Under the pieces are notes generated by a model. The model was not told where the DNA came from and did no database searches. It was given only the letters and a program-made list of their open reading frames with translations. From Deltaproteobacteria bacterium (GTDB lineage: Bacteria > Desulfobacterota > Desulfobulbia > Desulfobulbales > SURF-16): DNA of 33,493 nt. The stretch covers positions 1 to 33,493 of the forward strand of contig JACRCD010000011.1 in NCBI GenBank assembly GCA_016219175.1. Reading direction: 5' to 3'. Shown piece by piece: positions 1-33,493 of this stretch. Position numbers and translations under genes: made by a program. Each line of letters opens with the position of its first letter. The stretch's first letter is position 1.

Positions 1-1
1 G

Positions 2-111
2 AGTGCCTAAAGTACTTAAAATGCCTAAAATACTTGAAGTTGCGGTACTTTCTGACAAGATAACTCCTTTAACTTTAGGCACTTTAAGTACTTCAAGTAT
101 TTTAGGCACTT
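2..111. repeat. AT-rich inverted-repeat array built from a TGCCTAAA(R)TACTT unit
   Basis: Two arms, about 2-40 and 72-111, are built from the same short words (TGCCTAAA, TACTTGAAGT, AGTACTTAAA). The 19-base word at 22-40 recurs as an exact reverse complement at 90-108, and AGTACTTAAA at 11-20 is mirrored by TTTAAGTACT at 83-92. A 31-base spacer lies between the arms. The array sits just past the leuA stop, so it might fold as a transcript end, but it has no clean stem plus T-run. I recall similar TGCCTAAAGTACTTAAA repeats as dispersed sequences in Desulfobacterota genomes; that is memory, not a search. The window begins inside or at the edge of the array. Confidence 0.75.
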
Positions 112-190
112 AAACTGGTAACAGGACAGAATCCCTAATGGCGGCATAACCTATTGAAATTGCGTCACGACATCAGGAGTTCTGAACCTA

Positions 191-1729
191 TTACAAACCG
201 CCGAGGGCTGCCAGTTTATTCAAGCCGTCCAGATAGGCCTTGATGCTGGCCTCAATGATGTCGGTGGAGGCGCCCTTGCCCAGCACCTTCAAGCCGCCAT
301 GGTCCATATGCACCGTCACCTTGCCCAGGGCGTCCGTGCCGCCGGTGATACCCTGGATCTCGTAGCGGGAGATTTCAGGTGTCAGGCCCACGGCTTGGGC
401 GATGGCTTTGTAGGCGGCATCCACCGGGCCGACTCCCCGTCCCTCCGCCTCCAGCACCTCCGCGCCCCGCCCCAGACGGACCATGACCCGCGGGGCGGCG
501 CCGGTCTCGCAGCTCACCTTGCTGGAGAGCAGGGTATAGGTCTGCTTTTGCAGGGAAAGTTCATCATTGACAATGGCGATCAGATCCTCGTCAAAAACCT
601 CCTTCTTTTTGTCGGCCACCCGCAGGAATCGTTCATAGATCTGTTCCTTTTCCTGCTCCGACAGCTGCACCCCCAGCTCGGCAAAGCGATGGAAAACCCC
701 GTGGCGGCCGGTTCTGGCGGTGAGCACCACCCGGCTTTCGGGAAAGCCCACGTCCGCCGGCTCCATGATTTCGTAGGTCTGCCGTTCCTTCAGGAATCCG
801 TCCACATGGATGCCGGAACTGTGGGAAAAGGCGTTGTCCCCGACCACCGCCTTGTTGGGAGGGATGACCATGCCCAGGGCATCGGCCACCATGCGGCTGG
901 TGCGATAGAATTCCCTGGTGTTGATGTCCGTGGTCAGGTGGAAAAAATCCCGGCGGGTGCGCAGGGCCATGATGATCTCTTCCAGGGCCGCGTTGCCGGC
1001 CCGTTCGCCGATGCCGTTCATGGTGCCTTCGATCTGCCGCGCCCCGTTTTCCACCCCGGCGAGCGAGTTGGCCACGGCCAGGCCGAGGTCGTCATGGCAG
1101 TGGACGCTGATGATCACCTGGCCGGCGCCCTCCACATTTTCCCGGATATCCCGGATCAGCCGGCCGTACTGGGGCGGCATGGCGTAGCCTGTGGTATCCG
1201 GGATATTGATCACCGTGGCCCCGGCCTTGATCACCGCTTGCAGAATGGCAAAGAGAAAAACCGGATCGGCCCGGCCGGCGTCCTCGCTGTAAAATTCCAC
1301 ATCATCCGTGTATTGTCTGGCCCGCTGCACGGCCGCCACCGCCATGTCGATGGTGGTTCGTCTTTTCTCCTCCAGGGTGAGGCCATATTTTTCCGGTTTG
1401 AATTTGCCCATGATATGGATATCGGATACCCCGATGCCCGTGTGAATCCTGGGCTTGGCCGCCTTTTCCAGGGCCCGGCCGCAGGCGTCGATATCGGCGG
1501 CCACGGCCCGGCTCAGACCGCAGATGACGGGCCCCTTCACCTCCCCGGCAATGCGCTGCACCGCGCTGAAATCCTCCGGCGAGGAGCAGGGGAAACCGGC
1601 CTCGATCACATCCACGCCAAGGCTTGCCAGCTGATGGGCGATCTTTACTTTTTCCGGCGCGCCGATGCGGCAGCCGGCCGCCTGTTCGCCGTCGCGCAGC
1701 GTGGTATCAAAAATCATCACTTTTTCCAT
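191..1729 (-). CDS. leuA: 2-isopropylmalate synthase
   Basis: Condenses acetyl-CoA with 2-oxoisovalerate, the first committed step of leucine synthesis in the cytoplasm. The 512-aa product has the usual length for LeuA. The N-terminal TIM barrel carries DTTLRDGEQ at residues 8-16, the metal-binding HCHDDLG near residue 210 and GIGERAGNAALEE near residue 240. The HMGL-like catalytic part is followed by a linker with the conserved HSSGIHVDG segment and a C-terminal allosteric LeuA dimerisation domain (about 360-505), the place where leucine feedback acts in this family. The ATG at 1729 is preceded by GAGGTG. Citramalate and homocitrate synthases share this fold, but the Leu-codon leader upstream (1972-2157) strongly favours LeuA. 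The gene is apparently monocistronic within the window; no leuC, leuD or leuB follows before the edge. Confidence 0.95.
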   Translation of the reverse strand: MEKVMIFDTTLRDGEQAAGCRIGAPEKVKIAHQLASLGVDVIEAGFPCSSPEDFSAVQRIAGEVKGPVICGLSRAVAADIDACGRALEKAAKPRIHTGIGVSDIHIMGKFKPEKYGLTLEEKRRTTIDMAVAAVQRARQYTDDVEFYSEDAGRADPVFLFAILQAVIKAGATVINIPDTTGYAMPPQYGRLIRDIRENVEGAGQVIISVHCHDDLGLAVANSLAGVENGARQIEGTMNGIGERAGNAALEEIIMALRTRRDFFHLTTDINTREFYRTSRMVADALGMVIPPNKAVVGDNAFSHSSGIHVDGFLKERQTYEIMEPADVGFPESRVVLTARTGRHGVFHRFAELGVQLSEQEKEQIYERFLRVADKKKEVFDEDLIAIVNDELSLQKQTYTLLSSKVSCETGAAPRVMVRLGRGAEVLEAEGRGVGPVDAAYKAIAQAVGLTPEISRYEIQGITGGTDALGKVTVHMDHGGLKVLGKGASTDIIEASIKAYLDGLNKLAALGGL

Positions 1730-1905
1730 TGCATCACCTCATTTGTCACGAAATTGTGGGTACCATGAAAAATTGCCCTCTGGCCCGATGACTGTGTCGC
1801 CTTCGAAAATATAAATGCTCACATATACCTAATATGCTGCGCTTTTTATTTTCTCTGCTCCTTGTCCTCATGCCAGATGTCTGCTTTTTCAAAGCACCCT
1901 TGAAA

Positions 1906-1940
1906 TAAAAAAAACCCGCAACGGAGAGGCTCCGTGCGGG
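1906..1940 (-). terminator. Intrinsic terminator in the leuA leader (attenuator hairpin)
   Basis: Read on the minus strand, CCCGC-A-CGGAG pairs with CTCCG-TT-GCGGG around a 3-base loop, one U bulged, followed at once by eight T residues. It lies 31 bases after the leader-peptide stop and about 177 bases before the leuA ATG, on the same strand, so it would stop transcription before leuA. Its upstream arm overlaps a possible antiterminator partner (see the attenuator entry). Confidence 0.88.
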
Positions 1941-2082
1941 CTTACAGGTCAGGTTGTCTTGTCTTGCGGATTTAAGTCATACCTCCTGGGCACACTGAGC
2001 CGGCTCCTTGTCCGCCGGGTAGGGCGAGCAAGTTGCGGAGCAGGCTGCTCAGAAGCAGGAGGTCGGCGGACGCAGAGGAGCC
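1928..2082 (-). promoter_or_regulatory. Putative leucine-responsive attenuator: competing RNA hairpins
   Basis: Minus-strand RNA segments pair as follows. Arm 1 (2082-2064) with arm 2 (2017-2002): GTCCGCCG with CGGCGGAC, eight perfect pairs, then GGCTCC with GGAGCC, six pairs; the nine Leu codons lie in the loop between them. A possible antiterminator pairs GGCTCAGTGT (2001-1992) with GCACGGAGCC (1937-1928), which is the upstream arm of the terminator; it has one A-G mismatch and one G-U pair. Inferred logic: a ribosome stalled at the Leu codons leaves 2001-1992 free and the terminator is blocked; a ribosome that reaches the stop at 1972-1974 sits next to this segment and lets the terminator form. 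The pairings are by eye, without energy calculation. Confidence 0.6.
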
Positions 2083-2157
2083 CGAAACCGCGATTGCGGC
2101 AGGGAAAAGATAGAATGTGCGGGTGGTTGCGGTGGTTGCGGTGTCTGCGGGTGCCAT
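1972..2157 (-). CDS. Leucine-rich leader peptide of leuA (LeuL-like)
   Basis: A 61-codon frame starts at ATG 2157, six bases after the ribosome-binding sequence AAAGGA (2164-2169) and 27 or so bases after a good promoter. Residues 31-46 read ADLLLLSSLLRNLLAL, giving nine leucine codons between 2061 and 2020 and using five of the six Leu codons (CTC, CTG, CTT, TTG, CTA). The rest is low complexity (Ala, Thr, Ser, Gly, Pro) and looks like no folded protein. The frame ends 31 bases before an intrinsic terminator that precedes leuA. This is the architecture of ribosome-mediated transcription attenuation known for leu operons of enterobacteria. The open frame actually extends upstream to 2499, but the promoter and the Shine-Dalgarno site decide the start at 2157. 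Confidence 0.78.
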   Translation of the reverse strand: MAPADTATTATTRTFYLFPAAIAVSGSSASADLLLLSSLLRNLLALPGGQGAGSVCPGGMT

Positions 2158-2482
2158 GGGGTGTCCTTTAACAGAGTTGCGTAAAATTAAAAAATACCTG
2201 CTTGAAGGCGGGATTGTCAAGTTGGAAAAAAGCAAGGGGCTCAAGTGAAAAGTTCGGTAGTCTCTCGCCGGGCTCGGTGCAGTGCGGCGGGAAGAGGATG
2301 GGGTTGTCCGGCTTCCTTGCCCGCCAATTACTCCAAACACCTTTGCTGGTCCGAATTTGCCGCGCGCTTCGAAGCGGAGGACGCCATGCAGGCTTTGATT
2401 AGTGAAGGCTGCACGACATCTGCAAGGTGGCAAGGAATTGCCACTCTGCTGACTACTGACTCCTGTTTTATCTCTTCTGTCG
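2158..2482. other. Intergenic region between the O-antigen-ligase-like gene and the leu leader
   Basis: Apart from the leu promoter and the ribosome-binding site at 2164-2220 I see no gene here. Overlapping frames on both strands lack codon bias, ribosome-binding sites and recognisable protein features. No terminator with a T-run was found after the stop at 2483. Confidence 0.6.
2191..2220 (-). promoter_or_regulatory. Sigma-70 type promoter of the leu leader
   Basis: On the minus strand a perfect -35 TTGACA (2220-2215) is followed after 18 bases by TATTTT (2196-2191). Transcription would begin near 2184, leaving a short 5' leader before AAAGGA and the leuL ATG at 2157. Confidence 0.7.
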
Positions 2483-4483
2483 TCACTGATTGCTTTCAAG
2501 ATATTTCTGCCGGTGAAAAGCGCTTTTATCCTGCTCGTTAAGATAGTCGCCGTATATGACAGCCAGGCTTTTGTGGACCTGGCTTAATGATGGGTCAAGG
2601 GTGATTGCCAGTTCATATTCCCCTGCGGCTTTTTCGAACATTTTTTTTCTGCCGTACAGATAGCCGAGATTTGCGTGAATTTTTGCATTCTCCGGTAAAA
2701 TTTTGGCTGCTCTGGCAAAATAATTCAAGGCTTCTTGGTAATTTTTCCGTTGTAAATAAATAGCAGCAATGCCTTTCGTGGTGTTGCCGTCTTCAGGCAG
2801 AATTTCCAGAATCCGTTTCATGGCGGCCAGGGTTTTTCCCTGATCTCCAGTCTGCTGCAGTGACGTTGCCAGATTAATCAGGGCATTGACATTATAAGGG
2901 TGTGACTGCAGGACTGTTTCCAGAGCCGCTATGCTTTGCGGCAGACGCCCTGTTTTGGCAAGACCGAGTCCGACAGCTGAAAGTGCCTCCATATTATGGG
3001 GATTGTGACTGACGGCAAGCATCCCGGCCTGCACGGCATCCTCCCATTGTTCATTCTTTTCCGCTTGTTGTGAAATTTTATAATAAGAGTCGCTTTGTAT
3101 GTTGGCTACGTTGAATCGAAAGACAAGCAGATTTATGAGCACGATGCCAACTCCGGCCAGAACAAAGAGCAGGAAGGGGATTTGCATGGAGTATTGGCGC
3201 TTTTCCCAGGAAATCTTGCGAGCAAATGATGACAGCATGCCGGCACAGGTAAAAAAGGCCAAAGATGAAACAGACCGGTAAAACGGGAAATTGGCCAGAC
3301 TGATTACGAAAACGGCAGCTATTGCTCCGCCAACACCAGTTGTTATGATTTTTTCTTCCCTGGTTAATTGCAGGGAGGCCGGCAAAACGATAGCCTGCCG
3401 GAAAGCGACGACAAAAAACATCAGAAAAAGGAATAGACCGGTCATGCCAAGTTCCACGGCAATCTGAATAAGATCATTATGAACATAGTCTGGCTGCTGC
3501 TTGGCGGAAAACAGAAATTCATTCACCGCTCTGGTATGGAAAGGGGGATAATAAATTTTGAAGTTTTCCAGACCAAATCCTGTTAATGGACGTTCTTTGA
3601 TCATTTCCAGGGCATTCTGCCAGATCATTGTTCTTGAATGAAAAGATCCGCGTGGTGTAAGGACTTTGGCTTCAATTGAGGAAAAGATATTATCGCGGGT
3701 GATGTTAACTTTGCCGGGTTGTGTTATGGCCAGCAGACCGATTACCAGCATGGCCAGAACCCCACCCGTTAATATCAGCTTGATTGAGCGCTGAAATCTC
3801 GAAGTATCAAAAAATATGAATAAGGTGATGGTCATCAAAGACAAGGCAAATAGGCTTGCGATCCAGGCTGTCCAGGTTTTGCTGAAGAAAAGGAAAAAAC
3901 AGGCGGCAATGAAGGTTATCCAGGCAAAAATTTTGAGTTGAATTTTTTTACTGACAAGAAGAAGGGCAAAAGTCAGGGGCAGAACGATGCAGACATGGTG
4001 GGCCGCCATGTTTTTATTGCCAAAGGTCGCGGCCGGCGGCACGACCTGCGTAACCCAGGTAAGGCCGAACAGGTGCTGTCCGCAACCCAGCAATGAAACG
4101 CCAAGGCAGGAAGCGGTCATGGCAATGACGAGCAATTGCGGCCAGTTGGGAATATTTGCGCGGGAAACAACAATATAAACGATAAAGCAGGCCAGCCAGT
4201 GCAGCAGGATACGCGTTGATTCGTGGGAGTTGCCTGTCCACAACAGGCTCAGTGCGCTCCAGCAGAGAAAAAGGCCAAGGGCAACATCAAGGCTGGTAAG
4301 GCCGAATGACAGATGTTTGCGCCTGTAAAAACCTGCCCAGGCGGCAAAAAGAACTCCGAATGAAACGGTCTGGATAAAAAAAGCCTGGGCAAGATTGACG
4401 AAGTCAAACAGGCCCTCAAAATGGACAAAAGGGGCGATCAGCAGCAGAAAGACAATCGGCCAGCCTGTCAAATAAGCTACCAT
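2483..4483 (-). CDS. O-antigen ligase/polymerase family membrane protein with C-terminal TPR domain
   Basis: A 666-aa protein with about ten to twelve hydrophobic segments in residues 1-455, consistent with an inner-membrane glycan ligase or polymerase. The Wzy_C/WaaL-type hallmark is a large periplasmic loop: TMIWQNALEMIKERPLTGFG near 285-304 followed by HNDLIQIAVELGMTGLF near 335-351, both typical of the family. Residues about 463-660 form roughly five tetratricopeptide repeats (for example EALNYFARAAKILPENAKIHANLGYLYG is spread over one and a half repeats), likely periplasmic, for protein partners. Members of this family join O-antigen to lipid A core, polymerise polysaccharide, or glycosylate pilin; sequence alone does not say which. 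The ATG at 4483 has no clear ribosome-binding site. No glycosyltransferases or sugar-nucleotide genes lie nearby, so the substrate is unknown. Confidence 0.82.
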   Translation of the reverse strand: MVAYLTGWPIVFLLLIAPFVHFEGLFDFVNLAQAFFIQTVSFGVLFAAWAGFYRRKHLSFGLTSLDVALGLFLCWSALSLLWTGNSHESTRILLHWLACFIVYIVVSRANIPNWPQLLVIAMTASCLGVSLLGCGQHLFGLTWVTQVVPPAATFGNKNMAAHHVCIVLPLTFALLLVSKKIQLKIFAWITFIAACFFLFFSKTWTAWIASLFALSLMTITLFIFFDTSRFQRSIKLILTGGVLAMLVIGLLAITQPGKVNITRDNIFSSIEAKVLTPRGSFHSRTMIWQNALEMIKERPLTGFGLENFKIYYPPFHTRAVNEFLFSAKQQPDYVHNDLIQIAVELGMTGLFLFLMFFVVAFRQAIVLPASLQLTREEKIITTGVGGAIAAVFVISLANFPFYRSVSSLAFFTCAGMLSSFARKISWEKRQYSMQIPFLLFVLAGVGIVLINLLVFRFNVANIQSDSYYKISQQAEKNEQWEDAVQAGMLAVSHNPHNMEALSAVGLGLAKTGRLPQSIAALETVLQSHPYNVNALINLATSLQQTGDQGKTLAAMKRILEILPEDGNTTKGIAAIYLQRKNYQEALNYFARAAKILPENAKIHANLGYLYGRKKMFEKAAGEYELAITLDPSLSQVHKSLAVIYGDYLNEQDKSAFHRQKYLESNQ

Positions 4484-4746
4484 TGTGATTTATATTTTGC
4501 CGTGATAGCCAAATTGCATCTCGAGAAGAAGGCTTAAAAGTATTCAGAGTGAGCGAAAGTGAACTGAAATGCCTAACGTTATGGTGCTTAAGGAGGTCTG
4601 GGATTGTTCTTTAAGGCAGGCCGACAATCCCTTGCCGGCATCCTGATACATAACGACATAAATCCGGTCCATTCCCTCTGGCTTTGTCACGCGCTGCGGT
4701 GCCTCGAACTTATGTCGCTCTGTATGAAACCTCCCAAAACCTTCCC

Positions 4747-7700
4747 TCAGAAAGCCTGAGTCGTCCCGGACCGTCCGAAATCCTCGGTAAGCAGGTTAAG
4801 GTCAATGGAATCAACCGTTCCATCGGTGTTCAGGTCAAAGGCGCATGCATTTTGCTCAGAACAATCTGTCCTGCCTGATTCCGTGTTAAACAATGCCAGA
4901 TCATTACCGTCAACATCGTTGTCGGCATCCTTGTCGGCAATCAGGCCGGGCAGATCCAGCTCGTCGTCCGGGTTACTCATGCTGAGCAGTTCGCGTAGAT
5001 TGCAGAACCCGTCACTGTCCAGATCGGCAAAGGCGTCATCAATTGTCGTATCAAGGCCATTGCTCAATTCCCAACCGTCATCCATGCCGTCCCCATCATC
5101 ATCCATGTCTCCCGAAGAGGCGGTTAATTCAACAAGGGCATAGTAGCCATCGGGCCGGGTACAGGAAGTGTTGTTGATGGTGCCGTCGGAAATGCCGTCA
5201 CCATTGAGATCCTTGTACCAGAGCTGGCCGGGAAATTCCAGGGGGTCATTGTCATCGCAGTCTGAGTTATCGCCGGCCGGCCCCTGATACCCGTCTCCAT
5301 CCAGATCCAGTTGGCTGACAGAGCAGCCGTTTTCATCAACTGTCTCTCCGGGCATGCTCCCCGGGCAAAGGTCGAGATTGCCGCAAACCGTGTCGTCATC
5401 GAAATCATTGTCGCCATCAAGGGGGCAAGGATCGCAGACATCGCCCAGCCCGTCCGTGTCGGCGTCAGTCTGGTCGGGGTTATATCCTGGTATATCCACC
5501 ACAGGGGCATAGGGCAGGTTAATATTATCTATCCAGGCGGCATCAAGACCGCCAGCTCCGGACCCGTCTTTTTCATAGACCCATTTGAAGGTATGGTAAC
5601 CGGCGCTGACCTGGACGGTATAGGCCAAGCCGCTGGATGTCGTATAGTCTGCGGAACCTGACCATCTCTGCTGCAGAACATTGTCAATGTAGAAGGCCAG
5701 AAAATCGTGATCAGCTTCGGAATCAATCCAGTAGCGGAAGCTCATCTGTCCGGCTTTGGTAAGGACTTTCAGGCTTAATCTGGCCTGGCCGTTATCGGAA
5801 AGCCACGGGGTGCGGGCACAATAATTACCTTCAAAGGCAACACCATACCAGTAGTTGGGGGGAACAAACCAAGACGCGTCACCGCCAAGCACCCAGGGGA
5901 ATTGTGAAAAATCACCGGATTCAAAGCTCTCAAAAGCGCCCTGATTATCTGTTTCGCAGATATCGCCTGTTTTATCGTGATCGGAATCAGACTGGGGCAG
6001 ATTGGCGATTTCCGGGCAGTTGTCAAAGGGGTCGGAAATCGTGTCATGGTCAAAGTCAGGCCAGGGGAATGAGCCGGCGCCAAAGAAAACATTGTCGATC
6101 GAGACCCTGTCCCGCCCTCCGGCAAGAGATTCATCCTTGCTGAAAACCCATTTAAAAACATGGTAGCCGGAGGAAACAGGGTAGGTCGCCGGTGTATAGG
6201 TTGCGGCGGCCGAGGTGTAGCCCGTTGAGCCGGACCAGGCATCCTGCAGTTCGTCGTCAATGTAAAAGGAGAGAAAATCATAGTCCTGCTCCGTGTCAAC
6301 CCTGTGGGTAAAGCCGACCACCCCAGTATCACAGTCTTTCACCAGTTCCAGCGTGGCGCTTTCGCCATCTGCCAGGGCTGGGGAACTCATGGAAAATTCA
6401 CCAAACAGAGGGTTGTCGCCGGAAATCAGCCAGCTGGAGTCACCGTTTGTCAGCCATGGCATCCTGGCCGTATCCGTTTCAAAATCATCAAGCGCGTCTT
6501 GGGGCAAAGCCGGGGATCCAGCATCCAGGCAGTTGTCTCTGTTGTCAAGGATGCCGTCATAGTCCCGGTCCTCGGAGCAGGGCGAAGCAGGGTCACAGCC
6601 ATCTCCGGTTCCATCGTTGTCGCAGTCAGCCTGATCCGGATTGTGGGTGGACACGCAGTTGTCTGTTACGCCGAAAACACCGTCATTATCAAAGTCCTCG
6701 GAGCAGGGTGAGTCTGTATCACAGCCATCTCCGGTCCCATCGTTGTCGCAGTCAGCCTGATCCGGATTGGGGGTGGACACGCAGTTGTCTGTTACGCCGA
6801 AAACACCGTCATTGTCAAAGTCCTCGGAGCAGGGTGAGTCAGTATCACAGCCATCTCCGGTTTCATCGTTGTCGCAGTCAGCCTGGTCGGGGTTAGATGT
6901 TTCCGGGCAGTTATCGGCCAGTGCGCAGATCGTGTCACCATCAGGATCATTACCGGCATCCAGAGGGCAGAGGTCGGCATTGTCGCCAATGCCGTCTCCG
7001 TCGCTGTCTGTCCACTCGGCTGGGTTGGCAGGGAAGGGGTCAATGTTGTCCTGGTAGGAATCGCCATCACTGTCCGCGTTGCAGGGATTTGTTTCTGCGT
7101 TGTCCACCATGCCGTTATGATTGGCATCCTCAACGCCGTCCGGCAGGCCATCACTATCGGTATCAGGATTTAAGGGTTCAGTGCAACCTGCTTCCTCCAA
7201 TTCATCCAGCAATCCGTCCCCGTCGGCATCATCCATGGAAGCGGTTGCCCAGGCCGAATAATTCACCATGCCTTGGGTTGGATTGTCGAAATAGTCAGAA
7301 ATAAAGCTGAGGTTTCTGGGGTTTTCGCCGTTGATGATTTCCTGGGTATCTGTCTCGCCCCACCAGTTGTGACGGGCGGATATTTCGAAGGGGGTATAGT
7401 TTGCGATAGTGTAATAATTGCTATAGTAACCTGTTTCCGTCGCATTATCATTAATATCATTATAGCTTATGTCGGGCCTGGCGTATCCACTCAGTCCAAT
7501 TCCCGTGTACCTATTATTGGTAATGCGATTGCCGGTGACGATTGAGCTGCCGTCACCATTGATGTCAGAGTAGTCAATTTGAAGGCCATATCCATTGTCA
7601 TTGATTTCATTATTGCTGATGTCGGCGGTTACCTTGCCTTCAACCGCTACCCCCCGATTATTACTTTCTCTAATAGTATTGCCAGTAATGAGAAAGTGAA

Positions 7701-9255
7701 TATCGGAATAGTACGTATCATTTAAATTGTACAAACATATACCACTATTATTGTTGGTCAGAGTATTGTTTTCTATGATTGCATCTCCGGCACCTCGGAA
7801 ATATTGTGCGCATATTGCAGATCCATTTCCGCTAAAATTATTGCCGGAAATAGTCAGCTTTCCGCTACTATAAAAATAGTAAATTCCTGAGTCACGATTA
7901 TCGGCAATGTCATTGCCAGCAATCGTGGAGGTCGAATAGTTGGAGTAGATACTTATCCCATTTCCCTCATTATGGGTCAGGGTGCAGTTGTTAACAGTTA
8001 CTGAACCATCGTCCGCACCGATATAATTGACAAAAATCCCATCACCGCCATTGTTGCTGATAACGCTGCTGGTGATGGTCATGTGGCGGAAATTCTCTGT
8101 CCGGATACCATAGCTCGAATATTGAAGATCAATATGCTGAAGAAGGGTGGTTACAGTCTCGCAGCATGGTGATTCAAAATAAAGTCCTCCCCAATCCCCT
8201 TTGAACGGCGTCCGGGCGCTGCTGGTGAAAATAATGGGCTCATTCGTTATGCCAACGGCAGCAAGCTGGCCATGGATAATCAGTTCACTGTCATAGGGGC
8301 TTCGACCAATCCCCTGGTCATCACTGTTGGTCAGAAAGAGCACGGTAACCCCAGGTTCAATGGTCAGAGTGACGCCTTCCTGCACAATGACGTCGCCGGT
8401 GACCAGATAAGGGCTGTTTTCCTTGCTCCAGAGAAAATCAGCGAGCCGTTCGCCGCCGGTCACCACGGTTGCCCCGTAGATGGCGGTGTCACTGACGCGC
8501 AAGGGCTTTCCCCAGTCATTGGAGGCGTCATTGTAATAGACAGCGAGAGTATCACCGCGCTGGGCTTCAAGAATATTGTTTCCCTGGACAGGAAGATCAG
8601 AGTTATTGATGGAGATGCTGCCGGTGAAGATGCCGGAGCTTGACGTTGTCTCGGTCAGGGCAACCGTTTCGCCCCGCGGAACAGCGGCCGATGTGCTGAA
8701 GGTAAAGGTGTCGCCCGGGGCGAAAAATGCCGAACCGGTTTCCAGGCGGAAACCGATGTCGCCGCTGGAAGAGGTATAGCCCTGATCATAGCCATAGATA
8801 TACTGATAATTGAGTTTAGCGCCGCTGGCACTGCCGGTGACGCTGAAGGCATAGACGTCAACCTGATCGTTAATCGGGTCTCCGTACCATGTGTTCGCCA
8901 CGGTCAGGCACTGCACGGTCCACTCTTCCGTGGCGGTGAGATCACTCACCCGTACATCCAGCAGGTTGCCGTCACCGCTGTTTGCCGGGTCCGGAATCGG
9001 GGTGGTAAATGAAGCCGGCGTGGTGTAATTTTCCGTATTGCTGGTAATAATGACGGTTGCCGAGTCAACTGCCTGGCTGTCAAGGTTCAGATCGCTGTCT
9101 TCAAGCCGGATAAAAACCTGGGAGCCTGTCTGATAATATTCAATGGAACTGCCGGTCTGATTGGTAAAACTCAGTTTGCCGGAGGTTGCGGCCGAAGCGG
9201 GTGAAACCAGGAGAAGCAGCAGGGAAAGGACCAACAGGAATAATCGTGATTTCAT
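4747..9255 (-). CDS. Secreted multidomain protein: beta-helix, thrombospondin type 3 repeats, jelly-roll-like modules, dockerin
   Basis: A 1502-aa protein with a signal peptide (residues 1-22, ending SPASA). Residues about 25-260 look like a beta-sandwich region. Residues about 265-640 are a right-handed parallel beta-helix, with many Asn-Gly-Ile turns such as GNGISIYSNYS and NNRDSGIYYFY (NosD/pectate-lyase-like fold). About 675-900 are acidic calcium-binding thrombospondin type 3 repeats (DxDxDGxxDxxDxC). Two related modules of about 140 aa (about 920-1065 and 1110-1250) share the pattern FLSFYIDD/FLAFYIDN, then GYHxFKWV and IDN, like MAM or LamG jelly rolls. More TSP3 repeats follow, and the C-terminus (about 1440-1495) carries two DxNxDGxVDxxD-type loops of a type I dockerin. 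Likely exported or surface attached; no cell-wall anchor motif or cohesin partner is seen. The ATG at 9255 has only a weak ribosome-binding site (GGGGT). Confidence 0.85.
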   Translation of the reverse strand: MKSRLFLLVLSLLLLLVSPASAATSGKLSFTNQTGSSIEYYQTGSQVFIRLEDSDLNLDSQAVDSATVIITSNTENYTTPASFTTPIPDPANSGDGNLLDVRVSDLTATEEWTVQCLTVANTWYGDPINDQVDVYAFSVTGSASGAKLNYQYIYGYDQGYTSSSGDIGFRLETGSAFFAPGDTFTFSTSAAVPRGETVALTETTSSSGIFTGSISINNSDLPVQGNNILEAQRGDTLAVYYNDASNDWGKPLRVSDTAIYGATVVTGGERLADFLWSKENSPYLVTGDVIVQEGVTLTIEPGVTVLFLTNSDDQGIGRSPYDSELIIHGQLAAVGITNEPIIFTSSARTPFKGDWGGLYFESPCCETVTTLLQHIDLQYSSYGIRTENFRHMTITSSVISNNGGDGIFVNYIGADDGSVTVNNCTLTHNEGNGISIYSNYSTSTIAGNDIADNRDSGIYYFYSSGKLTISGNNFSGNGSAICAQYFRGAGDAIIENNTLTNNNSGICLYNLNDTYYSDIHFLITGNTIRESNNRGVAVEGKVTADISNNEINDNGYGLQIDYSDINGDGSSIVTGNRITNNRYTGIGLSGYARPDISYNDINDNATETGYYSNYYTIANYTPFEISARHNWWGETDTQEIINGENPRNLSFISDYFDNPTQGMVNYSAWATASMDDADGDGLLDELEEAGCTEPLNPDTDSDGLPDGVEDANHNGMVDNAETNPCNADSDGDSYQDNIDPFPANPAEWTDSDGDGIGDNADLCPLDAGNDPDGDTICALADNCPETSNPDQADCDNDETGDGCDTDSPCSEDFDNDGVFGVTDNCVSTPNPDQADCDNDGTGDGCDTDSPCSEDFDNDGVFGVTDNCVSTHNPDQADCDNDGTGDGCDPASPCSEDRDYDGILDNRDNCLDAGSPALPQDALDDFETDTARMPWLTNGDSSWLISGDNPLFGEFSMSSPALADGESATLELVKDCDTGVVGFTHRVDTEQDYDFLSFYIDDELQDAWSGSTGYTSAAATYTPATYPVSSGYHVFKWVFSKDESLAGGRDRVSIDNVFFGAGSFPWPDFDHDTISDPFDNCPEIANLPQSDSDHDKTGDICETDNQGAFESFESGDFSQFPWVLGGDASWFVPPNYWYGVAFEGNYCARTPWLSDNGQARLSLKVLTKAGQMSFRYWIDSEADHDFLAFYIDNVLQQRWSGSADYTTSSGLAYTVQVSAGYHTFKWVYEKDGSGAGGLDAAWIDNINLPYAPVVDIPGYNPDQTDADTDGLGDVCDPCPLDGDNDFDDDTVCGNLDLCPGSMPGETVDENGCSVSQLDLDGDGYQGPAGDNSDCDDNDPLEFPGQLWYKDLNGDGISDGTINNTSCTRPDGYYALVELTASSGDMDDDGDGMDDGWELSNGLDTTIDDAFADLDSDGFCNLRELLSMSNPDDELDLPGLIADKDADNDVDGNDLALFNTESGRTDCSEQNACAFDLNTDGTVDSIDLNLLTEDFGRSGTTQAF
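6601..6893 (-). repeat. 126-bp in-frame tandem repeat within the TSP3 region
   Basis: The block starting ATCTCCGGT on the plus strand recurs at 6601, 6727 and 6853 with a period of exactly 126 bases, about 95 percent identical between the first two copies; the third is partial. Each unit encodes 42 residues, including CSEDFDNDGVFGVTDNCVS and NPDQADCDND. Near identity at synonymous sites points to recent duplication. Copy number could vary between strains. Confidence 0.9.
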
Positions 9256-9677
9256 CAGTGCGATACCCCAATAAAAATTTTGCTTGGCAATTTTATGGAA
9301 GGGAAAGGCGATTGAGAGGAGGAAATTTAGATAAGTCTCTTGCTTCTGCTACAAATTTCATCCAGGCAGGGTCTTCCTGATCCAGAATGGTACATAACGC
9401 ACAGTTACCCTTTATTGCGAAGGGTGTCAATGTAAATAAATTGATCAGATGCTATGTTTTTTTTGTAAATGTGACAATGGCAATCCATTGCCGGAATCAA
9501 TACTGAAGGTTGCCCGTCGGTTTGAAGGTGCAATGGGTTGCCATCCTGCTTCTCCTCAACCGGTGATTTGCCGGAGGTGTCCCCCCCGGCGCTGATGAAA
9601 CGGACAAGATTAACGGACAGGGGGATTGCTTCCTGAACTGTTCCGATATAAAGTTTCTAATAGAGGAGGCGACGGGA
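9256..9677. other. Divergent intergenic region between the exported mosaic gene and pcm
   Basis: No gene is evident in these 422 bases. On the minus strand TTGACA (9431-9426) lies 17 bases before TAACTG (9408-9403), a possible promoter for the large exported protein. An inverted repeat at 9477-9544 is listed separately. I looked for a cyclic-di-GMP riboswitch and did not find its conserved core. Confidence 0.45.
9477..9544. repeat. 15-bp inverted repeat upstream of pcm
   Basis: ATGGCAATCCATTGC (9477-9491) is mirrored by GCAATGGGTTGCCAT (9530-9544) with one mismatch and a 38-base spacer. The left arm is itself a small palindrome (CAATGG CAAT CCATTG). It could be a protein-binding site or an RNA hairpin in a long pcm leader; no T-run follows. 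Confidence 0.5.
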
Positions 9678-10370
9678 ATGATGAAAAAAGCGGATATTGA
9701 TGAGATGCTGCGGACCATTGAGGACGAAACTCGTTATACCCGCGGCATGACCGGGGTGCCCTCCTTGCGGCCGGAAGTGCTTGCGGCCATGCGGCAGGTG
9801 CCCAGGGAGGAGTTCGTGTCGAATTTTTATAAAACCATGGCCTATGACAACACGCCTCTGCCCATCGGCAACGGCCAGACGATCTCCCAGCCGTTTATCG
9901 TCGCGCTCATGACCGATCTTCTCCGTCCAGACAAGGACAAGGTGATCCTGGAGGTGGGAACCGGCTCCGGCTACCAGGCCGCGGTGCTCTCCTTGCTGGT
10001 GAGACAGGTTTATACCCTGGAGATCATCCCCGCCCTGGCCGGGGTGGCGTCCGCGCGGCTCAAACGGCTGGGCTATACGAATATCGAGGTGAGCCGGGGC
10101 GACGGCAACAGCGGCTGGCCGGAACATGCCCCGTTTGACGGCATCATCGTCACCGCTTCGGCGCCGCATGTGCCGCCCGTTCTGAAAGAACAGCTGAAAC
10201 CGGGCGGCAGGCTGGTCATTCCGGTGGGTCTGACGGCCATGCCCCAGGAGCTGCTGATGCTGGAAAAAAATGACAAAGGGGAGATCAGGACCCGCCATGT
10301 CCTGTCCGTGTCCTTTGTGCCGCTGACCGGCAACGGCGGTAACGATGACACACGAAAAAATAATCTATGA
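9678..10370 (+). CDS. pcm: Protein-L-isoaspartate O-methyltransferase
   Basis: A 230-aa protein that uses S-adenosylmethionine to methylate L-isoaspartyl residues in ageing proteins, starting their repair in the cytoplasm. The class I methyltransferase motif EVGTGSGYQAAVLS (near residues 95-108) binds SAM. The family signature NTPLPIGNGQTISQPFIVA precedes it, and LKPGGRLVIPVG (near 175) is the usual later motif. The length is normal. ATG 9678 lies 8 bases after GAGGAGG (9663-9669); a second ATG at 9681 is less well placed. There is no signal peptide. The HPF-like gene follows after 39 bases, and the group pcm, HPF-like, small protein and CBS protein all read in the same direction, which suggests a maintenance or stationary-phase operon. 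Confidence 0.95.
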   Translation: MMKKADIDEMLRTIEDETRYTRGMTGVPSLRPEVLAAMRQVPREEFVSNFYKTMAYDNTPLPIGNGQTISQPFIVALMTDLLRPDKDKVILEVGTGSGYQAAVLSLLVRQVYTLEIIPALAGVASARLKRLGYTNIEVSRGDGNSGWPEHAPFDGIIVTASAPHVPPVLKEQLKPGGRLVIPVGLTAMPQELLMLEKNDKGEIRTRHVLSVSFVPLTGNGGNDDTRKNNL

Positions 10371-10409
10371 ATTTTACTAAGTAGTCAAAAAAGGATGAGG
10401 AGACAGGCT

Positions 10410-10961
10410 ATGCAAGTACCATTACAAATTACCTTTCGCAATATGGATGCCTCGGAGGCCCTGGAGGCGGAAATCCACAAACGGATCGACAAGCTGGCCA
10501 AAAAATATGAGCAGCTCGTCAGCTGCCGCATCGTGGTCGAGGCCCCGCAGCAGCATCGGAGAAAGGGCGGGCTTTACAAGATCAGGATCGACATGACCTG
10601 CCCGGAAGGCAAGGTGGCTGTCAACCGTGAGCCGCCGGTGGAGCATCATGCCCATGAGGATGTCTATGTGGCTCTGCGCGACGCGATAAATGCCGCGGAG
10701 AGACAGCTGGATGCCTATACCGAGCGGCGCAAGGGGCACGTCAAGGTTCATGAGGAACCGCCCGCCGGCCGCATCACCTTTCTTTCCCCCATGGAGAATT
10801 ACGGCCGGATCACCACGGTTGATGGCCGGGAGATTTATTTTCACCGGAACAGCGTGTTGCATGAGAATTTCGACACCCTGACCATCAACGCCCCGGTCAC
10901 TTTTCATGAGGAGGAAGGGGAGCACGGACCCCAGGCCAGCACGGTGAAGATCGAGAAATGA
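10410..10961 (+). CDS. HPF/RaiA-type ribosome-associated protein fused to a cold-shock-like domain
   Basis: A 183-aa protein. Residues 1-105 resemble the S30AE fold of HPF/YfiA, small proteins that bind the 30S decoding region and idle ribosomes (VPLQITFRNMDASEALEAEI at the start; HEDVYVALRDAINAAERQLD near 82-101). Residues about 120-183 resemble an OB-fold cold-shock domain: GRITFLSPMENYGRIT aligns with the RNP1 stretch, EIYFHRNSVL with RNP2, and HGPQASTVKI with the usual end. So it probably joins ribosome binding with RNA binding. An in-frame ATG at 10395 lies directly on AAGG and is too close; ATG 10410 lies 7 bases after GAGGAG, so I chose it. The stop overlaps the next start as ATGA. Confidence 0.85.
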   Translation: MQVPLQITFRNMDASEALEAEIHKRIDKLAKKYEQLVSCRIVVEAPQQHRRKGGLYKIRIDMTCPEGKVAVNREPPVEHHAHEDVYVALRDAINAAERQLDAYTERRKGHVKVHEEPPAGRITFLSPMENYGRITTVDGREIYFHRNSVLHENFDTLTINAPVTFHEEEGEHGPQASTVKIEK

Positions 10962-11236
10962 CGCCCGCTCAGGAGAGTTTTTTTGCCATCAGCGTCAGCT
11001 GTTACGCCGGCTACCGCGGCGAGGAAACGCCGCGCGGTTTTTCACTGCGGGAGCGCAAAATTGAGGTTGTTGAGGTGCTTGACCGCTGGCTTGCCCCTGA
11101 CCACCGCTATTTCAAGATCCGGGGCGATGACGGCGACATTTACATCATCCGCCATGACGTGCTCCGCAACCAGTGGCAGCTGACCCTTTTTGACCGGGGC
11201 AATATTTCTTTGCCTTTTTCCGGCGGAATCAAATAA
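10958..11236 (+). CDS. Small conserved-looking cytoplasmic protein, translationally coupled to the HPF-like gene
   Basis: A 92-aa protein with no signal peptide or membrane segment. The central part, GEETPRGFSLRERKIEVVEV then DRWLAPDHRYFKIRGDDGDI and YIIRHD, is a compact beta-rich pattern that I associate with small uncharacterised proteins of the DUF6504 type; that name is from memory and uncertain. The start codon overlaps the stop of the HPF-like gene (ATGA, 10958-10961), which indicates translational coupling and a shared role or fixed ratio. No catalytic motif is visible. The charged surface and the partner suggest a nucleic-acid- or ribosome-related role, but this is a guess. Confidence 0.8.
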   Translation: MTPAQESFFAISVSCYAGYRGEETPRGFSLRERKIEVVEVLDRWLAPDHRYFKIRGDDGDIYIIRHDVLRNQWQLTLFDRGNISLPFSGGIK

Positions 11237-11315
11237 AATAAATGCAGGTTAGGCAGCGGAGGAGAAAGCTGCCTTCACGATAATAATTGTTACTTCATAA
11301 ATATGGAGGAGAATC

Positions 11316-11735
11316 ATGGCTTATACGGATTTTATCAGTGCTGCGATCAAAAAGGATATTCCGGCAATAAAACTTGATGACACCCTGCGCGCCGCGATTG
11401 AAAAAATGGCGGAAGCCGGAACCTCGGCCCTGATGGTGGCGGCCGGCGGGGAATTTGTCGGCATCGTCACGGACATGGATGTCATGAAAAGTATCTCCGA
11501 TAACGAGGATCTGGACCAGACCAGGGTGTCCAAATTCATGACAGCCTGCGAGCTGATCACCACCAAGCGCACCCAGCAGGCGCCATGCGTTCAGCTCGAT
11601 GAGACGGAGACGGTGAAAATGGCGTGCGGCGTCATGCAGCTGTCCGGCCTGCACAACATTCTCGTTACCGGCAAGGATGACAAACCGGTGGGTTTTGTCT
11701 CAACCGGTGATCTGCTCAAGCTGGCCATCGCCTGA
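11316..11735 (+). CDS. Two-CBS-domain protein
   Basis: A 139-aa protein consisting of little more than a Bateman pair: CBS1 at about residues 12-68 (TLRAAIEKMAEAGTSALMV, EFVGIVTDMDVMK) and CBS2 at about 74-137 (TVKMACGVMQLSGLHNILV, PVGFVSTGDLLKLA). Stand-alone CBS proteins sense adenine nucleotides or other ligands and act on partner enzymes or transporters; the partner cannot be read from the sequence. The start follows GGAGGAG closely (ATATGGAGGAGAATCATG). It is 79 bases after the small coupled protein and converges on purF, with only 32 bases between the two stops. A weak inverted repeat (GGCAGC...GCTGCC, 11252-11273) lies before it without a T-run. Confidence 0.9.
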   Translation: MAYTDFISAAIKKDIPAIKLDDTLRAAIEKMAEAGTSALMVAAGGEFVGIVTDMDVMKSISDNEDLDQTRVSKFMTACELITTKRTQQAPCVQLDETETVKMACGVMQLSGLHNILVTGKDDKPVGFVSTGDLLKLAIA

Positions 11736-11767
11736 CGCGGAAGCGGTTTTTTCGGCTCTGGCGGGGT

Positions 11768-13267
11768 TCACACCCCGGAGAGGTCCTGCTCAGGGCTGGG
11801 TTGCATTTTTTTTGCCGCGTCACTGCGCTGCTGGGCGAGCCCTGCAAAATAGGCCTCGCTGACCCCGCCGGTGACGTATTCGCCGTTGAAAACCGAACAG
11901 TCAAATGAGGAGATATCCCGGTTGCCCTTTTGCACCGCCTCGATAAGATCCTCAAGGTCCTGGTAAATCAGCCAGTCAACCCCGAGCAAGGAGCCGATCT
12001 CGTCTACGCTGCGGCCATGGGCGATCAGCTCACTGCTGGTCGGCATATCGATGCCGTAGATGTTGGGGAAGCGGACCGGCGGCGCGGCAGAGGCGAAATA
12101 GACCTTGGCCGCGCCCGCATCCCGCGCCATGCGGACAATCTGCTGCGAGGTAGTGCCGCGGACAATGGAGTCATCAACCAGCAGCACGTTTTTGCCTTTG
12201 AATTCCAGGCCGATGGGGTTCAGCTTCTGGCGCACCGATTTTTTGCGTTCCTGCTGGCCGGGCATGATAAAGGTGCGGCCGATGTAGCGGTTCTTGATAA
12301 AGCCTTCCCGGTACTTGCACCCCAGGTTGGTGGCCAGCTGCAGCGCCGCGGTCCGGCTGGTGTCAGGAATGGGCATCACCACGTCAATGTCATGGCCGGG
12401 GCGCAGACGCCTGATTTTATCCGCCAGCTTCTCGCCCATGCGTAACCGCGCCTTGTAAACCGAGACCTTATCCATGATGGAATCAGGCCGCGCCAGATAG
12501 ACATGCTCGAAAATACAGGGGGCATAGCGGGGCTGCCCGGCGCACTGGCTGACCGAAAGGCGGCCGTCGACGGAGATGAACACCGCCTCCCCTGGTTTGA
12601 CATCATCGATGAGGGTAAAACCCTGGCCATCCAGGGCCACGCTTTCCGAAGCCACCATGAAATCGATGCCGTGCTCCGTCTCTCGTTGCCCGTAAACCAG
12701 CGGCCGGATGCCGGAGGGATCCCGGAAGGCCACGATGCCGCAGCCGGCAATCATGGCCACGGCCGCATAGGCGCCCAGGCAGCGGCGATGCACCCCCGCC
12801 ACGGCCGCAAACACATCCTGGTCGGTGACAAGGAGTTTGCCGCGCTGTTGCAGTTCATGGGCAAAGATGTTGAGCAGGACTTCCGAGTCGGAATCGGTGT
12901 TGATGTGGCGCAACCCCTCATGGAAGAGACTGGTGCGCAGGGCATCGGCATTGACGAGATTGCCGTTGTGGGCCAGGGCGATGCCGTAGGGGGAATTGAC
13001 GAAAAAAGGCTGGGCCTCCGCCGGACTGGCAGTGCCGGCCGTCGGGTAACGGACATGGCCGATACCCATGCAGCCCCGCAGATGGACCATGTGCCGGGTA
13101 TGGAAGACGTCCCGCACCAGTCCGTTGTTCTTGTGCAGGAGCATCCGGGCGCCATGACAGGTCATGATGCCGGCCGCATCCTGACCGCGATGCTGCAGAT
13201 AGGTGAGCGCATCATAAATCGCCTGATTTACCGCACTGTGGGCCACGATGCCCGTTATACCGCACAT
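11768..13267 (-). CDS. purF: Amidophosphoribosyltransferase
   Basis: A 499-aa enzyme of the first step of purine synthesis: it transfers the glutamine amide nitrogen to PRPP. Cys2 right after the initiator Met (MCGITGIV) is the Ntn glutaminase nucleophile, so no propeptide is present. [22 protein letters not shown] and the PRTase PRPP loop [18 protein letters not shown] are all in place. The C-terminal [12 protein letters not shown] is like the E. coli enzyme; the paired cysteines of the Bacillus-type iron-sulfur enzyme are missing there. The ATG follows AAGGA with a spacing of about six. It is 53 bases after the 144-aa gene on the same strand, probably co-transcribed. No purine operator could be assigned. 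Confidence 0.97.
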
Positions 13268-13320
13268 GATTTTTCCTTGAATATCTTGTTGATCGGAAAG
13301 TCTCTTTTGTTCCGCTGCTG

Positions 13321-13755
13321 TTACAGGTCCGGGAACTTTATCTTCAGGGTTTCCTTGTCCTCGCCGCGCGAGACTTCCACCTGCAGTTCAAGCTCGCCGT
13401 TGCGCAGTCCCAGGGCAAGGGGCAGCTTGCCGCTTTCTTCCTCGATGTGCAGAATGGCGCGCATGATGGCCAAAATTCTGTTGAACTGCTCAAGGCTTGG
13501 CGGCGGCAGGGTGGTTTCTTCCTCGCCCTTCACCTTGACGGTCAGCTTGTCACCCTTTCTTTTAAGCGACAATTTTTTCGCCTTTTCCGACACCGTGTGC
13601 ATGATGGCCAGGGCCAGATATTTTATGGCGTTCTCCTCCGGATCGCCGCTTTCCATGCCGGACATGCCTTTTATCTGCTTCATAAAATCCGTTTCCAGGT
13701 AGCAATCGCACATTTCCAGTAATTTTAGATGATAATTCCGTTTGCTGATATCCAC
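13321..13755 (-). CDS. Uncharacterised 144-aa protein upstream of purF
   Basis: I do not recognise this protein. The start is GTG at 13755, six bases after an excellent AGGAGG; the frame [20 protein letters not shown] follows. It is soluble, with no signal peptide. The N-terminal half is helical ([35 protein letters not shown]), and the C-terminal half has alternating charged beta-strands ([35 protein letters not shown]). The middle segment [20 protein letters not shown] is a probable helix. Its position 53 bases before purF on the same strand suggests one transcript. A near-palindrome GTCCCCATGGAGAC (13788-13801) sits between its start and the next terminator and could be an operator. Confidence 0.85.
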
Positions 13756-13865
13756 AGCTTCCTCCTTTCATTAATTGTCATTGATATTGTCCCCATGGAG
13801 ACTGTCGGTTCGTGTTTCTTAGTCCGGCGGCCGGTCATTGACTGTCCCGGCACGCAAAACAAAAA

Positions 13866-13894
13866 AGAGACAGCCATGTATACAGGCTGTCTCT
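13866..13894. terminator. Bidirectional intrinsic terminator
   Basis: A perfect 10-bp stem AGAGACAGCC (13866-13875) with GGCTGTCTCT (13885-13894) and a 9-base loop. On the minus strand it is followed by TTTTTT and ends the small gene at 13922-14152; on the plus strand GTATTTTTTATC follows. It separates that gene from the purF unit. Confidence 0.92.
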
Positions 13895-13921
13895 GTATTT
13901 TTTATCTTTGTCGATTAATTA

Positions 13922-14152
13922 TCAGACATGAATATCCGGGCCAAGATTTCTGTATGCCTTCCGGATCTTTTCCGACATCTTCACAACCCGTGGACTGTCA
14001 GACATTGCTTCCATCCTGCTCGCTTCGCTCAGCTCCCCGCGTAAATCATCAACCTTTGATTCCAGGGCGCGGCACCACTCGCCGCGGCAGATAGCGCTCA
14101 TCTCCAGGGTGTTGTCTATTTCACTTTCAAGTCTATTGATGAGAATTGCCAT
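13922..14152 (-). CDS. Small helical protein of unknown function
   Basis: A 76-aa protein starting at ATG 14152 (MAILINRLESEIDNTLEM), eight bases after a perfect AGGAGG; the frame extends three codons further up to a GTG that lies inside the ribosome-binding sequence and is not used. Nearly the whole length is predicted helix with heptad-like spacing (LESEIDNTLEM, WCRALESKVDDLRGELSEA, VVKMSEKIRKAYRNL). Two cysteines (CRGEWC) lie near residues 21-26. It has its own promoter (14189-14217) and terminator (13866-13894), so it is a separate, probably well expressed unit. I do not recognise a family; a dimeric coiled-coil adaptor or regulator is possible. Confidence 0.8.
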   Translation of the reverse strand: MAILINRLESEIDNTLEMSAICRGEWCRALESKVDDLRGELSEASRMEAMSDSPRVVKMSEKIRKAYRNLGPDIHV

Positions 14153-14188
14153 AGAATTCACCTCCTTTGCACTGTTTCTTTTGTCTAT

Positions 14189-14217
14189 AGTATAATATCA
14201 CCAAGTTGAAAAGTCAG
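14189..14217 (-). promoter_or_regulatory. Promoter of the small helical protein gene
   Basis: On the minus strand CTGACT (14217-14212), a 17-base spacer and TATACT (14194-14189) match the sigma-70 consensus well. The AGGAGG of the gene lies about 25 bases downstream. Confidence 0.6.
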
Positions 14218-14242
14218 GAGGTAAAATTGAGAATTTTTCCCG

Positions 14243-17200
14243 TTAGCCCGTCTTCTGCACTTTTTTCTCCCGGCCGATGAAAAAGAGCAGAAGCGAGGGA
14301 ATGACGAAGATGGTGAGCACGGTGGAGAGGACCAGGCCGCCCAGCAGCACCGAGCCGAGGCCGCGGTAAAGTTCCGAGCCGGGGCCGGGGGCGACCACCA
14401 GGGGCAGCATGCCGAGCACGCTGGCCGCCGCGGTCATGTAAATGGGGCGCAGCCGGGTGCGGGTTGATTCGAGCACGGCCTCCCTGGGCTCGTAACCCTC
14501 ATCGCGGATATAGTTTAGGGCCTGGTAGACGATGAGGATGGCGTTGTTCACCACCACGCCCACCAGGATGACAAAGCCCAGCATGGTGAGGATGTCGAGC
14601 GGCTGCGGGGCGATGAAGCGGTTCACCAGCGCGAGTCCCAGAAAGCCGCCGGCCCCGGCCAGGGGGATGGTGGCCATGATGAGAAGCGGATAGATAAAGC
14701 TTGAAAACATGGCGGACATGAGTAGATAAATGATCATGGAGGCCAGGAGGAAATTCCATTGCAGGGCCTGGCGCGCCTCGGTCAGTTTGTCGGCCGTGCC
14801 GCTCAGCGACACCTCGATGTTGCTGAGCTCGCCGGACGTCCGCAGCTCCGGCACGATCTCGGTGCGGATGGTCTCCATGGCCTGTTCGAGAGGGATTCCT
14901 GTCGGCGGGGTGACCTGCAGGGTGATGGTCCGCTGCCGTTCCAGGTGGCGGATCTCGGTGGTGCCGGTTGCCTGACTGACCGCGGCCAGCGACGACACCG
15001 GCACCACCCGGCCGGTGGGCGTGCGAACCGGCGCCTCAGCCAGCTCCTCCGGGGTGGTCAGCCCTTTTTCCTCCGCAACCAGCACCAAGTCGATCTTTTT
15101 TTTCCCCTCCTGCTTGAATTCCCCCACCTTCCGTCCGTCCATGAGCACATCAATGGCCTGGCCCAGGTCACGGGCGCTCATGCCCGCGGCCTGCAGCCGG
15201 TCCAGGTCCGGGGTGAAGCGGATCTCTGGATAGGTGATCTCAAGTGACGGCACGGGCCGCACCTGGGACCCGGGGATCTTCCGCATGATGGCAGCGAACA
15301 GCGCCCCGCCCCCCTCCACGGTGCGGGCCACATCCTCACTCCTGAGATCCACGTCAATGGTCCGGCCCCGGCCCAGGGTGGTCTGGAAAACGCCGGCCTG
15401 ATTGCTGACGCCGAAGACGCCCGGGATGGAGCGGATAATGCGGGTGAAAAACGGGATGAGCTCCGCGGCCCGCTGCTCGTGGGTGCTGATGGCCCCAAAC
15501 AGCATGATGCGCTCGGCGCCCACGTAAAAGATGTTTTTGATGCCGGGCACCCCGTCCGCATCCCGGCGCATGTGGGGTTCGACCTGGTCGTAAATCTGGT
15601 GGCCGATACCGTACCGCTCCTCATAGGAGAGTCCGGGCGGCGGGATGAGGATGTTGAGCACCAGGTTGCGGTTGCCCTGGGGCAGGTACTCCATCTTCGG
15701 GAAAAGCAGCATGGTGAGCAGGGAGCAGAAGCCGATCCAAAAGACCACGGTGAGCAGCCGGGTGAGGGCGTTGGTGAGGGCGAGCCGCACCAGGACCATG
15801 TAGCCCTCGCTCAGGATCGTACCGAAGCGGACCAGGACGGAGGGCCGGCTGGGACGAACCTCGACGGGACCCTTGTTCCGGCGAAGCCCCGCCAGCCATT
15901 TCACCAGGATGGGGATGGTCAGCACCGAGACATAGAAGCTGATGAGCTGGCTGGCGGAGACGGCGATGGCGATGTCCCGGAAGAGCTGCCCCACCTCCTC
16001 CTTGATAAAGATAACGGGCAGGAAAACGAACATGGCGGTAAAGGTGTTGAGCAGCAGCGCCGCCCAGACCTCGCGGGTGCCGTCGTAGGCGGCGGTAACC
16101 GCATCCTTGCCCATGGAGCGGTGGCGCTCGATGTTCTCGATGACCACGATGGCGTTATCGACCAGCATGCCCACTGAAAAGGAAATGCCGGACAGGCTTA
16201 TGACATTCAGGTTGCGGCCCAGCAGGTGGAGCAGGATAAAGGTGCCGATGATGCTGACCGGGATGGTCAGCGCCACCACCAGGGTCGGCGAGATGCGGCG
16301 CAGGAAAAGCAGCAGCGCGCCGACGGCGAGCAGGCCGCCCACCAGGATATCGTCCTTCACCAGCTGGATGGCGCCCAGAATATAGGGCCGCTGGTCATAG
16401 ACCCATTCCAGGCGGAGATCCTTGGCCGCCAGGACATTATCGTTCAGGTTCCGGACCACCGCTTCCATCCGGTCGGTAAGGGACAGCACGTTCACATCCG
16501 GCTCCGGCTTGATGCCGATGGCAATGCCCTCTTCACCGTTATGGAGCATGGCATCGGTCAACGGCGCGTAATCGAGATGGACCCGGGCCAGATCACCCAT
16601 GGTGATGCGTTGGTCGCCGTTGGAGCGCACCACGATGGAGGCGACGTCGGCCGGTGTTTTGGCCTCCCCCACGGTGCGGATCCTGTAGTCGCGTCGGCCG
16701 ACCCCCATGGTGCCGGCCGCGATGTCAACGTTGTTGTCGTCAAGGGCCCGGATCAGCTCGGCAACCGTCACCCCAAAAGCCGCCAGCCGGTCGTCGCGCA
16801 TCTCCACGTGCAGCTCTTGCTCGCGGCCGCCGCCGACAAAGAGGTCGGCGACCCCTTCCACCCGTTCCAGGTACTGGCGGATCTCGTCCTCGAAATAGGT
16901 CCTGGCATTGTAAACGGACTGGTGATTGCCCGCCCTGACCTTCATGATCATCCAGATGACGGGGGAGGTGGCGGCGCCGGTGGCGTTTATCACCGGCCGT
17001 TCGGCGTTCTGGGGATAGGAGCGGACCTCGCTCAGTTTGTTGGAGACGCGCAGCAGGGCGTTATCCACGTCAACCCCCACCTTGAAGCGCAGGGTGATGA
17101 CCCCGGAGCCGTCATAGGAGCTGCTCTCCATCTCGTTTAAGCCCGGGATGCCCTTCAGCACCTTCTCCTGCTCCTCGATGATCTCCCGCTCCACCTCATA

Positions 17201-17368
17201 GGGGGTGGCGCCGGTCCAGACGGTGGTGACGGTGATCTCGGGCTCGATGACGCTGGGGCTCAACTGGTAGGGCATGCGGTTGAGGGAGATGAGCCCGAAG
17301 AGCACGAGCAGGATGACACCCACCACCACGCTCACCGGCTGTTCAAGGGATTTTTTGATGAGGTCCAT
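14243..17368 (-). CDS. RND-family efflux transporter permease
   Basis: A 1041-aa inner-membrane proton antiporter of the AcrB/MexB superfamily with the standard layout: TM1 at residues 12-30, a large periplasmic loop, TM2-TM6 (about 335-495), TM7 near 535, a second loop and TM8-TM12 (about 860-1030). TM4 contains SVGMLVDNAIVVIENIER: the first of the two AcrB aspartates is kept, the second is Asn. In TM10 VVNNAILIV replaces the lysine of AcrB by Asn. So it belongs to a group whose proton relay differs from AcrB. It starts 14 bases after the adaptor stop with no ribosome-binding site of its own, so it is presumably coupled. No outer-membrane channel gene lies in the window. The substrate is unknown; heavy-metal signatures are not evident. 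Confidence 0.93.
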   Translation of the reverse strand: MDLIKKSLEQPVSVVVGVILLVLFGLISLNRMPYQLSPSVIEPEITVTTVWTGATPYEVEREIIEEQEKVLKGIPGLNEMESSSYDGSGVITLRFKVGVDVDNALLRVSNKLSEVRSYPQNAERPVINATGAATSPVIWMIMKVRAGNHQSVYNARTYFEDEIRQYLERVEGVADLFVGGGREQELHVEMRDDRLAAFGVTVAELIRALDDNNVDIAAGTMGVGRRDYRIRTVGEAKTPADVASIVVRSNGDQRITMGDLARVHLDYAPLTDAMLHNGEEGIAIGIKPEPDVNVLSLTDRMEAVVRNLNDNVLAAKDLRLEWVYDQRPYILGAIQLVKDDILVGGLLAVGALLLFLRRISPTLVVALTIPVSIIGTFILLHLLGRNLNVISLSGISFSVGMLVDNAIVVIENIERHRSMGKDAVTAAYDGTREVWAALLLNTFTAMFVFLPVIFIKEEVGQLFRDIAIAVSASQLISFYVSVLTIPILVKWLAGLRRNKGPVEVRPSRPSVLVRFGTILSEGYMVLVRLALTNALTRLLTVVFWIGFCSLLTMLLFPKMEYLPQGNRNLVLNILIPPPGLSYEERYGIGHQIYDQVEPHMRRDADGVPGIKNIFYVGAERIMLFGAISTHEQRAAELIPFFTRIIRSIPGVFGVSNQAGVFQTTLGRGRTIDVDLRSEDVARTVEGGGALFAAIMRKIPGSQVRPVPSLEITYPEIRFTPDLDRLQAAGMSARDLGQAIDVLMDGRKVGEFKQEGKKKIDLVLVAEEKGLTTPEELAEAPVRTPTGRVVPVSSLAAVSQATGTTEIRHLERQRTITLQVTPPTGIPLEQAMETIRTEIVPELRTSGELSNIEVSLSGTADKLTEARQALQWNFLLASMIIYLLMSAMFSSFIYPLLIMATIPLAGAGGFLGLALVNRFIAPQPLDILTMLGFVILVGVVVNNAILIVYQALNYIRDEGYEPREAVLESTRTRLRPIYMTAAASVLGMLPLVVAPGPGSELYRGLGSVLLGGLVLSTVLTIFVIPSLLLFFIGREKKVQKTG

Positions 17369-17382
17369 TTAGGTTCTTTTGG

Positions 17383-18471
17383 TCACTTTTTCATCTGCAG
17401 GGGCTGCCCATCCCGAAGCCTCTCGTGCCCTTTTACCACAATCCGCATGCCTGGTTTAAGCCCATCCGTTTCCACCCCGGCCCGGTCGCCTTCATAGCCC
17501 AGAAGCGTGACCGGCAGCAGGCGGGCCGCGCCGTCTACCTCGGTAAAGACGCTGTCCCGGCCCATGACCGGCACCACCGCATCCCGGGGCACGAGCAGCC
17601 CTTCCCTCCGTTCGCCCGCCGGCAGCCAGAGGCGGGCCTCCATGCCTTCCATGAGCAGCGGGGAGGCGGGCAGCCTGACCTTTATCGGGAAGGTGCGGGT
17701 GGCGCTGTCGCCCAGGGGGATGATCGCCTCAAGGCGGCCGGTGAAGGACTGGCCGGCAATCTCCGCCACCACCTCCTGCCCCTGATCGAGATGTTGAATA
17801 ACCGCGGCGGAACCATTGATGACCGCATCCACCTGCCGGAAATCCGCCAGCACGCCGACCACTCCGCCCCGGTCCAGCCACTCGCCCGGCTCTATGTTGC
17901 GCTGCAGCACCACCCCATCAAAGGGCGCCAATACTTGCGCCTTGTTGATCTCCATGGTCAGCCGTTCCGACTCGGCCGCGGTGGCGGCGAGTTTCTTTTC
18001 CAGGCCGAGCATCCGGTAGCGGTATTCATCATAGGTTTGCCGGGCGATGGCCTCGGTTTCCCGCAGTTCAGCAAAGCGGCTGAAATCGAGGCGGGCCAGG
18101 TCGAGTTCCACCTGAACCTGCCCCTGCTGGGCTCGCAGGGCGGCAAGTGACTGCTGTCGGAGTTCGGTATCCACTTCGGCCAGCACCTCCCCCTTTTTTA
18201 CCTGCCTCCCTTCCTCAAAGCCTACCCGCAGCACCAGGCCGTCAATTTCGGCGGCCACATCGGCCACATGGGCAAAACGGACCGTTCCCACCCAGGGTGT
18301 CAGCGGCTGGATGGAGCCCGCTTCCACCGGGGCGAGCACGACCACGGCCGGCGGGGCCTGTGGGCCCTGGGCCGCGGCCCGGGCCGCCGGCAGGAGGCTT
18401 GCCGCCAACGCCAAGGTGATCAGAGCGAGGAGAAAAAGAGGCTTTCTTTTTTGCACGGTGTATTTTCCCAT
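17383..18471 (-). CDS. RND efflux periplasmic adaptor (membrane fusion protein)
   Basis: A 362-aa partner of the permease that follows. A signal peptide spans residues 1-33 (KRKPLFLLALITLALAASLL core, then PAARAAAQG). Next come a barrel-sandwich or lipoyl half (VADVAAEIDGLVLRVGFEEG with VKKGEVLAEVD), an alpha-helical hairpin (about 95-170) and the second half AQVLAPFDGVVLQRNIEPGE. A beta-barrel and a membrane-proximal domain close the protein (LLVPRDAVVPV, VVKGHERLRDGQPL). The open frame begins at TTG 18486, but ATG 18471 gives a proper signal peptide and is preferred; the ribosome-binding site is weak either way. It probably bridges the pump to a TolC-like channel encoded elsewhere. Confidence 0.92.
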   Translation of the reverse strand: MGKYTVQKRKPLFLLALITLALAASLLPAARAAAQGPQAPPAVVVLAPVEAGSIQPLTPWVGTVRFAHVADVAAEIDGLVLRVGFEEGRQVKKGEVLAEVDTELRQQSLAALRAQQGQVQVELDLARLDFSRFAELRETEAIARQTYDEYRYRMLGLEKKLAATAAESERLTMEINKAQVLAPFDGVVLQRNIEPGEWLDRGGVVGVLADFRQVDAVINGSAAVIQHLDQGQEVVAEIAGQSFTGRLEAIIPLGDSATRTFPIKVRLPASPLLMEGMEARLWLPAGERREGLLVPRDAVVPVMGRDSVFTEVDGAARLLPVTLLGYEGDRAGVETDGLKPGMRIVVKGHERLRDGQPLQMKK

Positions 18472-18555
18472 AAACCAATCTACCAAAAAACGGCGGGCAA
18501 TTGTAATGTTTTTTCACTCAATAACGGGGCAGGAGAACGGTGGCGCCTGATCGCG

Positions 18556-18590
18556 AAAAAAAAACAGCCGGCGCCAGACCAGGCGCCGGC
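18556..18590 (-). terminator. Intrinsic terminator upstream of the RND operon, pointing into it
   Basis: GCCGGCGCC (18567-18575) and GGCGCCGGC (18582-18590) make a perfect 9-bp GC stem with a 6-base loop; on the minus strand nine T residues follow (18564-18556). It lies about 85 bases before the adaptor ATG, in the same direction, while the gene on the other side is divergent. So it does not close any gene visible here: it either attenuates the efflux operon or stops antisense transcription from the chemoreceptor side. Confidence 0.85.
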
Positions 18591-18850
18591 CAATATCAAA
18601 GAGACTTTTTGAAATTACTTTTAAGAATAATGGCATTATCCATAAAAAAAAGTTGTTTCTAGTTGAGGTATTGTGAAAGGATAATTCCTGATGTGTAATT
18701 CATAAAGGTGAAAGTATATTCCATGGGTGAACCAATGGCATGAAATTGACCTTGCCTGAAAACTTCCGTCATTAAAATAGAAAATTATTTTTCGTTTTTT
18801 TGCTGTTTGCCTTCGTTGATCAACATTTTATGCATTCAAGGAGGAGAATA
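18591..18850. other. Intergenic region upstream of the double-CZB chemoreceptor
   Basis: AT-rich and without a credible gene. On the plus strand TTGACC (18746-18751) followed after 17-18 bases by TCATTA/CATTAA is a possible promoter for the chemoreceptor. Short minus-strand frames of 14-15 codons before the terminator lack ribosome-binding sites. AAGGAGGAG directly before 18851 is the receptor's ribosome-binding site. Confidence 0.4.
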
Positions 18851-20992
18851 ATGATGAAGTGGCAGGATCTTTCGCTTTCCCTCAAACTTGGCGTGGTGTT
18901 TGGCTTGATTATAGCCATGACGGCGGGTATCGCCCTGGTATCCTATGCCGGCATCAAGAATATTGTCTTTAACGCCCATGAGGTTATCGAGGGCAACAGC
19001 ATTCGTGCTGAAATCTCTGCCGCGGAAATCGCCCACCTCAACTGGACGAAAAAAGTCAGTTCCTTTCTGACGGAAAACGCCAAGCAGGATCTGGATGTAC
19101 AAGTTGACGACCACAAATGCGTCTTTGGCCAATGGCTTTACGGAGAACATCGAAATGAAGCGGAAACCAGGATTCCCTCCATTGCCCCCTATCTGCAGGA
19201 AATAGAAAAGGTTCATTTTGATCTGCATGCCTCCGCCTCCGACATAAAAAAGAATTTCCATCTTGCCGATCCAAACCTGCCGTCGATTTTGGCTGAGCGG
19301 GAAATAGATCATCTGCGGTTTATCGATAAGGTCAATGATGTGTTTAACGGTGTTGCCGAGGATTTTGACGTTGAGACCGATCCTCATAAATGCAGACTTG
19401 GCATCTGGCTTTACGGGGAAGGAGCGAGCAATGCCATCACGGTTGAACCTGAACTTGAGCCAGCCATTAAAAGTCTCATCGACCCCCATGTCAGACTTCA
19501 CCTGTCAGTAGTGGATCTCCAAAAAAACTGGCAGACGAATGATCCTGCCGGCAAAATAACCAGCCGCACGATATTAACCAGCGTAACCCTTCCCGCCCTC
19601 CATGAAGTTGAACATATTCTCGGCAACGTCCGGGCCGAAGCTGTCAAGGATCTCGCCGGCATGAAAGCGGCCAACGATATATACGTGCAACGGACTCTTC
19701 CCGCCCTGGCTCGGGTGCAGGAGACATTGGCCAAAGTCAAGAATGAGGTGGATGCCAATATGATGACGGATGCAGTCATGCTTGACAGCGCAACCAAGGC
19801 AAAGCGTAATGTGCTGCTCATCGCCCTGTTAACGATCTGTTCTGGCGTTGTTCTTTCCGCCTTCATCGCCAGAAGGATCGCGGGTCCCCTTGTCATGGGA
19901 GTTCATTTTGCCCATAAAATCGCCAACGGTGATCTGCGGGAAAAACTGGCAATCGATCAGGACGATGAGGTAGGAAAGCTGGCGAAGGCGTTGAACGGCA
20001 TGGCTGATAATCTGCGGCAGATCATGGGGAGTATTGCCGAGAAAAGCCGTCTGGTGACCGCATCTTCGGGAAAACTCTTTTCCTCTTCGGAAGAAATGGC
20101 GGGGGCAGCGGGGCGATTGGAGAATGAGACCTCGGCAACGGTCAGGACCACTGATGGAATCACGGCTAATATTCAGGCTGTCTCTGATGCTGCCGTAATG
20201 ATGTCTGCCAAAGCGCAGGACATTTCGTCCGCGTCCGGTGAGATGTCTGCAAATGTCAATAATGTGGCTGCGGCCATTGAGGAAATGACCGCCTCGATTC
20301 AGGAGGTGGCGGAGAACTGCACCAAGGCCCGGAATTTTTCCGGAGAAGGTAAGAGCAAAAGTGATGCTTCAAAGTTATTGATCGCCGAGCTTGATCAGGC
20401 GGCAAGGGATGTCGGGAATGTGGTTAATGTCATTACCGAGATAACCGAGCAGACCAAGCTGCTTGCCTTGAATGCCACCATTGAGGCGGCCCGGGCCGGT
20501 GAGGCGGGCAAAGGTTTTGCCGTGGTGGCCAGCGAGGTGAAAGATCTGGCCAAGCAGACAGCCGAAGCCACGGAAAATATCGCCAGGCAGATTCAGGACA
20601 TGCAGTCAAGGACCAGGTCTGTGGTTCATGTTATTGAGGAAGTTTCCCGCATCAATGAGGATATTAATGAGGTGAACACGACAATTGCCGCCGCGGTTGA
20701 AGAGCAGACCGCCACGGTCAGCGAGATCGCCAGGACCTTTGCCGGTACAGCCCTTGGCGCTGACGGGGTCTCAGCTAATATCCGGGCGCTTGCGATGGAT
20801 ATTGAGCAGGAGGTCATTGTCGGCATCAAGGCGGCGGCGGCCGGGGCAAGGGAAATTTCTAACAATATCAGCGGTGTTAACAGGGAATGCGGAGCGGGCG
20901 TCCAGAATGCGGCGTTTATTAAGAGGGCTGCCGGTGAGCTGTCTGATTTTGCCGGCGAGCTGCAGAGTCAGGTGGATAAGTTCCATCTTTAG
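18851..20992 (+). CDS. Methyl-accepting chemotaxis protein with tandem CZB zinc-binding sensor domains
   Basis: A 713-aa receptor. TM1 (about 12-33) and TM2 (about 320-341) bracket a region of about 285 residues, expected to be periplasmic. It contains two copies of the CZB pattern: His62-x-x-Trp65, Cys90-x-F-G-x-W95, His122-xxx-His126; and His154-x-x-Phe157, Cys181-x-L-G-x-W186, His213-xxx-His217. The spacings match the published 3His/1Cys zinc site in both. A HAMP domain (about 342-394) and a standard MA signalling domain follow, with the hairpin EQTKLLALNATIEAARAGEA. There is no CheR-tethering pentapeptide at the end (VDKFHL). An upstream in-frame ATG at 18800 has no ribosome-binding site, whereas 18851 follows AAGGAGGAG. 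CZB domains bind zinc and sense zinc or chlorine oxidants in known cases; the ligand here is unknown. Confidence 0.92.
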   Translation: MMKWQDLSLSLKLGVVFGLIIAMTAGIALVSYAGIKNIVFNAHEVIEGNSIRAEISAAEIAHLNWTKKVSSFLTENAKQDLDVQVDDHKCVFGQWLYGEHRNEAETRIPSIAPYLQEIEKVHFDLHASASDIKKNFHLADPNLPSILAEREIDHLRFIDKVNDVFNGVAEDFDVETDPHKCRLGIWLYGEGASNAITVEPELEPAIKSLIDPHVRLHLSVVDLQKNWQTNDPAGKITSRTILTSVTLPALHEVEHILGNVRAEAVKDLAGMKAANDIYVQRTLPALARVQETLAKVKNEVDANMMTDAVMLDSATKAKRNVLLIALLTICSGVVLSAFIARRIAGPLVMGVHFAHKIANGDLREKLAIDQDDEVGKLAKALNGMADNLRQIMGSIAEKSRLVTASSGKLFSSSEEMAGAAGRLENETSATVRTTDGITANIQAVSDAAVMMSAKAQDISSASGEMSANVNNVAAAIEEMTASIQEVAENCTKARNFSGEGKSKSDASKLLIAELDQAARDVGNVVNVITEITEQTKLLALNATIEAARAGEAGKGFAVVASEVKDLAKQTAEATENIARQIQDMQSRTRSVVHVIEEVSRINEDINEVNTTIAAAVEEQTATVSEIARTFAGTALGADGVSANIRALAMDIEQEVIVGIKAAAAGAREISNNISGVNRECGAGVQNAAFIKRAAGELSDFAGELQSQVDKFHL

Positions 20993-21189
20993 GAAGATGA
21001 CAGGGGGGAGCGGACATGCAGGGGTATTTTTCCCCGCCGCTGTCCACTCCTCGGTCGGCATGCCTTCATCGCAGGCGGAAATACCAGCCGCCTTTCTCAA
21101 TTAAATGGTAACCCCGCCTCCCCGGGGCGGCATTGGAAAGAAACGGCAGCGCACAACGAGGTCTCTCTCCTTGCCGCGGTAATATCCCG

Positions 21190-23616
21190 TCATCCTTTTA
21201 TCTTGAAACGGCTCATCATGGACTCAAGCTGCCGGGCCAGCTCCGCCAGTTTGATCGCGGCATTGTTGACCGTACCGATGCCGGAGGTGTTTTCCGTCGT
21301 CCGCTGGTTGACGGCCTGGATGTTGGCAGAGACCTCGCTGGTGCCCGTGCTCAGTTCTTCGAGCGCAGTACTGATGGTGGTGGTGCCGTTATTGGCCTGG
21401 GCCACGGCCGAGGCGATATCGTGGGCCACGGTCACCTGCTCTCTTACGGCGTTGGTGATCATGGCGGAGGAATCGTTGACCTGACCGACTATTTCTGTTA
21501 CCTCGGCGATGATCTCCACGGCCAGGCGGGTGCCGTTCTGCACCTCACTGATGCGGGCGGCGATATTGCCGGTGGCCTCGGAGGTCTGACGGGCCAGTTC
21601 CTTGACCTCGCCGGCCACCACGGCAAACCCTTTGCCCGCCTCTCCGGCCCGGGCCGCTTCGATGGTGGCGTTCAAGGCGAGCAGTTTGGTCTGTTCCGAG
21701 ATTTCGCCGATCACCCGGGTGACCTCGTTGATCTCGCCGGCTGCCTGTTCCAGGGCGTTGATGGCCTTGGTCGCCTCTCCGGCCTTTTCCAGGGCTGTTT
21801 GGGTGACCGTGGTGCCCTGCTCGGCATTGCCGCCGATTTCGGCGATGCTGGCGCTCATCTCTTCCGTGGCGCTGGCCGCGCTCTGCATTGACTGGGCGAT
21901 ATCCCGCACCGTCTCGGCCACATTCTGGGTGTTGACGCTGATTTCCTCCGTGGCGCCGGCAATGTTGGCGGACTGGGAGGATATCTCTTCCGAACTGACG
22001 GAGAGCTGTTTGGATACATCGGACAGGTCGTGGGCAGAGGAGGTCAGCTGGCGCGAATTGTCAAGAATATCCCGGACCAGGATGCTTAAGTTGTCAATCG
22101 TCTTGTTAAGCGATTTGCCGAAAGCGTCCACGTCGGAGGTGACGGTTACCGAGTGGGTCAGATCGCCGTTGCCGATTCGTTCGACGGCGTTGCTGCGTTC
22201 AAGCAGTTCGTCCCGCAGGGCGTTTAAGGCGGAGCCCATGACGGTCAGCTCGTCGTCAATGCCTTTCTTGTAGACCTTGCACTCCTTGCAGTCCCCGCCG
22301 TCCATGGCCTTTGGACAGCATGGAGCGGCGGCAAAAGAACCGGATTCGCTCCAGCAGTAAGCGTCCTTGCCGTAACTTCGACAGTCCGGCCTGTTGCACC
22401 GCATGATATTCGCACAGTGCAGGGGTTTGCCCATGCGCAGGGTGGAGGAGAGATCCCCTTTACCCATTTTTCTGCAGAATTCGACGGCCTCGTTGAGCGG
22501 CCGGTTGATGACCACGGTAATGAAAAAGATCAGACCGACGGTAAAGCAGGCGATGGCAAAGAGCATGGCCAGGGCGATGTTTCTCTGCAGGGCGCTGATG
22601 GTCTTTTCGCCGTCCTCCTTGATTTTGCTTATCATGGCCACCTGTTCGGTGATGTCATTGACGATCACCATGACCCCGACGGTCTTGCCCATGAAATTCT
22701 TGACCGGAAAGCCGGTCAGATAGTAGTTGCCGTTCAGCAGGGAGAAGGGTTTTTCATGGCCGCCAGCCAGGAGTTCCCCTTTGATCAGGGGGGTGCTGAG
22801 TTCCGTGTTGGTGCCAGCCTCCAGCACGAACTTGTTGTCCACAATCGGATACTTCACGTGATCTTCTTTCATCACGGTGGCCGTGGCAAGCTGTCCCGCA
22901 TCCAGATAGATGGCGTAATCGACCAGTTTGCTGGTTTTGCTGGCCCGCATCAGTTCGTCTATGGCGTAGATCACCTCATTGGAGCCGAGATGGTTACCCT
23001 GTTCGTCATGAATGGGGGCAATGCCGAACAGGACGGTGCCGCTTGGCACGATCTCGATGCCGGTCAAGGACTTGTGGCTTTCCCTGTTCACTGTGACCAC
23101 CGATTTCCTGAAGGAGGAAATATCATCGGAGACATCAACCTCCTCACCATTGCGCACCGCCTGCCAGCCGTCCCGCCAGAGCCGGACAAGACTGCGGCCA
23201 TTGGGCAGATGAAAGTGTATTTTGAGGGATTCCGCGCCGGTGTGGCCGGTGTAGTCGGCAATGATCGGCCTGAAATAGTCGCGCAGCTGTTCGCGCGCCT
23301 TCTGGGCCTGCCTGTCTTCCTCGTCATCCATATTGCCGGCGGCGGCGGTTTTGTACGCCCTGATAACCTCAGGGCTGCCGGAAAAAAGGGCGGCATCGTT
23401 TAACGCCTTTTTGGCGATGCGGGCCATGGTATTGTTCAGTTCCTCGATTTTTTCGGCGGATAATATCTGCAGGGTGCGCAGCATGGTATCCCTGGCCTGG
23501 CTGATCTGTTTTTCAATGTTGCTGGCGATGAGCCGGCTGGCCATGAATGCGCCGAAAACGCCGAACAGGATAAAAAAGAAGATCGTGGGGGCTGTGATCT
23601 TGGTTCTGATGTTCAT
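21190..23616 (-). CDS. Methyl-accepting chemotaxis protein with Cache-type sensor and Cys-rich cytoplasmic insert
   Basis: An 808-aa receptor. TM1 (about 10-30) and TM2 (about 345-370) enclose a periplasmic sensor of about 310 residues resembling dCache_3: IHFHLPNGRSLVRLWRDGW near 135-153, GIEIVPSGTVLFGIAPIHDE near 200-219. A HAMP-like segment follows. An insert at about 399-451 holds ten cysteines (CANIMRCNRPDC, YCW, CC, CKEC), then VYKKGIDDELTVMGSALNAL. The MA domain is complete, with the hairpin EQTKLLALNATIEAARAGEA shared with the other receptor. The cysteine pattern is like Cys-rich segments I have seen in Desulfobacterota HAMP proteins and could bind zinc or an iron-sulfur cluster, for example for redox input. 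AAGGAT about 11 bases before the ATG is the ribosome-binding site. It converges on the CZB receptor. Confidence 0.93.
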   Translation of the reverse strand: MNIRTKITAPTIFFFILFGVFGAFMASRLIASNIEKQISQARDTMLRTLQILSAEKIEELNNTMARIAKKALNDAALFSGSPEVIRAYKTAAAGNMDDEEDRQAQKAREQLRDYFRPIIADYTGHTGAESLKIHFHLPNGRSLVRLWRDGWQAVRNGEEVDVSDDISSFRKSVVTVNRESHKSLTGIEIVPSGTVLFGIAPIHDEQGNHLGSNEVIYAIDELMRASKTSKLVDYAIYLDAGQLATATVMKEDHVKYPIVDNKFVLEAGTNTELSTPLIKGELLAGGHEKPFSLLNGNYYLTGFPVKNFMGKTVGVMVIVNDITEQVAMISKIKEDGEKTISALQRNIALAMLFAIACFTVGLIFFITVVINRPLNEAVEFCRKMGKGDLSSTLRMGKPLHCANIMRCNRPDCRSYGKDAYCWSESGSFAAAPCCPKAMDGGDCKECKVYKKGIDDELTVMGSALNALRDELLERSNAVERIGNGDLTHSVTVTSDVDAFGKSLNKTIDNLSILVRDILDNSRQLTSSAHDLSDVSKQLSVSSEEISSQSANIAGATEEISVNTQNVAETVRDIAQSMQSAASATEEMSASIAEIGGNAEQGTTVTQTALEKAGEATKAINALEQAAGEINEVTRVIGEISEQTKLLALNATIEAARAGEAGKGFAVVAGEVKELARQTSEATGNIAARISEVQNGTRLAVEIIAEVTEIVGQVNDSSAMITNAVREQVTVAHDIASAVAQANNGTTTISTALEELSTGTSEVSANIQAVNQRTTENTSGIGTVNNAAIKLAELARQLESMMSRFKIKG

Positions 23617-23705
23617 GGTTCGAGTATCCTTATCTGCCGGAACAGAAGTAATTAGTTAAATATGGAATTATCTTTCATTGCGATATTAATTGTCAATCAG
23701 CAATT

Positions 23706-25304
23706 TTAAGATAGTCTCTTTCGGCAGGCCGCGGCGAAATCTTCCGGGTAATGGCCCATGATCCAGCGCAGCTGCGCTTCGCTGAAGGCGCCCGGGGACT
23801 CGGGCAGTTTCGGCAGGAAAGAGTAGATGAGGCGTTGATCGGTTTTGTCCTTGAAACGTTTGGCATATTCGATGGTGGTGGCCATTTTCACTCCCAGGCC
23901 GCCGAGCACCCGCATGGCCGTAAGCATTCCCCGGTCCAGGGAATCGCGCATGACTTGGTCTGCCTCCAGGATATTGCCCACCGGCCGCAGCGGCATGAGC
24001 TGCAGTTCCCACTGGGAGGTCTGCGCCTTGGGGACAAAGAGCAACACCTGATCATCCTCGTAGACAATGAGGGATGATTCTCCCCCGTGGTCATCCAGGC
24101 GTTGGTTGTTGCGGATACAGGTGACGAGGTCGGTAAAAAGGGAGCTGTGGTGTTTTGCGCCGTAGGTCCGCACGCATTCGGCCACCAGATCACCGCAGCC
24201 GTAAGAAGGGAGGCTGGCCCCGGTCTGTCTCCTTGCCCGCATGGCGGGAAGGACAGCGGGCAGCAGGGCGAACTGCTGGTGGATCTGCTGGTGGGAGGCG
24301 TTGAGCCGGTAATGGCTCGGCGCGAAGTCAAAGCCGTAATTCCAGCCCCACAGGGTGCGGTCGAAGAAGGGAACATCCTCCGATCGGTCAAGCCGCCTCC
24401 CTATTTCCCGGCGTAGACCTTCCAGCTCGCCGGCGGACAGGGTTTTCCCGCCGGAATCCGCGTCAATGCCCAGGGCAGCGGCCAGGCGTACGTAGGTGCG
24501 CTGGTAGTAGAGATGGCGCAGACCCGTCATGTCAGCCGCGGACAGCTTGCTGATATCATAGCGGCGGGCATCGTGGGCCATGTTGGCGGCATAGTGGCCC
24601 CAGGGTATGTATGAGTTGCGCCGCAGGTATTCGAAGACATGGTGATCCGGGTCCGCCCATTCACCGACGATCTCGCTGCCGCCCTGGGCGCCGGGACGCA
24701 GGACCATGGTCCGTTTGTACGAATCAGGCAGGCAGGGATTATTGGCTACCGCCTCGAAGAGGTCATGATTTTTTATCAGGGGGTGTGGTCTGCCCTGCGC
24801 ATCATTGGCGTAGAGAAGACCTGCCGGTGCGCCGTCCGGGCTGCTAACGAAATCGCAGCTCATCCCGGCAAGCCTTACCAGATCAGCCGGGTCGGTTGAG
24901 GTGGTGGCAAGGGCCAGCAGGACGGTTTCCGGCAGAGCGGCAAAAAGGCCGGCAACGCTGTCATTTTCCCGGCCGGCGAGCCAGGTTTGGACACTTTGGG
25001 TAAATGATACCGGTCCCGGTTCCGGCAAGCGGATGCTCAGCGGGTCCCGAGCCCGGGCGTCGGCCCAGCGCGAGTTAATAAAGGTCGTGCCCTTGAAGGG
25101 GAAGAAGTTGGGGACCTCAAAGATCCTGTCCGCCTTTTCAACCGTTATATCGGCCGGCGGAAAATTCCGCCGGTTGAGGTGTTCCCTGCCGTCGCACAGG
25201 CCAAGGCTTTCGATATAATCATTGACGCGGAGATTTTTAACCTCGTAAACTGGATCGTGTATGCCGTAGAGAAAGTCGCCTTCCGGGGTTATACAGGTGC
25301 GCAT
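23706..25304 (-). CDS. Conserved-looking protein of unknown function, GalT/HIT-superfamily-like
   Basis: A 532-aa soluble protein with no signal peptide. Two parts recall galactose-1-phosphate uridylyltransferase and related HIT enzymes: ASHQQIHQQFALLP (near residue 353) lines up with the GalT nucleophile motif CSNPHPHGQ, keeping the last His and the Gln but losing the middle His; and VLLFVPKAQTSQWELQLMPL (near residue 425), with LFVP and the W-E-L pattern, resembles the second-half GalT motif FVPxAxxxPFE. The distance and order also agree. The remainder (for example NFFPFKGTTFINSRWADARA near 65) is unlike any enzyme I know. So a nucleotidyl-transferring or phosphorolytic role is possible but unproven. 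The frame opens at TTG 25316; ATG 25304 (MRTCITPEGDF) is preferred although neither has a clear ribosome-binding site. It is divergent from recC. Confidence 0.75.
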   Translation of the reverse strand: MRTCITPEGDFLYGIHDPVYEVKNLRVNDYIESLGLCDGREHLNRRNFPPADITVEKADRIFEVPNFFPFKGTTFINSRWADARARDPLSIRLPEPGPVSFTQSVQTWLAGRENDSVAGLFAALPETVLLALATTSTDPADLVRLAGMSCDFVSSPDGAPAGLLYANDAQGRPHPLIKNHDLFEAVANNPCLPDSYKRTMVLRPGAQGGSEIVGEWADPDHHVFEYLRRNSYIPWGHYAANMAHDARRYDISKLSAADMTGLRHLYYQRTYVRLAAALGIDADSGGKTLSAGELEGLRREIGRRLDRSEDVPFFDRTLWGWNYGFDFAPSHYRLNASHQQIHQQFALLPAVLPAMRARRQTGASLPSYGCGDLVAECVRTYGAKHHSSLFTDLVTCIRNNQRLDDHGGESSLIVYEDDQVLLFVPKAQTSQWELQLMPLRPVGNILEADQVMRDSLDRGMLTAMRVLGGLGVKMATTIEYAKRFKDKTDQRLIYSFLPKLPESPGAFSEAQLRWIMGHYPEDFAAACRKRLS

Positions 25305-25339
25305 GGCTGGGCTCAATTAATAATGAATAATTGAAAATT

Positions 25340-25365
25340 TTAAATGAAAGGATGTTTTCATTTAA
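25340..25365. repeat. AT-rich perfect hairpin between the GalT-like gene and recC
   Basis: TTAAATGAAA (25340-25349) and TTTCATTTAA (25356-25365) form a 10-bp stem with loop GGATGT in the AT-rich divergent spacer (25305-25489). There is no T-run. It may be an operator for one or both genes or a cold-labile leader structure. Confidence 0.5.
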
Positions 25366-25489
25366 TTCCTATTTTGTGATTCGTAATTTTTGATTCTCTT
25401 ATATACATCCGCCGGATCATCCAATCAATAAATCAAGCGGATTTTGATTAATTTCTTGCGCCGCCCCGTGGTTGGAGTAAAAACATTCC

Positions 25490-28400
25490 ATGCCCATTCA
25501 TCTCTATTCCAGCAACCAACTTGAGATTCTGGCCCGGCGGTGCGGCGAGATTTTCAGGCGGGATCCCCTGCCGCCTCTTGAGGCGGAAATCGTTGTGGTG
25601 CAGAGCCGCGGCATGGCCCGCTGGCTGGCCATGGAGCTTGCCGGCCAGCTCTCCGTGTGGGCAAACGGTTACTTTCCCTTTCCCAATACATTCGTGGAGG
25701 ACATTTTCCGCCGCCTGCCAGCGGAGAGTGACCGGCCGGTTTACGAGCGCACCAGGGCGGTCTGGCAGCTCATGAAGCTGCTGGACGAACTGCGGGACGA
25801 TCCCCTTTTTCTTTCTCTTGCCTCCTATCTTGATGATCCCCTGAAACGTTTTCAGCTGGCGGGACAGCTTGCCGGTCTCTTTGATCAATACATCATCTAT
25901 CGTCCTGATTTTATTGGTGAGTGGGAAAAGGGGCACTTTGAGGTGGGGGGCTGGCAGGGGCGCCTGTGGCATGAGTTTGCTGTTCGTCACGGCCGGCTGC
26001 ACCGTGGCGCGCTGCTGGAACAGTTTTTTCAGGCCCTGCGCCATGGTCCCTTAAGGAATCTACCCCGGCGGGTTACTTTTTTCGGCATTTCGAGCCTGCC
26101 GCCTTTTCATCTGGATGTACTGCACGCCCTGTCCGAGTACGTGACGGTCAATTTCTTTTTCATGAATCCCTGCCGTCAGTGGTGGGGGGATATCATGCCG
26201 GAACGGGAGATCAATCGCCATGTTTTACGCGCCCGGCAGGAGGCCGGGGACCTCTATCTTGAATCCGGCCATCCTCTGCTGGCCTCCATGGGGCATCTGG
26301 CCCGTGATTTTCTCATTCTGCTGCAGGAAAGGGATTGCCGGGAACATGATCTGTTTGAGGCCCCGGAAGAGACAAGCTTGCTTAGCGCCATGCAAAAGGA
26401 CATCCTTGACCTGACCCATGGCGGCCATGATGCTGCCGCGGACAGTTCCGTTGTCGTCAATTCCTGCCACAGCCCGATGCGGGAGGTGGAAGTGCTGCAG
26501 GATCATCTGCTGGCCCTTTTTGACAGCGACAAGTCGCTTACCGCCAGTGACGTCATTGTCATGGCCCCTGATATTGAAGGGTACAGCGCCCTGGTGCAGG
26601 CGGTTTTTGACCTTGATCCCGCTCATCCCCATTTCATCCCCTTTACCCTGGCTGACAGAAGTGCCGGGGCAGACAGTGAGCTGATCGATGCCTTTTTTGC
26701 CGTTCTCGACCTGGCGGCAGGCCGCTGCACGGCCGGGGAGATTGCCGGTTTTACCGCCAGGCCTCTTTTCTTGAGGAAGTTTTCTTTAAGCGAGGCGGAT
26801 CTTGGCGTCATGGAGGAATGGGTGCGCAAACTCGCCATCCGCTGGGGCCGCGACGCCAGGCAGAAGGAAAAGCTTGGTCTGCCCCCCTACGGGGAAAATA
26901 CCTGGAGGGCAGGGTTTGACAGGCTGCTGCTCGGCTATGCCATGGCGGATCGACAGGAACTGTTTGCAGGTATCCTGCCCTTTGGGGAACTGGCGGAAAG
27001 CGATGCCGGGCTGCTCGGCAGGATGCTGGACGCTTTCACCGTTCTTTTTTACTGGCTGGAACGGTTGCCCGGCAAACGTGGGCTGGCGGAGTGGGCTGTG
27101 GAACTGCAGGGCCTGCTGGCCGCCTGTTTCCCTGAGGACCGGGAGCAGGAGGGGGAGATGCCGGCCCTGCGCCAGGCCCTGCTCAGCCTGTCCGCCATCC
27201 GGGAGGAAACGGGTTTCAGCGAAGAGCTTGATCTCGGGGTGCTAAAAAACTGGCTGCATCAGCTGCTGCGGGTGGAAAAATCCCCCCGGGGCTTTTTAAG
27301 CGGCGGGGTCACCTTCTGCTCCTTGCTGCCCATGCGGGCCATTCCCTTTAAGGTTGTCTGTCTGCTGGGCATGAATGACGGGGATTTCCCCCGGCCCCGT
27401 TTTGATCTGAGTTTCGATCTGATGGGCCGGGAGCCCAGACGGGGCGACCGCAGCCCGCGCCTTGATGACCGCTACCTTTTCCTGGAGGCCCTGCTTTCCG
27501 CCCGCAACCAGCTCTATATAAGCTATGTGGGGCAATCGGCGCGGGATGACGCCACCTTGCCGCCGTCTGTGCTGGTGAGCGAGCTGGTCGACTGTCTGGC
27601 CGATATGTGCAAGGCCCCCGGCGGAACGGGGAGGCAGGGCAGCGACTTTGTCACTCGCCAGCGTCTGCAGCCTTTTCACCCTGCCTATTTTCAGACCGGC
27701 GGCCCGCTCTTCAGTTACTCGGCGGAAAATCTCGCCGCGGCAAAACGGCTGCTATCGGGTGGGGACCCTGACGCAGGCTTCTGGACATCCTTACCTCTGC
27801 AACCCCAGGAAAGCATGGCGGGGGAAATTGATCTTGATGATTTTATAAAATTTTTTCTTCACCCCCTGCGGTTTTTCTGCAGGCAGCGTCTCGGCCTTGA
27901 ACTGCCGGGGGCAGATGAAGCCCCTGCCGACGCCGAGCCTTTCTCGCTGACCGGCCTTCCCCTTTACCAGCTTGAGACGGAACTGCTGAGCCGTCTTGCC
28001 GGTAAGGAAGATACGCAAAGCCTTGGCCTTCTGTGGAGGGCCAGGGGAGCACTGCCCCATGGCCGGGCCGGCGATATCGCGGTGCGAGAGGTGCGGGAAA
28101 ATGTGGCGGGATTTTACGGGCGGCTGGCAAAGTATCTGGCCCCGCTGGTTGAGCCGCCTGTTTTTCGCATTGTCATGGGGGACTTCGTGCTCCGCGGCCG
28201 TCTGGAGAAAATGACGGAAAACGGACTGCTGCATGGACGGCCGGCCAGGATGAAGGGCAAGGATCTACTGCGGGCCTGGATTATGCATCTCGTCTCTAAC
28301 CGGCTCTCTCCGGATGGACCCCGCCGGTCCGTCGTGGTGGCCAGGGACAGAAGCGTTGTCCTGCAGCCGGTGTTCAACAGCCATGAACTGCTGGAGCAGC

Positions 28401-28681
28401 TTGTGGCCCTCTTTCTGCAGGGTCAGCGGGAGCCCCTGCCTTTTTTTGTTGAGACATCCTATCACTATGCCGTGCATGCCTGCGAGGGCGGAATGGAAAG
28501 GGCCGGCAAGGAGGCCCAGGCCAGCTGGCGCGGCAGAAATAACGGCAGGGGCGAACGTGACGACGTGTATATCAGGTTCCGCTTTCAAAATGACCAGGAA
28601 CCGCTGGGCGAAGCCTTTGCGGATTTGGCCGTAAAGATTTTCGCCCCGTTGTTTACCCATATGGAGGATGACAATGGCTGA
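25490..28681 (+). CDS. recC: Exodeoxyribonuclease V gamma chain (RecC)
   Basis: A 1063-aa protein close to the usual RecC length (E. coli about 1120). The N-terminus MPIHLYSSNQLEILARRCGE and QSRGMARWLAMELAGQL are typical of RecC, as are GYFPFPNTFVEDIF, RAIPFKVVCLLGMNDGDFPR (near 615-635), FDLMGREPRRGDRSPRLDDR and the C-terminal DDVYIRFRF region. RecC recognises Chi and holds RecB and RecD in the RecBCD helicase-nuclease. recB and recD do not follow: the next gene is a DUF748 protein whose start overlaps the recC stop by 8 bases. The partners must be elsewhere if the complex works. The ribosome-binding site is TGGAG about 13 bases before the ATG, a wide spacing. Confidence 0.95.
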   Translation: MPIHLYSSNQLEILARRCGEIFRRDPLPPLEAEIVVVQSRGMARWLAMELAGQLSVWANGYFPFPNTFVEDIFRRLPAESDRPVYERTRAVWQLMKLLDELRDDPLFLSLASYLDDPLKRFQLAGQLAGLFDQYIIYRPDFIGEWEKGHFEVGGWQGRLWHEFAVRHGRLHRGALLEQFFQALRHGPLRNLPRRVTFFGISSLPPFHLDVLHALSEYVTVNFFFMNPCRQWWGDIMPEREINRHVLRARQEAGDLYLESGHPLLASMGHLARDFLILLQERDCREHDLFEAPEETSLLSAMQKDILDLTHGGHDAAADSSVVVNSCHSPMREVEVLQDHLLALFDSDKSLTASDVIVMAPDIEGYSALVQAVFDLDPAHPHFIPFTLADRSAGADSELIDAFFAVLDLAAGRCTAGEIAGFTARPLFLRKFSLSEADLGVMEEWVRKLAIRWGRDARQKEKLGLPPYGENTWRAGFDRLLLGYAMADRQELFAGILPFGELAESDAGLLGRMLDAFTVLFYWLERLPGKRGLAEWAVELQGLLAACFPEDREQEGEMPALRQALLSLSAIREETGFSEELDLGVLKNWLHQLLRVEKSPRGFLSGGVTFCSLLPMRAIPFKVVCLLGMNDGDFPRPRFDLSFDLMGREPRRGDRSPRLDDRYLFLEALLSARNQLYISYVGQSARDDATLPPSVLVSELVDCLADMCKAPGGTGRQGSDFVTRQRLQPFHPAYFQTGGPLFSYSAENLAAAKRLLSGGDPDAGFWTSLPLQPQESMAGEIDLDDFIKFFLHPLRFFCRQRLGLELPGADEAPADAEPFSLTGLPLYQLETELLSRLAGKEDTQSLGLLWRARGALPHGRAGDIAVREVRENVAGFYGRLAKYLAPLVEPPVFRIVMGDFVLRGRLEKMTENGLLHGRPARMKGKDLLRAWIMHLVSNRLSPDGPRRSVVVARDRSVVLQPVFNSHELLEQLVALFLQGQREPLPFFVETSYHYAVHACEGGMERAGKEAQASWRGRNNGRGERDDVYIRFRFQNDQEPLGEAFADLAVKIFAPLFTHMEDDNG

Positions 28682-31600
28682 AGGGAAATTGCTGTCTCTC
28701 TGGCGGAAGTTGTCCCGTTGCCAGCGTTTGTCCCTAACGTTATGTCTGTTGCTGCTTTTTTACACCGTTGCCGGCTTCCTGCTTGTGCCTGCCGTGCTGC
28801 GCAGCCAGCTTGAAAAAAACCTGAGCCGGACCCTGCAGAGGCAAACCATGGTCCGTGAGGTGAAAATAAACCCCTATACCCTGCAGGTGGAAATCAATGG
28901 CTTCCTGGTGCGGGAGGCAACCGGGCAGGAGCCCTTTGTTTCCTTTGACAGTATGCGCATCAACCTGCAGGCTGTTTCCCTTTTCAAGCGGGCTATTATT
29001 TTAAAGACCTTTTCCCTGGTAAATCCCTATGGCAAGATCGTTTTGCGGGAAGAGGGTGTGTTTAATTTTTCCGATCTGGCCGCCGGTTCCGTCGACCAGG
29101 AGCAGGATAAGGAAAAAAAGGCAACGGCCCTGGCGTTTTCCATCAATAATATTGACCTGACCGGCGGGATTATCGATTTTGAGGACCGGGTAAAGGGGGT
29201 CAACCACCGGATCAAGGACCTGCATATTGCTCTGCCCTTTCTGTCGGATCTGCCCTACGAGGTTGAAATTTTTACCAAGCCGGCCTTTGAAGCGGACATC
29301 AACGGCGTCCCCCTCAACATGCTTGGCGAAAGCAAGCCTTTTCACCCCACCCGCCAATCCGAGATCAAGGTCAACTTTTCCGGTATCGATCTGACAAAAT
29401 ACCTCTCCTATCTGCCTGGAAATCTGAATTTTGTCATAAAAAACGGCCTGCTGGACCTTGATCTGGCCTTCTCCTTTATCAAGGCCGAGGACGGCGACCC
29501 GTCCGTCAAGGTCCAGGGCAAAGCCGCTCTGCGCGAGGTGAAGGTGGTCGACCTGCGGCAGCAGCCGCTGCTTTCCTTCCCGGAGTTGAGCGTGGAGATT
29601 GACCGGGCCCATATTTTCCGCAAGGAATTTTATCTGGCCGGACTTGTCTGGCGCCAACCGGAGATTTACCTGAAACGTCTGGCAAACGGCGGCTTGAATC
29701 TTGCCGGACTTGTGGCCAAGCCGGAGAAGGAGGGCGGGCAGGAAAGTCCGGCATCATCCGGCAGCCCCCTGCTGTTTGAGGTTGGCGAAGCGCGGGTCGC
29801 TGACGGTGTCATCCATTTTGCCGACGAAATGACCGCCTCGCCCTTTCAGACCACCCTGAGCCCCCTGAATGTCCAGGTGAACAATTTCAGCACCGCTGCG
29901 GGGAAATCCGCCGATTACAAGCTTACCTTAACCAGTGAGGTTGGCGAGAATTGCAACGCGGAAGGCCTGTTCTCTTTTGCGCCCCTGAAAGTTGCGGCTG
30001 GGGTGGGATTGGAAAATGTCAGTCTTGCCAAGTACCGGCCGTACTATGAAAAGGCGTTGCGGGCGGAACTCGGGGCCGAAAAGGCAACGGCTGGCGCCAG
30101 GATCGACTTTGCCGCCGCGGATGACCTCTTTGTGATCTCGGATCTGGGGGTTTCGCTGGGAAATCTTTCCCTGACCGGTCCGGACCAGGCCGGCAAAATC
30201 CTTGTGTCCGAGCTGTCCGTCAGTGAAGTTTCGGTGAATGTCAGGGACAAAGAGGTGGTTGCCGGCAGATTCACGGGCAAGGGGGGGACCGTGCCGCTTA
30301 CCAGACGCGAGGACGGCACTCTCAATGTCCGGGACTTTCTGGCGGCGCACCGGAGCGATGAGCCCGTTTCCGGGGAAGGGGAGGCCTCGAAGGAAGAGGC
30401 GGCTTCCGGACCGGCCTGGCTGGTTGAGGTGAAGGAGGTGGATTTTTCCGGTTTCGCCGTCACCTTTACCGATCAAATTCCCGCCCGGCCAGCCTCGTTT
30501 AATCTGGACGGGATCAAGCTGACCGCCTCGCGGTTGAGCAACCGTGACCAGGAAAAGGGAAGTTTCGACCTTGCCCTGCTGCTTAATAAAACAGGCAAGG
30601 TCAAGGTGCGCGGCTCGGCGGGGCTTGCACCGCTCGCGCTGCGGCTTGATCTCGATCTTGACGGCCTGCCCCTGAAAGCAGCGCAGCCCTACGTCGAAGA
30701 GCATCTCAATGTGATCATCGGCGACGGCAAGGGATCGGTCAAGGGGGCTTTTTCTCTGGAAAAAGTGGAGTCAGGCAAAACAGCGGTCTCCTTTAAGGGA
30801 GGGGGGAATGTCCGGCAGTTTGTCTGTCTCGATGCGCGGCAGGCGGACAAGCTCCTGGCCTGGAAGGAGCTTAGCCTGAAAAAGGTGGAGGCGGGGTCGG
30901 AGCCCCCGCGGTTTTCCGCCGGGGAGGTCCTGCTTGACACCCTGTCCGCCGCGGTCGTGGTCAACCCGGACGGCGTACTGAACCTGAGCACTATTGCCCG
31001 AAAAGAAAAAGAGGGGCCACAGGAAAAAAAGACAGCGCCGGAAGCGGGGGCTGCCACGTCGGAAAAGGCGGAAGCCGAGGTGGTCATCGGCGAGGTGAGA
31101 TTAGTCAAGTGCGGGGTTGATTTTGCCGACCGCAGTGTTGCGCCGCCGTTCAATACCGGCCTGCACGATATCGAGGGGAGGATAAAGGGACTTGCCTCCG
31201 GCAGGAATGTCTCGGCTGATCTTGATATCTCGGCCAGGATTGATCACCAGTCCCCGCTGAAACTCACCGGCTCCATCCACCCCTGGCAGGATTTCTTCAC
31301 CGATATCACCGCTGAGCTGCGTGATATCGAGCTGAGCCCCATGACCCCTTATTCCGTCAAATTCATCGGCTATCCGCTGACCAAGGGCAAGCTGCACTTA
31401 AATCTCCACTATCTGGTTGAAGGCAAAAAGCTCACTTCGGAAAACAAGGCCTTTATTGACCAGATCACCCTCGGCGACTTTGTGCAAAACGATACCGCGG
31501 CCGATATGCCGGTGCAGCTTGCCATCTCGCTTTTGAAAAACCGCAAGGGCGAGATCCACCTCAATATCCCGGTGTCCGGGCAGCTCGATGACCCGGAATT

Positions 31601-32258
31601 CAGCGTGGCCGGAGTGGTTTTCAAGATGATCGCCAATCTGCTGGTCAAGGCGGCGACCTCGCCTTTTTCCCTGCTCGGTGCTCTTTTCGAGGGCGGCGAA
31701 GAGAATCAGTATGTGCGGTTTGCTCCGGGACGGGCGGTTATCGCCGAGGAGAGCGTCTCCATGCTGGCGGAATTGGCCAAGGCCCTTGCCGACCGGCCAG
31801 CCCTCAAGGTGGAGCTCGCCGGCCGGACCGACCTGGCTGAAGACGGCAAGGCGCTGATCCAGCTCCGCTTCGACCGGCAGCTCAAGGCCATGAAGTTCAA
31901 GGAGCTGGCCGGCAGGGAGGATGCTGTTGCTGATGTGGATGCGGTGGAGATTGCCCCGGAAGAATACGAACGCTACCTGAAAAAGGCCTATAAGAATGCG
32001 GATTTCGAGAGGCCGAAAAACTTTCTCGGTCTGCTGAAGGATATCCCCCCTGCCGAGATGGAGCGGCTTCTCTATGAACATATCGTCATCACGGAGGACG
32101 ATATGCGCCAACTGGCCGTGGCGCGGGGCCAGACGGTACGGGATACGCTTGTTGTCCAGGGACCGGTGGAAGCGGAAAGAATTTTTCTGGTCGAGCCGGC
32201 AGGAAGCGCCGCCGGCAGCGATCAGCTGGGCATGCGGGTTGAGATGAAGCTGAAGTAG
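28674..32258 (+). CDS. DUF748 (AsmA-like) envelope protein
   Basis: A 1194-aa protein anchored by one N-terminal transmembrane helix (residues about 19-40, LSLTLCLLLLFYTVAGFLLV). The rest is repeated beta-strand segments in the periplasm, with the DUF748 pattern LVPAVLRSQLEKNLSRTL, NPYTLQVEINGFLVRE, LKTFSLVNPYGKIVLREEG and FNFSDL. Later repeats such as TPYSVKFIGYPLTKGKLHLN are typical of this family. The C-terminus VELAGRTDLAEDGKALIQLR is like the DUF748 end. AsmA-like proteins are thought to bridge the envelope and move lipid between membranes; the role of DUF748 is less established. ATG 28674 lies six bases after GGAGG, whereas the in-frame ATG 28668 touches it, so 28674 is chosen. It overlaps the recC stop by 8 bases and is translated in coupling with it. 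Confidence 0.9.
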   Translation: MAEGKLLSLWRKLSRCQRLSLTLCLLLLFYTVAGFLLVPAVLRSQLEKNLSRTLQRQTMVREVKINPYTLQVEINGFLVREATGQEPFVSFDSMRINLQAVSLFKRAIILKTFSLVNPYGKIVLREEGVFNFSDLAAGSVDQEQDKEKKATALAFSINNIDLTGGIIDFEDRVKGVNHRIKDLHIALPFLSDLPYEVEIFTKPAFEADINGVPLNMLGESKPFHPTRQSEIKVNFSGIDLTKYLSYLPGNLNFVIKNGLLDLDLAFSFIKAEDGDPSVKVQGKAALREVKVVDLRQQPLLSFPELSVEIDRAHIFRKEFYLAGLVWRQPEIYLKRLANGGLNLAGLVAKPEKEGGQESPASSGSPLLFEVGEARVADGVIHFADEMTASPFQTTLSPLNVQVNNFSTAAGKSADYKLTLTSEVGENCNAEGLFSFAPLKVAAGVGLENVSLAKYRPYYEKALRAELGAEKATAGARIDFAAADDLFVISDLGVSLGNLSLTGPDQAGKILVSELSVSEVSVNVRDKEVVAGRFTGKGGTVPLTRREDGTLNVRDFLAAHRSDEPVSGEGEASKEEAASGPAWLVEVKEVDFSGFAVTFTDQIPARPASFNLDGIKLTASRLSNRDQEKGSFDLALLLNKTGKVKVRGSAGLAPLALRLDLDLDGLPLKAAQPYVEEHLNVIIGDGKGSVKGAFSLEKVESGKTAVSFKGGGNVRQFVCLDARQADKLLAWKELSLKKVEAGSEPPRFSAGEVLLDTLSAAVVVNPDGVLNLSTIARKEKEGPQEKKTAPEAGAATSEKAEAEVVIGEVRLVKCGVDFADRSVAPPFNTGLHDIEGRIKGLASGRNVSADLDISARIDHQSPLKLTGSIHPWQDFFTDITAELRDIELSPMTPYSVKFIGYPLTKGKLHLNLHYLVEGKKLTSENKAFIDQITLGDFVQNDTAADMPVQLAISLLKNRKGEIHLNIPVSGQLDDPEFSVAGVVFKMIANLLVKAATSPFSLLGALFEGGEENQYVRFAPGRAVIAEESVSMLAELAKALADRPALKVELAGRTDLAEDGKALIQLRFDRQLKAMKFKELAGREDAVADVDAVEIAPEEYERYLKKAYKNADFERPKNFLGLLKDIPPAEMERLLYEHIVITEDDMRQLAVARGQTVRDTLVVQGPVEAERIFLVEPAGSAAGSDQLGMRVEMKLK

Positions 32259-32275
32259 CAGGATCGCGACTTTCT

Positions 32276-32293
32276 ATTTTTTACGACGTCATC
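32276..32293. repeat. Solo end of the MITE-like element found at 33339-33493
   Basis: An 18-base word ATTTTTTACGACGTCATC after the DUF748 stop matches 33475-33492 at 17 of 18 positions. No left partner (TCGTAAAAAGTC) lies nearby, so it looks like a remnant or shared terminus. The adjacent GTCATCT/AGATGAC stem (32289-32312) has a 10-base loop. Confidence 0.6.
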
Positions 32294-32355
32294 TGGCAGC
32301 TTCGAGATGACTTCTTGCGGAGATCATCATTTTTTGCGGGTTTATCGAAATAAAC

Positions 32356-32383
32356 TTGACAGAGATGATTTGCGGCACATAAT
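32356..32383 (+). promoter_or_regulatory. Promoter of the OmpA-family gene
   Basis: Perfect -35 TTGACA (32356-32361), 16-base spacer and CATAAT (32378-32383), then a run of T residues. This places the start of transcription near 32391, about 46 bases before the coding start. Confidence 0.75.
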
Positions 32384-32436
32384 TTTTTTAAAACCCTCTC
32401 ATCAATCAGTCTAGTTCAACGTGGAGAGGGATCAAC

Positions 32437-33291
32437 TTGAGCAAGGTGATGCCAGTGAAAAAAATCAAACACATGTGGATGACGGCGGTTCTTTTCTTCA
32501 TCGCAACCGGGCTTGCCATCGCCGCGGGGGCCGACAAAAAAGGGTGCGTTGACCACCCGGTCTTCCCGACGCGGATGACCGGGTATTTTATCAGTGATTG
32601 CGAGATGAAGGATTTTGATGCGTTTAAATTCGAGACCGGCAAGAAGGAAAAGACCACTGTCGAAGGACGGCGCACCAAACTGACCTACCGGGTGGAGGAC
32701 CGCGCCAAGGAAGCAAGCGGCCTGGCCATTATCCGCAACTACGAGAACGCCATCAAGGGCGTCAATGGCGCGGTCCTCTTCACGGACTCCAATCGATTCG
32801 TGAACGGCAGGATCGAAAAAGACGGCAAGGAGGCCTGGGTGCAGGCCGAGAAAGGCAATGGTCTCATCTGGCTCACCATCGTCGAGAAGGCGGGCATGGC
32901 CCAGGATATCGTGGCCAACGCGGACGCCTTTGGCATCGATATCAAATCCACCGGGCACGCCGCTGTCTATGGGATCTACTTCGACACCGGCCAGGCCGAG
33001 GTGAAAGCGGAGTCGCAGGCAGCCCTGCAGGAGGTCGCCAAGTTGCTGGCGGGTGATCCGGCCCTGAAACTGCTCGTTGTCGGCCATACCGATTCCACGG
33101 GGCAGTTCGAGGCCAATATGAAGCTCTCCCAGGCCAGGGCCGAGGCGGTGGTTCAGGCGCTGGTCGCGAGTCATGGAGTTGCCGCGGCCCGCCTGAAACC
33201 CCAGGGCGCGGGCTCCATTGCCCCGGTGACCACCAACCGCACCGAGGAGGGACGCGCCAAAAACAGACGCGTTGAGCTGGTGGAGCAGTAG
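32437..33291 (+). CDS. OmpA-family peptidoglycan-binding protein
   Basis: A 284-aa exported protein (counted from TTG 32437). The hydrophobic segment MWMTAVLFFIATGLAIAAGA at residues 13-32 is a signal peptide; mature start near 32. The N-terminal part (CVDHPVFPTRMTGYFISDCE) resembles that of other OmpA-like proteins of Proteobacteria. The C-terminal OmpA domain (about 170-284) has the expected YFDTGQAEVKAESQAALQEV, GHTDSTGQFEANMKLSQARA and the closing NRRVELVEQ, with the conserved Asp and Arg for diaminopimelate. It would link an outer-membrane or lipoprotein partner to peptidoglycan; no beta-barrel is obvious. The start is uncertain: TTG 32437 has GAGAGGG six bases upstream; ATG 32449 (MPVKKIKHMW) or GTG 32455 would give a shorter n-region. 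It has its own promoter. Confidence 0.88.
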   Translation: MSKVMPVKKIKHMWMTAVLFFIATGLAIAAGADKKGCVDHPVFPTRMTGYFISDCEMKDFDAFKFETGKKEKTTVEGRRTKLTYRVEDRAKEASGLAIIRNYENAIKGVNGAVLFTDSNRFVNGRIEKDGKEAWVQAEKGNGLIWLTIVEKAGMAQDIVANADAFGIDIKSTGHAAVYGIYFDTGQAEVKAESQAALQEVAKLLAGDPALKLLVVGHTDSTGQFEANMKLSQARAEAVVQALVASHGVAAARLKPQGAGSIAPVTTNRTEEGRAKNRRVELVEQ

Positions 33292-33304
33292 CCACCGCCA
33301 AGAG

Positions 33305-33327
33305 AGCCCAATTACGGGCTGGTTTAT
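33305..33327 (+). terminator. Weak putative terminator after the OmpA-family gene
   Basis: AGCCC (33305-33309) pairs with GGGCT (33316-33320), followed by GGTTTATCTTT. The stem is short and the T-tract interrupted, so this is only a candidate. Confidence 0.3.
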
Positions 33328-33338
33328 CTTTAATGAAC

Positions 33339-33493
33339 TCGTAAAAAGTCGGCGACAAAGCCCGGATGGCTAAGTAACAAAATTCGATATACAAGGCGTA
33401 GTGTATTTTTGAGAGTGAGGCTATACATGTGGTATGCCGAACGAACAAAAATGCGCTACAACGCAGTAGATCGGATTTTTTACGACGCCATCA
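33339..33493. mobile_element. MITE-like inverted-repeat element, cut by the window edge
   Basis: About 155 bases bounded by TCGTAAAAAGTCGG (33339-33352) and, inverted, CGGATTTTTTACGA (33472-33485), matching at 12 of 14 positions. Inside, GGCGTAGTGTATTTTTG (about 33395-33411) is a partial mirror of CAAAAATGCGCTACAACGC (about 33445-33464), so the whole can fold as an imperfect hairpin. There is no coding capacity. A word matching its right end recurs at 32276-32293. I recall similar GTAAAAAGTC elements as abundant in Desulfobacterota; this rests on memory. Confidence 0.65.

Follow-up and report, generated by a model that had tools for sequence, protein, structure and literature searches.

The window, by which we mean the whole stretch of 33,493 nucleotides that was analysed, carries near its start a gene for a 2-isopropylmalate synthase (leuA, start ATG at 1729), whose product matches TIGR00973 above the cut-off of that family (E 1.1e-194). 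The enzyme belongs to the pathway of leucine, the very amino acid that is specified by a dense run of codons in a short frame upstream of the gene. The features of this leader and of its surroundings are collected in Table 1. The initial annotation had claimed the order promoter, ribosome-binding site, 61-codon peptide, nine Leu codons, terminator and leuA, and this order is read directly in the sequence; the stem of 8 bp + 6 bp around the Leu codons, also claimed there, is found together with the terminator within the predicted minimum-energy fold of 2184-1900. The fold as a whole shows a mild excess of stability over shuffles (z -1.94, 7 of 200 shuffles being equally stable). The proposal that the stop codon is set against the antiterminator arm fared less well: a competing arm exists, but it is situated within the peptide frame, ahead of the stop, and therefore the ribosome would pass over arm 2 en route to the stop.

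Table 1 Leader, accessory leuA and intervening repeat in the window, with positions counted from the first letter of the window
Feature	Coordinates	Strand	Remarks
Sigma-70-type promoter TTGACA-18-TATTTT	2191..2220	(-)	10/12 consensus matches; TTGACA 2220-2215, 18 nt spacer, TATTTT 2196-2191
Shine-Dalgarno-like AAAGGA	2164..2169	(-)	From sequence; 6 nt upstream of leader ATG
Leader peptide MAPADTATTATTRTFYLFPAAIAVSGSSASADLLLLSSLLRNLLALPGGQGAGSVCPGGMT	1972..2157	(-)	61 codons + TAA; ATG 2157, TAA 1974-1972; orthologues 53-58 codons
Putative regulatory Leu run (arm 1)	2020..2061	(-)	Nine Leu codons in 14; begins CTC 2061, ends CTA 2020; CUA then CCC
Arm 2 GGCUCAGUGUG	1991..2001	(-)	Alternative partners: Leu-codon arm or terminator 5' arm
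Arm 3 (terminator 5' arm + loop), arm 2 target	1928..1938	(-)	
Predicted intrinsic terminator, stem-loop + T8	1907..1943	(-)	Stem 1943-1912, T8 1914-1907; RNAfold -21.7 kcal/mol
MITE-like repeat between terminator and leuA, not a part of the switch	1758..1898	(-)	~141 bp
Accessory leuA, 2-isopropylmalate synthase	191..1729	(-)	TIGR00973 + LeuA_dimer (allosteric) domain

The leader frame remains open far upstream of the ATG (175 codons from a TTG at 2499); the ATG was chosen because of the Shine-Dalgarno-like site and the aligned start in a related genome (G003). The 61-residue peptide matched no family of NCBIfam or Pfam, and the leader DNA had no match in a plasmid collection. A simple terminator scan found no terminators and missed the leader hairpin, we think because of a bulge. 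The MITE-like repeat has inverted ends (GGGTGCYTTGAAAAA...), with direct repeats of ~4 bp at several copies as judged by eye, and there are 10 other matches to it in the same genome at E <= 1e-8 (73-90% identical); by eye it is absent from the corresponding place in G003, and the RNA of its region (1900-1745) has a strong predicted fold (-51.9 kcal/mol). The upstream neighbour (2483-4483) encodes a membrane protein in which an O-antigen ligase-like domain (Wzy_C) is combined with TPR repeats, and next to it (in the region 2483-9255) lies the gene of a 1502-residue protein with a beta-helix and thrombospondin type 3 repeats, which has a weak dockerin match below the cut-off of that model.

The leuA of the window is an accessory copy. 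The genome from which the window derives (G000 in our sample of 257 genomes of the order) has a second, main leuA (G000:C76) with 50% identity to it. Genes of the window type, at 65% identity or more, are present in 6 of the 257 genomes, that is, besides the reference G000, in G003 (93%, with the gene split over two contigs), G237 (76%), G015 (71%), G243 (66%) and G246 (65%), and all six genomes also have a leuA of the main type. Among 395 genomes sampled from the phylum, the sole further match at E <= 1e-165 was L054 from G584 (54% identity, outside the order), which was rejected as a seventh member, with no such leader to be seen by eye in the upstream 650 nt. A tree of 47 LeuA rows, in which G003 was entered as its N-terminal half and several rows are on long branches, unites the six accessory LeuA in one group with a support of 100/100; within it G237, of family f9, groups with G000, G003 and G015, of family f1. 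The neighbouring open frames differ between the loci viewed (by eye). This patchy distribution could have arisen by transfer or by repeated loss, both of which are possible. The initial annotation had put the leader before leuA, which is confirmed as far as the identity of the gene goes, but the gene is the patchily distributed accessory copy and not the main leuA.

The main genes served as a comparison. None of 25 main leuA loci (L002 and L030-L053, the copy of the same genome included, with the best Leu stretch judged at each locus; the more distant homologues L003 and L004 are outside this set) has at least six Leu in 15 codons followed by six T in the 400 nt upstream, and the region upstream of the genome's own main leuA offers at best 5 Leu in 15.

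At the accessory loci the promoter box, peptide, Leu run, terminator and leuA come in the same order in 6/6 orthologues, each with a TTGAC box upstream of the leader ATG. Taking the loci in the order G000, G003, G237, G015, G243 and G246, the peptides have 61, 58, 55, 54, 54 and 53 residues, the distance from the stop to the end of the terminator is 64, 64, 65, 64, 64 and 66 nt, and the maximum of Leu codons per 15 is 9, 9, 8, 9, 9 and 6. When the stretch from the ATG to the terminator was dinucleotide-shuffled and read in any frame of the strand, an equal Leu density arose in 1, 0, 0, 0, 0 and 81 of 1000 cases (same locus order); Leu density goes beyond the shuffles in five of the six loci, the run of G246 (6/15) being weak. 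A terminator, with predicted energies between -20.2 and -28.1 kcal/mol, is situated between the peptide and leuA in all six. The lower stem (AGCCCG ... GCGGG) and the segments CGGA ... CCG are similar among the terminators, whose loops differ; 91.7% of the cells of the stem are paired in the six-locus alignment, in which compensatory changes in terminator pairs were looked for and none found. The distance from the terminator to leuA varies from 31 to 178 nt.

The peptide itself is far less constant. Between G000 and G003, aligned on the protein so that gaps are whole codons by construction, 30 codons are identical, 9 differ synonymously and 19 non-synonymously, in addition to a difference of three codons in length, and the differences by codon position (13, 12 and 18) have little third-position excess; this comparison gives little indication that the leader peptide sequence as such is under selection. 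In five of the six leaders (the loci being related to each other) the run closes with the Leu codon CUA and a Pro codon comes next; CUA accounts for 3 of the 230 Leu codons of three genes of the window and for 0 of the 38 in its leuA. A loose stretch rich in F/Y and ending in P before the Leu run is common to four of the six peptides (by eye). A Leu run conserved in relatives within an otherwise unconserved peptide had been named in the initial annotation as a sign of attenuation, and this is what the 6/6 orthologous loci present, all of them before a similar terminator; the opposite case that it had named, a terminator kept with the Leu frame lost, was not seen in the six orthologous leuA loci.

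The alternative pairing of arm 2 was followed by calculation. A ribosome was placed on each codon in turn, only the RNA between it and the end of the 5' arm and loop of the terminator was folded, and the expected number of pairs between arm 2 and arm 3 was read out. With the ribosome on the Leu run, ~9-12 such pairs are expected in 6/6 loci, the exceptions within the run being 2 pairs at the first Leu codon in G246 and 5 at the last in G243. Within eight codons past the run the pairs drop to zero in 6/6, a drop which is partly built into the calculation because the RNA upstream of the ribosome was left out of the folding. In the model, each locus has its switch boundary just after the Leu run. 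When the ribosome stands at the start of the frame, the predicted pairing is near zero only in G237 and G246; when it stands well ahead of the Leu run, the pairing is high, with dips, in G000, G015 and G243 and variable, again with dips, in G003, and therefore an early-stalled ribosome would by calculation also let the polymerase pass there. In the six loci, the segment that pairs with arm 3 is found 12-35 nt ahead of where the stop codon ends.

Against shuffles, the antiterminator is hardly beyond chance at any one locus, and only the sum over the six loci stands out. The duplex energy was reached by 185, 87, 9, 194, 149 and 412 of 1000 shuffles, locus by locus, and the energy summed over the six loci by 7 of 1000. 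Folded without a ribosome, the six loci have 8.5, 6.2, 6.8, 3.6, 11.2 and 0.1 expected pairs. Expected pairs were reached by 33, 25, 31, 53, 90 and 70 of 200 segment shuffles, single loci being not significant, and their sum over the six loci by 4 of 200; the last Leu of the main run of G243 (codon 41) was set by hand in this test. In the alignment the antiterminator helix is 72.2% paired, vs 41.2-50.0% after a shift of 1-3 columns; since the structure was derived from these same sequences, this control is biased towards it. The helix has modest covariation: its paired percentage was reached by 39 and its covariation score by 31 of 500 shuffles, and both sides are changed in 2 of the 12 antiterminator pairs, as many as in 115 of 500 shuffles.

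On the basis of the anatomy, the order of its parts, the conservation across six loci and the position-dependent folding by calculation, we propose that the accessory leuA is very probably controlled by ribosome-mediated transcription attenuation in this leader, in response to charged leucyl-tRNA. The polymerase would transcribe the leader with a ribosome following it. When leucine is ample, the ribosome would clear the Leu codons and reach the stop, with arm 2 under or behind it; arm 2 could then re-pair with the Leu-codon arm, so that the terminator forms and leuA is off. When leucine is short, the ribosome would stall on the Leu run, perhaps at its last and rare CUA codon, and cover arm 1; arm 2, being free, would pair with the terminator 5' arm and transcription would enter leuA. 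What we infer is that the peptide is translated, that the ribosome stalls, that termination takes place in the cell and that the system responds to leucine. In E. coli, reporters of ivbL and trpL point to increased termination if ribosomes stay on at the stop codon of the leader (PMC5373646).

The strongest of the rival readings, nevertheless very improbable, does without any leucine control: the Leu-rich frame would encode a small membrane peptide or be open by chance, and the hairpin would just end a transcript that comes from upstream. The long upstream extension of the open frame and the little third-position excess in the peptide would suit it, and GC-rich sequence pairs easily, hence the antiterminator is not significant per locus. 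Against it stand a Leu run, a spacing of 64-66 nt and a terminator that are kept in 6/6 loci despite the divergence of the peptide, the CUA codon kept in five of the six leaders, and the contrast with the main leuA loci, 0/25 of which show a Leu-rich stretch and then six T. Control of leuA translation or by a bound protein, after the manner of the actinobacterial LEU element, appears a shade less probable again: there too, a run of Leu codons pairs with a downstream segment before leuA (PMC1262725), but a terminator with a T tract stands between peptide and leuA in all six loci here, and the variable distance from terminator to leuA does not agree with a tight coupling to the leuA start. A pseudoknot between the Leu codons and the leuA Shine-Dalgarno sequence is unlikely because of this terminator anatomy. 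Least probable is an arrest of the ribosome by the nascent peptide itself, with leucine or another effector acting on the arrest, for which the length of the peptide (53-61 codons) and the F/Y-rich stretch ending in P would speak, but the sequence outside the run is poorly conserved (by eye it is unlike in G243 and G246) and the kept CUA codon suits decoding rather than a peptide sequence.

Further leaders were sought in the order. A covariance model (R1) built on the leuA leaders was run on the 257 genomes under strict filters, scoring no more than 13 candidates in any genome, and gave matches at E <= 0.01 in 103 genomes. The six leuA leaders score 94-126 bits and the next match, L061, 43.5 bits; L061 has no Leu run, precedes a protein with many CXXCH motifs and was discarded. 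Of the 24 further loci taken (L061-L084), 14 were viewed and 10 scanned, and no leader was found in any other than L072; the 8 Leu in 15 in one frame of L070 turned out to come from reading the last part of another gene in an alternative frame. L072, itself a weak match to R1, precedes ilvB and has a leader with a Val run (MNSLLSTISVFYSAVLVLSVVVVVRTVEGGVP) and a terminator. Weak R1 matches lie, by coordinates, just upstream of an accessory ilvB in G155, G156, G162, G163 and G165; the matches to six accessory ilvB leaders have E values of 1.8e-4 to 4.5e-3.

The accessory ilvB occurs at E <= 1e-175 in 41 of the 257 genomes, the genome of the window not being among these. Thirty of its loci were fetched (L121-L150) and 29 were testable, and in 29/29 a Val-rich peptide precedes the gene, with its stop 49-62 nt before a T tract that has a stable hairpin ahead of it. 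These peptides end in (A/V)P in 26 of the 29 and in GAP plus one residue in the other three, and presumably resemble E. coli IvbL. Rfam gave no matching model on six ilvB leader loci (L121, L122, L129, L138, L144 and L147). For the main ilvB, 30 loci were taken from the 222 genomes with a match, and the two frames richest in branched-chain codons were judged at each, with a simple terminator check; five loci with a wrong frame or start (L098, L100, L105, L107 and L113) were dropped, and 0 of the 25 usable ones had a frame rich in branched-chain codons followed by a terminator. Attenuators would in this order mark the accessory branched-chain genes, since leaders of this anatomy are seen at 6/6 accessory leuA and 29/29 accessory ilvB loci vs 0/25 main leuA and 0/25 main ilvB loci, counts which come from related genomes and are not independent. 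Whether ribosome-mediated attenuation is a hallmark of accessory branched-chain isozymes in the order, the main ilvB and leuA being without it, and whether leader and gene are retained or handed on as one unit, a cassette for a starvation-inducible isozyme, seems to us evenly balanced.

Most known cases of leader-peptide attenuation are gammaproteobacterial, others come from Firmicutes and Actinobacteria, and the leu operon of enterobacteria is leuABCD. The leaders described here share with enterobacterial leuL a Leu run with CUA codons, a terminator with a T tract before leuA, and an arm 2 that is contained in the peptide frame, ~30 nt short of where the stop codon ends; they differ from it in the sequence of the terminator and in preceding a stand-alone accessory leuA, and their peptides of 53-61 codons contrast with the 27 codons of Photorhabdus leuL. 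Of two Photorhabdus leuL loci put through the same calculation, L013 showed the same switch with ribosome position, its arm 2 being ~32 nt before the end of the stop, and L014 showed no clear switch. The Rfam model of this class (RF00512, Leu_leader) scored 93.6 bits on L013 and 70.1 bits on L014 as positive controls, had no match in L019 from Pantoea carbekii, and at its gathering cut-off matched neither the window nor L025-L029. The segment 1850-2260 of the window, searched against Rfam at E values up to 10, gave no Leu_leader and five unrelated families far below their cut-offs, and at gathering score no Rfam family, T-box models included, matches the window.

The ivbL attenuator of ilvBN and the ivbL-like leaders have in common with the leuA leaders a run of branched-chain codons and a terminator, and the ivbL-like set also precedes an accessory gene; unlike the leuA leaders, these have a Val run and not a Leu run. 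The actinobacterial LEU element likewise has a Leu-run peptide before leuA, but it is described as a pseudoknot with the Shine-Dalgarno box and not as a terminator switch (PMC1262725). The ilv-leu attenuator peptide of S. aureus also combines Leu codons with a terminator, and the promoter-leader activity goes up on leucine depletion (PMC5794164); in that Firmicute, unlike here, where the accessory leuA alone is concerned, the whole ilv-leu operon follows. Among the matches listed in searches of the open-access full-text literature, none dealt with attenuation by a leucine or ilvB leader in the Deltaproteobacteria or the Desulfobacterota, and the terms "leucine" and "branched-chain" are both absent from a work on metal-reducing delta-proteobacteria (PMC545781). 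The comparison of loci supports well that the leader would be a classic leucine attenuator on an accessory leuA, in a setting which is new as far as the literature searches reach, and outside Rfam. Annotation pipelines likely miss such leaders, because neither the leuA leaders nor the six ilvB leaders scanned were picked up by any Rfam model.

The leucine case and the wide ivbL-like set would extend leader-peptide attenuation to a Desulfobacterota-like order, and they suggest where attenuators may be located, that is, at the spare copies of pathway genes. As six divergent leaders are of one geometry, the codon run, the CUA at its end, the spacing and the arms seem to be needed, while the sequence of the peptide and the distance to the gene are seemingly dispensable for the switch.
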